From positions 1,728,001 through 1,792,000 of the forward strand of contig ATWD01000001.1 of the NCBI GenBank assembly GCA_000421065.1: 64,000 nt of DNA, given 5' to 3'. Below the pieces are notes generated by a model. The model did no database searches, was not told where the DNA came from, and saw only the letters and a program-made list of their open reading frames with translations. Position numbers and translations under genes: made by a program. This document shows, piece after piece, positions 1 through 64,000 of this stretch (position 1 is the first letter of the stretch; each line of letters starts with the position of its first letter). The DNA is from Acidobacteriaceae bacterium TAA 166 (lineage in GTDB: Bacteria > Acidobacteriota > Terriglobia > Terriglobales > Acidobacteriaceae).

Positions 1-512
1 GAACCTATGGCCATGGAATGGCGATGTTATATCCCTTAGGGATCGTCCTTGGGGTGATGGGTATTTTGGCCTTCATCGAGGAACGAGGTCTTGATGCCAT
101 CATCTTCTTTGGCGGAGCCGGGTTGTTCTGGTCGACGCATCTCTATCTGTCGACGACAAGCGATGGTTCCTCTATGGAGCCAGGGAGCTATGCCGGATGG
201 TTCCTTTTTATCTGGGCCGTATTTTTCTGTTACGTCTGGTTTGGCTCATTCAAGAGTGGAGTTATCCGCTTCCTGTTCCTTTTGGGTACGTGGCTTTCAC
301 TGCTTGCCCTGGCTATCGGCAATTGGGGTGACGGACATCGCTTCGGGCACGGTTTCATCGTGCTCGGGGGCTATATCGGGCTAGCAACGGCGATTCTCGC
401 AGCAATCACGTCTGCCTGGAGCGTCATCGGCCACGGGGTAAAAGTCGATGACCGGGGCCATGACTCGCTGTTGCATAAGGAGGAGCTCAAAACCAGAGAG
501 GCCATTGGCTAG
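1..512 (+). CDS. Acetate uptake transporter family (GPR1/FUN34/SatP-like) membrane protein, 5' end cut by window
   Basis: The reading frame is open to the first base of the window, so the gene is 5'-truncated; the first ATG inside the window (18) need not be the true start. The visible 164 residues hold about five hydrophobic segments. The motif GxGLFWSTHLY in the second segment, a YAGWFLFIWAVFF segment and a late LALAIGNWGDGHRFGHGFIVLGGYIGL segment (shown only to identify the order: Gly-Asn, then Gly-Gly/Gly-Leu) match the SatP/YaaH layout of small six-helix acetate/succinate channels. Family knowledge says these import acetate or other short carboxylates across the inner membrane. The last 20 residues are a hydrophilic cytoplasmic tail. 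The missing part should be the first helix with the NPAPLGL signature, which would settle the call. Confidence 0.7.
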   Translation, partial: TYGHGMAMLYPLGIVLGVMGILAFIEERGLDAIIFFGGAGLFWSTHLYLSTTSDGSSMEPGSYAGWFLFIWAVFFCYVWFGSFKSGVIRFLFLLGTWLSLLALAIGNWGDGHRFGHGFIVLGGYIGLATAILAAITSAWSVIGHGVKVDDRGHDSLLHKEELKTREAIG

Positions 513-543
513 AATGAACTACCGCTGTCGCCGCGATCCGAGC

Positions 544-612
544 AAGGCCCTCAGTCCAACTGGGGGCCTTACATAGGCTGGGATACCGGGACGGGAAGTC
601 AATTTCCCAGCC
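544..612 (+). terminator. Tandem stem-loops downstream of the acetate-transporter-like gene
   Basis: The first inverted repeat has 12-nt arms (544-555 AAGGCCCTCAGT and 559-570) with a 3-nt loop and one G-U pair. A second repeat follows at once, with 8-nt perfect arms GGCTGGGA (576-583) and TCCCAGCC (605-612) around 21 nt. No U-tract follows on the plus strand, so this is not a textbook intrinsic terminator. It could act as a 3'-end stabilising or Rho-assisted structure. Confidence 0.4.
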
Positions 613-764
613 GGGTCCTGAAGGTGCATTCGACCGATCTACTCGCGCCGACGAATATAGTAAGTTGGCACCACCAAAGGCACCGTGAGACACCTCCGCC
701 TGGCGATGCATTCTGCTCAGCGGAGGTTCGCCGCGAGAGTCCCTGAAAGAGAGCTGGGAAATAG

Positions 765-1241
765 ATGCAAACCTCACGGATCGATAGCCGGGTCGACATC
801 GAGAAGAACATCCATCGCCACGGTCGGGATCGCATCTTGATCAAGGTTGGGGAACACGCCTTCATCGCAAAATTGGAAGAAAACCTGGCTCCCAATACCT
901 GCGCACTCTTTCGGCGAATGTTGCCACTACGGAGTTCTTTGGTGCACTGTCGCTGGAGTGGCGAATCCATGTGGGTTCCCTTTGAACCGAACGCGATTCC
1001 GATTGCCTATGAAAACCAGACAAGTCATCCGATACCAGGCCAGCTTCTTATCTATGCCCAGGAACTCAGCGAGCCAGAAATCCTGATGCCTTATGGAGCA
1101 TGTACCTTTTCGAGTAAGGTCGGACAACTCGCAGGCAATCACTTCCTCACGCTGCTGGAAGGGACTGAGCAGCTTGGAGATCTAGGGCGCACCGTCCTCT
1201 GGAAAGGCGCACAGGAGATCCTTTTCGAGGTACCTGGTTAG
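765..1241 (+). CDS. Cyclophilin-like fold protein (DUF3830/DUF369-like)
   Basis: The 158-residue protein has no signal peptide or membrane segment. After a 20-residue lead it shows an ILIKVGEHAFIAKLEENLAP strand-helix start, then a Trp-Ser-Gly turn (HCRWSGESMWVPF), a PIPGQLLIYAQ segment and a late GNHFLTLLEG segment. This is the order seen in small cyclophilin-like beta-barrel proteins of the DUF3830/DUF369 group, whose biochemical role is unknown. The active-site Arg/Phe set of true peptidyl-prolyl isomerases is not evident. The ATG at 765 is used because a purine-rich GGGAAATAG precedes it; the N-terminal 20 residues look non-conserved, so a later start is possible. It stands alone, convergent with the dynamin-like gene. 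Confidence 0.6.
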   Translation: MQTSRIDSRVDIEKNIHRHGRDRILIKVGEHAFIAKLEENLAPNTCALFRRMLPLRSSLVHCRWSGESMWVPFEPNAIPIAYENQTSHPIPGQLLIYAQELSEPEILMPYGACTFSSKVGQLAGNHFLTLLEGTEQLGDLGRTVLWKGAQEILFEVPG

Positions 1242-1273
1242 GACATCTTCAAACACAAATACTTTCGACCCAT

Positions 1274-2986
1274 TCAGAGAATGCTCTCGACGACCCACGG
1301 AGACGTAACGCTACGGTGCCCGGCCAGCAATATGAGCGCCAACATAGCTGCCTGACGCTCCTCGGCGCTGGTAAGATGGCGGCGCAGTCCTTCGAATTTA
1401 ACCGCATACCGCTGCAGGTCTTCGGCCGTTCGCTCTAACAGACTAGCCTGCGAACGAACCAGCTTCCGTGCGGGAACTTCGTCTCCGAGAGCTTCCACTA
1501 CCATCGACAGATGGTACAGGCAGGACACCGGCAAATGCTTCTCGTCGGTCTCTTTCCATTCCCGGATCTCTTTGGCCAATTCCTCGACCGCCTGCCGCTC
1601 AGAGGCTGCTCGCTGTTCACACATAGGACAGGAAGTTCTGGTTGGAAACAATTTAGCAATTGCCTGATGCATAGCGGCAGTATCCGCGGAGACGCTGGCC
1701 GCGCGCTGAAGCTCCTTCGCGATCCGGTGCGTAACGGTTGGATATGCTTCGCAGACGCCTTGCGGCGATGCGATCGTCTCGTATTGCCAGGTGTGCAAGG
1801 GGCAGAAGCCGCCCCTCTCAGCATGGTCACGCTGGACCTCAGGATCGATCGTGAGGTCATATTGGTAGTGGCTCAAGAACTTGAACCCTGCCTTCAGGAT
1901 GATGCCGCAGATAGAGCAACCCGTGCTCTTCTGGACCTGCAGAAGCGGGAATTCGAGGATGTTTTCTTCCCCGCCGACCTCGGGCGTATATTCCATTCCT
2001 TTGGCAGACGTTCCGAAGATATCTTCTCGCAGCTCGCGAAGACGCTTCGTCAGAGCCTTCAACGTTTCAATATTATGGGATTCGCTCTCCGTCCCCATCC
2101 TTCGCGAGAGGAGCGCCAGCGTGCGCTCATGCATGTTCAACAGAAATGCTTGTGCACGCTCCTCAGTGAGAAAGCGGTGAAGTTCCTCCTCGAATGCCGG
2201 CAATCCAGTCTCAGGAAGCGACTCTGCTTTTTTCGATATCTTCGCGTCCAGCGCCTGGCGCGCTGACACGGAGAAGATAGGGGGCACCTCGCGAAAGGAG
2301 TAGGTCGTTAGCCGGTCCTGCACGAATTGGACAGCTTCCGCACGTTCCTCGACGCTCACCGTGTCCTGCTTGTTCACCACAACATAGATTTTCTTATTGG
2401 TGTTCTTGATGCGTCGAAGGATGCGATCTTCGTCGTCCGTGAGCGGGCTCTCGAAGCTGGTCACCAGAACGAAGGCATCGGCCTCCGGCAGGAATCTCTC
2501 CGTGGTCAGCGTATTTTCGACGATCGGAGAACCCAATCCCGGAGTATCGACAAAGAAGAATCCCCGTCGAAGCATTTCGACTGGCAGCTCGATCTCCGCG
2601 TACGAGAGGTTTTTTGTATTTCCCGGGTTTCCTTTCTGCGTCACGTATTCGGGGAGTTCAGACAGCGGAACCTCCCGGCGCAGACCGGAATTGTTGAAGT
2701 TAAGGACGGCCTGCTTTCGGGTTCCGTATCGAACCGTCGTGATCACCGAAGTGAGCGGAACGATTCCGGTAGGTAAATGTTCACCACCCAGAATTGCATT
2801 CATCAGGGTCGATTTTCCTCTGCTGAACCGCCCCACCACGAGCAGATTGAACTTGTCTTCAGCCAGGCGCGCCTGCAAAGAAACACACTCTGAGCGGAGT
2901 GCCTCATCTTTGGTATCGAGAGCTCGTGCCGATCGGAGAATATCCGCGAAGCCGAATTTCCATTGCTCGTATTGCTTTAGATCCAT
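1274..2986 (-). CDS. Dynamin-like GTPase with a C-terminal Cys-rich (DUF6062-like) domain
   Basis: The 570-residue protein begins with a dynamin-family GTPase: P-loop GRFSRGKST at residues 52-60, PLTSVITTV switch at about 77-85, DTPG at 147-150 and NKQD at 205-208. This is followed by helical stalk-like sequence to about residue 330. The rest is unusual for a bacterial dynamin: CSICG near 350, an FCPLHTWQ motif near 395 and CPMC near 455. That spacing of Cys/His pairs resembles the zinc-type DUF6062 proteins. Bacterial dynamins remodel membranes; the added domain may sense redox or metal, which is inference. There is no transmembrane helix. The gene lies just downstream of eno on the same strand with a 66-nt gap and may be read through from it. 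Confidence 0.8.
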   Translation of the reverse strand: MDLKQYEQWKFGFADILRSARALDTKDEALRSECVSLQARLAEDKFNLLVVGRFSRGKSTLMNAILGGEHLPTGIVPLTSVITTVRYGTRKQAVLNFNNSGLRREVPLSELPEYVTQKGNPGNTKNLSYAEIELPVEMLRRGFFFVDTPGLGSPIVENTLTTERFLPEADAFVLVTSFESPLTDDEDRILRRIKNTNKKIYVVVNKQDTVSVEERAEAVQFVQDRLTTYSFREVPPIFSVSARQALDAKISKKAESLPETGLPAFEEELHRFLTEERAQAFLLNMHERTLALLSRRMGTESESHNIETLKALTKRLRELREDIFGTSAKGMEYTPEVGGEENILEFPLLQVQKSTGCSICGIILKAGFKFLSHYQYDLTIDPEVQRDHAERGGFCPLHTWQYETIASPQGVCEAYPTVTHRIAKELQRAASVSADTAAMHQAIAKLFPTRTSCPMCEQRAASERQAVEELAKEIREWKETDEKHLPVSCLYHLSMVVEALGDEVPARKLVRSQASLLERTAEDLQRYAVKFEGLRRHLTSAEERQAAMLALILLAGHRSVTSPWVVESIL

Positions 2987-3052
2987 TGATACTTCCCATC
3001 TGTAGGCCCAGACATGTCATCGTGTTAAAAACCGCAAAAGAGCTTCCGCAAT

Positions 3053-5012
<1,960 letters not shown>

Positions 5013-5960
5013 GTGATCCTTCCAGATCTCATCCTCCAGGTCGGACAGGTCCTATGCGTTCTCCTGCTCGCCCCACTCCTGCAAGGATTCATCCTTAAGG
5101 CCGAGGAGCGTGTACAGCGGAGTTACGGTCCCAGCATCTTCCAACCCTACCGCGACCTCTGGAAGCTGTTTCATAAACAGACTGTTGCTCCCGAATCAGC
5201 GTCCTGGATCTACTTCGTCGCCCCGATCATTGCGTTTACGGCGATGTTGATCGTCCCCATCCTGATTCCAGTGCTCACCGACCGGCCGCTGCCGCTATCC
5301 GACATGGGAGACATGCTGGGCGGGGGAATGGTGTTGACACTTGGTTCGTTCATTGTGATCCTGGCCGGCCTGGACACAGGAAATGTCTATGGCGGAATCG
5401 GCTCCAGCCGGGCGGTCATGCTGGCCATTCTTGCTGAGCCCACGCTGATTCTTGTCCTGGTTGGCATCAGCCTGCTCGCCAAAGCCATGTTGCCGTTCGT
5501 CGTCAACCACCTGCTGTTGTCCAGTCCCTCTCTCTATTGGAATCCAGCGCACCTCTTTCTCATCCTCGCGTTCTTTGCGTTGCTTCTGGTCGAAACCGAC
5601 CGGTTACCCATCCATTCGAGCACCCATCTCGAGATCTACATGATCGACGAGGCGCGGATTCTTGAATACTCAGGTCCACTACTCGGTTTGCTCAAATGGG
5701 CTTCCATGATGAAGCAGTTCATCCTCTACACGATCTTTTGTAATGTGTTCCTGCTTCCGTGGGGCATGTCGCAGCTCGGGACGGCACTGGGAGAGTTCGG
5801 CTCCGTGATCACCTTACTGCTCAAGTTCCTGCTGGTAGCTCTCACTGTCGTTGTCGTGGAGACCGTGCAGTCCCGCCTCCGCTTCTACCGCTATCAGGAG
5901 CCTTTGGCCGCCGGGTTTCTTTTCGCTGTGCTTGCCATTGTTTCGAGCCAAATGCTTTAG
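5013..5960 (+). CDS. HyfC/HycD-like (NuoH-type) membrane subunit of an Ehr-like complex
   Basis: This 315-residue protein has about eight transmembrane helices and is the first gene of a six-gene set. It matches the HyfC/HycD/NuoH family, which joins the membrane arm to the soluble arm and shapes the quinone-site or E-channel region in complex I relatives. Visible family features are QPYRDLWKLFHKQTVAPE after helix 1, GLDTGNVYGGIGSSRA in the third helix region, and the acidic cytoplasmic loop ETDRLPIH...EARILEYSG. The GTG at 5013 is preceded by GGAGGGG at a good distance. The next gene starts 12 nt downstream. Confidence 0.9.
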   Translation: MILPDLILQVGQVLCVLLLAPLLQGFILKAEERVQRSYGPSIFQPYRDLWKLFHKQTVAPESASWIYFVAPIIAFTAMLIVPILIPVLTDRPLPLSDMGDMLGGGMVLTLGSFIVILAGLDTGNVYGGIGSSRAVMLAILAEPTLILVLVGISLLAKAMLPFVVNHLLLSSPSLYWNPAHLFLILAFFALLLVETDRLPIHSSTHLEIYMIDEARILEYSGPLLGLLKWASMMKQFILYTIFCNVFLLPWGMSQLGTALGEFGSVITLLLKFLLVALTVVVVETVQSRLRFYRYQEPLAAGFLFAVLAIVSSQML

Positions 5961-5972
5961 AGGAAAAATACG

Positions 5973-6653
5973 ATGTTCCTGGCACACGTCAATCCGCTTC
6001 AGGCTTCGATCTTCAGTTCGCTGGCGATCTTAAGCCTCCTGCTGACCTTTGTCATGCTGGGCTCACATTGGCTGCGCAACTATGTCTATGCCTTCGCCGT
6101 GCAATCCTGGCTGATCGCCGCGCTTTCGGCTTCGGTTGGCTACTTTGCGGGATATTCCGAGTTGTACGTCATCGCGGCGCTGACCGCATTATTTCGCGGG
6201 CTGATCCTGCCGTATCTCCTGATGCGCATCATCGGCAGACTAAACGTCAAACGGGAGCTGCATGCGGTCCTACAGCCAAGTTCAAGCCTTGTGGTCGGTG
6301 CTTTTCTGGTCATGTTTGCGTTCGTCATCTCCAACCACATGAACCGGCAACCGCCGCCCGCTGCACACGTCGTCATCCTTGCTCTTACGATCATGCTCTC
6401 GATGAAGTTCCTGGGCTTCCTGATGCTCTCGGTGCGAGACGAGGCAGTCAGCCAGATCCTCGGCTTGCTGGTACTTGAAAACGGTATTTTTCTCGGATCG
6501 CAGATCCTTGTTCCCGGTATGCCGCTGTTGATCGAAATTGTCATCCTGTTCGACTTGCTCATCGTGGTTGCGTGCTTTGGGATGCTTGTTCGTTTTCTGG
6601 TGGTGCATGCCGGGACCACCAGCAGCCGTGAACTTAATCGGCTGGTAGGTTGA
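5973..6653 (+). CDS. HyfE-like (NuoK-type) membrane subunit of the Ehr-like complex
   Basis: The 226-residue protein has about seven hydrophobic segments and matches the length and pattern of HyfE, whose C-terminal part resembles NuoK. Features are ANYVYAFAVQSW-like second helix, charged RIIGRLNVKRELH loop, and LGLLVLENGIFL with a membrane Glu in the NuoK-like helix, a residue class important for proton movement. A ribosome binding site AGAGGAAAAATACG precedes the ATG at 5973. The stop codon overlaps the next start as TGATG. Confidence 0.88.
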   Translation: MFLAHVNPLQASIFSSLAILSLLLTFVMLGSHWLRNYVYAFAVQSWLIAALSASVGYFAGYSELYVIAALTALFRGLILPYLLMRIIGRLNVKRELHAVLQPSSSLVVGAFLVMFAFVISNHMNRQPPPAAHVVILALTIMLSMKFLGFLMLSVRDEAVSQILGLLVLENGIFLGSQILVPGMPLLIEIVILFDLLIVVACFGMLVRFLVVHAGTTSSRELNRLVG

Positions 6654-8122
6654 TGCCCATGACACAGCGCTTACTGATCCTCTTATTTGCCGCGCCGATT
6701 GTAGCGATCATTCTTTCGCTGGCGCTGCGTCGGTCGCGGGTCGCGGAATATGCAACTGTTGCCGCCGCAATTGTGGATCTCGTTGTGAGCGTGCCTCTGC
6801 TTCTTGAGGCGTTGCATGGGCGGTTCGTCTTCGCTCATGCCTACGTCCAGGTCGATACGCTGGCCGCCTGGGTGATCGTCTGCATCTCGATCGTGTATAC
6901 CCTGGCATCCATCTATGCCGTTGGCTACATGCGACTCCTCAATGAAGAGCCGCGGCTGCCGGTGTTCTACGCATTGTTTTCGGGTTTTGCCGCTACGATG
7001 CTGGCGGCATGTGTCATGAACAATGTCGGTGTTTTCTGGATCGCGATCGAGCTGACCACACTCATCAGCACGTTTCTGGTGGGCTTCGAGCAGGAAGCCG
7101 AAAGTACCGAAGCTGCATGGAAGTACATCGTTGTCGTGTCAGGCGGCATCAGTCTCGCATTGCTGGGGACGGTGTTCTTTTATTGGGGAGGCACATTTGT
7201 CCTCGGCCCAAGTTATGCGATGACCTGGTCTGCACTCCACCACGCAGCTCCGGCCGTGTATCCACCCCTGCTTCTGGTCTCGTTCTTGCTTGTCCTCGTG
7301 GGTTATGGCACAAAAGCCGGCTTGGCTCCGATGCATACGTGGCTGCCGGATGCACATAGCGAGTCTCCCGCTCCCGTCTCGGCGATGCTCTCAGGAGCCT
7401 TGCTGAATACGTCGATGCTGGGGATCGCGCGTTTTCTTGGCGTGGTGAATGGAACCTCCGTTGCCCAGTTTGCTCACTCTGCCGTGGTGGCGCTGGGGAT
7501 CTTTTCGTTTGTGATCGCAACGCTGTTTATCGTTCGGCAGACAGGAATCAAGCGCCTGATGGCCTACTCCAGTGTTGAGCACATCGGCGTCATTGCGCTG
7601 GGCCTGGGGTTCGGCGGCATCCTCGGCGTAGCCGGGTCGCTCTACCACATGCTGAATCACTCGCTGAACAAGTCGCTGATGTTCTTCGGCTCCGGCAATG
7701 CCATGCGAGCCTATGGCACCAAGGAGATCTCGGGCATTCGACGTGTCCTCAGAGTCTTCCCGGTCAGTGGAACGCTTTGGCTGCTCGGCGCGGTCGGGAT
7801 CGCCGGCGCACCGCCATTCGCACTTTTTCTGAGTGAATTCACGATCCTGCGAGCCGGAATCGGAGGGCGCTATCGATGGGCAGCTCTGATCTTTGTTCTC
7901 TTTCTGATCATTGTGTTTATCGGGTTTCTCGCGCACTTCCGCGCTATGTACTTTGATCAAGCTCCAAAAGAGGAGAAAGTTCCTTTGCCATGGCCGGTAT
8001 GGAGAACTCTTCCCATGTGGCTGGCGTTTATCCCTCTGGTGGTACTTGGCCTCTGGTGGCCGCACGGACTTTGGAGCATCTTTACGCAGATCTCGTCCGA
8101 GTTGATCGGAGGTGCGCAATGA
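6653..8122 (+). CDS. HyfF-like (NuoN/L-type) antiporter-like subunit of the Ehr-like complex
   Basis: The product has about 489 residues and 13-14 hydrophobic segments, of the Mrp/NuoL-M-N antiporter type that moves protons. The key helix-5 glutamate is present at about residue 133 in FWIAIELTTL, the lysine follows in EAAWKYIVV, and GLAPMHTWLPDAHSESPAPVSAMLSG is the family signature. The last part lacks the long lateral helix of NuoL, as in HyfF. The ATG at 6653 overlaps the previous stop (TGATG) with GGTAGG just upstream; its own stop overlaps the next ATG (ATGA), so the three genes should be translationally coupled. Confidence 0.9.
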   Translation: MPMTQRLLILLFAAPIVAIILSLALRRSRVAEYATVAAAIVDLVVSVPLLLEALHGRFVFAHAYVQVDTLAAWVIVCISIVYTLASIYAVGYMRLLNEEPRLPVFYALFSGFAATMLAACVMNNVGVFWIAIELTTLISTFLVGFEQEAESTEAAWKYIVVVSGGISLALLGTVFFYWGGTFVLGPSYAMTWSALHHAAPAVYPPLLLVSFLLVLVGYGTKAGLAPMHTWLPDAHSESPAPVSAMLSGALLNTSMLGIARFLGVVNGTSVAQFAHSAVVALGIFSFVIATLFIVRQTGIKRLMAYSSVEHIGVIALGLGFGGILGVAGSLYHMLNHSLNKSLMFFGSGNAMRAYGTKEISGIRRVLRVFPVSGTLWLLGAVGIAGAPPFALFLSEFTILRAGIGGRYRWAALIFVLFLIIVFIGFLAHFRAMYFDQAPKEEKVPLPWPVWRTLPMWLAFIPLVVLGLWWPHGLWSIFTQISSELIGGAQ

Positions 8123-9612
8123 GAGGCACATCCGAACGGATAGTTCAGCCGTCAGAAATAACCGGAACCTGCGAACGTCTGGTCGAAGAAGGGGCGCGGC
8201 TTCAGATGGCTTACGCGTGGTTCCCGGAGCCAGGGGGACCCGCGGAGGTCGTCTATTTGGCGGACCGCGGCCCTCACGAGCCCTTTGCCGTGCTGCGGTG
8301 TAAGGTGCCTCAGGAGTCCGTTTGCCTTGAATCCCTTGCGATGCGGATACCGCTACTGAGCTGGTATGAACGCGAGATGACCGATCTGTGCGGCATCACG
8401 TTCAGGGGACATCCGGACCCGCACCCGCTGGTTCTACACGAGGGCACCCATCCATCGATGCCTCCCCTCGACCCGCGGTACCCCACCAATGAGCCGATGC
8501 CTTATTCCGAACAACCGTGGGAACTCCCACCGATTGAAGGAAGCGACGTCCAGGTTTTGCCGTTTGGTCCAGTGAGAGCAGATGTACTCGAATCCGCACA
8601 GATCGTCTTCTACTACGTTGGCGAAGCGATTCTGCACTGCCACCCGCGGTTGTTCTTCAAGCATCGAGGCATGGAGAAGCGATTCGAAGGGGTCGATCCC
8701 GCATTGGGGGTTCTGATTGCGGAACGCATCTCCGGTGTCGACAGTGTGGCCCATTCTCTCGCATATTGCCAGGCCGTAGAAGCCGCGAGCCAGTGTAAGG
8801 TTCCGGAGCGAGCTCTCCACCTCAGAACTGTTCTGGCCGAACTGGAACGTCTCTACAACCACCTCCACTATCTCGGCCACCTGTGCCATACAACAACGCT
8901 CAAGGTCGGTGAGGCGGAGGGCAAGCTACTGGAAGAGCGCTGCAAGAAGCTGAACGGGATCTTCACCGGAAGCCGGTTTCTTCGCGGCCTCCTCAAACCA
9001 GGAGGTCTGCGTCGTGACCTTGACTTGCAGGATCTTCCGCTCGAACTCCGGATGCTTGAGCCTGAGATAGCGGAGTATATCGCCGCACTCGAGAAGACGA
9101 ACAGCCACCTCGATCGCCTGATCACCACGGGCTATCTGCCGCAACAGATTGCATTCGACCAGGGCGCCACGGGGCCGATCAAGCGTGCGTCCGGCATCGA
9201 GCGCGATCTGCGTCGTGATCATCCTTATGCCGCCTATGACCGATTTGAGATGGCCGTACCGATGCGCACAGAAGGCGATGCACACGCCCGCGCGCAGGTT
9301 CGTATGGAAGAGATCAGAAACAGCATCACGCTCATCCTCAAGGCACTGGCGAGTATGCCGGAAGGCCCCGTTAACGTTTCAATTGACTCTCCAAGAGGAG
9401 AAGAGGGCCTTGGATGGTGCGAAGGATCACGAGGATCGATTTATTATGCTGTGCATTTTGACCATGCCGGGAGAGTGGCGCGAGTCAAAGTGAAGTCCGC
9501 CTCGTTCTCGAACTGGCGCGTCTTCCCCTATACCGTGCATGACACCAACATGATGGACTACGCAATTAACGAAGCGAGCTTCGGCCTGACCATGGCCGGA
9601 TGCGACCGCTAG
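8119..9612 (+). CDS. HyfG-like (NuoC-NuoD fusion) large subunit without NiFe-binding cysteines
   Basis: The 497-residue protein has an N-terminal NuoC-like domain (about 10-130, ending SWYEREMTDLCGI..GHPDPHPLVL) and a NuoD/hydrogenase large-subunit domain from about 145 (VLPFGPVRADVLESAQIVFYYVGE, KHRGMEKRFEG). In group 4 hydrogenases the next motif is RxCGxC; here it is RISGVDS (203-209), so Ser205 and Asp208 replace both cysteines. At the C terminus there is no DPCxxC; the protein stops at MAGCDR with one Cys. It therefore cannot hold a normal NiFe centre, which is the defining trait of Ehr complexes. The ATG at 8119 has GGAGG at ideal spacing and overlaps hyfF. Substrate unknown. Confidence 0.9.
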   Translation: MRGTSERIVQPSEITGTCERLVEEGARLQMAYAWFPEPGGPAEVVYLADRGPHEPFAVLRCKVPQESVCLESLAMRIPLLSWYEREMTDLCGITFRGHPDPHPLVLHEGTHPSMPPLDPRYPTNEPMPYSEQPWELPPIEGSDVQVLPFGPVRADVLESAQIVFYYVGEAILHCHPRLFFKHRGMEKRFEGVDPALGVLIAERISGVDSVAHSLAYCQAVEAASQCKVPERALHLRTVLAELERLYNHLHYLGHLCHTTTLKVGEAEGKLLEERCKKLNGIFTGSRFLRGLLKPGGLRRDLDLQDLPLELRMLEPEIAEYIAALEKTNSHLDRLITTGYLPQQIAFDQGATGPIKRASGIERDLRRDHPYAAYDRFEMAVPMRTEGDAHARAQVRMEEIRNSITLILKALASMPEGPVNVSIDSPRGEEGLGWCEGSRGSIYYAVHFDHAGRVARVKVKSASFSNWRVFPYTVHDTNMMDYAINEASFGLTMAGCDR

Positions 9613-9626
9613 GGACAGGAGAAGAC

Positions 9627-10433
9627 ATGCCGGTCTGGACACTATTCGGCCTGAAGCACGGAATTGCGACGGAAAATTGGCCCGATAACGCCAAGAAGGA
9701 TCACCAGACGGGCGTCCTCGGATTTCCGCGTCTCGAGCCCGATCGCTGCGAGGAGAACTGCCGTGCCTGTGCGGACGTATGCCTCCCCGGAGCGATTGGA
9801 ATCAACTCGTCTGAGAACGGCGACCGGCTGACGATCGATTACGGAAAGTGCATCGCATGCCAGCTCTGTACGGAATCCTGTCCCAATGAAGTTTTGACAA
9901 AATCCAACGACTGGGCCTTCGGTGTAAGGAGCCGCAACGATCTGATCTGGGCAGAGGCTTTGACTTCGAAACCGGCACAGGAGCTTTCAGAAAACATCAG
10001 GAAGTACTTCGGACGCAGCCTCCATATCCGCCATGTCGATGCCGGCTCCTGCAATGGGTGCGAGTCCGAGCTCCAGGCACTCAATAACCCGTATTACAAC
10101 CTGCATCGGTTAGGAATCTTTTTCACGCCCTCCCCGCGCTTCGCCGATCTGCTGCTGGTCACCGGATCCATTACCTACGCGATGCATGACCCATTGCTCG
10201 CAACCTATAACGCTATGCCACAACCCCGATGGGTGATGGCAATGGGGACCTGCGCTGTCTCGGGAGGCGTCACCGGTGGTGGCTACAGTTGCGGAAACGG
10301 ACTGGACGGGGTCCTTCCCGTCGATCTGTATGTACCCGGATGTCCTCCAAATCCGTCAGCGATGATCCAGGCAATTCTTCTATTGCTCAATCGCTCCAAA
10401 CAACAGGTACACGGAGGACATTATGCACAATGA
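9627..10433 (+). CDS. Ferredoxin / HyfI (NuoB-type) small-subunit fusion of the Ehr-like complex
   Basis: The 268-residue product joins two modules usually encoded as HyfH and HyfI. Residues 38-90 carry two cluster motifs: C41-x3-C45-x2-C48-x3-C52 and C75-x2-C78-x2-C81-x3-C85-Pro. From about 130 the small-subunit domain has C142-x2-C145 (SCNGCE), C209 (GTCA) and C239 (PGCPPNP), the ligands of the proximal 4Fe-4S cluster. So the electron-input chain is intact even though the large subunit has no NiFe site. The ATG at 9627 is preceded by AGGAGAAGAC. Its end overlaps the next gene by 11 nt. Confidence 0.9.
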   Translation: MPVWTLFGLKHGIATENWPDNAKKDHQTGVLGFPRLEPDRCEENCRACADVCLPGAIGINSSENGDRLTIDYGKCIACQLCTESCPNEVLTKSNDWAFGVRSRNDLIWAEALTSKPAQELSENIRKYFGRSLHIRHVDAGSCNGCESELQALNNPYYNLHRLGIFFTPSPRFADLLLVTGSITYAMHDPLLATYNAMPQPRWVMAMGTCAVSGGVTGGGYSCGNGLDGVLPVDLYVPGCPPNPSAMIQAILLLLNRSKQQVHGGHYAQ

Positions 10434-12417
10434 CCTCCTGTTAGCGATGGCGGTGCTCTGGGCTATTTCGTTTCCGGTCGCTCTGCTGGACCCGAGCGCA
10501 AAGCTGGCTCGCATTGCAATCGTGGCTGGATGCCTCTGTGGGATCGCGGCTTGCCTGAACGGCGTGTCGGGATCGACGTCGGCCCTCTCGTTTGGATTTC
10601 AGGTGAGCGACACATTCGTACAGTTCCGGCTCGACGCCGGCGGCAACTGGCTTCTTCTGTTCGGCCTCTTGCCCGCGCTCTTCGCAGCCGGTTTGAATAC
10701 GACAGCCTCTTCGAGGCCATCGAGCCGTTACTGGCTTGCAGGGCTCGCGATGACGCTTCTCGGCTCGCTTGGAGTCTTCGGGCTTCAGGATTCCATGTCC
10801 TTCCTGATCGCCTGGGAGGTGATGAGCATTGGAGGAGCCGTCATGATTCTGGGCGAAGGCATATCGACGAATACCGGCTCACCCATGCTCTTCATGCTCT
10901 CACTCCTCGAAGTGGGTGCTGTCGCTATCATGCTCGTCCTCCTGCTGCTGGGAAACCATAATGGCTCCTGCTCCTTTGCGCTGTTCACGTCTCCTGGAAC
11001 CGTGGCGACTCCGGCGACTCTGATCGCCGGATTGCTGCTGCTGTTTGGCTTCGGCGCAAAGCTCGGTGTGCTGCCGTTCTACGAATGGTTTCCGGCCGCG
11101 TATGGCTCCGGGAGTGGGGCCACCGGGGTGATCTTCTCCGGCATCGTGCTGAATGCAGCCTTCTACGCGCTCTCACGCGGCATCCTCGAGTGGCTCCCCC
11201 ATACCGGAGTCTGGGTGATGAGTGTGGCGCTGGTCATGATCATCGCCGGAGTGCTTACAGCGATTCTGGCGATCTTCAATGCCTTTCAGGAAGAGGACTG
11301 GCGGCGAATGCTCAGTCTCTCCTCCGCCGAGAACGCAGGTGTTGCCGTGGCGATTCTCGGAACTTCTCTGCTCTTCGTTGCCAGTGGACTGCCAGGACCG
11401 GCAGCTTTGGCGTGGATCGTGTGCCTTTTACACCTCGCCGCGCATAGCCTGGCAAAGAGCACGCTCTTCCTGACCGCCGATGGAGTGTACGAAGGCAATC
11501 AAAGTTATGTCATCCGTCAGACCGGTCTGCTGCGGAATACCTCGGCGATCTTCGGGGTGGGTGCGCTTCTTGCGACCATGAGCCTCGCCGCCATGCCCCC
11601 TCAGTCAGGGTTTGTCAGCGAATGGTATATCTTCCAGACGCTGTTCCAGGGGATGCAGGTACGGATCGTCGCCGCAAGGCTCACCATCGCTCTGGCCGCG
11701 GCCGGTCTGGCTCTGGTCGTGGCTGTCGCTTTGGCAACCTTCGCGAAGCTCTTTGGTATCGGCCTGCTTGGTGACGGAAATACTCAGCCTTCTCGCCTTT
11801 CGGCGGCCCGCTGCGGAAGCATCTTCTTTCTCGGTCTCTGCGTTCTCGGCTTAGCTGTAGGGATGCCGTGGTGGCTCCCGGCACTCAGGCAAGGGAGCCT
11901 GACATTATTTGGCGTCGATGCGTCCGCCCCCATGCGGGATGGATGGCTGCTTGTGCCCCTGAGTGGAAAGTTCGCCTTTATCTCGCCTACCAAACTGGTC
12001 ATCGCCGGACCGCTGCTGGCACTGATTCCGATTATTTTGTTACTGCTGGGGAGGAAGAGATTTTCGATCCGCCGTGCTCCTGTCTGGTCCGGTGGCCGCA
12101 GAGAGGATGCCCAACGTATTGCAACTACGTCGTTAGCTTTCTCGAACGCGCTACGAACCTTCTATGGATTCATCTACGGTCCCACTCATAACCTCGAGCG
12201 GGAGTACGACCATGGACCCTACTTCGTCACTCGTCTCATCTTCAATCAGGAGGTTGCCCCGATCTTCGGGCCATACCTGTTTGCTCCTCTCACCCGTTTC
12301 GTCCAGGCTCTCGCTCGTAAAGTCAGTATCCTGCAATCTGGTTATCTCAACTTTTATAACGCTCTTATCGGGATGCTATTAGTGCTCATCCTTGGATTGG
12401 CTTTGTTCTATAAATAA
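10423..12417 (+). CDS. HyfB-like (NuoL/M-type) antiporter-like subunit of the Ehr-like complex
   Basis: A 664-residue, about 16-helix protein of the length of HyfB. The conserved membrane glutamate is in LIAWEVMS (E132); the middle shows GAKLGVLPFYEWFPAAYGSGSG and LLHLAAHSLAKSTLF, matching the proton-channel half-domains. The C-terminal part (YGFIYGPTHNLEREYDHGPYFV) is the hydrophilic tail seen in HyfB-like proteins. It starts with ATG at 10423 after GGAGGACATT, inside the end of the small-subunit gene. It ends the six-gene set; no hydrogenase maturation genes follow, which fits a complex without a NiFe centre. Confidence 0.88.
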   Translation: MHNDLLLAMAVLWAISFPVALLDPSAKLARIAIVAGCLCGIAACLNGVSGSTSALSFGFQVSDTFVQFRLDAGGNWLLLFGLLPALFAAGLNTTASSRPSSRYWLAGLAMTLLGSLGVFGLQDSMSFLIAWEVMSIGGAVMILGEGISTNTGSPMLFMLSLLEVGAVAIMLVLLLLGNHNGSCSFALFTSPGTVATPATLIAGLLLLFGFGAKLGVLPFYEWFPAAYGSGSGATGVIFSGIVLNAAFYALSRGILEWLPHTGVWVMSVALVMIIAGVLTAILAIFNAFQEEDWRRMLSLSSAENAGVAVAILGTSLLFVASGLPGPAALAWIVCLLHLAAHSLAKSTLFLTADGVYEGNQSYVIRQTGLLRNTSAIFGVGALLATMSLAAMPPQSGFVSEWYIFQTLFQGMQVRIVAARLTIALAAAGLALVVAVALATFAKLFGIGLLGDGNTQPSRLSAARCGSIFFLGLCVLGLAVGMPWWLPALRQGSLTLFGVDASAPMRDGWLLVPLSGKFAFISPTKLVIAGPLLALIPIILLLLGRKRFSIRRAPVWSGGRREDAQRIATTSLAFSNALRTFYGFIYGPTHNLEREYDHGPYFVTRLIFNQEVAPIFGPYLFAPLTRFVQALARKVSILQSGYLNFYNALIGMLLVLILGLALFYK

Positions 12418-12462
12418 CCGCTAACTCAACCGTTCACACACAGAAAGGGTCGATCCATCTTC

Positions 12463-14142
12463 ATGACGAAGTTGCTCAACAAGTACAGCTCCGAGATCAC
12501 GCAGCCCAAGGCACAGGGCGCATCGCAGGCCATGCTCTACGCAACCGGGCTCACCGAGCAGGACATGGCCAAACCGCAGGTTGGTATTGCGAGTATGTGG
12601 TTTGAGGGAAATCCTTGCAACATGCACCTTCTCAAGCTTGGGGAGAAGGTCAAGGAGGGTGTTGAAACCGCAGGTATGGTTGGTCTGCGATTCAATACGA
12701 TCGGCGTCAGCGACGGTATCTCCATGGGCACGGAAGGGATGAGCTTCTCGCTTCAATCCCGCGACCTTATCGCCGATTCGATCGAAACCGTCATGGCAGC
12801 GCAGTGGTACGACGCAAACGTCTCGATTCCGGGCTGCGATAAGAACATGCCCGGATGCATCATCGCTATGGGAAGACTGAACCGGCCAAGTCTCATGATC
12901 TATGGCGGAACCATCCGCGCCGGACACTATCACGATCAGAAACTGGATATCGTGTCTGCCTTCCAGAGCTATGGGCAGTTCATCTCACATTCCATCGATG
13001 ACGGCCAGCGACAGGCAATCGTCCGCCACGCCTGTCCCGGCGCCGGAGCCTGCGGAGGCATGTATACCGCCAATACGATGGCATCAGCGATCGAAGCGCT
13101 GGGGATGAGCCTCCCCTACAGCGCATCGACTCCGGCCGAAGACCCCGCCAAGGCCCAGGAGTGTGTTCGTGCAGGAGCCGCAATCCGGAACCTTCTCGAA
13201 CTCGACCTGAAACCACGCGACATCATGACGCGTGAGGCATTCGAAAATGCGATGGTGATTGTTTCTGTATTGGGTGGATCGACCAACGCCGTGCTTCATC
13301 TGATCGCGATCGCAAGGTCAGTGGATGTACCTCTCACGCTCGACGACTTTCAGGCGATCAGCAATAAGACTCCGTTGCTCGCTGACTTCAAGCCGAGCGG
13401 CTCCTACGTCATGGAAGACCTGCATGCGGTGGGAGGCGTCCCGGCTGTCTGCAAGATGCTGCTTGAGGAGGGCCTGCTTCATGGTCATTGCCTTACGGTA
13501 ACGGGACTGTCCATGGCCGATAACCTCAAGGACCTTCCCGGGCTGAAAGCTGGACAGGAGATCGTCAGACCCATTTCAAACCCTCTCAAGGCCACCAGTC
13601 ACCTCCAGATACTCAAGGGAAACCTGGCGCCCGAGGGCGCAGTCGCGAAGATCACTGGCAAGGAAGGACTAAGGTTCTCCGGTCCAGCAAACGTCTTCGA
13701 CTCCGAGGAGGAGATGCTTCGGGCTTTAGAGATCGGCAACATCGCCAAAGGCGAGGTGATCGTCATCCGGTACGAAGGACCGAAAGGCGGGCCGGGCATG
13801 CCCGAGATGCTGACGCCGACCTCTGCGGTCGTGGGGGCAGGCCTCGGTAAGGATGTGGCCCTCATCACGGATGGCCGCTTCTCCGGCGGCTCGCACGGGT
13901 TCATCGTGGGCCATGTGACGCCGGAGGCACAGGAAGGCGGTCCCATCGCACTGGTTGAGAAGGGCGACGTGATCACGATCGATGCGACATCCAATGAAAT
14001 CTCGTTCAGCGTTACCGACGAAGAACTGACGGTTCGCAGGAACCAATGGAAGATGCCATCGTACAAGGCCACGCGAGGGACACTTGGGAAATACATCAGA
14101 GCCGTAAAGAGTGCCAGCCTCGGCTGCGTTACCGACGAATAA
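12463..14142 (+). CDS. ilvD: Dihydroxy-acid dehydratase
   Basis: This enzyme dehydrates dihydroxyisovalerate and dihydroxymethylvalerate to the 2-keto acids in valine and isoleucine synthesis. The 559-residue length is typical. The iron-sulfur cysteines are C52 (NPCNMH), C125 ([10 protein letters not shown]) and C197 ([15 protein letters not shown]); [25 protein letters not shown] and the GRFSGGSHG motif near the C terminus are all in place. It begins 45 nt after the Hyf-like operon on the same strand, with AGAAAGG some distance upstream of the ATG, so read-through is possible but there is no functional link evident. Confidence 0.96.
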
Positions 14143-14229
14143 GGCTCAGCGTGAGTCGAACTCGGATTAAGGCATCCAAATAACCAAGGATGCGACAAAC
14201 AGAGAAATAGTGAGGGGAATGTTACAAGG

Positions 14230-14679
14230 ATGACAAATCCAGTATTCAAGACAATCCTGATTGGCGATAACGGTACTCCTGAAGCGGAGCATGCCGTCGA
14301 GGCTGCGTTCTCCCTGGCTGAGGGCCTCCACGCAAGGCTGATCGTCCTTGGCATTCTCACGCCGCCAAGCGCCGAATCTCAGGCGGAAGGCTACGGCCTC
14401 GACGGTGCGGTCAAGGCAAAGAAGATGCTGGAGGAGAAGTTCTCGCAGTTGCGCACTTCGGCGGCGCAGCGCGGAATCTCCCTGACCGCCGAGATTCTCG
14501 AAGGCGATCCTGAGGAGATGATCGAACAACGAGCCGAAGAGGAAGGTGTCGATTTGATTGTGGTTGGTCATCGAGACGTCACTCGCGTGAGGCGGTGGAT
14601 GGAGGGGTCTACCTCCGAAACACTCGTAAAGAAATCAAAGATCTCCGTTCTGGTTGTTCGGGATGGTGATGACCTGTAA
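14230..14679 (+). CDS. Universal stress protein (UspA family)
   Basis: A single-domain 149-residue UspA-fold protein. It opens with FKTILIGDNGTPEAEHAVEAAFSLA, and the middle carries EILEGDPEEMIEQRAEEEGVDLIVVGHRD. The late segment VRRWMEGSTSETLVKKSKISVLVVR holds the Gly-Ser-Thr-Ser stretch used by ATP-binding members. Function is general stress response; the precise role is not predictable. It follows ilvD by 87 nt and precedes a membrane protein gene by 15 nt. Confidence 0.9.
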   Translation: MTNPVFKTILIGDNGTPEAEHAVEAAFSLAEGLHARLIVLGILTPPSAESQAEGYGLDGAVKAKKMLEEKFSQLRTSAAQRGISLTAEILEGDPEEMIEQRAEEEGVDLIVVGHRDVTRVRRWMEGSTSETLVKKSKISVLVVRDGDDL

Positions 14680-14694
14680 CCATTCTGAGCATAT

Positions 14695-15366
14695 TTGGGT
14701 GACGTGCCGAATGTGGGGGGCTACGTGCCAAAACACATAGAGCCTCGCTGGCCGGCGATGCTGGCCCTGCTTGCAGTCGGTGGCCTTAGGCTCGCTCTCC
14801 CAGAGTCTTTGTCCATTGGACCCCGATGGCTTGTGCTTTTACTGGTCGCTGTACTCATCATCCCCACGGTTTGGGCAAGAAAACGTGGAAACGATAGGTT
14901 GAATCAGATTCTGGGCTACCTTCTTGCGGCGATCGTCACCAGCGATATGATCTGGTCTCTCGGCCTCCTGGTGGCCGCTTTGCCCTCGCACAGGGAATCT
15001 CCGCTCGACCTTCTCCGTTCCGCGGCCGCTCTCTGGTTTACGAACATCCTGGTCTTTGCATCGTGGTATTGGAGGCTGGACGCTGGCGGGCCAAGGGCTC
15101 GAGAACTACGGGGAGTTCATACCGACGGTGCGTTTCTGTTTCCTCAGATGACACTCAATCCACTCTCCAAAAAAGAGATGGGCGAGGAGTACTGGAGTCC
15201 CGACTTCATCGATTATCTCTTTGTCGCCTTCAATGTCAGTACTGCGTTCTCCCCCACGGATACGCCAGTCCTCTCCCGATGGCCCAAGCTTCTTATGATG
15301 ACTCAGTCGCTCATCTCGCTGGCAACCCTCGCCCTGCTCGCGGCCAGGGCGATCAATATTCTTTAG
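14695..15366 (+). CDS. DUF1345-like membrane protein
   Basis: The 223-residue protein has about six hydrophobic segments (about 18-55, 70-100, 108-130, 190-223). The C-terminal FIDYLFVAFNVSTAFSPTDTPVLSRWPKLLMMTQSLISL stretch, with its pore-like S/T-rich turn, is the signature of a membrane family widespread in soil bacteria and often annotated DUF1345; the turn resembles the selectivity region of potassium channels, but no TVGYG filter is present. The start is uncertain: a TTG at 14695 is the longest choice, while the GTG at 14725 has GGGGGG just upstream and may be the real one. Confidence 0.65.
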   Translation: MGDVPNVGGYVPKHIEPRWPAMLALLAVGGLRLALPESLSIGPRWLVLLLVAVLIIPTVWARKRGNDRLNQILGYLLAAIVTSDMIWSLGLLVAALPSHRESPLDLLRSAAALWFTNILVFASWYWRLDAGGPRARELRGVHTDGAFLFPQMTLNPLSKKEMGEEYWSPDFIDYLFVAFNVSTAFSPTDTPVLSRWPKLLMMTQSLISLATLALLAARAINIL

Positions 15367-15413
15367 CCAAGCAAACCGTTACTCAAATAACTCTCAAATG
15401 CATAAGGAGATCC

Positions 15414-16001
15414 ATGTCGAACGTTCCTAGCAACGAACCTTTAGAGCTGTGGCTCATCCGGCACGGCGAAACTGCCTGGAGCCTAAGTGGGCAACATACC
15501 AGTCGAACCAATATTCCCCTCACGCCTGCGGGTGAAGAGAGTGCCTCCTCCCTTCGTGACCGGTTGAAGAACGTCTCCTTCCAGGCGGTTCTTACCAGCC
15601 CTTCACGTCGCGCGAAGGACACCTGCCGGATTGCCGGCTTTGAGTCTCAGGCCCGGGTCGAGCCCAACCTGAGCGAATGGAACTATGGCATCTATGAAGG
15701 CAGAACCACAGCAGAGATTGACCGCGAAGCGCCGGGATGGTCGGTATGGACGAGCTCCATCCCGGAAGGGGAGTCCCTCGATCAGGTGGCGACCAGAGCC
15801 ACTCAGGTGATCGAAGCTGCAAGCGCCATCGGCGGACGGGTTGCTCTCTTCTCGCATGCTCATATTCTGCGGATTCTCGCCGCGGTCTGGATCGGCAATC
15901 CCGCTTCTTTCGCTCAGCATCTTGTGCTCTCAACTGGATCCATCAGCGTTTTGGGCTACGAACGCAAGACCAGGGCGTTAGTTCACTGGAATAGCGTCTA
16001 A
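15414..16001 (+). CDS. Histidine phosphatase family protein (phosphoglycerate-mutase-like)
   Basis: A 195-residue member of the branch-1 histidine phosphatase superfamily. The catalytic RHGE motif is at residues 16-19 (WLIRHGET), followed by TSPSRRAKDT, the acidic LSEWNYGIYEG loop, and the second histidine in VALFSHAHILRIL. Members range from cofactor-dependent phosphoglycerate mutases to general phosphatases; the short length and the absence of mutase-specific insertions favour a phosphatase. The ATG at 15414 has AAGGAGATCC in front, so the longer open frame upstream is not used. Confidence 0.88.
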   Translation: MSNVPSNEPLELWLIRHGETAWSLSGQHTSRTNIPLTPAGEESASSLRDRLKNVSFQAVLTSPSRRAKDTCRIAGFESQARVEPNLSEWNYGIYEGRTTAEIDREAPGWSVWTSSIPEGESLDQVATRATQVIEAASAIGGRVALFSHAHILRILAAVWIGNPASFAQHLVLSTGSISVLGYERKTRALVHWNSV

Positions 16002-16101
16002 TTTGACAATGGTCTTCCATGGAAGATGGAAGCCGGGAACCATAGACGCATCCACGCGACGGGCTCACTGAAATCGCCTACGATGCAGATGACGATGGAC
16101 T

Positions 16102-16118
16102 CCTACACCTCGTGTAGG
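16102..16118. terminator. Small stem-loop between convergent genes
   Basis: CCTACAC-CTC-GTGTAGG forms a 7-bp stem with a 3-nt loop between the phosphatase gene and the convergent LysR gene. A second palindrome, TCTTCCATGGAAGA, lies at 16013-16026. Neither is followed by a U-tract on either strand, so a terminator role is only suggested by position. Confidence 0.3.
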
Positions 16119-16184
16119 GCTGTGTTGCTGGGCACGGGCTTGTCCTCTGGCACCCGGCTGACGGCATAACCCAAATTAGTTGTC

Positions 16185-17117
16185 TCACGGAATTGCACTT
16201 GATCGCCCTTGACTGAGTTCTCGGCAGAAGTTTTGAATAACCTCCTTCACTTGAGTTCGCATCCACACGTGAGGTGGGTCACCGTCATAACGGAAATGCC
16301 AAGTTGACATAAGCGGGACCGGATCAAGATCGAACGGCAGAGGCAAAAGGCGGAGCTTGAAAAGATCAGCCATTGGCCGAGACATGCGCTCGGGGACGAC
16401 GACCGCACTCTCGCCGTCCCTAACCATGGACAGAGCAGCGGTTGAGGTCGGAAACGCTGCAAGAACCTGGCGGTTGAAACCGCTGGCTTCCAATGCGACA
16501 TCAATTGCGTCCCGTAATTGTCCCCGGCGCGAGACGATGACATGCTCGCCCTGCGAAAACCTCTTCGCGGTGAGCCTCCCTCTTGTCCAGGGATGTCCGA
16601 TGCGAACGGCAACGGCTAGCCGATCTCGATGAAGCACTTCGTGGCGCAAATCCGCAGCAGGGGGTACGCCTGCGTTCAGTTCGAGGTCCACACGTCCATG
16701 TTGCAGATCCTGCGTATCAAGACTGGTTTCCGCAAGGAGCCGCAGCTTTACGCGTGGCGCAAGCGAATGGACTCGCCTAGCCAGATCGGCGCCAACGGCA
16801 GTCGCAACCACCTCGTTACAGCGGATCGTGAACGTGCGTTGCATCGTCGTGATGTCTATTTCACGGTTCGGAGCCAACAATTCCCGTGTCTGACGCACGA
16901 CCGCATGCACCCGTTCCCGGATGGATGCTGCATACGTTGTTGGAAGCATCCGATGTCCGACTCGGACCATGATTGGATCGCCGGTGACGTCTCGAATTCT
17001 TCCCAGAGTTCTGCTCATTGCAGGTTGCGAAAGATGAAGACGCGTGGCGGCGCCAGCAACGCTTCCTTCTTCCAGCAAGGCATCGAGCGCGTTAAGGAGG
17101 TTGAAGTCCAGTTGCAT
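16185..17117 (-). CDS. LysR-family transcriptional regulator
   Basis: A 310-residue LysR regulator. The N-terminal winged helix-turn-helix is clear (LDFNLLNALDALLEEGSVAGAA..LHLSQPAMSRTLGRIRD), resembling the NodD/LinR/SyrM-like branch with its DFNLL start. A LysR substrate-binding domain follows from about residue 90, with DLELNAGVPP and DRLAVAVRIGHPW. It is divergent from a flavin monooxygenase gene 82 nt away, so it probably controls that gene and itself. The frame begins with TTG at 17141, but the ATG at 17117 fits the family start; neither has a strong ribosome binding site. Confidence 0.88.
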   Translation of the reverse strand: MQLDFNLLNALDALLEEGSVAGAATRLHLSQPAMSRTLGRIRDVTGDPIMVRVGHRMLPTTYAASIRERVHAVVRQTRELLAPNREIDITTMQRTFTIRCNEVVATAVGADLARRVHSLAPRVKLRLLAETSLDTQDLQHGRVDLELNAGVPPAADLRHEVLHRDRLAVAVRIGHPWTRGRLTAKRFSQGEHVIVSRRGQLRDAIDVALEASGFNRQVLAAFPTSTAALSMVRDGESAVVVPERMSRPMADLFKLRLLPLPFDLDPVPLMSTWHFRYDGDPPHVWMRTQVKEVIQNFCRELSQGRSSAIP

Positions 17118-17198
17118 ACAGGTAATTATATTTATGCTCAACTATGCATTTGATACATCTTCGTTCCTGCCCTAAGTTGAATGCAGGAGGAACGAACA
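17118..17198. promoter_or_regulatory. Divergent promoter region between LysR and monooxygenase genes
   Basis: This AT-rich 81-bp stretch separates the two divergent genes and must hold both promoters and the LysR binding site. Several T-N11-A type pairs occur, so the exact site cannot be fixed by eye. AGGAGG, the monooxygenase ribosome binding site, lies at its right end. Confidence 0.4.
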
Positions 17199-18305
17199 AT
17201 GCGAATCGTGATCGCGGGAACGGGAATCGTGGGTCTCACGGCGGGAATCGCTCTCCGGACTATGGGCGCGGAGGTTCTTCTTTGCGAGCAGGCGCCTGAA
17301 ATCCGGGCAGCCGGTGCATCGATCGGCATTTGGGAGAATGCGCTCAAAGTGTTCGACGAGTTTGGCGCGGGCAAAGAGGTGCGAGCGATCGGCACCACCC
17401 TCGAGACCTGGTTCTTCGACGCTGCCGGGCGTCGCTCTCGCGCTCCTGGATTTGCTGTCGAAGATTACTCGTTTGAACTCATGCCTCGCCCCGTGTTAAA
17501 CGAAATCCTTGCGGATGCCGCGGGACGTAAAAACATTCGCCTGAACAGCAAGGTCATAGGATTTAAGGAGGATGCCGATGGTGTCACGGTGGAGCTGGCA
17601 GACGGCACGTCAGAGCGCGCGGATCTGCTGATCGGCGCAGATGGGGTCTATTCGGCGGTCCGCAATCAGCTCGTACCGGGATTTCCGGCACAAAAGCACG
17701 CCGGGCATCATGTCTGGAGAGCGATGATGCCATCCGGGAACGAACCGAAGGAGGGTACGGTCCTCACGGTCGGTCACAAGCGCACGCGCGGAGGATTCAC
17801 ACACACTCATGGCGGACAGGTCACCTGGATGGTGAACCAATTCGACAGCCCGGAGCCGACGGGCAGCAAACGAGAAGAAGCTCTGAAGCGTGCTGCAAAT
17901 ATGAATGACGATGGATGGGGAGAGCCATTGCTTCGCCTGATCGAATCCACACCGGAAGACCACATCATCCACAACCAGATTATGTTTGTACCGACTTTGC
18001 CGCATTGGACTTCGAGCAGAGTTGCTCTGATGGGCGATGCAGCACATGGCCTGTCCCCTCATATCTCAGCCGGCGGCACATTGGGAATCGAAGATGTTCT
18101 GGTGCTTGTTCGATCGATGCAGCGCTCATCGAGCCTGGCGGCAGCACTAGTGGAATACGAAAAGAACCGTAAGCCGCACTACCAGAAGGTTCATGAACTG
18201 GCGGACGCCGTCGAGCGCGCCGGCGATGCCGAGGAATATGCGCTCCATCAAGCGCGGTTCAGTCACTGGATGTTGAATGACGGCGCAGCAAACTCACGCA
18301 CATAG
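17199..18305 (+). CDS. FAD-dependent aromatic monooxygenase (class A flavoprotein)
   Basis: A 368-residue flavoprotein hydroxylase of the salicylate/6-hydroxynicotinate hydroxylase type. The N-terminal dinucleotide-binding motif GTGIVGLTAG is at residues 7-16, followed by the acidic strand end LLCEQAPE. The central GADGVYSAVRNQL is the DG motif, and LMGDAAHGLSPHISAGGTLGIEDVLVL is the GD motif that contacts the FAD ribose. These enzymes use NAD(P)H and oxygen; the substrate cannot be read from the sequence. The ATG at 17199 follows AGGAGGAACGAACA. It is divergent from a LysR regulator and followed by a SnoaL-like gene. Confidence 0.88.
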   Translation: MRIVIAGTGIVGLTAGIALRTMGAEVLLCEQAPEIRAAGASIGIWENALKVFDEFGAGKEVRAIGTTLETWFFDAAGRRSRAPGFAVEDYSFELMPRPVLNEILADAAGRKNIRLNSKVIGFKEDADGVTVELADGTSERADLLIGADGVYSAVRNQLVPGFPAQKHAGHHVWRAMMPSGNEPKEGTVLTVGHKRTRGGFTHTHGGQVTWMVNQFDSPEPTGSKREEALKRAANMNDDGWGEPLLRLIESTPEDHIIHNQIMFVPTLPHWTSSRVALMGDAAHGLSPHISAGGTLGIEDVLVLVRSMQRSSSLAAALVEYEKNRKPHYQKVHELADAVERAGDAEEYALHQARFSHWMLNDGAANSRT

Positions 18306-18366
18306 GAAAGCTGCCCATCTTTCAGATGGATGGCACAGTTGTTCAGTCAGTCAGTGGAGGAGAATC

Positions 18367-18780
18367 ATGTCGACAGAGTCGAACAAGGCGATCGTGCGGC
18401 GGTTCAATCTTGAAGTCATCCAAAATAACAACGAAAACTCATTCCAGGAATTGATCGACGAGGCCTTCGTCAACCATTCGGCCTCGCCAGGTACTCCGAC
18501 GGGCTCCGCGGGAATGTGGAACACGTTCCACAACATTCTTCACCCTGCGCTCACAAACCTCACCGTTCTCATTCATGATCAGGTTGCGGAAGGCGACTTG
18601 GTGACGACGCGAAAGACGATCACTGGCCGGCACACAGGACCGTTGTTCGACATTGAATCTACCGGGAAAGAGATTGCGATTGAAGTCATCGACATCGTGC
18701 GAGTTCAAAATGGTCGGTATGTCGAACATTGGGGGATTAACACTCTCCCCGCCGTGCTCGCGGGGCTCAGAAAAACTTAA
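18367..18780 (+). CDS. SnoaL-like / ester-cyclase-like protein
   Basis: A 137-residue single-domain protein of the NTF2-like fold. It shows NKAIVRRFNLEVIQNNN at the start, then FVNHSASPGTP, a TTRKTITGRHTG strand and a late IDIVRVQNGRYVEHWGI. The pattern fits the SnoaL polyketide-cyclase/DUF4440 superfamily, often found beside flavin hydroxylases. No signal peptide. The ATG at 18367 has GGAGGAGAATC upstream. It likely forms an operon with the monooxygenase 61 nt before it and may act on the same pathway. Confidence 0.82.
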   Translation: MSTESNKAIVRRFNLEVIQNNNENSFQELIDEAFVNHSASPGTPTGSAGMWNTFHNILHPALTNLTVLIHDQVAEGDLVTTRKTITGRHTGPLFDIESTGKEIAIEVIDIVRVQNGRYVEHWGINTLPAVLAGLRKT

Positions 18781-18928
18781 GTGTGCGTTGAGATGAAACG
18801 TCCGACTCTTCCACATGGTGATCTGGGGCACGAGGATGTTCCAGAACCGTCGCCTCTGCTCTTAGCCAAGCACGCACGACCCAGACTCTGGGCCAAGCCA
18901 TCATCGCAGCACTGGAACGATGGAGAGC

Positions 18929-19993
18929 TCAGCGTGGGACACCGGGAGGATTTGCGCTATTCCGGTTTTTCAACCATTCAAGCGTGACACCCTGCGTGTC
19001 CTTCTGCACTGGCAGATGGCCTAAATCAGGCATATAGATTTCGAGTCCCGCTCTCGGGGTGATGCGCGTATAACCATTCACCAGTTGTGCCTGATAGTTG
19101 ACAAGATCCAGATCAAACCAGGGATCCTGTGTGGCGTCGATCATCGTCAGGTCGACTTGATGCATCGTGAGCTTCCCAAAGTTAAGATCGCCGCCGCTCA
19201 GCTGAAGGAAATTGTGCCATTGTGCGAGCCGAGCCTCATCGTCCCCGGCCGCTCCATAGATCACTTTGACGTCCTTGCCGGAAACCTCGATATTGGTGAG
19301 CCGTCCGTGGATATGAGGAGCGGGGAGCAGAACTTCGGTGTTGAATCGCACGTCATTGCCCGCGATCTGGATCCCGGGAGCTTTGGGATCGGAGACGAGA
19401 TCGGACAACCCAAGATGAAGCGCACCGAATAAGCCCTTCAGTGGAATCTTCAACATGCTGAGCTTGACGAGGTGAAATTGCACGCGCCCGTCAGGCATCG
19501 GAGAAACTATTCCGTCGAGTTGCACCGGGATCGAGAAGATCTTATGGACGGTGCCGCGAAAACGCAGCAGGCTTCCTGCGCTCTCGACGGAGATGTTCTT
19601 CAAAGGAGCCTGAGCCCCTGTTCCCCGGTTGAGGAAGTCCTGGATGTCCTGAAGCTGAACGCTCATCACACCCTTCTGGATCTCAAGCACGAAGGAATCC
19701 GGGTTATCGAAGGACGGGTTTCGGTCCCGTATTGTTCGCAGCATCTGGCCACGGATCCACCGAATATACACACGAAAGTGAGGACCCTGATGCAGAAGAA
19801 GGTTGTGCGCGTACACACTTGTCGGCTGAATACCGAAGTCGTTGACGATGTCCTTGGCAGAGGAACTGACGGCTTCGTCTGCCGCAGGACCTTGCGCGCG
19901 GCGCCTACCAGAATTGAACGAAACGAGGGCGACCAGCACAAGGCTGATGATCCAGGTGGAACCTACGAGAAGACGCTTTGAGGTATTCGTCAT
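18929..19993 (-). CDS. Conserved hypothetical protein with N-terminal membrane anchor
   Basis: The function is not recognised. The 354-residue product starts with a basic stretch and one hydrophobic segment (about 9-26: VGSTWIISLVLVALVSF), so it is likely a membrane-anchored extracytoplasmic protein. The rest is rich in beta-strand-like alternation (for example VQLQDIQDFLNRG, LKNISVESAGSLLRFRGTVHK, IQIAGNDVRFNTEVLL, LTNIEVSGKDVKVIYG) reminiscent of AsmA/LmeA-like lipid-binding barrels, but no firm family motif is seen. AAGGTCT precedes the ATG. It is convergent with the SnoaL-like gene and stands alone. Confidence 0.6.
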   Translation of the reverse strand: MTNTSKRLLVGSTWIISLVLVALVSFNSGRRRAQGPAADEAVSSSAKDIVNDFGIQPTSVYAHNLLLHQGPHFRVYIRWIRGQMLRTIRDRNPSFDNPDSFVLEIQKGVMSVQLQDIQDFLNRGTGAQAPLKNISVESAGSLLRFRGTVHKIFSIPVQLDGIVSPMPDGRVQFHLVKLSMLKIPLKGLFGALHLGLSDLVSDPKAPGIQIAGNDVRFNTEVLLPAPHIHGRLTNIEVSGKDVKVIYGAAGDDEARLAQWHNFLQLSGGDLNFGKLTMHQVDLTMIDATQDPWFDLDLVNYQAQLVNGYTRITPRAGLEIYMPDLGHLPVQKDTQGVTLEWLKNRNSANPPGVPR

Positions 19994-20337
19994 AGACCTT
20001 ACGATTGCCTGGAGCGCGTGAAGCGAGGCAGTGGTGCGGTTTTTCCTGCTTGCCGCTCATAGATGAGTAAGATGCAAAGGATAGTCAGGCTGGATACTGG
20101 AGTCATCTCATCCCCCGTGAAACCCTCTATCCTGAAGGGCCGCGCAAAGACTCGCTTGCTTCGTGGAATGAAACACATACGAACAGAGCCTCTTCACGCT
20201 AGATCTGATCGAGAATCCCTCCAGTATGGCTCAATGACCTCGACTGAGTGATTGACCTGTGGCTAGCTATCTCTTCGGAAGGTTATCTGTTCTGTGTGAT
20301 CGGCTCTGAACCGATAGTCCTTTTTGGTTCGCCGTCG
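19994..20337. other. 344-bp intergenic stretch, nothing recognised
   Basis: The region lies upstream of the anchored hypothetical gene and downstream of the Rrf2 gene. It should contain the promoter of the hypothetical gene. Short open frames here have no ribosome binding sites or recognisable motifs, and no clear repeat or hairpin was found. Confidence 0.5.
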
Positions 20338-20796
20338 CTAATCAAGAATGTTCACAAGACCTCTCGCGCCGGTCTCAGCAGAGTCTTTATCCGGCTTCGT
20401 AAGATCCGCAATGCTGATGCTGCTCAGTAAGCTCTTAATGCCGTCGTTGACACGACGTAGCGGCTCCTGAACCTTGCAGTGTCCTGCCATGTCGCAGCGA
20501 CCGTGTACAGACGTGCAGCTTGTGATGACCAGTGGGCCGTCGAGAGCGCAGATGACGTCGAAGGTGTTGATGTGCTGAGCGGATCGCGCCAACGTATAGC
20601 CGCCCATTGCGCCTTGATGAGAAGCAATTAGCTTGGCTCTGGTGAGAGATTGAAGCGTCTTCGCCAGCACAGGAAGCGGGATATCGTATGCGTCCGCAAT
20701 ATCTCTGGCAGAGTGAGTTCTGTTCTCGCCGGCATGTTCGGCCAAGTAGCGCATCGCCATCATGCCGTAATCGGTTCTCTTTGTAAGTTTCAACAT
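20338..20796 (-). CDS. Rrf2-family regulator with iron-sulfur cysteines
   Basis: A 152-residue Rrf2 winged-helix regulator of the IscR/NsrR type. The start LKLTKRTDYGMMAMRYLAEHA and the recognition region LPVLAKTLQSLTRAKLIASHQGAMGGYTLAR are typical. Three cysteines, C94, C101 and C107 (C-x6-C-x5-C), are placed as in IscR and NsrR, so a 2Fe-2S or 4Fe-4S cluster sensing iron-sulfur status, iron or nitric oxide is likely. Its AAGGAG lies at the end of the preceding 61-residue gene, six bases before the start codon's operon neighbour ends, so it is the last gene of the iron-uptake operon rather than part of a suf operon. Confidence 0.9.
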   Translation of the reverse strand: MLKLTKRTDYGMMAMRYLAEHAGENRTHSARDIADAYDIPLPVLAKTLQSLTRAKLIASHQGAMGGYTLARSAQHINTFDVICALDGPLVITSCTSVHGRCDMAGHCKVQEPLRRVNDGIKSLLSSISIADLTKPDKDSAETGARGLVNILD

Positions 20797-20802
20797 CGTC
20801 GT

Positions 20803-20988
20803 CTACTCCTTGCGGAGTGGCCTGTTGCACTTCCACGCGATGACCGCAAGCGGAATCGCCAGCGCGATCCAGGAAAGCTCGTCCCATAGACCGTCTCCAA
20901 ATAGAGCCGAGAGCAGGCCGTACAAGGTGATGACGGCGATCACTGCTGCCGCGCCGTAGACTTTGCGAAATGGAAACGAACGATTCAC
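20803..20988 (-). CDS. 61-residue two-helix membrane protein of the iron-uptake operon
   Basis: The small protein begins with GTG at 20988, overlapping the PepSY stop codon (GTGA), and ends six bases before the Rrf2 ATG. It has a basic N terminus (VNRSFPFRKVYG), two hydrophobic helices (about 11-30 and 39-53) separated by GDGLWDELSW, and a basic tail RPLRKE, predicting both ends in the cytoplasm. Small proteins of this kind commonly accompany TonB-receptor/PepSY pairs; their role is unknown. The overlap with the upstream stop and the coupling to Rrf2 support it as real. Confidence 0.75.
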   Translation of the reverse strand: MNRSFPFRKVYGAAAVIAVITLYGLLSALFGDGLWDELSWIALAIPLAVIAWKCNRPLRKE

Positions 20989-22151
20989 CGAGCAAGCGCC
21001 CCTGCGTGTTGGACTTCCAGACTCACAAGGCGGTCCAGTTCCCTTTCGACTGGGACTCTCCTGCGTGAGAGCCACAGATAGGTACCACTGACAAGCACAA
21101 CGATCAAAGCCACGTCGAAGAGCGCCCATATGATCTTGAGCGGCATGCCACCATAGTCGCCGAAGTGGAGGGGCCGTGATACCTCCAAGGCGCGGAGGTA
21201 CCACGGCAGGCCTTTGGCAGAGACGATCTGGCCGTTCTCCACGTCGACCAGTACCGGAGTGAAAAGCCGCGACGTGACAGGCGACTTGCCTCGAGTCCAG
21301 ACGGTGAAGTGCCGGGGACTGCCGTAGACTGAGTTGGGAAACGCCACAGAGCTCAGCTCGGCCCAGGGCAGCGCGGCCGAGACCTGCTTGACCGCGGCGC
21401 TCACCGATTCAACATGAGTCGGCGCCGGCTTACCGTGATAGGGCGCAAGGACCTGCGGTATGGTCTGTGCCCGCCATATAGCAAACAGTGGCGTGGAGAT
21501 GGCGTTCATCACGCCCGTGGCGCCAACGACCATCGCCCAGAGCAAGGTGACGATCCCGAGCATGTTGTGCAGATCGAACCACCGGGTCCGCGGAGCTGCG
21601 TCGCGGCGGTAGGTCCCAAAGGTCAGCCGCCGCATGAATGGGCCATAGACGAGCACTCCGGAGACGAGCGAGATCACGAAGGAGAGCGCCATCGTTGCCA
21701 TGACCAGCTCGCCGGGAAGGCCGAGGAAGAGAGCTTCATGCAGACGCAGACAGAACCCGAGGAAGGTCATTTTCCCATTGGGTACGCCAAGAACGGAACC
21801 GGTATGAAGGTCATAGATCACGGTTCGTATCTCGCCCGGCTTGGGCTTTTCGGATGGACTCATGTAGACGAAGACCCGGGGAGCGTCGTCGTCCCAATAC
21901 ACGCTGTAGGGATGAAGAGCCGGATACTTCGCCTGCGTCTCAGCGATCAGTTGATCGACGTTCGCCGTGGGAGCGTTTGCCGCAACGGACGCAGGCTCTG
22001 AATAGGGACTGAGATAATCGCCGATCTCGTCGTGGAAGACCAAAGGAAGCCCGGTGAGGCACGCCATCAGAAGGAATGCCGTGCAGATCAGGCTCGACCA
22101 CTTGTGGACGCGATACCAGGTGCGAACGGTTTGTGCTGTCAAAGATGCCAT
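20985..22151 (-). CDS. PepSY-associated transmembrane protein (iron-uptake reductase-like)
   Basis: The 388-residue product is a PepSY_TM protein with four transmembrane helices: about 15-37, 133-160 (VMATMALSFVISLVSGVLVYG), 183-210 and 355-375. Conserved histidines lie in helix regions (YRVHKWSSL, LRLHEALF, WFDLHNMLG and RPLHFGDYGG), the pattern of PiuB/FoxB-type proteins that are thought to reduce ferric-siderophores in the periplasm or inner membrane. GAGGAGGAACGT precedes the ATG at 22151. It sits 11 nt after the TonB receptor gene and overlaps the next small gene. Confidence 0.9.
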   Translation of the reverse strand: MASLTAQTVRTWYRVHKWSSLICTAFLLMACLTGLPLVFHDEIGDYLSPYSEPASVAANAPTANVDQLIAETQAKYPALHPYSVYWDDDAPRVFVYMSPSEKPKPGEIRTVIYDLHTGSVLGVPNGKMTFLGFCLRLHEALFLGLPGELVMATMALSFVISLVSGVLVYGPFMRRLTFGTYRRDAAPRTRWFDLHNMLGIVTLLWAMVVGATGVMNAISTPLFAIWRAQTIPQVLAPYHGKPAPTHVESVSAAVKQVSAALPWAELSSVAFPNSVYGSPRHFTVWTRGKSPVTSRLFTPVLVDVENGQIVSAKGLPWYLRALEVSRPLHFGDYGGMPLKIIWALFDVALIVVLVSGTYLWLSRRRVPVERELDRLVSLEVQHAGALAR

Positions 22152-22162
22152 ACGTTCCTCCT

Positions 22163-24634
22163 CTAAAAGTTCACCGTGGTCGACAGAGTCACGGACCGCG
22201 GGGTTCCCATGCTCAGGCCACTGACGCCTGCCGACGACCAGTAGCTGCGGTCCAGAATGTTGCCGGCATTGGCGCGAAAGGCGACGCTCTTGCCGGCGAT
22301 CGTGGATAGGTAGCGGGCTCCCATGTCGAACCGTCCCCACCCACCGATTCGCTGCGTATTGGCCTGATCGTAGTACTGAGAACTGGTGTAGATCGACCGC
22401 GCGGTCAGCGTAAACCCGCGTAAGAACGGAGTGTCCCATTCGCCGCCGAGGTTGAATTGTGCTTTCGGCGCATTAGGGGCGGGATGGCCGTCGTAGGTCC
22501 CGCCCGTTGTATGCGTGAGGACGCCATCCAGTCCCATCACGCCTCCGAGCAGACGAAAGCCCCGGACGACTTCGCCGGCGGTATTGAATTCAACGCCGCG
22601 ATTGCGCTGTTGACCATTGAGCAGGTAGGTGTTGGCTGTCGCATCGATGATCGCGCTCGGCTGGGTGATCTGAAACAAGTCCAGAGTCGTCAGGAACCGT
22701 CCCCAGTCGTACTTGGCGCCTACCTCATACTGCGTCGATTTGTAGGGCGGGAAGATCTGGTTGGCGTTGGCATAGTTCGCAGCCACAATGGTGCCCTGCT
22801 GCAAACCCTGAATGAAGTTGGCATAGATCGAGGTATTCCGCCAGGGCTTTGCGAGTATGCCAACTGCTGGCGTGTACGCGTCCTTGTCGTAGCTCGTGGT
22901 AACTGCCCCGGTCAAAAGGTTGAAGCTCTTGGTCCCCACTTGCTGCCGGCGCCCACCGAGGATCAGCTGTATGCGGTCGTGTAGAACGGACAGCGTATCG
23001 CCGAGGGCGACGCTCGATAGGTTCGTCGCAGAGGCCTTTCCCCAAACAAGAGAGGGGAACGTGGGTTGCGGGACAAAATTCGGCTTATAGAGGTTCGAGT
23101 TAATGGAGTAGGTAGCAATCCCGCCGGTCGCTGGGTTCGCCTCGTATCCGCCTCCGGCGAAAAAGCGTGTGGCGCTGAAAGACAGCTCCTGTCGGATCGG
23201 GCCGGTCGTGATCTTGCCGCGTACGCCACCTTGCTCCGTATTGTTCCGCGTGTACTGGGGGTAGTCGTAGACCACCTCGGTAAAGTCGCCAGCCGCGTTG
23301 GTGATGGAAGGGTTCGAGAACTGGAAGAAGGCCTTGTTCTGGTGGATGCCGGCTCCGCCGTAGGCCGTCCATCCCTTCCATAGATCCACTTCGCCGCTCA
23401 CCATGCTGTACGGATCGCTGGGCGTGGAATAGCTCCAGGGCTGCGTCCAGTTGGATGTGTTGTTCGGCACACGGGGCACAGGCACACCGGTGGGGAGGAA
23501 GACCGGGCGCAACGAAGCGATGTTGTTCTGGTATTGATATCCGAGGTCCGCTGACAACCGAACGCGCTCAGTACGGTAGTCCAGGGCGAGTGCTCCGTTG
23601 GTCAGCTTCAGGGACTGCCGCTCAGTAGGCGTGCTGCCATTGCTGTAGGCGCCATTGAACCGGATGCCGAACTGCTTGCTTGCGCCGAAGCGGCGGCTGG
23701 TATCGACCTGTCCTCCGAACTGGGTATTCGAGTAGTAGTTGAACGTAACGCTTGCGAGGTGCTCGTCATCGGCGCGCTTCGGGACGATGTTGATGATGCC
23801 GCCGATGCTGCCCTGGGGCGGCAGGCCGTTGAGGAAGGCGCTCGGTCCATGCAGGATCTCGACACGCTCAGCGTAGTTGATGCTGGCCGAATGCGGCAGC
23901 ACGATTCCGAACAGCCCGTTCATCGAGACATCCCAACCCGACACCGAGAACCCGCGGATGTAGAAGGACGGCGCGTACGAGTTCTCCCAGTTGGTACGAA
24001 CCGAGGGATCGTTCACGACCAGATCCGCAAGGCCTCGCGCCTGCTGGTTCTGGATGAGGGTTGCTGTATAGCTGGTCTCATTAAACGGTGTATCCATGAC
24101 GCTTCGGTTGCCGAGCAGACCGAGACTTCCTTCGTTCGCAATCTGGCCGCCGGGATACTCGGTGCCTCCATTGACCGTTACGGTCTGCGATGCACTTCCG
24201 ACTTCCAGATGCACATCGAGTGCCAGGGCCTGTGCCGACTCGATCGTGACGTCCTTCCGCTCATAGTGCTTGAATCCCGGAGCATCCACTGCGAGGGTGT
24301 ATTTTCCGGGTGGAACATGGGGCACGCTGTAGATGCCGGTATCGTTGCTTGTGCTCTTCCACGTCGCTCCGGTTCGTTGGCTGGTTAGCGTGATTTCTGC
24401 GTGCTGGATGGCCGCGCCGGAGGAATCGGTGATCAGGCCGCTCATGGCCGCGTTCTGCGCGTGGAGCATCGTAACCGAGAACACCAGGGCACATAGAACC
24501 AGGCAGAAAGAAAGCACACTGCTCCGTGCGGGTCTCGCCGCATTTCGCAGAAACGTAAACTGAGGAAACACCATTGATATCGTCGCCTTTCCATTCTTGA
24601 GGTCGATCTCCATGCACAACGCCTGCTTCGCCAA
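22163..24634 (-). CDS. TonB-dependent siderophore-type receptor with carboxypeptidase-regulatory-like domain
   Basis: An 823-residue outer-membrane receptor. A signal peptide is centred on SSVLSFCLVLCALVFSVTMLHAQ. An Ig-like carboxypeptidase-regulatory domain follows (about 62-145: SGLITDSSGAAIQHAEITL..VPPGKYTLAVDAPGFK), then the plug (about 160-310, with DLVVNDPSVRTNWENSYAPSFYIRGF and VEILHGPSAFLNGLPPQG) and a beta-barrel ending in phenylalanine. The plug motifs are those of siderophore receptors. No STN signalling domain is present. Start is uncertain: ATGs at 24634, 24613 and 24574 all keep the signal peptide. It is followed by PepSY, a small membrane protein and Rrf2. Confidence 0.92.
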   Translation of the reverse strand: MAKQALCMEIDLKNGKATISMVFPQFTFLRNAARPARSSVLSFCLVLCALVFSVTMLHAQNAAMSGLITDSSGAAIQHAEITLTSQRTGATWKSTSNDTGIYSVPHVPPGKYTLAVDAPGFKHYERKDVTIESAQALALDVHLEVGSASQTVTVNGGTEYPGGQIANEGSLGLLGNRSVMDTPFNETSYTATLIQNQQARGLADLVVNDPSVRTNWENSYAPSFYIRGFSVSGWDVSMNGLFGIVLPHSASINYAERVEILHGPSAFLNGLPPQGSIGGIINIVPKRADDEHLASVTFNYYSNTQFGGQVDTSRRFGASKQFGIRFNGAYSNGSTPTERQSLKLTNGALALDYRTERVRLSADLGYQYQNNIASLRPVFLPTGVPVPRVPNNTSNWTQPWSYSTPSDPYSMVSGEVDLWKGWTAYGGAGIHQNKAFFQFSNPSITNAAGDFTEVVYDYPQYTRNNTEQGGVRGKITTGPIRQELSFSATRFFAGGGYEANPATGGIATYSINSNLYKPNFVPQPTFPSLVWGKASATNLSSVALGDTLSVLHDRIQLILGGRRQQVGTKSFNLLTGAVTTSYDKDAYTPAVGILAKPWRNTSIYANFIQGLQQGTIVAANYANANQIFPPYKSTQYEVGAKYDWGRFLTTLDLFQITQPSAIIDATANTYLLNGQQRNRGVEFNTAGEVVRGFRLLGGVMGLDGVLTHTTGGTYDGHPAPNAPKAQFNLGGEWDTPFLRGFTLTARSIYTSSQYYDQANTQRIGGWGRFDMGARYLSTIAGKSVAFRANAGNILDRSYWSSAGVSGLSMGTPRSVTLSTTVNF

Positions 24635-24754
24635 AGACAGAACTGTGCATGCCAGAGGGAACCGCTCAAAGTGCGATTTATCCCTCTGTTCAGGAAACGA
24701 TTGGGAAAGGACGATATTCCAAAATTGTGGAAAAGTTTTTTGCGGAGGATTCCT

Positions 24755-26245
24755 CTAGCGTCTCGCGAGAAGTCGTTTCGTGCGGGTAACTGCTTGAGCA
24801 AGCTGGAGATTGCTCTTCTCCTGCCCCATGAAGGTCATCTCGTGGACCAGCGTATAGAGCTGCATCGCCTGACCACGGCTAAGAGTCGATCCTGCTTGCG
24901 CGATCGGGCCAGTCAGTGGAGCAAGCCGAGCGGCCAGCGATAATGTGTCCAGTCGCATCGCATTGGCGAGCTCAGCAGCCGCACGTTCCAAACTCGGCTC
25001 TTCTTCCGAGGAAGAGAGGCGGGAGTGCAGCACCAGAAGCGCATCCCGTGTCCTCGCCTCGCCCACGATCCGGCGCGTGAGCATGTCCAGATCGTTCTGG
25101 AACTGCTGGCGGGCCGGTTCATCGGAGGGGAAAAGGTTCTTCAGTTGCTCATACGCGAGAGGGACGCCATCGCCCTGATAGGACTCCCATGGCAAGGGCT
25201 TTCGCTGCTCCTGCTGCTCCGCTTCAGTCAGCACGGAGACGCGGACATGCAGCATCGTCTGGACCGCGTCGTTGAGCGCAGTCCTGTCAGCTTCCGTGGG
25301 AACTATGCCCCAAACCAGAACCGAGTTATGGCCACGCTCGACAGCAAGCAGAATGTTCCTGTCGAGTTGCGCTTCATGCAGCGCCAGGCGCACCCGCGCT
25401 TCTGTCACATCCAGAGGATCAATGATGGAAGAGGATGCGAAATTCTCTGTGGTGCTCTTCTGCTCCGCTTGCGAGAGGGAAGCCGTGCGCGTAGCGATCT
25501 CTTCCGCTGCATGATCTTCGTCTACGTCGATCTTCATCGGCGCCTCACCGGCGAACTCAAAGTGCGCCGATATCGGTTGATAGTCTGCAGAGCGCAGCTC
25601 TAAGCTGGCCTCACGCAGACTCCCCTCGTCCGTAAGGGTATTGACCATAATCGAGTCCACTGTCTTGACAATGGAGTCCTGCTTTTTTGTAAGAGAATGA
25701 CGCCACTGCTGGAAGCTCTCTGCTGAAAGCAGACTGTTCCACCGGCGTCCGGCGGAGCTGAGGTTGCTTGAGACCTTTTCGCAGAAATCCGGTGACCCGG
25801 TGGAGGAGTACCTGAGCTGGCCGCTGTCTGATGCAAGGGCAACATTACATGCGAATGGACCGCTCTGCACCTTCAGAAAGCGGACAGAATTTCTGTCTCT
25901 AGCCTGCTCCTGAACGGCTTTGGTCAGCAGCGACTCTGCGCGCGCCGCGGGCGTCCACTGCGTCAGACTGGTGAAGACAAGAGCGCAGACGACGACCATT
26001 GCCGTCGTTCCCATGACGGCGCGGGACTTGAATATCTGTTGCGATCCGGCTTGTTTCCTTCTCCGCTCGGCCTCGGCATCGACCTTAGCAACCCGCCCAA
26101 ACATCGCATCGGCATCTGCTACCTTGTTTTGGCACGCAGAACATTCTTTGAGGTGCAACTCGATGATCTTCGCTTCCGGATCGGTCAGTTCCCCGGTCTG
26201 CCACAAAAGCAGGTCGTCGATCCGTGGATGCTCAGAGGTGATCAT
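24755..26245 (-). CDS. Zinc-binding anti-sigma factor-like membrane protein
   Basis: The 496-residue product has an N-terminal ZAS/zf-HC2 motif, H-x3-C-x2-C (LHLKECSACQNKV, about 31-42), a single transmembrane helix at about 76-95, and a long extracytoplasmic domain (about 96-496) with repeated helical segments. This is the layout of anti-sigma factors that hold an ECF sigma at the membrane until a periplasmic signal arrives. The start codon overlaps the stop of the sigma gene (ATGA), giving coupled translation. The large outer domain has no recognised family. It lies upstream of the TonB receptor by 120 nt. Confidence 0.82.
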   Translation of the reverse strand: MITSEHPRIDDLLLWQTGELTDPEAKIIELHLKECSACQNKVADADAMFGRVAKVDAEAERRRKQAGSQQIFKSRAVMGTTAMVVVCALVFTSLTQWTPAARAESLLTKAVQEQARDRNSVRFLKVQSGPFACNVALASDSGQLRYSSTGSPDFCEKVSSNLSSAGRRWNSLLSAESFQQWRHSLTKKQDSIVKTVDSIMVNTLTDEGSLREASLELRSADYQPISAHFEFAGEAPMKIDVDEDHAAEEIATRTASLSQAEQKSTTENFASSSIIDPLDVTEARVRLALHEAQLDRNILLAVERGHNSVLVWGIVPTEADRTALNDAVQTMLHVRVSVLTEAEQQEQRKPLPWESYQGDGVPLAYEQLKNLFPSDEPARQQFQNDLDMLTRRIVGEARTRDALLVLHSRLSSSEEEPSLERAAAELANAMRLDTLSLAARLAPLTGPIAQAGSTLSRGQAMQLYTLVHEMTFMGQEKSNLQLAQAVTRTKRLLARR

Positions 26246-26820
26246 GCTTGCTCAGGATTATCGGATACTCTGAGCGCCTGCTGCAACGATGCGAGCGCCG
26301 TGCTCACAGCGTAGACTGCGCTTCTTCTGCTGATGCTGAGGGCGTCGGCGGCCTCGTCATAGGTATACCCCTGACTCCGCAGCAGAATGCACTGCTGCTC
26401 GCGTACAGTTAGTTGGGCGAGAGCATGGGTGAGAATTGCGTACTCCTGCTGCGCCTCGAGCTGGGCAAGAATGCTCTTGCCTGGAGCGGCGATCGACTCT
26501 TCCCACTCCTTCCAGCGCTCCGCCGGAGCAAGCATCTCTCGCTTGCTGCGGCGATAGCGCGATACGGCGAGGTTCTTCGCACATGTCACGAGCCAGGGAA
26601 ACAACGATCCTGCAGCAACTCCTCTTACCGGTCGCTCATAGGCGTTGAGAAATACCTGCTGAGTCACGTCCTCAGCCTCGGCGACGTTGACGCCGGAGTG
26701 CAGAAGCAGACGAAGGATGTCGTGCCGGCGATCGGTGTAGATCGATTCCAGATCCACAGCATGTTGCAGCAAGTCCTTTTCGGACAGATTCACCGCGACA
26801 AATGGGCTGGTCGAAGACAT
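26242..26820 (-). CDS. ECF RNA polymerase sigma factor
   Basis: A 192-residue ECF sigma. Region 2 is seen in LESIYTDRRHDILRLLLHSGVNVAEAEDVTQQVFLNAYER and LFPWLVTCAKNLAVSRYRRSKRE; region 4 in ALAQLTVREQQCILLRSQGYTYDEAADALSISRRSAVYAVSTALASLQQAL. The frame is open up to a GTG at 26874; the ATG at 26820 (MSSTSPFVA) is taken as start because the added 18 residues look unlike sigma N termini. It overlaps the anti-sigma gene. Target promoters are unknown, but the downstream iron-uptake genes are natural candidates. Confidence 0.88.
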   Translation of the reverse strand: MSSTSPFVAVNLSEKDLLQHAVDLESIYTDRRHDILRLLLHSGVNVAEAEDVTQQVFLNAYERPVRGVAAGSLFPWLVTCAKNLAVSRYRRSKREMLAPAERWKEWEESIAAPGKSILAQLEAQQEYAILTHALAQLTVREQQCILLRSQGYTYDEAADALSISRRSAVYAVSTALASLQQALRVSDNPEQA

Positions 26821-27413
26821 GGGAGAAGTCAACGGCTCCTTTTCGAGAGAGAAGGGGAAGCATCCCCTGCGCACACTCCCACGAGGTATTTCGCTTGCTT
26901 CGCTCGGATGGGGAGAGGTTCTCTATTCATGCACAGCCTTCTTCTGATGAGGCTGGTACAAACGATGCCCCATCATCTTCTTTCAGATTTCGGGTCTCCA
27001 CAGCCTCTGGGATTCGCCAAAAGACACGCTGGAAGCCACTCGATCAAGTGAACATATTTAAAATACGACAATGTTGGTCGTATATCAACTTCGTCCCATG
27101 GTATCCGCAATGGAAACCCTGGATCTGAGAGGAAGCTTGATGGGTTTCGTGGGTCTTCTCTCGAAGAAGTCGGTCAAGTGAATGGATCGTTTTGCGCAAC
27201 GACCATGCTGACACGCCTGAGCAGGCGGACGCGGGGCGCGGTTGCTTACCAGTAGCCGCAGCAAACTTTCGACTGAGGGAAGAAATCGCACGAGCTGATT
27301 GACGCGGCTTCCAACGATTCGGTCTGTGTGGCCCGTGACGCCGAACGAGTTGTCTCAACAAACCGTATAACATGGTCTGTCGTTCTTCATTTGCCAGCTT
27401 TGGGGAGGAGCAG
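26821..27413. other. 593-bp region between divergent sigma and AraC genes
   Basis: No gene is supported. One candidate operator is an inverted repeat ATACGAC (27063-27069) / GTCGTAT (27077-27083) with a 7-nt spacer. The remaining short open frames lack ribosome binding sites. Both promoters should lie here. Confidence 0.45.
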
Positions 27414-28292
27414 ATGGGAATCGAGACCATGGGCGATCGAAGGCGCGACACCTGCCAGGTGCACGGAAGAAGCGTCGAAACACCGGGTATTGTCGTCGAG
27501 CGACGAACGAACGGAGCGGGTACGCATCCCGCACAAGCCTATCCCTGCAACGAACTGATCGTCATGTTGAGCGGCCAGGCGCTCGTGCGGCGTTCGGGTG
27601 AGGGCGTTCAGGAGCAATGCCTCGCCCGAGCCGGCACCGCCTGGACGGGTCCGATCGGCTTCTACGAAAAGGCCGTGCTCTCCGACCCGATCGACTGCGT
27701 CCATTTGTGCCTTCCCTCCGGGTTGATGGACCGGAGTGCCCTGGTCGACTTCGACATCGACCCCAGTAGGATCCAGATTTCGTTCGCAGGAGGGTTCGTC
27801 GATCGCCTCATCCAGGACTTGGCGCACACCTTCTGGAGCCTGTCCGAAGAACGGCCTCATCCCGTCGACCGATTGCTCGTGGACGGCTTGACCTCCACGC
27901 TTGTCGCACACCTGATCAGGAACTATACAATCGACCGCTGGAAGCCCAAGCCGATGCCCCGAGCGCTCGACGCGCAGCGGCTCAAGCGAGTCCTGGACTA
28001 TATTGACGCTAACCTGGGCAAGCCGCTTACACTCGATCAGCTTGCTGCCGAGGCATGCCTCAGTCCCTTCCACTTTTCGCGCCTCTTCCAGCAAGCCATC
28101 GGTCTTTCACCGCAGCGCTATGTCGCCGACCAGCGGGTGCAGGCGGCCAAGCGTGCACTGGCATCGGAGCATGCGTCGCTCTTCGAGATCGCGCTCGATA
28201 TCGGCTTCGGATCGCTTGACAACTTTATCCGGGTCTTCCGCAAGAGCACCGGCACAACGCCAGCCCGGTATCGGCGACGGGTCTGCGACTAA
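27414..28292 (+). CDS. AraC-family transcriptional regulator
   Basis: A 292-residue AraC/XylS regulator. The N-terminal two thirds is a cupin-type sensor domain (PCNELIVMLSGQALVRRSG). The C-terminal 100 residues hold two helix-turn-helices: KPLTLDQLAAEACLSPFHFSRLFQQAIGLSPQRYV and SLFEIALDIGFGSLDNFIRVFRKSTGTTPARYRRR. The ATG at 27414 has GGGAGGAGCAG in front. It lies 171 bp upstream of, and in line with, an aldo/keto reductase - SRPBCC - formate dehydrogenase - aldo/keto reductase set that it probably controls. Confidence 0.9.
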   Translation: MGIETMGDRRRDTCQVHGRSVETPGIVVERRTNGAGTHPAQAYPCNELIVMLSGQALVRRSGEGVQEQCLARAGTAWTGPIGFYEKAVLSDPIDCVHLCLPSGLMDRSALVDFDIDPSRIQISFAGGFVDRLIQDLAHTFWSLSEERPHPVDRLLVDGLTSTLVAHLIRNYTIDRWKPKPMPRALDAQRLKRVLDYIDANLGKPLTLDQLAAEACLSPFHFSRLFQQAIGLSPQRYVADQRVQAAKRALASEHASLFEIALDIGFGSLDNFIRVFRKSTGTTPARYRRRVCD

Positions 28293-28463
28293 AGCAGGAT
28301 TCACAGCCAGAGCAAGATACGTCGAAAACTTAGCAAGAACTGCCGAGACTTGTTGGCCTCTCTTCCGCTAGTTTCATCGGCAGGTGCTTGGATTCGGCAT
28401 CGCCACATGTGCGCCCTCTCGAATACAGCCCCGCAACCTTGTATTTCCGGATCCGGAGGTCGT

Positions 28464-29483
28464 ATGGCGATCAGACAGGCGCTTCTCGCAGGGCCGTTAG
28501 GGTTTGGCGGTGCGCCGCTCGGCAACATGTTCCGTAACATTCCCGATGACGAGGCGGAAGCAACCGTCGACGCCGCCTGGGACGCAGGCACACGCTACTT
28601 CGATACCGCACCGTTCTATGGGGCGGGCCTGTCGGAGATCCGCCTCGGCGCTGCGCTCAAGAAGCGCAAACGGGACGACTACGTGCTCAGCACCAAGGTC
28701 GGGCGCCTGATCCTCAACGAGCTCGAAGATCCCGCAGCCCGCGACCAGGGTGAAAAGGGCGACATCTTCAAGTACGGGCGCTCCAATAAGATCGTGCTCG
28801 ATTACACGGCAGACGGGGCGAAGCGATCGATCGAGGATAGCCTCAAGCGGCTCAATGTGGATCGGCTCGACTTTGTCTGGATTCACGATATCGCGCAAGA
28901 CTTCCACGGCGACGCGTGGATTTCGATGTTCGAAACAGCGCGAACGGGCGCATTCCGTGCGCTCGACCAGTTGCGCGACCAAGGCGTGATCAAGGGCTGG
29001 GGGCTCGGCGTCAACCGCACCGAACCGGTTGAGTTGATGCTCGAGCTCTCCGAGCCCCGACCGGATGGCACGTTGCTGGCGGGCCGCTATACGCTCCTGG
29101 ATCATGAGCGTGCTCTCCAACGCCTCATGCCGCTGGCCGTTGAGAAGAACGTCGACATCGTTGTGGGTGGTCCCTACAGTTCGGGCGTGCTCGCCGGAGG
29201 CACCCACTTCGAGTATGCGCCTGCCTCCCCTGAGATTCTGGCAAAGGTTCAGAAGATCAAAGCACTCTGTGATCAGTACAAGATTCCGATCAAAGCAGCA
29301 GCTTTGCACTTTTCCCTCGCGCATCCAGCTTCTGCCGCAATCATTCCCGGGGCAAGCAAACCGGAACGCATCGCGGAAGATCATGCTGCTCTCAAGACTG
29401 CGGTTCCCGACGACTTCTGGGTTGACCTACGTAAGCAGGAACTCGTCTCTCCGAAGGCTCCGCTTCCGATTGATCGAAAATAA
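28464..29483 (+). CDS. Aldo/keto reductase (D-threo-aldose/L-fucose dehydrogenase-like)
   Basis: A 339-residue TIM-barrel aldo/keto reductase. The catalytic tetrad appears as Asp and Tyr in YFDTAPFYGAG, Lys in VLSTKVGR and His in FVWIHDIAQD. The layout GPLGFGGAPLGNMFRNI at the start and AAALHFSLAHPASAAIIPGA near the end fits the D-threo-aldose 1-dehydrogenase subfamily, which oxidises L-fucose or related sugars with NAD(P). The ATG at 28464 follows CCGGAGGTCGT; the longer frame upstream is not needed. It is first of four genes, and SRPBCC follows 11 nt later. Confidence 0.9.
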   Translation: MAIRQALLAGPLGFGGAPLGNMFRNIPDDEAEATVDAAWDAGTRYFDTAPFYGAGLSEIRLGAALKKRKRDDYVLSTKVGRLILNELEDPAARDQGEKGDIFKYGRSNKIVLDYTADGAKRSIEDSLKRLNVDRLDFVWIHDIAQDFHGDAWISMFETARTGAFRALDQLRDQGVIKGWGLGVNRTEPVELMLELSEPRPDGTLLAGRYTLLDHERALQRLMPLAVEKNVDIVVGGPYSSGVLAGGTHFEYAPASPEILAKVQKIKALCDQYKIPIKAAALHFSLAHPASAAIIPGASKPERIAEDHAALKTAVPDDFWVDLRKQELVSPKAPLPIDRK

Positions 29484-29494
29484 CGGAGGAATTC

Positions 29495-29917
29495 ATGGCG
29501 TCAGCAAAAGCGACTATCGATCTCAACGTTTCGCCAGATGAAGTCTGGCAGTTGATCGGCGGTTTCGGCGCACTGCCTGACTGGTTGCCTTACATACCGA
29601 AGAGCAAGGTTACGGATGGAGGCCGCGTCCGACACCTTGATAATCCGGACGGACAGACCATTATCGAACGATTGGAGAAGTATGACTTCACGGCGCGAAC
29701 CTATAGCTATTCGATCCTGCAGGCTCCCTTTCCCGTCACCGGGTACCTGGCCACGATCTCTGTGACCCCCACCAATGGAGGTAAGGGATCTCACGTCGAG
29801 TGGTCGGGGACATTCACGCCGAAAGGCATCAATGACGAAGAGGCCCATAACCTGTTTCAGGGCATCTTCTCAGACGGCCTGAAGGCTCTTGCCTCCAGGT
29901 ACGCCAACAAGAAATAG
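29495..29917 (+). CDS. SRPBCC-family (MxaD/polyketide-cyclase-like) protein
   Basis: A 140-residue protein of the START/SRPBCC fold: KATIDLNVSPDEVWQLIGGFGALPDWLPYI at the start, ITV-like central strands with TIIERLEKYD and YSYSILQAPFPVTGYLATI, and the long C-terminal helix NLFQGIFSDGLKALASRY. Such proteins bind hydrophobic ligands in a deep pocket; members called MxaD or polyketide cyclase are often listed with dehydrogenases. GGAGGAATTC precedes its ATG. Its role in this operon is unknown. Confidence 0.85.
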   Translation: MASAKATIDLNVSPDEVWQLIGGFGALPDWLPYIPKSKVTDGGRVRHLDNPDGQTIIERLEKYDFTARTYSYSILQAPFPVTGYLATISVTPTNGGKGSHVEWSGTFTPKGINDEEAHNLFQGIFSDGLKALASRYANKK

Positions 29918-30049
29918 CTGGAGAGATAACACCGGGGCCGAGGAGCTCGCTTCACACACACGGACGATGCGGAGCCACGGCCCGCCGTCGTGGGAGAGAG
30001 TTTTGTCTTTATCGCTGAGATTCACATCGTTTCTGATCGGAGAAGAGAT

Positions 30050-31204
30050 ATGGCAAAGGTTTTATGCGTCCTCTATGACGATCCAGTTCACGGCTACCCA
30101 ACCTCCTACGCGCGGAATGACATTCCGTCAATTACTCGCTATGAAGATGGTCAGACGGCTCCCACCCCCAAAGCGATCGACTTCACCCCCGGCCATCTGC
30201 TTGGCAGCGTGACCGGAGAGCTTGGTCTCAGGAAGTTCCTCGAAGGGTTGGGGCATACCTTCATCGTGACCTCCGATAAGGATGGCACTAACTCAGTCTT
30301 CGAGAGGGAGCTGCCCGATGCCGACATTGTGATCTCACAGCCGTTCTGGCCTGCCTACCTCACTGCGGAGCGGTTTGCGAAGGCGAAGAAGCTCAAACTT
30401 GCGCTTACTGCCGGCATCGGTTCCGACCACGTTGATCTCGAGTCCGCAATCAAGCACGGCGTCACGGTTGCCGAGGTCACGGGCTCAAACAGCATCAGCG
30501 TGGCAGAACACGCGGTGATGATGATCCTCGCTCTGGTCCGCAATTATCTGCCCGCACACGAGTGGGTGAAAAAGGGCGGATGGAACATCGCCGATTGTGT
30601 CGAACGTTCCTACGACCTTGAGGGAATGCATGTCGGCACTGTTGCAGCAGGGCGCATTGGTCTCGCGGTACTGAGAAGGCTCAAGCCATTCCAGACGCAC
30701 CTTCACTACTTCCAGCGGCATCGTCTTCCTGAGTCCGTTGAGAAGGAGTTGAACCTGACCTTCCACTCCAATGTAGAGGAGATGGCAGAGGTGTGCGACA
30801 TCATCACTATTAGTGCTCCCCTACATCCGGGTACGCAGAACATGTTCAACGAGTCGCTGTTGGCGAAGATGAAGCGAGGCGCTTACATCGTCGACACAGC
30901 GCGTGCCGAGATATGCAGTCGTGACGGCATCGTCCATGCCCTTGAGAGCGGTCAGCTTGCCGGTTATGCCGGTGACGTATGGTTTCCACAGCCGGCACCG
31001 AAGGATCACCCATGGCGCACCATGCCCTATCAGGGGATGACTCCACATATGTCGGGAACTTCTCTCTCGGCTCAGGTGCGATACGCCTCCGGCACGCGAG
31101 AGATCCTCGAATGCTGGTTTGAACGACGCCCGATACGTGAGGGGTACGTGATCGTCGATGGCGGGAAGCTGGCAGGAACGGGAGCGAAGGCTTACACGGT
31201 CTAA
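30050..31204 (+). CDS. fdh: Formate dehydrogenase, metal-independent D-2-hydroxyacid dehydrogenase type, predicted NADP-dependent
   Basis: The 384-residue enzyme oxidises formate to CO2 with hydride transfer to a nicotinamide cofactor. All catalytic residues known from Pseudomonas FDH (its numbers in brackets) are present with a constant +1 offset: N147 (146), R285 (284), Q314 (313) and H333 (332), plus GTVAAGRIG (196-204) for the dinucleotide. The cofactor-selecting Asp221 is replaced by Gln222 in YFQRHRLPE, followed by Arg223. Gln at this place is the feature of naturally NADP-specific FDHs such as those of Burkholderia stabilis and Granulicella. Start at 30050 after GAGAAGAGAT. It lies between two aldo/keto reductases. 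Confidence 0.93.
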   Translation: MAKVLCVLYDDPVHGYPTSYARNDIPSITRYEDGQTAPTPKAIDFTPGHLLGSVTGELGLRKFLEGLGHTFIVTSDKDGTNSVFERELPDADIVISQPFWPAYLTAERFAKAKKLKLALTAGIGSDHVDLESAIKHGVTVAEVTGSNSISVAEHAVMMILALVRNYLPAHEWVKKGGWNIADCVERSYDLEGMHVGTVAAGRIGLAVLRRLKPFQTHLHYFQRHRLPESVEKELNLTFHSNVEEMAEVCDIITISAPLHPGTQNMFNESLLAKMKRGAYIVDTARAEICSRDGIVHALESGQLAGYAGDVWFPQPAPKDHPWRTMPYQGMTPHMSGTSLSAQVRYASGTREILECWFERRPIREGYVIVDGGKLAGTGAKAYTV

Positions 31205-31256
31205 TCACACGTTCTCCAGTTCAGACTGCGCGCAGCTCATGAAAAGCAGGGACACA

Positions 31257-32282
31257 ATGACATACAGTCCAAAGGAAAACCGATACGGGGGTATAGAGTT
31301 TCGCCGTTGTGGGAACAGCGGCCTTCTCTTACCGCCGATCGCGCTTGGAACGTGGCAGAACTTCGGCGGCGTGAACGTTGTTGAGACCTGTCGCGCGATC
31401 CTGCGACGTGCCTTTGACCGTGGAGTCACTCACTTTGACATCGCAAATATGTACGGCCCACCACCTGGGAGCGCCGAAGAAAATGTCGGAAAGATTCTTC
31501 GAGAGGATTTTCATTGCCTCCGCGACGAGCTCGTCATTTCAACGAAAGCAGGCTACGAGATGTGGCCAGGTCCCTATGGGATCGGAGCATCAAGGAAGTA
31601 CCTTATCAACTCCCTTGACCAAAGCCTGAAACGTCTCCGTCTCGACTACGTCGATATTTTCTACGCGCATCGTCCCTGGCCCGATGTTCCGATGGAAGAG
31701 ACGATGAGCGCTCTGGCCCATGTCGTCAGACAAGGCAAAGCGCTATACGTCGGGATTTCATCCTACAGCCCGGAACGGACCAGAAAAGCATACGAACTTC
31801 TGAAGAGCGAAGGCATCCATCTGTTGATTCACCAGCCCTCCTACTCGATGCTGAACAGGCACATCGAGGCTGGCTTGCTGGATACGCTTGGTGAACTCGG
31901 CATTGGGTGCATAGGATTCTCTGCCTTGGCGCAGGGGATGCTCACGCAGAAGTACATCAGCGGAAAACCTGCAACTGGAAGAGTGAATGATGGCGGTACA
32001 TTCCTCAAGGACTTCCTGTCCGAGGAGAACCTGAAGAACATCCGGGGCCTCGATGCGATCGCGAAGCGCCGCGGACAGACGCTACCCCAAATGGCGATTG
32101 CCTGGGTCCTGAGAGATGTCAGAGTTACTTCAGCACTGATTGGAGCCCGTACTGTCGAACAATTGGACGATTCACTCGACGCATTCAAGAACCCACAGTT
32201 TAGTGACGGTGAGCTCAAGGAGATCGATCAGTTCGCGAAGGAGGGCGCGGTTGATCTCTGGCGAAAAATCTCGCTTCTTTAG
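31257..32282 (+). CDS. Aldo/keto reductase (YghZ/L-glyceraldehyde-3-phosphate reductase-like)
   Basis: A 341-residue aldo/keto reductase of the AKR14/YghZ type. Catalytic Asp and Tyr are in HFDIANMYGPPPGSAE, Lys in ISTKAGYEMWPGPYG and His in DIFYAHRPWPD. The PPGSAEENVGKIL and WPGPYG stretches are typical of this subfamily, which reduces aldehydes with NADPH. The LPQMAIAWVLRDVRVTSALIGA segment near the end binds the cofactor phosphate. ATG at 31257 follows CAGGGACACA; an ATG at 31239 is possible. It lies 52 nt after FDH, which could supply its NADPH. Confidence 0.9.
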   Translation: MTYSPKENRYGGIEFRRCGNSGLLLPPIALGTWQNFGGVNVVETCRAILRRAFDRGVTHFDIANMYGPPPGSAEENVGKILREDFHCLRDELVISTKAGYEMWPGPYGIGASRKYLINSLDQSLKRLRLDYVDIFYAHRPWPDVPMEETMSALAHVVRQGKALYVGISSYSPERTRKAYELLKSEGIHLLIHQPSYSMLNRHIEAGLLDTLGELGIGCIGFSALAQGMLTQKYISGKPATGRVNDGGTFLKDFLSEENLKNIRGLDAIAKRRGQTLPQMAIAWVLRDVRVTSALIGARTVEQLDDSLDAFKNPQFSDGELKEIDQFAKEGAVDLWRKISLL

Positions 32283-32624
32283 CCAATCGTTCCGGACAAG
32301 TCAGACTGCCTTGAACGATTGAACGAGTGCAGGATGTCGTTATCTATATCCGGTTCATGTCCTCTCAAGATGACATGGCATGGTCAAAAGGATTCCGCCT
32401 GTTCGAAGAGCGACCATTAGGAGGAGACGACTCCACGCGGCAAATCAGTTCGGATTTTGAATATGGTATGTTCGCTCCAGGATCGAAGACGGAACCGTAT
32501 CAGTTACTCGCCAATCAGTCTTGACGTGCGGGGTCAGAGCAATGATCGCTATGCAATCCTCGCCGCAATCGATTGCGACTAATAATCGTTTATGAGGATC
32601 AAAGGAAATTGATAGACTCGCGGT
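32283..32624. other. 342-bp intergenic stretch, no supported gene
   Basis: Between the aldo/keto reductase and the GNAT remnant. A 65-codon frame at 32327-32524 has no recognisable features or ribosome binding site. No convincing repeats or terminator found. Confidence 0.45.
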
Positions 32625-33212
32625 ATGGCGCGCTCCTTCGACTTCCAACCAGAGCTTTCGAGCAGTCAGCTTCAGCTCAGTCCCTTGGCAGCCAGTGCTT
32701 TGGAGGCACTATACGTCGCGGCGAGTGCCCCGGAAATATGGGCAGGACATCCTTCCAAGGATCGATACCGGCTCGGGGTCTTCGAACCATACGCGAGAAT
32801 GCTCCTGGAGAGTGGAGGAACGTTCGTAGTCATCGACCGTACTGAGAGTCCCATCGTCGGTTGCTCTCGGTTCTAAGTGTCGCCCGATCAGCCTGAAGGC
32901 ATTTCTATTGGCTTTACATTCCTTCATCACAGTCTCTGGGGAGGCGGCACGAATTTTGAACTGAAACGGCTGATGCTAAACCATGCCTTCGAAACCTTTT
33001 CCGAACTCTGGTTTCACATATCTCCAGTAAACATTCGTTCACAACAAGCGACCAAGAAACTTGGCGCGGAATACATGGGCGATGCTGTTCTCGATCTCTC
33101 AGGACAGCCGACGCAGTGGGTGTGCTTTCGTCTTTCAAGGGAAGTATGGGAGCGGACGTGTCTCAATCGTTCGGAAGCAATTACCTGCTGCGGGAATGGC
33201 GCTTGTCGATAA
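32625..33212 (+). pseudogene. GNAT-family acetyltransferase interrupted by an in-frame TAA
   Basis: Two open segments in the same frame (32625-32876 and 32877-33212) together read as one GNAT protein of about 195 codons. The first ends at PIVGCSRF, just where homologues continue with a Tyr after SRY/SRF; the TAA stands at 32874-32876. The second opens PEGISIGFTFLHHSLWGGGTNFELKRLMLNHAF and goes on with WFHISPVNIRSQQATKKLGAEYMG, the acetyl-CoA-binding half. A single substitution of a Tyr codon to TAA explains everything, with no frameshift. The rest is well preserved, so the change is recent, a sequencing error, or a read-through stop. Confidence 0.8.
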
Positions 33213-33491
33213 TGATGCCTCACATCCGAGATGAGCATCGTACTAACGTTTATCAATACTTATGCGTTGGCTTCAGTACCTAAGTCCTGTCACATCATCT
33301 TTGTCGTTCGGCGTGTTTCGCACCAATCGCTCGGCGGCATGCCTTCCTGGTTACGGATCCTGTTCGGTGACGAACAAGGCGCCTTCGCAACCTGACTCAC
33401 GGGGGCGCCAACGGTGCGAGCAAATTGAGGACAGACCCACTTTGCCTTCAATATCCCGGCATACCGTATCTGCTGCTGATTACTGAACCGT

Positions 33492-35912
33492 CTACAGCCT
33501 CATTTTGCGCAGTCGCAAAGAGTTCACGATTACCGAGACCGAGCTGAAGCTCATAGCAGCTGCGGCAATCATGGGGTTCAAGAGCAGGCCAAACACCGAA
33601 AAAAGAACACCAGCGGCTATCGGGACGCCCAGCGCGTTATAAATGAAAGCGAAGAAGAGGTTCTGCCGGATATTTCTCATCGTGAATTGGCTCAAGCGCC
33701 GGGCGCGAAGAATACCCCGCAGATCGCCGGTGAGCAGGGTGATCCCTCCGGCTTCCATCGCCACGTCCGTTCCTGTTCCCATGGCGATGCCCATGTTCGC
33801 CTGGGCGAGTGCAGGAGCATCGTTGACGCCATCCCCGGCCATCGCGACAACTTCTCCCTTTGCTTGATGGGCCTTGACCACCTCGGCTTTTTGCTGCGGA
33901 AGTACATCCGCTTCGAACTCGATGCCGAGCTTCGTCGCGACTGTCTGAGCTGTGGTGGCATTGTCGCCGGTGACCATGATGATGCGCAGCCCGGCCGCTT
34001 TCAACTCCCGAACGGCTTCGGCGGTGGAGTCCTTGATTGGATCGGATACGCCGACCAATCCAGCCGCTTGACCATCTACTGCTACGAGCATCACCGTCTG
34101 TCCGTCGCGCCGCAGAGCATCCGCTCGGTCAACCAGTTGCGAAGAATCTATCCCCAGTTGCTGGAGGAGACCGGCATTCCCCACGGCGACTCGTCTGCCC
34201 CCGATCATGCCTTGAACACCTTTCCCTGTGGTGGATGCGAAGCCTTGCACGTCCGAGAGCGCCAACTTTTTCACGCTCGCTCCCTTCACGATCGCAGCGG
34301 CCAAAGGATGTTCACTAGCCCGCTCCAGGCTCGCCACAAGCTGCAACAGCACTTCTTCGGTGATATCACCGAAAGGAATGACCGCGGAGAGTGTTGGCTT
34401 GCCCTCGGTGAGCGTTCCGGTCTTGTCCACGATGAGGGTGTTGACCTTGCCGAACGTCTCAAGTGCCTCAGCATTCCGAATGAGGATTCCAGCGCCGGCT
34501 CCTCGTCCAGTCGCGACCATGATTGCCATGGGAGTTGCCAGGCCGAGTGCACAGGGGCAAGCGACGATCAGAACGGCTACAGCATTGACGAGAGCATGTG
34601 CGAAACGAGGCTGAGGACCGACGAAATACCAGACCACGAAGGTTGCAATCGCAGCGACGATCACGGCAGGAACAAAGAACGACGAGACGCGGTCAGCAAG
34701 CCGCTGAATAGGCGCGCGGCTGCGTTGCGCCTGACTCACCATCTTTACGATCTGGGAAAGCAACGTGTCTGCACCAACGCGCTCGGCCCGCATGACAAGG
34801 CTTCCGGTGCCGTTCACGGTTCCACCAATCACTTTGGCGTCCTTGTCCTTTTCAACAGGGATTGGCTCACCACTCACCATGGATTCATCGACGGAACTAT
34901 GTCCTTCAATCACGGTGCCATCTACCGGAACCTTTTCTCCCGGCCGCACCCTCAGGCGATCTCCAACCTGGACCTGATCGAGTGGTACATCGCTTTCGGC
35001 ACCTTGCGGGTCGATACGACGGGCATTTCGCGGGGCAAGGCCCAACAGCGCTCGAATGGCGCTGCCTGTCTTGCTGCGCGCACGGAGTTCCATCACTTGC
35101 CCCAGCAACACCAGCGCGATAATGACAACCGAAGGCTCGAAATAGAGTGCGATGCCACCTGCTTGCTCGCGAAACGACGGAGGAAAAGCATTTGGCAGGA
35201 TTGTGGCGACCGCGCTGTAGAGATAAGCGGCTCCTGTACCGAGCGCAATGAGTGTAAACATGTTGAGGCTGCGATTCACTACGGACTGCCAGCCACGCTG
35301 AAAGAACGGCCATCCGCACCACAGGATGACGGGGGTCGCTAAGGCGAATTGAATCCAACCTAAGGTCGTGTACGGAACGAGATGCTGCAGTGGCATTGCC
35401 GGAGTCAGGTCCGAGACCATCAGCGCCAGGAACGGCACTGCCAGCACGACGCTGATCCAGAATCGTCTGGTCATGTCGTCAAGTTCGGGATTTGTTTCCT
35501 CGGCTGTGATTTCACGCGGCTCCAGGGTCATACCGCAGATCGGGCAGTTGCCCGGCGCTGAGCGAACGATCTGAGGATGCATGGGGCAGGTGTACTCGGT
35601 GCGGATGGTTGGCGCGGATTGAGTCTCCGGTTCGAGCGCCATGCCGCACTTCGGACAACTGCCAGGCCCGACCTGACGTACATCGGTGTCCATCGGGCAA
35701 ATGTATGTTTCACCGTCTTTGCCGGTCTGCGGCGTCTTCCTTCCAGACTGCAAATAGGCTTGAGGATTGGCTGCAAATTTGGCTGCGCAGGAACGATTGC
35801 AGAAGTAGTAGACCGCGCCGTTATATTCCTGCTGACTTACCGCATCGTGCGGCTCGATCATCATGCCGCATACGGGGTCTCTCACTTCCTTAACTGCCAG
35901 TTCGTCAACCAT
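33492..35912 (-). CDS. Copper-transporting P1B-type ATPase with N-terminal YHS and heavy-metal-binding domains
   Basis: The 806-residue inner-membrane pump exports metal using ATP. The N terminus has a YHS domain (about 10-54; C15, C38, C42) and two short heavy-metal-binding modules ([15 protein letters not shown], 70-95; [17 protein letters not shown], 107-132). Eight helices follow, with the metal-site CPC in [14 protein letters not shown], the phosphorylated [15 protein letters not shown]-like VSGEP, MVTGDN and [10 protein letters not shown]. The CPC and the YHS/HMBD set fit copper or silver export (CopA/CopB/SilP). AAGGAG five bases before the ATG at 35912 fixes the start. It ends the minus-strand metal cluster. 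Confidence 0.94.
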
Positions 35913-35935
35913 TCCCACTCCTTGCGTTCGAAGCG

Positions 35936-35955
35936 GGCTGCGGTCACCCGCAGTC
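35936..35955 (-). promoter_or_regulatory. Stem-loop between the YHS gene and the copper ATPase gene
   Basis: CTGCGG-TCAC-CCGCAG (35938-35953) extends to nine pairs with one G-U. It lies 24 bp upstream of the ATPase start codon. Without a U-tract it is more likely an mRNA processing or stability element than a terminator. Confidence 0.35.
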
Positions 35956-35966
35956 CTGCCTCGCGA

Positions 35967-36149
35967 TTACTTCACGTACTCCTGGGGATTCGAATCGAAC
36001 CTCCGCTTGCATCCAGGCGCGCAGAAGTAGTAGGTCTTTCCCTGGTAGTCGCTCTGGCCCGCAGCTTCCTGCGGGTCGATGTCCATCCCGCATACAAGAT
36101 CCTTTGCGAGTTGGCCGTTCGTCTTGGTTTTCGTTCCGCAACAACACAT
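35967..36149 (-). CDS. Small YHS-domain protein
   Basis: A 60-residue free-standing YHS domain. It has CCC at residues 2-4, then KDLVCGMDIDPQEA, YQGKTYYFCAPGCKRRFDSNPQEY: the C-x(n)-C-x3-C pattern of the metal-binding YHS fold. It is similar to the YHS domain at the N terminus of the adjacent ATPase ([30 protein letters not shown]), so it may have split from it or act as a soluble metal carrier to it. Good spacing to neighbours in the same direction supports a shared transcript. Confidence 0.85.
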   Translation of the reverse strand: MCCCGTKTKTNGQLAKDLVCGMDIDPQEAAGQSDYQGKTYYFCAPGCKRRFDSNPQEYVK

Positions 36150-36194
36150 GGTGATTTCTCCTTCGCCTACAAAGACGCACGTCGGCGGTTTCCC

Positions 36195-36773
36195 TTACAC
36201 ATGGCGTTTACAGGAGCAATCTAGACATTTGTGGTCAGCGCAGCTACCGCAAACCTGAATGAGTTTCTTTGCAGCGGCCCGGCGCGCCCGGTGCAGCCGT
36301 ACTGAGGCGTTATTCGCAGTGGTGCCTTCCGCCTTCGCAAAGTCGGTGATCGACTGGCCCCCCAAATCGATCTGTTCCAGGGCGGAGCGGTAACTGGGGC
36401 TTAGCGCTTGCACCACCCCTGCAATGCAGGTGCAGAGGTTGGCCTGCAGCTCGGTCTCATAGCTTTCGGGCGTCTCGGCCATGAGTCCGTCGTGCGCCCG
36501 CCCACGGGCGGACTCTCTTCGATAATGGTCGGTCAAGGCATTGCGAAGGACGCGGTAGAACCACGCCACAACACTTTCCGATTTATTGATCTGTCCCCCC
36601 TTTTCCAGCATTCGCGTGTAAGCGGTTTGGAGGATATCTTCAGCGGTAGCGGAATCCGCAACTCTCGCGGCTAGAAACGCCAGAAACTGAGCGCGGTGCG
36701 CCAAAAGCTCAGCGAGCAGCGCGTTATCTGAACTTACAGATGGGTCTGGAGCGCTCGCGTGAACTGTCATCAT
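36195..36773 (-). CDS. CorE-like ECF sigma factor with C-terminal Cys-rich domain
   Basis: The 192-residue protein is a group IV sigma factor: region 2 in LAFLAARVADSATAEDILQTAYTRML and VAWFYRVLRNALTDHYRRESARGR; region 4 in VVQALSPSYRSALEQIDLGGQSITDFAKAEGTTANNASVRLHRARRAAAKKL. After region 4 comes a tail with C175, C178, C183, C186 and C188. ECF sigmas of the CorE type carry such a tail that binds copper or other metals and turns the sigma on without an anti-sigma. No anti-sigma gene is adjacent, and copper genes surround it, which supports that role. Confidence 0.85.
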   Translation of the reverse strand: MMTVHASAPDPSVSSDNALLAELLAHRAQFLAFLAARVADSATAEDILQTAYTRMLEKGGQINKSESVVAWFYRVLRNALTDHYRRESARGRAHDGLMAETPESYETELQANLCTCIAGVVQALSPSYRSALEQIDLGGQSITDFAKAEGTTANNASVRLHRARRAAAKKLIQVCGSCADHKCLDCSCKRHV

Positions 36774-36848
36774 TATCCTTGCTTACCTTTCCATAAATGC
36801 AGGCTGTCTGCGGCGATTCCTCATAGCGGCCGGTCCGTTCGTCTTCGG

Positions 36849-37556
36849 TTACTTGATGAGAATCTTCAGTTTGCCCGGGGCGGGGATCGTCACCGCTGCG
36901 CCCCTGCGCTTGATCAATCCTCGATGCTCCAATTGATTCAGGAGGCGCGTCACTGTCTCGCGTGACGTCCCTACAATGTTAGCCACTTCATCGTGTCTCA
37001 AAGTCATATTGAACCGCAATGGACATTCGGCCTCAGAAGAGGCGAGCCCCCAATCCAGCAGGAGATGAGCCAAGCGCCCGATGGCTGACCCCGAAAGTGC
37101 CAGGCGTCGAGCGCTAAGAAGAGCTGCCTGGTACTCCTTCTCCAACATCTGGGTAGCATGCCAGCTTGCCTCCCCAAACGATCCGAGAAACCGGAGAAAA
37201 TCGTCTCGTGCGACGAACTTGAAGTTACAGGGCTCCAGCGTCTCCGCCGTCACCTCATACGGATGTTCGCCCAGCACGGCGGCCAATCCGAGCACATCTC
37301 CGAGGCCGGCGATTTTCAGGATCATCGCGCGGCCTTCCAGAGAGGACGAAGTGAGCTTGACGCGGCCTTTGCATACGACAAAGACGCCTTTTGCTGGATT
37401 GCCCTCTTCAAACACGACGAAGCGTTCGGGAAAAGGGATGTGCGATCCCAGACCGTCGAAACGCACCAACGCATCCGCAGAAAAGTTGCAGAACAGCCGG
37501 GTCTTGCGCGATTCGCAAGTCAGGCAACGTCCATCGGGAGAAGAACAAGTTGACAT
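36849..37556 (-). CDS. CRP/FNR-family regulator with N-terminal cysteines
   Basis: A 235-residue CRP/FNR protein. The N terminus has C4, C11, C14 and C23, in a spacing close to FNR-type iron-sulfur or metal-sensing members. The cyclic-nucleotide-like beta-roll spans about 30-150 (GNPAKGVFVVCKGRVKLTSSS). The helix-turn-helix is LRHDEVANIVGTSRETVTRLLNQLEHRGLIKR; the R-E-T-V-T-R recognition helix keeps the Arg and Glu of CRP (R180, E181, R185) rather than the FNR pattern, so a TGTGA half-site is expected. Two such boxes are present in this cluster. ATG at 37556 follows GGAGGATCTTT. Confidence 0.9.
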   Translation of the reverse strand: MSTCSSPDGRCLTCESRKTRLFCNFSADALVRFDGLGSHIPFPERFVVFEEGNPAKGVFVVCKGRVKLTSSSLEGRAMILKIAGLGDVLGLAAVLGEHPYEVTAETLEPCNFKFVARDDFLRFLGSFGEASWHATQMLEKEYQAALLSARRLALSGSAIGRLAHLLLDWGLASSEAECPLRFNMTLRHDEVANIVGTSRETVTRLLNQLEHRGLIKRRGAAVTIPAPGKLKILIK

Positions 37557-37618
37557 AAAGATCCTCCTGAAAGGCCGCCCAAATTGTGGGCGAGCCTGGA
37601 TACCGATGACCCCTATCG

Positions 37619-37957
37619 CTAGTGGTCCATCTTCATACCCTTCATGTCGTCCATGCCTTTCATGTCCATACCCACCTTGACTTCGACGGCGATCAGCTGG
37701 GTCTCCTTCTTCTTCGCATGGATGACGACATGGTCTCCAACCTTGATGTCTTTCAAAGCAATTGTGGTGTCCATCTTGGCGTACTTCGTCTCGGCATTGA
37801 GGACAACGGCCTGCGATTTCCCATCCGTGGTTTTCACCACGATCGAGGCGTCCGTGATGCTCGCTACGGTTCCCATGACGTGTTCCATTCCGTTGTGTGC
37901 AAAGGCAACGCTCGTAAACAGACCGATTGCAAGTAGCAGTGCAAGTATGCGTTTCAT
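37619..37957 (-). CDS. Periplasmic small protein with Met/His-rich tail (DUF5666-like)
   Basis: The 112-residue protein has a clear signal peptide (KRILALLLAIGLFTSVAFA, cut near residue 20). A compact beta domain follows: GTVASITDASIVVKTTDGKSQAVVLNAETKYAK and KVGDHVVIHAKKKETQLIAVEVKVG, similar to DUF5666-type OB-like folds. The C terminus, after residue 98, is a run rich in Met, Lys, Asp and a final His, a usual place for Cu(I) or Ag(I) binding. It likely works as a periplasmic metal chaperone or buffer, which is inference. The gene lies 62 nt upstream of the CRP-type regulator in the same direction. Confidence 0.8.
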   Translation of the reverse strand: MKRILALLLAIGLFTSVAFAHNGMEHVMGTVASITDASIVVKTTDGKSQAVVLNAETKYAKMDTTIALKDIKVGDHVVIHAKKKETQLIAVEVKVGMDMKGMDDMKGMKMDH

Positions 37958-37977
37958 GATTCAACTCTCCTCTTGGG

Positions 37978-38595
37978 TTAGTGGTGCGTGTGCGGGGTCA
38001 TCGACGGCATGGACGGCTTGCCGCCGTTTAGAAACTGTTCTTCTTCCATCTCTTCCTGCATCTCCCGGGGAGACTTCGGGTTGAGCTTCTCCATCTCCAT
38101 CTGCTCCCGATCCGTAAGCGTTGGCAGATGACGGATGAAAACAACGAGCTTCCAGCTATCGATGTCATCGTCTCCGGCGTCGCCGAACGCGGGCATGCCG
38201 GTGAGGCGGACCCCGTTCTGGATGATGGAATACAACTCGCCATCGGAGAGGTTTTGCGTTCTGTCCCTGCGCATGTCCGGTGGTCGCGGGTACATGGCCT
38301 TGCCGTACATCGTGTCGCCACTGCCATTATTCGCGTGGCAGGTAGCGCAATGATCTGCCCAATGCTCCATCCCTTCCCGTATGACTTCCGGCGTCGCCGT
38401 TACAGGATTCTTCATGCTCTTGTAGCGAGCAGGAATCGCCATGCTTCGCGCCGACGTGGCGAGGGCTGCTTCCATTGCGCCGGGTTCCTCGCGCGTGCTG
38501 AAGCCACGCCGGATGACCCGATAGGCGTATATGCCTATCCCTGCCACGACAAGAAGGACAATCAACGTGACTACACGCCATGCCGAACGTTTCAT
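37978..38595 (-). CDS. Monoheme cytochrome c, membrane anchored
   Basis: A 205-residue class I cytochrome c. One N-terminal helix (about 7-27) anchors it, and the periplasmic domain holds one heme motif CATCH (in HWADHCATCHANNGSGD) with the distal methionine in RLTGMPAFGD. The C terminus ends in a Met/His-rich SMPSMTPHTHH, suggesting metal contact. Such cytochromes accept electrons in the periplasm; here a natural partner would be the multicopper oxidase. AAGGAGGGCAGT precedes the ATG at 38595. It sits 10 nt after the TolC-like gene in the operon. Confidence 0.9.
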   Translation of the reverse strand: MKRSAWRVVTLIVLLVVAGIGIYAYRVIRRGFSTREEPGAMEAALATSARSMAIPARYKSMKNPVTATPEVIREGMEHWADHCATCHANNGSGDTMYGKAMYPRPPDMRRDRTQNLSDGELYSIIQNGVRLTGMPAFGDAGDDDIDSWKLVVFIRHLPTLTDREQMEMEKLNPKSPREMQEEMEEEQFLNGGKPSMPSMTPHTHH

Positions 38596-38605
38596 ACTGC
38601 CCTCC

Positions 38606-40102
38606 TTATTGATCGGAACCAGCGCTACTCCCGCCGTTGTAGGAACTGAGAGAACGTCCCACAGGAGCGGAGGGTGCGGACAATCCATCCGATAAGCCAA
38701 AGCTTTGGATTTGCAGGGCGTTCATCCACACGGTTTCGAGGGAGCGAATGTAATCGGCCTGGAGTTGAAAAAGTGTCCGCTGCGCAATCAACACCTGGGG
38801 ATAGGCCGCCGCCATGTTCTGATAGTTGCCGCTGTACAGTTCGTAGGCCTTCTGTGCGCGGGGCAACATGCTGGTCCGGTAACGATCTGCCGTCATGTTG
38901 GCAACCGTGTAATCGCGAAAGAGCGTGCTGACCTGTCTTCGCAGTTCGAGTTGCTGCCGTTGCAACTCCGCCTGGCTGCGCTCCAGCTGCGCCTTGGCCT
39001 TTTGAATGTTCCCCTGATTGTGGTTGAAGATCGGCAATTGAACGCCAACCTGAGCGCCGCTCACAATGCCGGTCCGGGCGTTTGCTGTTTCCAGCGGTTC
39101 GTTGTCCTGCGACAGGTTCGCGCTGATCTGGAGATCGGGAATCGGAACCTTCTTTGCCTCGCGTAAGGCCGCCTGAGCGCGGTCAACGTCTTGCTGTGCA
39201 TACTTCACCTGGGGGCTGTCGCTGAGCATCTTTGCGAGCCATTCCTGCTGGTCCAGATGAGGGACATCCTCAAGGTTTCCCTCAACGCGGCCAAGCGGAA
39301 GCGCCGGATTGCCCACCGTAACCGCCAAGGTCTGCCACAGCGTCTGGTAGTTCTGCTTCGCGGTCTGCAAGGCAAGCTCTGCTTGTTCTGCTTCCACCTC
39401 GGCCTGCAGCACATCGGGACGATCTGCCTGGCCGACATTCCCAAGCTGGTGGGCTGTCTGAACCGCATCGCCAGCGAGGTTTAGAAGTTGACGGCGAACC
39501 TGCACGAGCCGTTGCGCCGCCAACACCTGGTAGTAGAGGCTCCGAACGTTGTTGAGCACCTTATAGCGCTGTGCATCGACATTCGTGACGGCTTGCAACC
39601 GCTCTTGTTCCGCGGTTTGTTTCGCCGCTCCGAGCTTGCCGCCTAGAACAATCGTTTGGTTGATGAACGCTCCCTCCTTGCCGGATTGGAACGACCCGCC
39701 ACGAATCTCATCGCCGTAATAACCGACGGTCGGATTCGGATAGAGTCCCGCTTGCTTTCTTGCGGCTTCGGCTGCCCGAACATCTGCATTGGCCTGCGAG
39801 AATGTTGGGTTATGGCTGAGTGCCATCTGCTCCAAGTCCTCCAGCTTCACAACAGTGCCGGATGGCAGGTCTTGCTGATACTCTTTGGTGTCCATCGCAG
39901 CGTCATGCGGGTGCTGCATACGGTCCATGGGCATGCCCTGCATTTGCGGCTGTTGCGGATGGGCATTCGGATCTTGACCTGATGGCATCTGCATTCCCGG
40001 CATATCCTGCATGTTGCTCTGCTGCGCTCGTCCCGCTGCGGCCAGGGAGCAAAGCATGACTGCGACAGCGAACTGTTCGAGTGTTTGTCTGTTACGCGCC
40101 AT
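38606..40102 (-). CDS. TolC-family outer-membrane efflux protein (CusC-like)
   Basis: The 498-residue product has a signal peptide (about 1-26, ending GRAQQ), a Met/His/Gln-rich insert at about 28-66 (MQDMPGMQMP, MQGMPMDRMQHPHDAAM), and two TolC repeats of long coiled helices (for example 80-110, 205-270, 310-345, 355-440). Conserved items are LSHNPTFSQANADVRAAEAARKQAGLYPNP and GVQLPIFNHNQGNIQKAKAQLE. The Met-rich insert is unlike ordinary TolC and suits Cu(I) export. No CusA/CusB genes lie next to it, so its inner-membrane partner is not visible here. Start overlaps the multicopper oxidase end by 11 nt. Confidence 0.9.
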   Translation of the reverse strand: MARNRQTLEQFAVAVMLCSLAAAGRAQQSNMQDMPGMQMPSGQDPNAHPQQPQMQGMPMDRMQHPHDAAMDTKEYQQDLPSGTVVKLEDLEQMALSHNPTFSQANADVRAAEAARKQAGLYPNPTVGYYGDEIRGGSFQSGKEGAFINQTIVLGGKLGAAKQTAEQERLQAVTNVDAQRYKVLNNVRSLYYQVLAAQRLVQVRRQLLNLAGDAVQTAHQLGNVGQADRPDVLQAEVEAEQAELALQTAKQNYQTLWQTLAVTVGNPALPLGRVEGNLEDVPHLDQQEWLAKMLSDSPQVKYAQQDVDRAQAALREAKKVPIPDLQISANLSQDNEPLETANARTGIVSGAQVGVQLPIFNHNQGNIQKAKAQLERSQAELQRQQLELRRQVSTLFRDYTVANMTADRYRTSMLPRAQKAYELYSGNYQNMAAAYPQVLIAQRTLFQLQADYIRSLETVWMNALQIQSFGLSDGLSAPSAPVGRSLSSYNGGSSAGSDQ

Positions 40103-41534
40103 GGTCTCCTCCCATCCCCGGCATCTTCTCCATCGGTTGTTTCTTCTTGAGTTCGAGAAAGTGTTCGTATTGATCGGGAGGAAGGACGCGGACGAGGGTC
40201 ATCATGCCGCCCATGAATCCGCTCCAGCCTTCTGGGAGGCCGAAGGTCTCAGGCTTCGCAACCATCTTGTCCATGGCCATCATGGGGCCTTCCATGAAGG
40301 CGTCCTGGGGGAAGCCCGGAACGTGATTTGCATCCTGAGCGACGTCTGCCATCTGTCCGTTACCCATATCCATATCTGGCATGTTGGACATTGCCTTGCT
40401 ATGAGAAAGCGGTCCATTGGAGGTTGGATTGTCAGCCGTCGAACCTACGCCGAGAGCTCGCCCGAGACTTGGCCCTCGATTGTCTGAGGTTGCATTCCCG
40501 GAGCCGGTGAGCATGCCCATGCCGGCTTCCATATCCTCCCCAGCGCTCATGCCGTGCCCGAGACGAGTCATCTTGCCCACGGTGGAAGACATCTGGTTCA
40601 TCATGTGATGGGGCAGATGGCAATGCAGCATCCATGAGCCGGGTGTATTGGCAACAAATTCAATGTCCTGCGCCTGCGCCACTCCTACGAGTGCCGTGTT
40701 TCGCCGCATCCACTGCGATTCCGGTAGACGCCAGCCTTCATTGCCTGTAGTCCAGAAGGTGAATCCGTGGAGATGGATCGGGTGGTGATCCATCCCGAGA
40801 TTGATCATGCGGATGCGAACCCGGTCTCCCTGCCGCACGACGAGCGGAGTCGCAGCCGGGCCAACTTTGCCGTTAAAGGTGAGCCAGTTGAACTCCATAT
40901 TCATCGTGTTCGGGACGTTGTTATTCGGCAGTACCGCGTACTCCTGCAGGATGACGACATGGTCGGAGGCCACGGCAGGGGCGTAGGGTTCTTTCGGGTG
41001 CATGATGAATGCCCCGATCATCCCAAGCATCTCTTGCATTGCCATGTGGGAGTGATAGAAGAAGGTCCCGTGCTGATGGAGCATGAACTCATAGACGAAG
41101 CGGCCTCCAGGCGGCACAGGCTTCTGACCGATGCCGGGAACTCCGTCCATCGCTTCCGGGATTTCAAAGCCATGCCAGTGCATGGAGGTGGGTTCGGGGA
41201 GATGGTTGTCGAAAACGATCCGCACGCGGTCGCCTTCGTTCACCTGGATCGTTGGCCCCGGCGCGCTGCCGTTGTAGCCCCAAAGGTCGAGGGTTCTGCC
41301 GGGAAGGATTTCCTGCTTGACCGGCTCGGCGATCAGGTTGAAAACCTTCACGCCATTATCCATGGTGAATGGCAGATTGGGGATGTCCGGTGTGTTCACA
41401 GGAATGGAAGTTCCTGACGACATGCCTTTCATCCCGGGCATGTTTGCGGCCCGTTCCGCAAAGAGTCTTGGCGCGGCGGACAGCCCGGCACCCAGCGCGA
41501 ATGCGCTTTGAAGAAAAGTACGTCTGTTACTCAT
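40092..41534 (-). CDS. Multicopper oxidase (Tat-exported, CopA/CueO-like)
   Basis: A 480-residue laccase-type multicopper oxidase. The Tat signal is SNRRTFLQSAFALGAGLSA. Copper ligands: HWH (119-121), HSH (161-163), HPIHLH (251-256) and HCHLPHH (304-310) with C305, H310 and probable axial M315 of the type 1 site. A Met-rich patch at 32-39 and a Met/Gly/Asn-rich tail (about 330-480, MSAGEDMEAGMGMLTGSG) suggest Cu(I) oxidation in the periplasm. The frame is open further upstream but the Tat signal fixes the ATG at 41534. It overlaps the TolC-like gene downstream. Confidence 0.94.
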   Translation of the reverse strand: MSNRRTFLQSAFALGAGLSAAPRLFAERAANMPGMKGMSSGTSIPVNTPDIPNLPFTMDNGVKVFNLIAEPVKQEILPGRTLDLWGYNGSAPGPTIQVNEGDRVRIVFDNHLPEPTSMHWHGFEIPEAMDGVPGIGQKPVPPGGRFVYEFMLHQHGTFFYHSHMAMQEMLGMIGAFIMHPKEPYAPAVASDHVVILQEYAVLPNNNVPNTMNMEFNWLTFNGKVGPAATPLVVRQGDRVRIRMINLGMDHHPIHLHGFTFWTTGNEGWRLPESQWMRRNTALVGVAQAQDIEFVANTPGSWMLHCHLPHHMMNQMSSTVGKMTRLGHGMSAGEDMEAGMGMLTGSGNATSDNRGPSLGRALGVGSTADNPTSNGPLSHSKAMSNMPDMDMGNGQMADVAQDANHVPGFPQDAFMEGPMMAMDKMVAKPETFGLPEGWSGFMGGMMTLVRVLPPDQYEHFLELKKKQPMEKMPGMGGDHGA

Positions 41535-41660
41535 GGAATCCTCATTCGTCGGTGAAGCACGACAGCTTGCGAGAAGCCGCTGGCTTGCCGAGATACGCCA
41601 GAAAAGGCGCGCCTGGGCAAAGCCGGGCAACGTATCAGGACGCAGCTATGCGATGAGGAT

Positions 41661-42092
41661 TTAGATACGCAGTATGGTGGGGGTTCGGTACGTTCGCGGA
41701 GGCGGCCTTGAGCCGAGTCCAATGGATACGGTCGTAGTCACTGGAACCGGAGCAGGAACAGCGATATGTGATGCAACTGCTACGAGTTCGTGACCGAACG
41801 ACTTCTTGCCATCGACCCAGTTGGAATCAATGCTGCACGGTGATTTGCAGGCCGAGGAAACGTACGACTCCGCATGAGCTGTGTTCTGCGAGGCCATCGG
41901 CATAGCCTGCATCTCCTCGTCGGACATGCCGGGCATATCCATTGATCTGGATGCGGTCTTGCCACCCGAATCGCCCATCATCTGGTGATGGTGGTGAGGC
42001 ATGCTGCACTTGAGATCGCACGCCATCCCCATCGTGCTCACGGAAATGAGCAGGGCAAGCAGGAACGGGATGAATGTCGAGCGCAGCTTCAT
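41661..42092 (-). CDS. Periplasmic Met/His/Cys-rich protein of unknown function
   Basis: Not a recognised family. The 143-residue protein has a signal peptide (about 1-25, LLALLISVSTMGMACD), followed by CDLKCSMPHHHHQMM, a Met-rich stretch (SMDMPGMSDEEMQAMPM), and a pair C83/C87 in SSACKSPCS. The composition points to periplasmic copper binding, and the place in the cluster agrees. The C-terminal 60 residues are proline- and valine-rich without motif. A perfect CRP box with a TAnnnT -10 lies just upstream, which makes this gene the likely first gene of the transcript that includes the multicopper oxidase. Confidence 0.72.
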   Translation of the reverse strand: MKLRSTFIPFLLALLISVSTMGMACDLKCSMPHHHHQMMGDSGGKTASRSMDMPGMSDEEMQAMPMASQNTAHAESYVSSACKSPCSIDSNWVDGKKSFGHELVAVASHIAVPAPVPVTTTVSIGLGSRPPPRTYRTPTILRI

Positions 42093-42128
42093 GCACTAGC
42101 TATCCTACTCCAGAGGGGCAGGTTTCCT

Positions 42129-42146
42129 TTGTGACAATTATCACAA
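42129..42146 (-). promoter_or_regulatory. CRP-type operator TTGTGA-N6-TCACAA with class II promoter
   Basis: TTGTGA-CAATTA-TCACAA is a perfect CRP-consensus palindrome. On the minus strand a TAGGAT hexamer (42102-42107) lies where the -10 box of a class II CRP promoter should be, giving a start about 3-4 bases before the ATG at 42092. The CRP-like regulator encoded 5 kb downstream is the natural candidate to bind it. Confidence 0.7.
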
Positions 42147-42205
42147 GGAACGGTCTCCTGCCTTCACAAAAGGAGGCGTTCGCTGCGCATTCGATGGAGA
42201 TGTTT

Positions 42206-43003
42206 TCAGTGCATCTTGAACCAGCCCAGGCCTTTGATGTCATTCCAGGAGTTTGTCTGATGACACTTGAAGCATTCGCCGAGCTTGGCGTCCTTCTGGC
42301 CTGTCATCCCCTGATCCATCATGGTGAAGTGGCCCATCAGATGGCTTGGCGGTGGCTTATGGCACTCGTTGCAGAGCGTCGAACGTGGCGAAGGGTGTTG
42401 ATAGCCTGCCACCGTCCAGGTAGTTGTGGCGTGGCACTGAACGCAGTCGGTGCCGAAGTAGCCAAAATGGGGATCTTGGTTGGAGTGGCAGGAAGCGCAG
42501 TTCAAAGATGCTTCCTTGGCACTGGCATGGGGATAGACAGAGTTCTTATGACCAGGCTGGGAAAGAACGCCCAACCACACCCTTAGCTTGTGCTCAGCTT
42601 CCTGGTCGCCCGACGCACCGCGCCTCAATTGTTTGAGGCTGATCGTACTGAAGACCTCATGGTCCATCGTCGCTGGCCGTGCCGCCAGCCCCTGATGCTC
42701 GATATGGCACGAACTGCAAGTTCCGACATTGGCGTGAAACGCAGTGGGTTGGCGTTGCAGCAATTCCGCGTTATTCGCATGACACGCGATGCATTTCGTC
42801 GCCGAGACCCCGGTGACAGACGTGTGACATGCAGCGCAATTGTTCTCCAGAGAGGCGTGACCGCTCGAAAGCTGCCCAGGCTCGACCCACCGCTGCCAGC
42901 CGATCTGGTTCGTTGCAGAGTGCGGCCCAAACATCACGTACAGGATCGCAACCGATGCGACGGTTGCGAGGACTGTGATGATGCCGGTGACGGTCTTGTT
43001 CAT
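42206..43003 (-). CDS. Seven-heme membrane-anchored cytochrome c (cytochrome c3/c7-like)
   Basis: A 265-residue multiheme cytochrome with one N-terminal anchor helix (about 7-27) and the rest periplasmic. Seven CxxCH motifs are present: CAACH, CIACH, CSSCH, CASCH, CVQCH, CNECH and CFKCH. Histidine-rich spacers (HIEHQG, HPSPRS, HLMGHFTMMD) offer distal ligands. The layout recalls NapC/NrfB/cytochrome c7-type electron conduits. The ATG overlaps the stop of the membrane cytochrome b-like gene (ATGA), so the two are translated together, and both follow an FAD/2Fe-2S reductase gene. Confidence 0.9.
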   Translation of the reverse strand: MNKTVTGIITVLATVASVAILYVMFGPHSATNQIGWQRWVEPGQLSSGHASLENNCAACHTSVTGVSATKCIACHANNAELLQRQPTAFHANVGTCSSCHIEHQGLAARPATMDHEVFSTISLKQLRRGASGDQEAEHKLRVWLGVLSQPGHKNSVYPHASAKEASLNCASCHSNQDPHFGYFGTDCVQCHATTTWTVAGYQHPSPRSTLCNECHKPPPSHLMGHFTMMDQGMTGQKDAKLGECFKCHQTNSWNDIKGLGWFKMH

Positions 43004-43743
43004 GCAAGCCACCGTAAGCCCAAATGAATCTCGGCCCCGATATGAAATGCAAGCAGGAGGTAGAGCAGAATGGAGAACGCGATATGCAGCTTCAGAGACC
43101 GGCTGAACCAGAGTTTCAGGAGATCATCGGTAGCAATCGCGTATTCCAGGTCCGCCACGCTTTCCGCGGTACGCATGACCTCTCCGGCGGGGCCGCTGAA
43201 CGGCAGTTCGATCCCCAACGACGCGAGCCCGGCTGTCATGACTGGCGTCTTAGGAAGTCCCCTCAGTTGAGCGGGGGAGTTTTCGAGCACTCCCCAAGCG
43301 CTGTCGAGGTCGCCTCTGGCCGTCTGAAGCAGAATCAGTTTGTCTTTGATGTCCTGGTTGACATAGGTAAGCAGATAGCGAACTGCAAACCCGCTCACGA
43401 TGACCAGAAACATCAGAGCAATCAGCAGGACTCCTAATGGGCTATCGAACCTGTGTCCCGAGTGGACGACGGCCAGGACCGGACCAAAGACACCCGCGTA
43501 AACATGCCACGCCAGGAGCCGTTGCATCGAAACATGACGTGTGATGCTTGCATGCAAAAGAGGGATTCGTTTTGCGATTGGATAGAGGAGCGGGACGAGC
43601 ATGAGCACGGCGCCCGCGATCCCGAACGCTGTGCCTACCGGGCTTCCCGCGAAGCGTGGTGAGCTGTGAAAGAGAAAGCCAAGCCACGCGACAAGTAAGA
43701 CGCAGGCCGCACCGCTCACAATGATGCGTTCGCGCTCGTTCAT
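43000..43743 (-). CDS. b-type cytochrome-like membrane protein of the electron conduit
   Basis: The 247-residue protein has about five to six transmembrane helices (about 5-27, 36-58, 75-98, 103-130, 213-240). Histidines within the helices (RLLAWHVYAGVFGPVLAVVHSGH and LKLHIAFSILLYLLLAFHIGAEIHLG) form pairs suited to two b hemes, one near each face. This resembles ferric-reductase-like or NapH-like membrane domains, but no exact family name is certain. It lies 2 nt after the FAD/2Fe-2S reductase gene and overlaps the heptaheme cytochrome gene: the three make a tight set. Confidence 0.75.
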   Translation of the reverse strand: MNERERIIVSGAACVLLVAWLGFLFHSSPRFAGSPVGTAFGIAGAVLMLVPLLYPIAKRIPLLHASITRHVSMQRLLAWHVYAGVFGPVLAVVHSGHRFDSPLGVLLIALMFLVIVSGFAVRYLLTYVNQDIKDKLILLQTARGDLDSAWGVLENSPAQLRGLPKTPVMTAGLASLGIELPFSGPAGEVMRTAESVADLEYAIATDDLLKLWFSRSLKLHIAFSILLYLLLAFHIGAEIHLGLRWLA

Positions 43744-43745
43744 GG

Positions 43746-45749
43746 TTACGCAACCACCACGACATCGCTTGTCGGTTTTGCCTGGCAGGCGAGAATGATG
43801 CCGGTGGCTTTATCGTTGTCGTCAAGTGCGTCCTGCACCTCCATATCGACTTCACCGGAGGTCATCTTGACCTTGCATAGCCCGCAGGTTCCCACGCGGC
43901 AGGAGAATTCAATACCGATGCCAAGTTCTTCGGAAAGTTCGAGGATGCTCTGCCTCGGAGGACTATCTCCCACTTGAAGGTCCATGCGAACCTTGGCCGA
44001 CTTGCCGCTTTTCGAAAAAGTGACGAGAGGGCCTGTTGCGGCGGTCGATGGTTTCGCACTCGTGCCTGCCAGAGCCGGAACAGGCTTTACCGCACCGAAT
44101 GCTTCGGTCTTCAAGTGATCTGCTGGAATCCCAAGTTCGGCGAAGATCGCTTTCACGGAATCCATCATCGCTGGTGGTCCGCATAGATGACATCGCCGCG
44201 AGGCAAGGTCCGGCACCATTTGCGTAAGCCACTCCTTGGTGATGCGTCCCCGCGCTCCCTTCCAATCTGTGCCGCTCGGTCTGGACATGGTTATCAGCAG
44301 GTGCAGCTTCGGGTTGAGGCGCTGAAGTGCAGGCAGCTTGTCTGCAAAAATCACATCCGCCGGAGTGCTACAGCTATAAACGAAAAAGATATCTCCTGGC
44401 CAGGACAGTTCCGTGAGGTAGCGAGAGATGCTCATCATGGGTGTAACGCCCACACCACCGGAGAGAAGAACGATGCTGTCTGCTTCGGTTCCGGTAAAGG
44501 TGAACTTTCCCACCGGCCCTCCGCAATCGACGAGATCGCCCACTTTAAGAAGATCATCAATGTGTCGGGAGACCGCTCCGCGAGGCTCGCGACGAATGGT
44601 GAGTTCGACATATTCGCGCTCATTCGGTGAGGACGAGATGGAGTAGGAGCGGTTCATCTTCGCGCCCCCAATCCAGAACGCGACATTGAGAAACTGGCCC
44701 GGCAGGAACGTAAACGGAAGATAGCGGTCGTTGGTCGGTGAAACCAACCGGAACGTCTTCACGGTCGGCGTCTCCATCGCGATGCTCGCTACGCGAAGCT
44801 GTCCTCGCCAGTTCGCGGTGACCGGGAGAGATTGAGACGAGGACGGCGATCCTTCTGTCGCGGGCGCCGCGGGCAGCGGAATAGAGGTGGATATTTCGGT
44901 CGTGGCGGCTGCTTTCGGCTCAGTAGGCGATGACTGCGAGGAAGGGGACGCTTTCGGTCCTGAAGGTGGCGGTGACCCTCCCGGTGGGTTGGGTGGACCG
45001 TTCGACGGCGGTCCCTTGTCGGGATCGAATCTCCCGAAAAGCGCAGCCGCGCGCCGCATTTTATTGAAATACAACCAGATCATCGCAACCGCGAAGATGG
45101 TCAATGCAAGCATGATGAACCAATGGAACATCGAGAGGCCGGGCTGTGCGCCATTCTGATCGGGAAGATTGAGTTCTGTGCGGAACCAGCGCAAGGCTAC
45201 GACTTGCGGGTTTTGGTTTTCCTGTAGAGCACGTTCGGCGGCGAGACCGCTCTGAAATCCATCCATCCCTTCACGCATGTGAGCCGAGGCCGCCTGCATC
45301 GCGGGATAGTCATTCACGGCAGTCGAAGTAGCGAGCTGATCGAGACCGTGGGATAACATCTCGCTCCCTTGCGACATGCGATCTCGCGCCAGTTGTTCGA
45401 CCCGCGCGCGCTCTGCCGCAGACAGAGGCGGAAGCGCCATCAGTGCTGGGAAGATAGGGTTATTGGAAGCTGCCCCACAACAGGCGGGCTGCATCATTTT
45501 GAGCATGTCCGCGGGGCTCATCGTCATTCCGCTCGCAGGAGCAGAAGAACCCGGCGCGGATGGAGCAGCGGGAGCGCTCATGCCTGAAGGCATTCCACTC
45601 GCAGGCTGTGCCGTCTGATCTGGAGTGGGAGCTGCTGCGTGGTGACTGGCGTGTTCCTCCGGCGTCATTTGGCCCAAAGCCAACCCGCAGGCCATGGCCA
45701 GCAGAAACGCCCCGATCACCGGACTTCGATTTCTCTTCCAGACGGCCAT
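43746..45749 (-). CDS. Membrane-spanning FAD/NAD(P)H and 2Fe-2S reductase with a periplasmic Met-rich domain
   Basis: A 667-residue multi-domain protein. Residues 1-26 are a signal or anchor; 27-205 are an extracytoplasmic domain with Met/Pro/Ala-rich part, an ACCG motif (90-92) and helices; 208-228 is a transmembrane helix. After a cytoplasmic Pro/Ser linker (245-310) come an FAD-binding domain (RSYS at 367-370), an NAD(P)-binding domain (GGVGVTPMMS, 431-440; CGPPAMMD near 523) and a plant-type ferredoxin domain with C617, C622, C625 and C655. So electrons can go from NAD(P)H through FAD and 2Fe-2S toward the membrane partner encoded next. Such a covalent periplasmic domain is not usual. Confidence 0.85.
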   Translation of the reverse strand: MAVWKRNRSPVIGAFLLAMACGLALGQMTPEEHASHHAAAPTPDQTAQPASGMPSGMSAPAAPSAPGSSAPASGMTMSPADMLKMMQPACCGAASNNPIFPALMALPPLSAAERARVEQLARDRMSQGSEMLSHGLDQLATSTAVNDYPAMQAASAHMREGMDGFQSGLAAERALQENQNPQVVALRWFRTELNLPDQNGAQPGLSMFHWFIMLALTIFAVAMIWLYFNKMRRAAALFGRFDPDKGPPSNGPPNPPGGSPPPSGPKASPSSQSSPTEPKAAATTEISTSIPLPAAPATEGSPSSSQSLPVTANWRGQLRVASIAMETPTVKTFRLVSPTNDRYLPFTFLPGQFLNVAFWIGGAKMNRSYSISSSPNEREYVELTIRREPRGAVSRHIDDLLKVGDLVDCGGPVGKFTFTGTEADSIVLLSGGVGVTPMMSISRYLTELSWPGDIFFVYSCSTPADVIFADKLPALQRLNPKLHLLITMSRPSGTDWKGARGRITKEWLTQMVPDLASRRCHLCGPPAMMDSVKAIFAELGIPADHLKTEAFGAVKPVPALAGTSAKPSTAATGPLVTFSKSGKSAKVRMDLQVGDSPPRQSILELSEELGIGIEFSCRVGTCGLCKVKMTSGEVDMEVQDALDDNDKATGIILACQAKPTSDVVVVA

Positions 45750-46067
45750 TCAACGCACCTCAATCACGCGGTTCATCGTATCGAAGTCGTTCCTCACGCA
45801 GTCTCCGCATTCCTGACCAAGATCGTGGCATCCTGGGCGGCAGCACCAGACTCCATTGACTACGAATTTGTATTCGTATCTGCCCGGTGCCAAAGCGAGA
45901 GCGACTCTCCAATTGCCCTCGTCGTCGCGGGTCATGGGATTCGCTTCCGGGTTCCATGCGTTGAATGTCCCGGCGAGACAGACTGTATGCGCACCCTGGG
46001 CAAAGCAGGAGAACTCTGTCATTGGCGTCAGAGTTTGAGTCTCACCGAGGTGTTTCGTCGGCATCAT
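45750..46067 (-). CDS. CBM48/glycogen-binding-like domain protein with Cys-rich loop
   Basis: The 105-residue protein is a single early-set domain like those of AMPK-beta and glycogen-branching enzymes: CLAGTFNAWNPEANPMTRDDEGNWRVALALAPGRYEYKFVVNGVW. Family members bind alpha-glucans. The insertion after NGVW is unusual: CCRPGCHDLGQECGDC, five or six cysteines in about 16 residues, then NDFDTMNRVIEVR. The stop is directly before the ATG of the reductase gene, so the two are coupled. It could be a small metal-binding adaptor; function is unknown. No signal peptide. AGAAGG before the ATG supports the start. Confidence 0.75.
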   Translation of the reverse strand: MMPTKHLGETQTLTPMTEFSCFAQGAHTVCLAGTFNAWNPEANPMTRDDEGNWRVALALAPGRYEYKFVVNGVWCCRPGCHDLGQECGDCVRNDFDTMNRVIEVR

Positions 46068-46103
46068 GCTTTACCTTCTGGATCACATGGACAAGGGCAC
46101 GCC

Positions 46104-47063
46104 CTACTCCATTTTCATAGGCTGTTTCGGCATCGGCGATTTCGCGGGGTTCGCAGAAGCCATGGCCTTTACCGCTACGGCGCGCTGCTCCGGCGTCAGG
46201 ACATCTGAGGCCGCAGAAACCGCATGAATGAATGCCATTTGCTGGTCTGCCCGCAATTTGGCAATCTCTTGAACCTTCATGTCGATCTCCCCAGAGTTAG
46301 GCTGGTCCGCACTGGTGAGTTTCCATAACTCCTGCTCAGCTACATCAATCTGCTTCTGTGAAGCTGTCTTGTTTCGTTTGGCGTCGGCTTTGATTCGTTC
46401 AAGCCTTAGCCTTTGATCGGACGTGAGACCGATGTGTTGAGCATGATCCAGAAAGAAATCTTTCGCGCCAACGTGCAGGACATGAGGTGCATCGGCAGCT
46501 CTTGACGCGGACATGGAGCTATTACTCTTGGATGGCATACCGCCGCCCATCTTGTCGTCTGCCATGCCACCCATGTTCGGCATCGGTTTGCCCATGCTCA
46601 TCCCGCAACAGCCCGGCGCGGACATGGGCGCTGCGGAATCGCTTTTCATCGATCCGTCCGAAGAGGGCATGGAGCCCATTTCGTCCATATCATCCTTCAT
46701 CGGAGACATCGGCGCTTTCATGCCGCTGGAAGACATACCGCCCATTTCGCTAGAGTCGTCGTCCATCCCCATTGCTGGCTTAGCGCCGGACATCGAGCTT
46801 TTTGCCGAGCCGGATTTACTGGCCCTGCTTTGCTGTAATGCGGCCTGCAAACGGGCGACCTGGCGTTTCAGTTGATTGATCTGAGCTTGCGTATCCTGCG
46901 CCTGAGTCGATGCATCGGCCTGTGTCTGCGGTTGAGCTGGTTCGGAGGATGGCATAGCCATCTGCGCTCCGGCTCGGGCAGAGTTCAACAACATCGCAGA
47001 GGCTAATAGCATCACGGTTATCGAGGCGGTTGTTTTCCTCTTACTGTGGTTCGTCATGTCCAT
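46104..47063 (-). CDS. Periplasmic Spy/CpxP-like protein with long Met-rich segment
   Basis: The 319-residue protein has an N-terminal hydrophobic signal (about 14-34), a coiled-coil region at about 55-85 (AQINQLKRQVARLQAALQQ), a long segment of Met, Ser, Gly and Asp (about 85-190, including PGCCGMSM), and a C-terminal helical domain from about 195 with DHAQHIGLTSDQRLRLERIKADAKRN and DVLTPEQRAVAVKAM. The last two LTxxQ-type turns mark the Spy/CpxP/heavy-metal-sensor fold. The Met-rich part would bind Cu(I). GAGGAACGAT precedes the ATG. The CCG motif also occurs in the neighbour reductase. Confidence 0.8.
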   Translation of the reverse strand: MDMTNHSKRKTTASITVMLLASAMLLNSARAGAQMAMPSSEPAQPQTQADASTQAQDTQAQINQLKRQVARLQAALQQSRASKSGSAKSSMSGAKPAMGMDDDSSEMGGMSSSGMKAPMSPMKDDMDEMGSMPSSDGSMKSDSAAPMSAPGCCGMSMGKPMPNMGGMADDKMGGGMPSKSNSSMSASRAADAPHVLHVGAKDFFLDHAQHIGLTSDQRLRLERIKADAKRNKTASQKQIDVAEQELWKLTSADQPNSGEIDMKVQEIAKLRADQQMAFIHAVSAASDVLTPEQRAVAVKAMASANPAKSPMPKQPMKME

Positions 47064-47120
47064 ATCGTTCCTCGCTCATTTCCAGCAGCAGTTCCATGGG
47101 TTCGCCGCATCTTCGGGCTG

Positions 47121-47822
47121 TCATTCTTTCGAAGCGATCAGTAGTCGGTTTACCTTGAACATCTTGTGAAATCCGTCGTACTCTTCGAGGTCTTGTCCCG
47201 CACCAAAGTTGGCGTCGAGCAGATCATGAAACTTGTGGTTCTCTGGAAAACCTCGTTTCAAGTTCTCTAGCGTCAAGGGAAGAATCTCCGCGTCCGCTCC
47301 CGCGCTAAAGTAGTACGTCCGGATAGTCTGCGGCATTCCTTTGCCGCGTGATTCTTTAACATCCCGAGAATAGATGTAGAGTTCTCGGGCCTCCAGAATC
47401 TGATATTCGAGCTTTGAGCTGAAGCGGTAGTCGTGACCGTCACAGGAACGAAAGCCGAAAAGTTCGCTCTTTGCATAGCGATGCTTCTCCGATTCATGTG
47501 TCACGTCGATGTAGGGCTTATTTAGAACATCGTGAAGGGCGAGCCTGTGGGCTTTCGATCGGCAGTCGCCTTCGAACGCTAGATGTTGATTGCTGTAATC
47601 GGCGGCGGTCAGATAGACTCCGCTCGTCTTTGGCGTCGCCGCATGTATGCATGTCGTTGCGCCTAAGGCCGCCAACGCTACGATGCAGTGGCTTGCTTTC
47701 AAGAATCGCGTCTTGCTTTCGCGCGTCGCAGTCCCGTGGACGCGACGGCGGCGAATAACGGGTTTGTCATCCCTTATTGCGCATTGCATGTACGGAGATT
47801 TCAGTGCAACCAAGATGGCCAT
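47121..47822 (-). CDS. Conserved hypothetical exported protein of the metal cluster
   Basis: Not a family I can name. A hydrophobic segment (SHCIVALAALGATTCIHAA) lies about 40-60 residues from the start, followed by a conserved-looking domain: SGVYLTAADYSNQHLAFEGDCRSKAHRLALHDVLNKPYIDVTHESEKHRYAKSELFGFRSCDGHDYRF and REPE-like later part ILPLTLENLKRGFP. Such proteins occur near copper-efflux genes in other phyla. Start is uncertain: the frame is open to 47867, but the ATG at 47822 has GGAGAG eight bases before and lies about 19 nt after the transcription start predicted from the CRP box; a later start would give a normal signal peptide. It heads the cluster. Confidence 0.6.
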   Translation of the reverse strand: MAILVALKSPYMQCAIRDDKPVIRRRRVHGTATRESKTRFLKASHCIVALAALGATTCIHAATPKTSGVYLTAADYSNQHLAFEGDCRSKAHRLALHDVLNKPYIDVTHESEKHRYAKSELFGFRSCDGHDYRFSSKLEYQILEARELYIYSRDVKESRGKGMPQTIRTYYFSAGADAEILPLTLENLKRGFPENHKFHDLLDANFGAGQDLEEYDGFHKMFKVNRLLIASKE

Positions 47823-47873
47823 CGCGTCAACTCTCCGTGAGAGGACAAGCGTACGCCTCGATTCCATCTGTGT

Positions 47874-47891
47874 ATGTGCGATCTGTCACAT
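47874..47891 (-). promoter_or_regulatory. CRP-type operator ATGTGC-N6-TCACAT with class II promoter
   Basis: ATGTGC-GATCTG-TCACAT matches the CRP consensus TGTGA-N6-TCACA at nine of ten positions. On the minus strand TACGCT (47848-47853), a TAnnnT hexamer, is at class II -10 spacing, predicting a start near 47841. It marks the 5' end of the metal cluster and is the second such site. Confidence 0.55.
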
Positions 47892-48489
47892 GCCTTCACT
47901 CGGAAGAACGGCGCATACGTAAAGACGCCCGGGCGACGCGGCACAAGCTAGCCTCTCGAGACAGTCGTGCCATGAAACGATCCGTGGCCGCTTTTGTTTG
48001 AGAACGAATCGTTTCTGGGCTCAGAAGACGGTTCGCAACATCGCATAGAAAGCGCAGACTAATTTCTGCACTCGCTATCGCTCCAAGACCGCCAAGAGGG
48101 AGAAACACAGCGGGATCGTTACGACGGTTGTAGGAGAACTCGAGGGCTTCATCTGGGCATGTCGGCTAGGAGCTTAGGGTCACCACAGCGCTGGATAGGA
48201 CGACTACGTTCGTTCATCCCGCTGGTGCGGGAGCTGGGCACATCGTCACGGTGATATTCGAGAGTTCCGTTGACAAAGGACATGGATGGGCCCGTCATGG
48301 AACGGCGCGAGTGGTTTCCCCCGTATTCTTGCTCCGCGCATTCACGCCACAAACTCCCCCCTCGCCAAAGCCTCGGATGGGTGATACCGCCGCTTGCCGA
48401 ATCTCCTTTCTTCACTGCTCTCGCAATACAGATTCATTCAGCGATACACTTATGGGTGTATCGCTCGCACGATTCCGCATCTCACGCTT
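47892..48489. other. 598-bp intergenic region between divergent metal cluster and AraC gene
   Basis: No supported gene; short frames on both strands lack motifs. It has a small stem-loop CCCGC-TGGT-GCGGG (48219-48232) and a strong inverted repeat at 48440-48465 that is listed on its own. Confidence 0.45.
48440..48465 (+). promoter_or_regulatory. Inverted repeat AGCGATACAC/GTGTATCGCT upstream of the AraC gene
   Basis: Perfect 10-nt arms (48440-48449 and 48456-48465) surround 6 nt, 25 bp before the ATG at 48490. In this place it would act as an operator (auto-control of the AraC gene) or as a leader hairpin. Confidence 0.5.
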
Positions 48490-49302
48490 ATGCCCGTTCT
48501 ACACCATCCGCATACGGACTCTCCTGAACTCCTGGAAGAGGTGTTGAACGCATCGCGACCTGTCTTGACGGTTGGGGTAAAGATGCAGAGGGCGGGCTGG
48601 GATTCAGATTTCCATTCTCATCAGAAGGCACAACTCATGTTGTCTCTCTCAGGTGTTGCAACCTGTGAGGCTGACGGCAGCGTATGGCTTGTTCCACCAC
48701 AATCTGCCCTCTTCGTACCGGGTGAGACGAGGCATCGTGTCGCTGTGTCGGGGAACATTGAAGGTTACGCGGTCTTCATCGATCCAGCGGAATGCCGGGT
48801 GCTACCGGCAGAGTGTGTGGCGATCACGGTCACTCCGCTGCTACGAGAGCTGATCATTCGATCTGCGCAACTCGCGGTGAACCTTCCGCAGGATGACACG
48901 GAACATCACCTTACGGCGTTGCTGTTGAATGAGATTGCAACAGCTCCCACCGGAGGCCTTCACCTTCCGATGCCCACCGATCCGCGGCTCCGCTCGATTT
49001 TCACAAGCATGATGGAGAATCCAGCTCACCGCGGAACGATCGAGTTTTGGGCGAGGCACGCGGGTCTAAGTGAACGAACGCTGGCGCGCGTGGTAGCCGC
49101 GGAGACCGGAATGAGCTTTGGGCGTTGGCGACAACAACTCAACCTCATCCTCGCTATGCAATGGATGGCGGCGGGAGCCAGTGTGCAACAGGTAGCTGTT
49201 GACCTCGGATACGAAAGCGCCGGAAGTTTTGTCACCATGTTCCGCAAGGCGCTCGGCACCTCTCCAGCCCGCTACATGTCGAATCACTCGGATGAGCTCT
49301 GA
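48490..49302 (+). CDS. AraC-family regulator with cupin sensor domain (PobR-like position)
   Basis: A 270-residue AraC protein. The N-terminal cupin has SDFHSHQKAQLMLSLSGVATCEADGSVWLVPPQSALFVPGETRHRVAV. The C-terminal DNA-binding region has FWARHAGLSERTLARVVAAETGMSFGRWRQQLNL and SVQQVAVDLGYESAGSFVTMFRKALGTSPARYM. It lies 94 bp before a 4-hydroxybenzoate hydroxylase-like gene on the same strand. AraC-type regulators of pobA are known as PobR in other bacteria, so 4-hydroxybenzoate is a candidate inducer, which is inference. The ATG at 48490 is chosen by homology; no strong ribosome binding site. Confidence 0.88.
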   Translation: MPVLHHPHTDSPELLEEVLNASRPVLTVGVKMQRAGWDSDFHSHQKAQLMLSLSGVATCEADGSVWLVPPQSALFVPGETRHRVAVSGNIEGYAVFIDPAECRVLPAECVAITVTPLLRELIIRSAQLAVNLPQDDTEHHLTALLLNEIATAPTGGLHLPMPTDPRLRSIFTSMMENPAHRGTIEFWARHAGLSERTLARVVAAETGMSFGRWRQQLNLILAMQWMAAGASVQQVAVDLGYESAGSFVTMFRKALGTSPARYMSNHSDEL

Positions 49303-49396
49303 GCTTGTCTGATTGGCAGGAATTACGAATTCATTGGCAAGATGCCGCATTGTCGCCACGAGCACATGAACCTAACCTCGACTTGAGGAAACGGAC

Positions 49397-50575
49397 ATGT
49401 CATCAAATCACGAAAAAACCAACATTGTGATCATTGGAGCAGGCGCTTCGGGGCTGACCTTGGCAACATTCCTACACAAGTCCGGGATCCCCTGCGTGGT
49501 CTTGGAGAAGCGCAATCGCTCTTACATTGAAGTCCGGCAGCGTGCCGGCGTCGTCGAGGCACGCGGTGTTCGCATGTTCGAGCGGTGGGGCTTGGCAGAC
49601 AAGCTGCTGGGCGGTCCGGTAGCTGCGACGATTGAATATCGCCTGAATGGCGTCGGTCGCGTATTCGAGATTGCAGGCGATCACGGCAGCCCGAGCCGGT
49701 TCTGCACACAGCAGATGCTCGTCAACAATCTTCTGCGAGAGTTGATCGACTCCATGGGTGGAGATGTTCGGTTCGACGTAGACAGCATCACGATTCAAAA
49801 TGAGGAGGGGCAGCGCCCAAACGTCAGCTACACAGACGCGAACGGGGCGCATGAACTCACCTGCGACTACGTTGTCGGATGTGACGCCGACCACGGCGTC
49901 AGCCGAACATCGATTCCGGATGGCGTCCTCACCAGATACAGTCATGAATTTGGATATGCGTGGCTCGCCGTGCTCGTTGAAGCGCCGGTTAAGGGGCATC
50001 CCATTATGGCCGTGAGCGATCGCGGCTTTGCTGCGCAACTGCCTCGAGGCCCTCAAAGGAGCCGATACTACCTGCAGTGCGCGCTCAGCGACACCGCCGA
50101 AGACTGGCCGGACGAGCGTATATGGAACGAGATCCGGTTGCGAACGGGCGACCAAGCCCTCGTCAATGTCCAGGTGCATGACAAATTCTTTGTCCCTCTA
50201 CGCAGCGTCGTCTATGAGCCGATGCAATATCGAAACCTGTTCCTCGCAGGTGATGCCGCGCACCTTGTGCCCCCTACCGGCGCTAAGGGAATGAACCTTG
50301 CCCTACACGATGTCGATGTTCTCGCTCAGGGATTTGTTAGGGCAATAGCGGAAGGGGATACGACGGAACTCCTACGCTATTCCGAAACCTGCTTGCCTGA
50401 TCTCTGGAAGTACCAGGAATTCAGTGTGTGGATGACCGATACGATGCACGATGCCGGCAATGCGAGACAACACGGTGTCTTTCGGCAAAGGACGGCGCGC
50501 GCACGCCTGGATGCACTTTTCAGTTCTCCAGCAGCAGGTCAACTTCACGGTGACTACTTGCGAGGAACCGTCTGA
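49397..50575 (+). CDS. pobA: 4-hydroxybenzoate 3-monooxygenase
   Basis: A 392-residue class A flavin monooxygenase, the length of PobA. It holds GAGASGLTLATFL (FAD), RQRAGVVEARGVRMFERWGL, VGCDADHGVSRTSIP (the DG-type motif with the PobA-specific order), RSRYYLQCALSDTAEDWPDERIW and LFLAGDAAHLVPPTGAKGMNLALHDV. The RSRYYLQ segment aligns with the substrate-contact Ser212/Arg214/Arg220/Tyr222 region of Pseudomonas PobA. It turns 4-hydroxybenzoate to protocatechuate with NADPH and oxygen. Ring-cleavage genes are not in the window. GAGGAAACGGAC precedes the ATG. Confidence 0.88.
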   Translation: MSSNHEKTNIVIIGAGASGLTLATFLHKSGIPCVVLEKRNRSYIEVRQRAGVVEARGVRMFERWGLADKLLGGPVAATIEYRLNGVGRVFEIAGDHGSPSRFCTQQMLVNNLLRELIDSMGGDVRFDVDSITIQNEEGQRPNVSYTDANGAHELTCDYVVGCDADHGVSRTSIPDGVLTRYSHEFGYAWLAVLVEAPVKGHPIMAVSDRGFAAQLPRGPQRSRYYLQCALSDTAEDWPDERIWNEIRLRTGDQALVNVQVHDKFFVPLRSVVYEPMQYRNLFLAGDAAHLVPPTGAKGMNLALHDVDVLAQGFVRAIAEGDTTELLRYSETCLPDLWKYQEFSVWMTDTMHDAGNARQHGVFRQRTARARLDALFSSPAAGQLHGDYLRGTV

Positions 50576-50662
50576 GGAAAGGGCGTCAGACAATCCACTG
50601 CTCCCGTACCGACAGCTCAAGTCACTACAAGCGCGTTTCACAAGAGAGGCGTGGATTCGCGC

Positions 50663-51340
50663 TCACATGCGGGCGGCCGAACCGACACCTCCAAGAATGA
50701 AATCGATGCCCGAGACGAAATCTTCCCTGTCGTCGTGAGTCTCGAACTGTGCAGCGATGCTTCGTGTAAACGGGTACTTCTGAGGATCGAGCTGAGACCA
50801 CGTTGACGATGTCTTCTTTAGGAAGTCGTCCCGATCCAGTCCACGCTTCCGGGCAAGCTGCCCGTTTGCCGCATTCTGTCCCCCAACCCCGAGGATGTAG
50901 TGCAGCAACGCAGACACCGCGCCCCATTGCCTTCTCTTGGAAACACCGAGTAAGCGTATCTGTTGGCCGATGCGTTCGAGAATGCGCAACGCAGGTAACT
51001 GCCCAGGGGAGTTGATCAATGCCGAACCCACCCAAGGATGGGCGTCCAGGGCATCGAACAGGCCGAGCGCGATGTTTCTGATGTTTGCACTGGGATTTTT
51101 CCCGGCAACACAGCTATCGATCGCACGCCCGACAACGGCATCGCAGGCCGCAGTCAGTAAATCATCCTTATTCTCGATGTGCCAGTAAATCGCTCCAGCA
51201 CCAGTACCGAGTCGTTTCGACAAGGCACTCAATGTAAAGCCGCCTTCGCCACTCTCATCCAGCAGTTGAATGGACGCTTCGACAAGACCCGCTCGCGAGA
51301 GCCGCTCTTCACGCCGCGGGGTCGATATTCTTCTGGTCAT
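50663..51340 (-). CDS. TetR-family repressor (TetR_C-like)
   Basis: The 225-residue protein has the TetR helix-turn-helix GLVEASIQLLDESGEGGFTLSALSKRLGTGAGAIYWHIENKDDLLTAACDAV, with AIYWHI as the recognition helix, and a larger C-terminal ligand domain (ALLHYILGVGGQNAANG) like that of the TetR/tetracycline-repressor group. It is divergent from a TetX-like flavin monooxygenase, and a large nested palindrome lies between them. The start at 51340 (MTRRIS) is chosen since further upstream frame runs through the palindrome itself. Confidence 0.88.
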   Translation of the reverse strand: MTRRISTPRREERLSRAGLVEASIQLLDESGEGGFTLSALSKRLGTGAGAIYWHIENKDDLLTAACDAVVGRAIDSCVAGKNPSANIRNIALGLFDALDAHPWVGSALINSPGQLPALRILERIGQQIRLLGVSKRRQWGAVSALLHYILGVGGQNAANGQLARKRGLDRDDFLKKTSSTWSQLDPQKYPFTRSIAAQFETHDDREDFVSGIDFILGGVGSAARM

Positions 51341-51349
51341 CCGCCTATC

Positions 51350-51378
51350 TTGACACAAATGGAATGCCATTCCACAAT
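51350..51378 (+). promoter_or_regulatory. Promoter of the TetX-like gene
   Basis: TTGACA (51350-51355), a 17-bp spacer, then CACAAT (51373-51378). The predicted start, seven bases on, is at 51385, the A of an in-frame ATG, so the mRNA may have no leader. The first half of the palindrome lies in the spacer. Confidence 0.55.
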
Positions 51379-51396
51379 CATGGAATGGCATTCCAT
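51359..51396. promoter_or_regulatory. Nested 38-bp palindromic operator between TetR and TetX-like genes
   Basis: ATGGAATGCCATTCCA (51359-51374), spacer CAATCA, then the exact reverse complement (51381-51396). Each 16-nt arm is nearly self-palindromic (GGAATGCCATTCC and GGAATGGCATTCC), so the site has two overlapping symmetric boxes 21 bp apart. It covers the spacer of the rightward promoter and the monooxygenase start codon, so the divergent TetR protein is very likely its ligand. Confidence 0.75.
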
Positions 51397-52521
51397 AAAG
51401 ACGTATCGATCATTGGCGCCGGGCTGGGTGGACTTACACTTGCGCGCGTTCTGCAGGTCAATGGCATTAAAGCAACGGTCTATGAAGCGGAGGCCTCGCC
51501 CGATGTGCGTGGTCAGGGCGGTATGCTCGACATTCACGAAGCAGACGGACAGCACGCCCTTCGGGTTGCTGGCCTTTTCGAGGAGTTCCTTGCAATCATC
51601 CACCCCGGCGGTCAGGCCACACGAGTCTTAGATAAGAGCGGCAACATCCTGATCGACCAACCTGACGACGGAACCGGAGGCAGGCCCGAGGTTCCCCGTG
51701 GACACCTCCGGCGCATTCTCCTCAATTCACTTGATCCCCATACGGTTCGTTGGAACCATAAGCTCTCTGCGGTCTCTCCGCTTGGGAACGGCCAACACCG
51801 GCTTACATTCGCCCACGGCTCAGTAGGCATCTCCGACGCGCTCATCGGTGCCGACGGCGCCTGGTCGAAGGTCCGGCCGCTTGTGTCACAGGCGAATCCC
51901 GTTTATACGGGCGTGTCATATGTTGAGACGTACTTGCACGATAGCGATGCTCGCCACAAAGCCAGCGCGGAGGCAGTCGGAGGTGGCGCTTTGTTTGCAT
52001 TCGCGCCGGGCAAAGGTATTGGCGCACACCGTGAGCCCAACGGCGCCCTGCACGCTTACACACAGTTCCAGAGGCCCGTCGAATGGTTCGACACCATCGA
52101 CTTCTCTGATAAAGCTACTGCTCTTGCAAAGTTGGCCCGGGAGTTCGACGGTTGGAATTCCGCCCTTGTAGGGCTCATTACAGAGAGTGACACAGACCCA
52201 GTGCTCCGTCCCCTTTACACCCTCCCTGCGGATCACTGTTGGGAGCGAAAGCCCGGCGTGACACTCCTTGGCGACGCTGCGCACCTGATGATGCCGGCCG
52301 GAGAAGGCGCGAACCTTGCAATGTTGGACGGCGCAGAGCTCGGTGAAGCGATCGCATCCAATCCCACCGATGTGGAAGCTGCGTTCATTACCTACGAAAC
52401 CGAGTTGTTCCGCCGCAGCACTGCCAAAGCTGTTGAAGCCGAAGCGATGATCGATGTCCTGCTCGGTCCTGCCGCTCCTCAGAGCCTGCTCGACTTCTTC
52501 GGAAGTCACCTTCCAGCCTGA
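51385..52521 (+). CDS. TetX-like FAD-dependent monooxygenase
   Basis: The 378-residue flavoprotein has an FAD motif SIIGAGLGGLTLARVL, VRGQGGMLDIHEADGQ (a loop found in TetX and relatives), RGHLRRILLNSL with VRWNHKL, GADGAWSKVRPLV, and VTLLGDAAHLMMPAGEGANLAMLDGAEL. The order and the RPE-RxxLRxILLNSL stretch are close to TetX-type hydroxylases, but this family covers many substrates, so tetracycline attack cannot be claimed. An ATG at 51364 lies in frame in the palindrome; the ATG at 51385 matches the predicted transcription start. It is divergent from a TetR gene. Confidence 0.85.
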   Translation: MAFHKDVSIIGAGLGGLTLARVLQVNGIKATVYEAEASPDVRGQGGMLDIHEADGQHALRVAGLFEEFLAIIHPGGQATRVLDKSGNILIDQPDDGTGGRPEVPRGHLRRILLNSLDPHTVRWNHKLSAVSPLGNGQHRLTFAHGSVGISDALIGADGAWSKVRPLVSQANPVYTGVSYVETYLHDSDARHKASAEAVGGGALFAFAPGKGIGAHREPNGALHAYTQFQRPVEWFDTIDFSDKATALAKLAREFDGWNSALVGLITESDTDPVLRPLYTLPADHCWERKPGVTLLGDAAHLMMPAGEGANLAMLDGAELGEAIASNPTDVEAAFITYETELFRRSTAKAVEAEAMIDVLLGPAAPQSLLDFFGSHLPA

Positions 52522-52967
52522 CCTGGCCTGCAAAATCGCGTTTGAGATATTCACCGGGATTCGTCCCGGCAACCCGCCTGAGGCCCTTTAGTGAGCGCAG
52601 CGTCAGAACCATAACCTACTGACCGATGTCGATGAGCCTCTTGTCATCCTGGTGCAATAGTCGCATCCCCTTCTGCGTCCGCCACTCGGTCACGTAGTCC
52701 AGCCCGAGCAGTTCTTAAAACGAGCTGCAAATGCGGAACAAGACATGCCCGCCGCTGAAACCAGGCATTCGATCGCCCGGGTGTATTCACACTGTCATGA
52801 ACAGCACGCAGGCAGACCGAGCTTGAAGGTGGAAAATTGCACGAAGACCTCCTTTGTTGCGCCAATCGGATTGCTTCCAGGAAGCCTACTTCCAAGGAGT
52901 TGATCATTATTGTGGTTTGAACAGATTACGTGGAATGATTAGGCCTCCTTTGCCGGTCCTTGCGATG
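52522..52967. other. 446-bp intergenic stretch, no supported gene
   Basis: Between the TetX-like gene and the next TetR gene. Short frames here have no motif or ribosome binding site; composition looks like decayed or non-coding DNA. Confidence 0.45.
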
Positions 52968-52996
52968 TTGACTGTCCAGTCGCTTACCTATATGAT
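52968..52996 (+). promoter_or_regulatory. Strong sigma-70-type promoter with embedded palindrome, upstream of tetR-like gene
   Basis: TTGACT (52968-52973), 17-bp spacer, TATGAT (52991-52996). The predicted start, about 53003, is the first base of the TetR ATG, giving a leaderless mRNA. GACTG-TC-CAGTC (52970-52981), partly inside the -35 box, could be the autoregulatory operator; a related GACTG-x5-GACAG lies before the downstream SDR gene near 53589. Confidence 0.65.
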
Positions 52997-53002
52997 TTCT
53001 TC

Positions 53003-53569
53003 ATGCCACGTCCGCGTAGTGACGAGAAGCGAAGCGCGATTCTGGAGGCGGCGACGCGTATCATCGTCATGCAGGGCCTGAGTGCGCCGACAGCCGGCAT
53101 AGCGAAAGAAGCCGGTGTCGCGAATGGATCGTTCTTCACCTACTTCGAGACCAAGACCGTCCTGTTCAACCATCTGTACCTTGAGATCAAAGCCGAGATG
53201 GCGTCGGCCATTTTGAAAAATCGTTCGGCGAGTGCGGAACCGCGTGAGGAGTTGTTTCACGTCTGGCGGAACTGGATGAACTGGGCCGTGTCCAATCCAC
53301 AGAAGCGGAAAGCACTGGCACAGTTGGGCGTATCGGACGAAATCACCCCGGATACCCGTGCGGCGGGGCACAAAACGATGGCGCCCATCGCCGAATTGCT
53401 GGAACGTGCTCGCGCCCACGGACCGATGCAAAAAGCGCGAAAAGGCTTCGTCGGGGCGCTTATGAATTCCATCGCGGAGGCAACCATGGACTTCATGACC
53501 CAGGACCCTGCCAATGCAAAGAAGTACAGCAAGGAGGGCTTCGACGCCCTATGGCGCATGTTGAATTGA
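53003..53569 (+). CDS. TetR-family transcriptional regulator
   Basis: A 188-residue TetR regulator. The helix-turn-helix is SAILEAATRIIVMQGLSAPTAGIAKEAGVANGSFFTYFETKTVLFNHLYLEIK, with the recognition element GSFFTYFETK. The C-terminal domain is helical with no named family. No ribosome binding site stands before the ATG, in agreement with a leaderless mRNA from the promoter just upstream. It lies 61 nt before an SDR gene and likely controls the two SDR genes that follow. Confidence 0.9.
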   Translation: MPRPRSDEKRSAILEAATRIIVMQGLSAPTAGIAKEAGVANGSFFTYFETKTVLFNHLYLEIKAEMASAILKNRSASAEPREELFHVWRNWMNWAVSNPQKRKALAQLGVSDEITPDTRAAGHKTMAPIAELLERARAHGPMQKARKGFVGALMNSIAEATMDFMTQDPANAKKYSKEGFDALWRMLN

Positions 53570-53630
53570 TATTTTTTACGTTAATAAAGACTGACTAGAC
53601 AGGCAACAACAACCCGGATCGGAGATCTAG

Positions 53631-54410
53631 ATGCCAATGGAAACGAATGCCGTTACCCCAAAGAAAATTGCGATTGTCACCGGTGGCAGTCGCGGTATTG
53701 GCCGCAGCACGGTTGAGAGCCTCGCAAGACACGGGGTTAATACGATCTTCACCTATCACACTCATGGCACGGACGCGGTCGCGGTCGTTGCGGCGGCGAA
53801 AGACGCAGGAGCGGAAGCCATCGCCTTGCAACTGGACGCCGGAAACATCGCATCGTTCGATCTCTTTGTCGAAAGCTTGAAAGACGCGCTGTCAAAGCTC
53901 GGAGCCACGCGCTTTGACTTTCTGGTCAACAACGCCGGCAACAACCACCGCAACATGCCGTTTGAAGCGGCAACCGAGGAAGAGTTCGATAGTGTCCTCA
54001 AGGTCCATTTCAAAGGAGTTTTCTTCCTGACGCAGAAGCTTCTTCCTCTCATCAACGACGGGGGACGGATCGTCAACGTGTCGACGGCCAGAACTCGCTT
54101 TGCCTCGCCAGGTGGTGCCGTTTACGCATCGATGAAGGGCGCAGTCGAGGTGCTGTCGAAGCACCTGGCGAAGGAACTCGGCCCGCGAAAGATTGCCGTT
54201 AACGTTGTTGCTCCGGGAGCGACAGAGACAGATTTCAGCGGCGGCATCGTTCGCGACAACCCTGGAGTGAACAAAAGGGTGGCGGAAGCAACAGCACTGG
54301 GGCGAGCAGGTCTTCCCGACGACATCGGCCGGATGATCGCGTCGCTGCTCTCCGAGGACAATCGCTGGATCAATGCAGAGCGCATCGAGGTAACGGGCGG
54401 CTACGTTTAG
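53631..54410 (+). CDS. SDR-family oxidoreductase (classical short-chain dehydrogenase)
   Basis: The 259-residue enzyme has the cofactor motif VTGGSRGIGRST (Gly-x3-Gly-x-Gly, about 15-22), the NNAG motif in FLVNNAGNNH, Ser in VNVSTARTRFASPGG and the catalytic YASMKGAV. PGATETDF follows, as in FabG-type SDRs. The Ser-Tyr-Lys triad is thus complete. It is NAD(P)-dependent with unknown substrate. GGAGATCTAG before the ATG. It is paired with a second SDR 25 nt downstream. Confidence 0.9.
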   Translation: MPMETNAVTPKKIAIVTGGSRGIGRSTVESLARHGVNTIFTYHTHGTDAVAVVAAAKDAGAEAIALQLDAGNIASFDLFVESLKDALSKLGATRFDFLVNNAGNNHRNMPFEAATEEEFDSVLKVHFKGVFFLTQKLLPLINDGGRIVNVSTARTRFASPGGAVYASMKGAVEVLSKHLAKELGPRKIAVNVVAPGATETDFSGGIVRDNPGVNKRVAEATALGRAGLPDDIGRMIASLLSEDNRWINAERIEVTGGYV

Positions 54411-54435
54411 GCGGTCCATAAAGGAGGACCAGAGG

Positions 54436-55371
54436 ATGCGGACCAATACAACTGATCGCAAAGCATACATCATCACCGGCCCGACGTCGGGCATCGGCCT
54501 GGCCACTGCCTTTGAGGTGGCGAAACACGGCACCGTCGTCCTGGTCGGGCGCGATCGTGAAAAGCTCAGCAAGCTCGAGAAGGCTCTTGATCAAAAGGGC
54601 GGTCGCGCCGTGTCGGTCGTGTGCGACCTGTCCGATATCGCCAGCGTGCGCCGCGCGGCGGCAGAGATCATCGCCCTCCGTCTTCCGATTGCAGGTCTGC
54701 TCAACAACGCGGGCATCATGCAGATGGGCGTCGCTACGAAGAACGCGCTGGGCTGGGACATGACGTTCGCAACCAACCACCTCGGTCCGTTCGCGCTGAC
54801 GGAGGCGCTCCTACCGCATCTTCCCGATGGCACGAACGTCGTCTTCATCGTTTCCGCCGTGGAAGATCCTGAGCGCAAACCCGCCGTGGCTTTCGGTTTT
54901 CGCGGCGGTCGCTATATCTCGGCGACGGCGAGCGCGCACGCCGAGTGGCAACCCGGCGGTTCCGTGAAGCCGGGGATGGACTCCTACGCAACCTCCAAGC
55001 AAGCCATCCTTGCTGCGACGTTAGCGTTCGCCCGCGAGACCCCACGGCTGCACTTCAACGCGGTCGAACCGGGCGTAAACCCAACCACCGGTCTGGGGGG
55101 CGACAGCGCAGGAGCTTTCGTGCGCTTCCTGCAGAAGTCCATCATGCCGCTGCTCGTACCGTTGTTCATGCCCTTCATGAAGATTTTGAGCACCCCGAAG
55201 CGGGCCGGGCGCGTGATCACGAAAATCCTGACGGATACCTCGGGGCGGACCGGCGTCTACTACGACGAAGGCGGCCATCCGATGCAAGGCTCCGCGCTCG
55301 TGCGCGATCCGAAGTTCCAGGACCGCGTTGTGACGGAGACGCGCGCATTGCTGATGGCGGTTCGGGGATAG
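54436..55371 (+). CDS. SDR-family oxidoreductase (retinol-dehydrogenase/WW-domain-like branch)
   Basis: A 311-residue SDR, longer than the classical type. TGPTSGIGLATAFEVAKHG at the start holds the GxxxGxG motif; LLNNAGIM, TNHLGPFALTEALLPHL and IVSAVEDP follow; the catalytic pair is in DSYATSKQAILAATL. The C-terminal extension (about 210-300: RFLQKSIMPLLVPLFMPFMKIL) has hydrophobic helices that may contact membrane or dimer. This matches NAD(P)-dependent retinol-dehydrogenase-like SDRs. AAAGGAGG lies upstream of the ATG. It shares a promoter with the SDR gene before it. Confidence 0.88.
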   Translation: MRTNTTDRKAYIITGPTSGIGLATAFEVAKHGTVVLVGRDREKLSKLEKALDQKGGRAVSVVCDLSDIASVRRAAAEIIALRLPIAGLLNNAGIMQMGVATKNALGWDMTFATNHLGPFALTEALLPHLPDGTNVVFIVSAVEDPERKPAVAFGFRGGRYISATASAHAEWQPGGSVKPGMDSYATSKQAILAATLAFARETPRLHFNAVEPGVNPTTGLGGDSAGAFVRFLQKSIMPLLVPLFMPFMKILSTPKRAGRVITKILTDTSGRTGVYYDEGGHPMQGSALVRDPKFQDRVVTETRALLMAVRG

Positions 55372-55490
55372 ATAGAGAAGAATCGATCTCTATGTTTCCG
55401 TCGAGTACACGGTACTATGGGGACCCTGCGAAGCGGGAACACTGTTCGCCGATTTACAGGGACATGCTACTTTGTTGGCACGTACAAGAC

Positions 55491-55952
55491 CTATTTCAAG
55501 TTGCTATAGTCTTTGTCGCTGACCGGCTCTAACCATATCGTTTTCCCTTTTTGAGTTGGCGTAACCGCAATATAGGCAAAGCCACTGTTCCGCGCTGCAC
55601 CATGCCAGTGCTCTACGCCTGGAAGGCACTTGATGACATCTCCCTTATGAACAATCTGGACTGGCTTGCCCCTCTCCTGGTAATAGCCGGTGCCTTCGGT
55701 GATGAGCAGAACCTGACCGCCGGGATGGCTATGCCAATCCAGCTTCGCCCCAGCATCGTAGGTCGCTACCGCAATGCTGGAATCGAATGTACTATCTCCC
55801 ACGCTCAACTCATTCAGCCAGATGTTTCCGGTGTGATTCTTAACGGTGGACAGCTCCCCCTTGGGGAACGTTGCGTCTCCTGTTTGAGCCTTCGACTGAT
55901 GGCTGAAGACAAGGCCTACTGCGAGCGCGATCATCTGAAGTTGCTTTCTCAT
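55491..55952 (-). CDS. Exported cupin-domain protein
   Basis: The 153-residue protein has a signal peptide (about 1-23, LQMIALAVGLVFSHQSKAQ) and a single cupin: AKLDWHSHPGGQVLLITEGTGYYQERGKP (motif 1 with two His, then Glu-like position) and HKGDVIKCLPGVEHWHGAARNSGFAYIAV (motif 2 with His). It probably binds one metal in the periplasm. It is close to the cupin half of the next gene to the right (HWHGAARNS vs HWHGAAPNS), so the two are paralogues. Function unknown. Confidence 0.85.
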   Translation of the reverse strand: MRKQLQMIALAVGLVFSHQSKAQTGDATFPKGELSTVKNHTGNIWLNELSVGDSTFDSSIAVATYDAGAKLDWHSHPGGQVLLITEGTGYYQERGKPVQIVHKGDVIKCLPGVEHWHGAARNSGFAYIAVTPTQKGKTIWLEPVSDKDYSNLK

Positions 55953-56118
55953 GTCCGGGGATTCTCCTTTGTGCTCATCTCAATGCTTTGCTACAGATAT
56001 GCACCGCCCATCTCTGTTGACGGCACCATCGCTGCCCTCGCGGAGGATGGACGGTTCAAACGTTCCCCATTCCAGATTCCTTCGTCGGCATGGTTCTCCG
56101 TTCACGCGCCTTCGTTAT

Positions 56119-58011
<1,893 letters not shown>

Positions 58012-58030
58012 TTACGTGCTGCTCGAAATA

Positions 58031-58873
58031 TCAAGCCTGGCCACCGGACGGGAAATCGGTGCTGACGCTCAGCTCTTTCCAATCGTCCACCTCTTTCCGC
58101 TGCGCATCGAGTTCGGCGCTGATGATCTTGACAGCATCGCTGCCGAGCAGGAGCCGGAAGGGAGCCTTCTCCGATTCAACGATCTTGATCAGCGCACGCG
58201 CAGCACGCGCGGGATCACCGGGCTGTGTCCCGCTTGATTTGTCATTTTCTTTACGCCGTGGTCCCACCGTATCGGCATAGTCGTCAATCACCGTTTTTGT
58301 CCCCTTGAGGGAGCGTCCAGCGAAATCAGTCCGCATGGCGCCGGGCTCGACGACCACCACTCGGATGCCTAGCGGTCCAACCTCTTTGCGGAGCGCGTCC
58401 GACATCCCTTCGATCGCGAACTTGACGGCGGAATAGTAGCCCGACCCAGGATTGGACCATCGCCCGGCAATCGAGGAGATGTTCAGAATGGTGCCCTCCC
58501 GGCGTGTTCTCATTCCGGGAAGAACCGCTTTGATCAATGCGACATCGCCGAAAAACGTTGAGGCAAAAAGGTCGGCAACGTCCTTATCGTCACCTTCCTC
58601 TACCGCCGCTCGATAGCCATACCCGGCATTGTTGACCAGTACATCCACTCCGCCAAAGCGCTGTTCTGCAAGCTTGACCGCAGACGCGATCTGGTCCGGC
58701 TTCGTCACGTCCAGCGCGGCCGCTACTCCTGTCTGGGGAAAAGCAGAAGTCAAATCCTCGACATCCTCCACCTTCCGGGCAGTGATGACGGCGTTGTATC
58801 CGGCTTCTAGAACTGCTTGCGCAAGGCTGCGCCCGATTCCTGAAGAACATCCCGTGATCAGCCAAGTCTTCAT
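58031..58873 (-). CDS. SDR-family oxidoreductase
   Basis: The 280-residue SDR opens with KTWLITGCSSGIGRSLAQAVLEAG (GxxxGxG), then LVNNAGYGYRAAVEE, ILNISSIAGRWSNPGSGYYSAVKFAIEGMSDALRKEV, where the catalytic Ser and the Y-x3-K (YYSAVK) are found, and VEPGAMRTDFAGRSL. The type is often annotated oxidoreductase/17-beta-HSD-like. The ATG at 58873 follows AGAGGATGTT; the longer frame is not used. It is in the same direction as the aldo/keto reductase that follows 40 nt downstream. Confidence 0.9.
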   Translation of the reverse strand: MKTWLITGCSSGIGRSLAQAVLEAGYNAVITARKVEDVEDLTSAFPQTGVAAALDVTKPDQIASAVKLAEQRFGGVDVLVNNAGYGYRAAVEEGDDKDVADLFASTFFGDVALIKAVLPGMRTRREGTILNISSIAGRWSNPGSGYYSAVKFAIEGMSDALRKEVGPLGIRVVVVEPGAMRTDFAGRSLKGTKTVIDDYADTVGPRRKENDKSSGTQPGDPARAARALIKIVESEKAPFRLLLGSDAVKIISAELDAQRKEVDDWKELSVSTDFPSGGQA

Positions 58874-58933
58874 AACATCCTCTCTTTCGCCTCTGCTAAG
58901 AAGCACTAGCAGATTCACTCTCGACGTTTGTGA

Positions 58934-59440
58934 CTAATTCTTATTGCTATCCACTTTGACCGGCCTAAGCAGGTGCGAGAACGTGAGTTGGCCCATCTTC
59001 CACTTGCCGTTTTCTTTGATGTACACCTCGGTCACCATGAAAGGATTTGTGACCTCCTTTCCACCCACTACTGCCACCAAATCAATGTCATTGAGCAGGA
59101 TCGCTGTGTCGCCGATGATGCGAACATCACTTGCGTAAACGAAAGCCTTCTTGTACCAGATGCCGCCGCTTTTGATCGTCGCCAGCTCCTGGGTTTTGCC
59201 CCAGGTTCCCCCCATGTGAGTGAACATGGCTTTGTCATCAAAAAGGGTTTCTAAGGAATCTACCTTCTTGTCGGCCATCCAATCCCATTTCGCTTTTGAG
59301 AGATCGAGGACTTCCTGTTGCTCAGGTGTATGAGTTGCGGCAGTCTTAATAGTTTCCGTTGGTGGTGCCGGCGATTGCTGTGCGCTGGACGATTGCATAA
59401 GCAGCGTTGATAGGAATACGCCTAACATCAAAGTTTTCAT
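58934..59440 (-). CDS. Exported SnoaL/DUF4440-like protein
   Basis: The 168-residue protein has a signal peptide (about 1-20, MLGVFLSTLLMQSSSAQ) and an NTF2-like domain: LSKAKWDWMADKKVDSLETLFDDKAMFTHMGGTWGK, IIGDTAILLNDIDLVAVVGG and FMVTEVYIKENGKWKMGQLTFS. This matches the DUF4440 group; function unknown. The ATG at 59440 has AAGGAGAGAGACAC in front. It lies 66 nt after the Tat-exported aldo/keto reductase gene and may serve in the same compartment. Confidence 0.82.
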   Translation of the reverse strand: MKTLMLGVFLSTLLMQSSSAQQSPAPPTETIKTAATHTPEQQEVLDLSKAKWDWMADKKVDSLETLFDDKAMFTHMGGTWGKTQELATIKSGGIWYKKAFVYASDVRIIGDTAILLNDIDLVAVVGGKEVTNPFMVTEVYIKENGKWKMGQLTFSHLLRPVKVDSNKN

Positions 59441-59506
59441 GTGTCTCTCTCCTTGTGTGATTGGCCGGTGCAGGAACTTGAAGTAGCGTGGCTGATCGTT
59501 CACGTT

Positions 59507-60679
<1,173 letters not shown>

Positions 60680-60714
60680 GTTCTTCCTTTCCTCACTTCA
60701 GTGGGAGTGAGCTA

Positions 60715-61722
<1,008 letters not shown>

Positions 61723-61872
61723 TTACTGCCCGCTCGATAAAGCAAGCACAGTTGTAGGTTAGGATTGCGGCCAAGCTCCTTGCCCTGCGAAATGCGCCAA
61801 TCTTCCGGCCGATGACGACAATATTTGTCGCTTTCACTATTGGTGGCTGCAGTTATTGCCTGCCTCAATCAC

Positions 61873-62490
61873 TCAGAGTTGCGCCTCGGCGGACCGCAAC
61901 CAATCTTTGACGCTGTTCAACGTGTCGCGCTCCTGATCGCACTTGAGAGAGAAAGGTTCCAGGATTTTTGCGCGAGGAGCGAGTTTGGCGATGGTCTCCG
62001 GCGCACTACCTGCGCCGCAACAGCCATACGTGAAGAATGGAACCAGCGTCTTGCCGGAGAGATCGTGCGTGGCTAAGAAAGTACGCACGGGAGCCGGAAG
62101 GGCTGTCCCCCAGATAGGTGATCCCAGGAAGACGACATCGTATTCCTTGATTTCAGAAACGCTCTCGGCCAAGCGCGGAGGCGTGGCCGACTCGCGCATC
62201 CGCGAGGCCCACGCAACCATCTCCTCGTAGTCTTCGGGCCACGGGGTCGCCGTGCGTATCTCGAAGATGTCGGCAGAGAAGGTGCGTTTCAGTTGACCCG
62301 CGATGACGCGCGTATTACCGCTACGGGAAAGGTACGCCACTAGCTTCCGGCTAGATTCATTCGGCTCAGCGAAGACCTCGCTCAACGCGGCGGTACATCC
62401 GATATTTCCGACTGCTAATCCGCATCCGAAGACCGACATCGCTAGTGCGTACAGTGTTTCTCGCCGAGTCGCTCTTGATCCTTCAGCCAT
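61873..62490 (-). CDS. Exported flavodoxin
   Basis: The 205-residue protein carries an N-terminal leader of the Tat or lipoprotein kind (ATRRETLYALAMSVFGCGLAVGNIGC) followed by a flavodoxin fold: VAYLSRSGNTRVIAGQLKRTF binds the FMN phosphate, then DVVFLGSPIWGTALPAPVRTFLATHDLSGKTLVPFFTYG. This flavodoxin group often lies near aldo/keto reductases. The signal would place an FMN electron carrier outside the cytoplasm. The ATG at 62490 has AAGGAGGAATCC in front. Whether the leader is functional is not certain. Confidence 0.85.
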   Translation of the reverse strand: MAEGSRATRRETLYALAMSVFGCGLAVGNIGCTAALSEVFAEPNESSRKLVAYLSRSGNTRVIAGQLKRTFSADIFEIRTATPWPEDYEEMVAWASRMRESATPPRLAESVSEIKEYDVVFLGSPIWGTALPAPVRTFLATHDLSGKTLVPFFTYGCCGAGSAPETIAKLAPRAKILEPFSLKCDQERDTLNSVKDWLRSAEAQL

Positions 62491-62604
62491 AAAGGATTCC
62501 TCCTTCTTCTCTATCTCTTCTCGCCAAGCAATTCCGGAACTCCTGTCTTCTTCTAAAGGACACCCCTTAGACCAGCAAGTTTTCAATCTTGATCGGCAAT
62601 TCGC

Positions 62605-62760
62605 GGAGAGTGGGCCAGCTGGCTTACCGGTGTCGCCGATCTGCACATCGACCTTCTCCACAGGCACTCCCGCTTTGCATTTACCGCCTGCGCGAATATG
62701 GTGTAGGTCCCGGTTCCGATGTCCTGTGTTCCGCAGATGATGGTCGCCGCGACGACAACT
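62605..62760 (-). pseudogene. Frameshifted remnant of a xanthine-dehydrogenase-type molybdenum-binding subunit
   Basis: In one minus-strand frame (62729-62685) TQDIGTGTYTIFAQA is read, and in another (62691-62605) GVPVEKVDVQIGDT..PAGP. In XDH/YagR/CoxL-type subunits these two motifs follow each other directly, so a single-base frameshift near 62685 has split them. Both ends run into sequence without the GGS motif expected next. It is a short relic, not an active gene. It lies between the flavodoxin and the sugar dehydrogenase. Confidence 0.75.
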
Positions 62761-62889
62761 GCCGTGGAACGGAGAAACCACCGGCGATTTCTGCGTCCGC
62801 TCTCTGTTTGATCAACCGCGTTTTCGAGCTTCAGCACGAGAGCTCCTCTCACAAAACCGGTTGGGCCTGCTGTAACAGGCGTTAGGACG

Positions 62890-64000
62890 CTATTCGATGC
62901 TCTCGATGCGGCGAATTATACCGTCGCTCTTGGTCGTGAGGTAGATTTCTCCGTCGCTATCCGTGGCAAGGCGTAGATCGGTTCTCGGAGGGAAGGTGCG
63001 CGCCGCCCGGAATGCTGCAACAGCACCAGAGGGAGGTGTAGCCCCAGATGTCGCGCCTGCAGGAGGTGCCCCGGTTGCAGGAGATGTTGCGGGTGCGGGA
63101 GGGGCAGCTGGTACGCGCGTCTTTGCGCGAGCCGCCGCAATCTGTGGAAGGTCGGTCTTGATTTCGGTGTACGAAGCAAGCGTCGTCGGATCACCGTCGG
63201 TTGAAGCGATCAAGTCGGCCATTTTGGCATAGAAGATGCGGCCGGAGGTGATGTCGCCAAACACCACGCAGCCCTGCAGTGCAGGCCACTCCTTACCCCG
63301 ATAGACAAAGCCGCCAGCGATGGCGTTGCCTTCGACCGTGGTCTTGTAGGCCAATGCGGAGTCCTGCAACGGCACGCGATCAGCCAACGTCACGGTGTCG
63401 GAGATACGCAGCGGCACAGTCTTGTCCGCAGAGAGCGGGCCATAAATGGGGCTCTCTGGCTTGAACTCTGGCCCTTCACGCAGGGGATAGCCGTAATTGG
63501 CACCCCGCCGGATGATGTCGATCGTCTCGTAGCGAAGACCCATGTTCGAACCAATCACAAATGCAAGCAGGTTCGCCTGATGGGGTGACTCGATATCCCA
63601 TGCCATGCGATGTGGGTTGCGCATGCCATAAGCCCATATCTCTTTGCGCGCACCTGGAGTGGAGAAGAACGGATTGTCTCTGGGGATGCGGTATTGTCCG
63701 TTTTCACTTACTTCGCTTGTCGAGACATGCTCGCGCAAGTCAGGTACGATGCGAATGATCTTCCCACCAAAGTGGTCGAGCCGTTGCGGATTCAAGCGCC
63801 GCACATCATCCAGTTCTCCGGTGCCACCGTCTCCGGTCGAAACGTAGAGTACCCTCCAATCCGGATCACCGCGACGCGCAGTCGGATTGAAGGTGACATC
63901 GTCCGTAGGATGGATGCCGTTCAACAACTCAACTCGTAGAATTTCCCGGGCCGTTCCTTCGAACTTCGTGTCCTTGATGTTTTTGTCTGTCCATTCGACC
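62890..64000 (-). CDS. PQQ-dependent sugar dehydrogenase (glucose/sorbosone dehydrogenase-like), 5' part outside window
   Basis: The frame is open to the end of the window, so the N terminus is missing. The visible 369 or so residues form part of a six-bladed propeller of the soluble glucose/sorbosone dehydrogenase (GSDH) type: YVSTGDGGTGELDD, GGKIIRIVPD, IPRDNPFF, EIWAYGMRNPHRMAWD, GANYGYPLREGPEF and GFVYRGKEWPALQG, which match this family. A long Pro/Ala-rich insert near AARAKTRVPAAPPAPATSP and a final DGEIYLTTKSDGIIRRIE follow. Enzymes of this type oxidise sugars in the periplasm with PQQ or a related cofactor; the substrate is unknown. Confidence 0.85.
   Translation of the reverse strand, partial: VEWTDKNIKDTKFEGTAREILRVELLNGIHPTDDVTFNPTARRGDPDWRVLYVSTGDGGTGELDDVRRLNPQRLDHFGGKIIRIVPDLREHVSTSEVSENGQYRIPRDNPFFSTPGARKEIWAYGMRNPHRMAWDIESPHQANLLAFVIGSNMGLRYETIDIIRRGANYGYPLREGPEFKPESPIYGPLSADKTVPLRISDTVTLADRVPLQDSALAYKTTVEGNAIAGGFVYRGKEWPALQGCVVFGDITSGRIFYAKMADLIASTDGDPTTLASYTEIKTDLPQIAAARAKTRVPAAPPAPATSPATGAPPAGATSGATPPSGAVAAFRAARTFPPRTDLRLATDSDGEIYLTTKSDGIIRRIESIE

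Follow-up and report, generated by a model that had tools for sequence, protein, structure and literature searches.

The usual account of copper resistance rests on oxidation (CueO/CopA) and efflux. Among systems that carry electrons across the inner membrane, MsrPQ with Fre of E. coli comprises a cytosolic flavin reductase, a heme b membrane protein and a periplasmic acceptor, and CbcL of Geobacter joins a diheme b-type cytochrome to a multiheme cytochrome c and is quinol-linked. We know of no multiheme c partner for the eukaryotic heme metalloreductases Dcytb, Steap and FRE. These are described as passing electrons from NADPH or ascorbate over membrane hemes to Cu(II) or Fe(III) outside, and in the same source CcoG of Rhodobacter is proposed to be a membrane-bound bacterial Cu(II) reductase that raises copper tolerance (PMC7558416). 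The DUF4405/FezC/PepSY-like cytochromes have four central histidines in their membrane helices, for two hemes (PMC10979944).

In the window (the whole stretch of 64,000 nucleotides that was analysed), an initial annotation had placed three overlapping or abutting genes, proposed to form an operon, within a copper cluster. All three ORFs were found there on the minus strand, and with intergenic distances of +2 bases (reductase to cytochrome b) and −13 bases (cytochrome b to cytochrome c) their layout is operon-like. The trio and its surroundings contain the following features.

46104..47063, minus strand: Met-rich Spy-like/Metal_resist protein, first gene of the apparent operon (Pfam)
45750..46067, minus strand: small CBM48/AMPK1_CBM glycogen-binding-domain protein, abutting the reductase (Pfam)
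43746..45749, minus strand: reductase, 667 aa; a predicted signal peptide is followed by a Met-rich periplasmic domain with HxxHH, a single TM helix and cytosolic FAD/NAD(P)H/2Fe-2S domains
45639..45653, minus strand: HxxHH motif of the reductase (H33, H36, H37), directly after the signal peptide (alignments)
45066..45122, minus strand: predicted TM helix of the reductase, residues 210-228 (hydropathy)
43770..44792, minus strand: cytosolic FAD_binding_6 (320-417), NAD_binding_1 (428-533) and Fer2 (597-660) domains (Pfam)
43000..43743, minus strand: membrane diheme b-type cytochrome, 247 aa, five predicted TM helices (hydropathy, His pairs)
42206..43012, minus strand: heptaheme cytochrome c with N-terminal anchor, likely start 43003 (seven CXXCH, Pfam, hydropathy)
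42320..42352, minus strand: PPSHxMxHFxM motif of the cytochrome c, residues 221-231, copper-type-specific, candidate copper site
41661..42092, minus strand: small His/Met-containing ORF, 143 aa, without a curated family (family searches)
40092..41630, minus strand: multicopper oxidase (family searches)
38606..40102, minus strand: TolC-family outer membrane efflux protein (family searches)
37978..38700, minus strand: monoheme cbb3-type cytochrome c (Pfam)
36195..36773, minus strand: ECF sigma factor with CorE-like Cys-rich C-terminus (CGSCADHKCLDCSC) (Pfam and Cys-rich tail)
33492..35918, minus strand: copper-type P1B ATPase (family search)

For the cytochrome c, the annotated GTG probably lies three codons ahead of the true start, which would be 43003; 18 of its 21 homologs start at a Met matching residue 4 of the listed ORF, and a start at this Met makes the overlap with the cytochrome b gene 4 bases.

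Like MsrPQ/Fre, the trio combines a flavin reductase in the cytosol with a heme b membrane protein and a periplasmic acceptor, but its reductase is membrane-tethered and carries a 2Fe-2S and a periplasmic domain, its acceptor side is a heptaheme cytochrome c, and no MsrP is seen in it. With CbcL it shares the pairing of a diheme b with a multiheme c, and differs in the NAD(P)H reductase encoded alongside. Dcytb, Steap and FRE are likened to it by electron route through membrane hemes, as given in the accessible sections of PMC7558416, and not by sequence homology. The likeness to CcoG is one of proposed role only, and those sections assign CcoG two 4Fe-4S clusters and describe no heme chain, flavin or 2Fe-2S for it; the trio lacks this trait of CcoG, no Fer4 domain being found in the three proteins at E <= 0.1. 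The cytochrome b resembles the DUF4405/FezC/PepSY-like proteins in having four helix histidines suited to two hemes, with five predicted helices against the six given in the accessible sections of PMC10979944. The initial annotation had known of no copper system so arranged, and the open-access matches listed likewise include no description of the trio.

The cytochrome b contains two H-x13-H pairs, H80/H94 and H220/H234, which are invariant in 22/22 rows of alignment A2 and retained in all 41 cytochrome b proteins compared (25/25 of the copper type to which the trio belongs and 16/16 of a sister type). These histidines are the predicted heme ligands and would place the protein among the diheme b-type membrane cytochromes. 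The alignments were built without L049 (near L038), L052 (near L048) and L050 (broken). Pfam returned no match over cut-off to DUF4405 (PF14358) for the window protein, and a DUF4405 family search of the window's genome at E <= 0.001 gave none; weak matches occur in 9 of the 22 A2 homologs (best E 0.0023). The ferric reductase-like/MsrQ-type family PF01794 was likewise unmatched by the window protein in Pfam, and is matched by 3 of the 22 homologs (best E 0.0089). The structural model had a pLDDT of 65, and a fold search with it returned generic helical bundles only.

By its matches to PF14537 (32.2 bits, cut-off 25) and PF14522 (26.7 bits, cut-off 24.8), the cytochrome c is a member of the cytochrome c3/c7 multiheme family. 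All seven CXXCH motifs are invariant in the 21 rows of alignment A3, from which the proteins of L044 and L050 were left out, as are M116, M226, M231 and nine more histidines outside CXXCH; seven hemes would account for all but about two of these nine. The best solved-structure match to its profile was the NapC/NrfH-like tetraheme cytochrome PDB 2a3m (E 1.1e-4), limited to profile positions 9-111, and the NapC/NrfH family model scored 17.1 bits on the window protein, far below its cut-off of 134.2. The model of this protein had a pLDDT of 35, too low for heme pairing to be taken from it.

The reductase is, by its Pfam domains, a member of the FNR-type FAD/NAD(P)H/2Fe-2S reductases (FAD_binding_6, 57.7 bits against a cut-off of 21.1; NAD_binding_1, 57.8 against 22; Fer2, 55.9 against 21), and no named NCBIfam equivalog passed its cut-off (best 219.3 bits against 500). 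Its N-terminus is signal-like by hydropathy. The HxxHH motif is invariant in 10/10 rows of alignment A7 and present in 15 of the 17 rows of A4, the remaining two having it also if a longer ORF is read; H209, just ahead of the TM helix, is invariant in A4, and M213 almost so. A4 was made without the reductases of L044 and L047, which are fragmented, that of L002, where the gene is split, and that of L003, truncated where the locus ends; the first reductase of L032, incomplete next to an IS, was omitted from the alignments. The Gemmataceae locus L002 encodes the periplasmic/helix part in a gene of its own, split from the soluble reductase, and in Acetobacter (L047) this part likewise lies apart. 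The initial annotation had likened this domain to the neighbouring Spy-like protein and described it as ACCG-containing. The Met-rich composition was borne out; kinship with Spy was dropped at an hhalign probability of 3%, a weak test on shallow alignments. A CCG motif occurs in just 6 of 17 reductases, the conserved motif being HxxHH.

By sequence, the trio belongs to a wider cytochrome b/multiheme cytochrome c type, of which it forms one branch. In the sister type, a related cytochrome b lies next to cytochromes of 22-53 hemes; if the conduit reading holds, the sister type would be a further inner-membrane route into these giant cytochromes. In a tree that included 21 sister-type cytochrome b ORFs, the copper type formed a clade with moderate support (0.752; midpoint root, five bad frames included). 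These five frames (L005, L010, L019, L024, L027) look antisense by eye and were excluded from the counts, and because of them part of the cytochrome b matches obtained at E <= 0.001 in 48 of 200 genomes are probably artefacts too. The heme-ligand histidines are common to both types, and extra invariant His/Met on the periplasmic side occur in the copper type only: H26 and H97 in the cytochrome b, MxH and PPSHxMxHFxM in the cytochrome c, and HxxHH with the Met-rich domain in the reductase. H97 is found in 25/25 copper-type against 0/16 sister-type proteins, and H26 in 25/25 against 1/16. PPSHxMxHFxM is present in 21/21 copper-type rows against none of seven sister cytochromes searched over their whole sequences, and in 5/5 extra copper-type loci outside the motif definition (L066-L069, L101); in the best-matching domain of the seven sister cytochromes the heme histidines are mostly retained, with M116 in 0/7 and H118 in 1/7. 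HxxHH and the Met-rich periplasmic domain were found in 17/17 copper-type reductases (two via longer ORFs) against 0/4 sister reductases. These invariant residues could instead be structural or heme ligands.

A search for the same three genes in other genomes had been suggested, and they were found in several phyla, plasmids included. The trio is rare in the window's phylum (6 of 396 genomes), and its order and motifs are kept in the window's genome, its relatives, a Gemmataceae (Planctomycetota) MAG and plasmids of Pseudomonadota and Bacteroidota. Cytochrome b homologs of 64-70% identity occur with identical gene order in Gemmataceae, Bradyrhizobium and Variovorax, and such conservation in distant genomes makes the trio more than chance; the b and c genes match the same 52 plasmid records. 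Phage records and two viral-contig scans contained no relatives. The trio is a mobile module beside copper-resistance genes in several bacterial phyla.

Core copper genes lie near 26 of 29 copper-type loci, against 0/8 sister-type loci and 0/7 random stretches (0/15 controls), although stretch lengths are unequal (sister loci 8-20 kb, five of the eight stretches < 20 kb), plasmid collections are biased toward metal plasmids, and some neighbour matches are self-matches, since the copper-protein library was cut from the window, L002 and the plasmid loci. Library labels came from annotation or Pfam, with the DUF305 and Csp proteins of L002 labelled by eye (this Csp has no Pfam match, the MCO there has one), and RND-like matches were not counted as core, being seen in 2/7 random stretches too. 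Fisher values for these counts take no account of relatedness or plasmid bias and serve as a rough guide. The proposed tie to copper genes was upheld by these counts, and the trio does not lie mostly outside metal clusters, the finding named beforehand as speaking against it. At L066 the sole core gene is a fragment of CopB that lies at the edge (Pfam 106 bits); at L032 Spy only was found and no core copper gene. Linkage on mobile plasmids can arise by hitch-hiking, and the trio would then be a passenger with no role in copper; we consider this very improbable, as 7/8 non-plasmid loci pair the trio with core copper genes among differing neighbours and the type-specific residues are invariant. 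The acceptor might also be another metal (silver, gold, iron or chromate) on islands that are multi-metal, in line with RND pumps at several plasmid loci and with Met ligands, which suit Ag(I) as well. The tallied neighbours, however, are of copper types (MCO, CopB, Cu ATPase, DUF411, Csp), a weak point being that the tally covered copper genes, and this explanation appears quite improbable.

The commonest core copper neighbour is the MCO (17/28 loci), which fits a conduit that feeds this oxidase or some other redox partner in the cluster, or that powers repair of copper-damaged periplasmic proteins (methionine sulfoxide, disulfides), as MsrPQ of E. coli might suggest: MsrPQ is reported to be copper-induced and to maintain CusF activity (PMC9302797), and Met-rich proteins are present in the clusters. 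We regard this as rather unlikely, since no MCO was found in 11/28 loci, the annotated plasmid tables, which are incomplete, hold no recurring MsrP-like or thiol reductase gene, and the type-specific His/Met residues would be left unexplained.

NiFe-hydrogenase genes were found near three of 28 trios (L039, L048 and L067); two of these belong to Alteromonadaceae, the third to the window's phylum. No core copper gene was found at L067 or at L048, where CopD and Spy are present, so that another acceptor or donor is possible. Judged by their order, the b and c genes seem to correspond to two genes of the Alteromonas hydrogenase operon, orf1 and cyt, which are reported as dispensable for hydrogenase activity in E. 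coli (PMC3102683). Together with the giant multiheme cytochromes that accompany the sister type, this could point to a trio that lets NAD(P)H exchange electrons with periplasmic cytochromes, oxidases or hydrogenase, as a redox valve or respiratory link. Its place on copper islands would then reflect the poisoning of the normal respiratory chain by copper. Such a role seems unlikely for the trio, given that hydrogenase occurs at these three loci only and that the hydrogenase-linked loci also carry the copper-specific residues.

The reading we prefer, at a little under an even chance, has copper as the acceptor: an outward, NAD(P)H-driven conduit that may reduce periplasmic Cu(II) to Cu(I) for storage and export. 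The conduit as such is well supported; the chain of the initial annotation, which starts at cytosolic NAD(P)H, runs over FAD, 2Fe-2S and the hemes in the membrane and ends at those in the periplasm, agrees with the cofactor motifs and topology signals. Gene set, conservation, copper linkage and type-specific residues are, like these, read from sequence, and from them we infer complex formation, heme pairing, direction of flow, copper as acceptor and benefit to the cell. The three proteins would form one inner-membrane complex, in which NAD(P)H would reduce FAD in the cytosolic domain of the reductase. Electrons would leave the 2Fe-2S domain one at a time for the inner b heme (H80/H220), move to the outer b heme (H94/H234) and then run along the seven hemes of the cytochrome c anchored in the periplasm. 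They would end on Cu(II), bound at the periplasmic face by the type-specific His/Met, and the resulting Cu(I) would go to Met-rich proteins (the reductase N-domain and the Spy-like protein) and to the storage proteins and pumps for Cu(I) that these clusters encode. The multicopper oxidase of the cluster would catalyse the reverse reaction, so that a futile cycle needs explaining. Slightly more tentatively, the trio may be a mobile, plasmid-spread, heme-based cupric reductase. It would derive from a general NAD(P)H-to-multiheme conduit, in whose copper branch each of the three subunits acquired invariant periplasmic His/Met sites and which works there with Cu(I)-specific sequestration, the sister branch feeding the giant 22-53-heme cytochromes beside a putative outer-membrane barrel. 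If true, copper resistance would gain an active reducing arm that is NAD(P)H-driven, plasmid-borne and widely shared, and how periplasmic Cu(II) turns into Cu(I) for pumps, storage and Met-rich proteins would become testable.

The sigma factor of the window's cluster has Sigma70_r2 and Sigma70_r4_2 over cut-off, and its ECF core and Cys-rich tail agree with a CorE-type protein as described in PMC3107203, where the switching of CorE is reported to depend on whether copper is present as Cu(II) or Cu(I); this speaks for the copper reading. A homolog adjoins the trio in L065. On a Methylophaga plasmid, cytochrome c maturation genes follow 3 kb after the trio, which fits the same reading. Pentose-phosphate or glycogen genes near the trio might have a supply role. 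A CBM48/AMPK1_CBM-type protein was also observed near the trio in L069.

The three genes lie on the minus strand of the window, ahead of a multicopper oxidase gene:

43746-45749, minus strand, FAD/2Fe-2S reductase
43000-43743, minus strand, cytochrome b
42206-43012, minus strand, heptaheme cytochrome c

In this region of the 6.1 Mb source genome the minus-strand order is Spy-like protein, CBM48, reductase, cytochrome b, cytochrome c, small ORF, multicopper oxidase, TolC, a second cytochrome c and DUF5666, with the listed ORFs separated in turn by 36, 0, 2, -13, 113, 30, -11, -95 and 20 bases. Farther along, genes for a copper ATPase and a sigma factor lie near one another, the latter being:

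36195-36773, ECF sigma factor with a CorE-like Cys-rich C-terminus

A homolog of this sigma factor adjoins the trio in another fetched locus, L065. Excerpts of PMC3107203 describe CorE as switched on by Cu(II) and off by Cu(I). The window protein ends in a Cys-rich tail similar to that of CorE.

The reductase possesses FAD, NAD and 2Fe-2S domains above Pfam cut-offs, and its hydropathy indicates a signal-like N-terminus, a Met-rich periplasmic part and a single helix (residues 210-228). This topology fits the arrangement in a Gemmataceae MAG, in which the soluble reductase is encoded apart from the periplasmic/helix part, each by its own gene. For the window cytochrome b there was no match in Pfam or NCBIfam and no credible match by sequence to solved structures. 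Across 22 aligned rows its H26, H80, H94, H97, H220 and H234 are invariant, with H80/H94 and H220/H234 forming two H-x13-H pairs. Hydropathy gives five helices with positive loops inside, which places H80 and H220 on the cytosolic side and H94 and H234 on the periplasmic side; two stacked b hemes are predicted on a plain reading. The four-His idea is common to the DUF4405 cytochromes (excerpts of PMC10979944); tried as a member of DUF4405, the window protein was rejected by that family's test. All seven CXXCH motifs of the cytochrome c are invariant in 21 rows, as are nine more His, and the top solved-structure match of its profile was 2a3m, a NapC-like tetraheme cytochrome (E 1.1e-4). Structure models from two trio sequences were of too poor quality for hemes or a copper site to be positioned. 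At four loci (L038, L042, L046, L049) the cytochrome c gene shares its last 14 bases with a gene for a DUF1622 small membrane protein, a possible fourth subunit.

The cytochrome b and cytochrome c each matched 52 plasmid records with identical accession sets, from hosts including Sphingobium, Alteromonas, Legionella, Variovorax, Spirosoma, Methylophaga and Acetobacter; the reductase N-domain matched 30, of which 29 fall within those 52. By blast of the fetched plasmid loci, a reductase ORF or piece directly precedes the b gene in 21/21 and the c gene directly follows it in 20/21, the exception being a broken Gluconobacter copy. Genomes rarely carry the trio (6/396 in the phylum sample and 2/60 in the genus sample). 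This patchy occurrence, together with the 64-70% identity of the window cytochrome b to those of Gemmataceae, Bradyrhizobium and Variovorax, speaks for movement by horizontal transfer.

To assess copper linkage, the ORFs of each locus, mostly 10-12 kb per side of the trio, were searched against a set of copper and other proteins drawn from these loci. Core copper genes were defined as multicopper oxidase (MCO), CopB, Cu ATPase, DUF411, four-helix Cu(I) storage protein (Csp) or CopC. Trios lying mostly outside metal clusters would have spoken against the initial annotation, and this was not the case: the same trio was present in other genomes and plasmids, and at least one core copper gene was found in 25 of 28 loci of the copper type (the trio with His/Met residues described below), or 26 of 29 with L101 added, as raw locus counts ignoring relatedness and in a tally covering copper genes rather than genes for other metals. 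Of the three others, L067 has NiFe hydrogenase, L032 has Spy alone, and L048 combines hydrogenase with CopD and Spy. Core copper genes were found in 0/7 random 20-kb stretches and in 0/8 loci of a sister type (8-20 kb). Non-plasmid loci carry most weight, since plasmid collections favour metal plasmids, and 7/8 of these had a core copper gene, namely the window and L002, L065, L066, L068, L069 and L101, with Pfam upholding the assignment of MCO, CopB or ATPase in the latter six; the eighth was L067. The three-gene transmembrane electron conduit proposed for this copper cluster is borne out by conserved gene order, cofactor motifs and copper neighbours, and we regard it as a real, conserved, mobile and copper-linked system.

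The sister loci (L070-L077, n=8), from the same phylum as the window, have a distant cytochrome b accompanied by giant cytochromes. L070, L071, L072, L073 and L074 retain the gene order reductase, cytochrome b, multiheme cytochrome, and their adjoining cytochromes have 24, 40, 44, 53 and 24 CXXCH, respectively. In L075-L077 the cytochrome b is near cytochromes with 22-31 CXXCH and no reductase of the trio kind was found; in L075 the gene that comes after it encodes Pyr_redox and Fer4 domains. Downstream of the cytochromes of L074-L077 is a related protein of 508-585 aa with no Pfam match, which looks secreted with a C-terminus like an outer-membrane barrel. The sister loci may possibly represent an NAD(P)H-driven extracellular electron route.

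Comparison of the two types separated shared from copper-type residues (numbered as in the window proteins). Of 21 sister cytochrome b ORFs taken, five antisense-looking ones were dropped; the 16 kept all have H80, H94, H220 and H234. In contrast, H97 occurs in 25/25 copper-type and 0/16 sister proteins, and H26 in 25/25 and 1/16. In the best-matching domain of seven giant cytochromes, H52, H106, H182 and the CXXCH His of hemes 1-5 of the cytochrome c are kept in 7/7, H93 and H206 in 5/7, H118 in 1/7 and M116 in 0/7. The PPSHxMxHFxM region is unaligned in six of them and not conserved in one; the motif itself is present in 21/21 copper-type rows versus 0/7 sister cytochromes searched whole. 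Copper-type reductases have HxxHH in 15/17 as annotated, and in the remaining two when a longer ORF is read, with 7-19 Met ahead of the helix; the four sister reductases examined have no HxxHH, and their first 130 residues contain 1-4 Met. The cytochrome c motif, cytochrome b H-x2-H and reductase HxxHH were each present in 5/5 copper-type loci outside the alignments (L066-L069 and L101). As judged from these alignments, what is common to both types is the electron-carrying parts, and what the copper type alone has is the outer-side His/Met. Cu(II) and Cu(I) are usually ligated by His and Met.

These outer His/Met residues and the copper gene neighbours make periplasmic Cu(II) the likeliest electron acceptor of the trio, and a cupric reductase is our best guess from sequence. 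Copper storage proteins handle Cu(I), and the Cu(I) formed would be the form of copper that the storage and export proteins encoded in these clusters deal with. According to excerpts of PMC7558416, exporters handle Cu(I), and CcoG has the activity proposed here for the trio but with other cofactors. MsrPQ is alike in providing the periplasm with electrons during copper stress (PMC9302797, in part). Against a cupric reductase, the multicopper oxidase of the cluster is expected to oxidise Cu(I), and NiFe hydrogenase genes are found near three trios (L039, L048 and L067; Alteromonadaceae and the window's phylum). By gene order, the b and c genes of Alteromonas probably correspond to orf1 and cyt in a hydrogenase operon, two genes that the excerpted text of PMC3102683 reports as dispensable for hydrogenase activity in E. 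coli. Two Alteromonas plasmid papers report that hydrogenase genes share an island or plasmid with copper genes (PMC8478169, PMC4781885); the terms ferredoxin, reductase and heme are absent from the excerpts of the former, and cytochrome and ferredoxin from those of the latter. Among the matches listed from the open-access literature, no paper was recognised in which these three genes are described as a copper system.

Carbohydrate genes (zwf, gnd, 6-phosphogluconolactonase, glgP, isoamylase, glycogen debranching, thymidine phosphorylase and CBM48) occur near the trios of L032, L033, L034, L037, L041, L046, L051, L066, L069 and the window, where the CBM48 gene is at 45750-46067; they are perhaps a carried-along NAD(P)H supply. 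On a Methylophaga plasmid the trio is followed by a series of genes for cytochrome c maturation (L034, 16751-23977). Beside the copper cluster of the window, as seen by eye from translations, are AraC- and TetR-like regulators accompanying two further genes:

49397-50575, FAD monooxygenase-like
51364-52521, FAD monooxygenase-like
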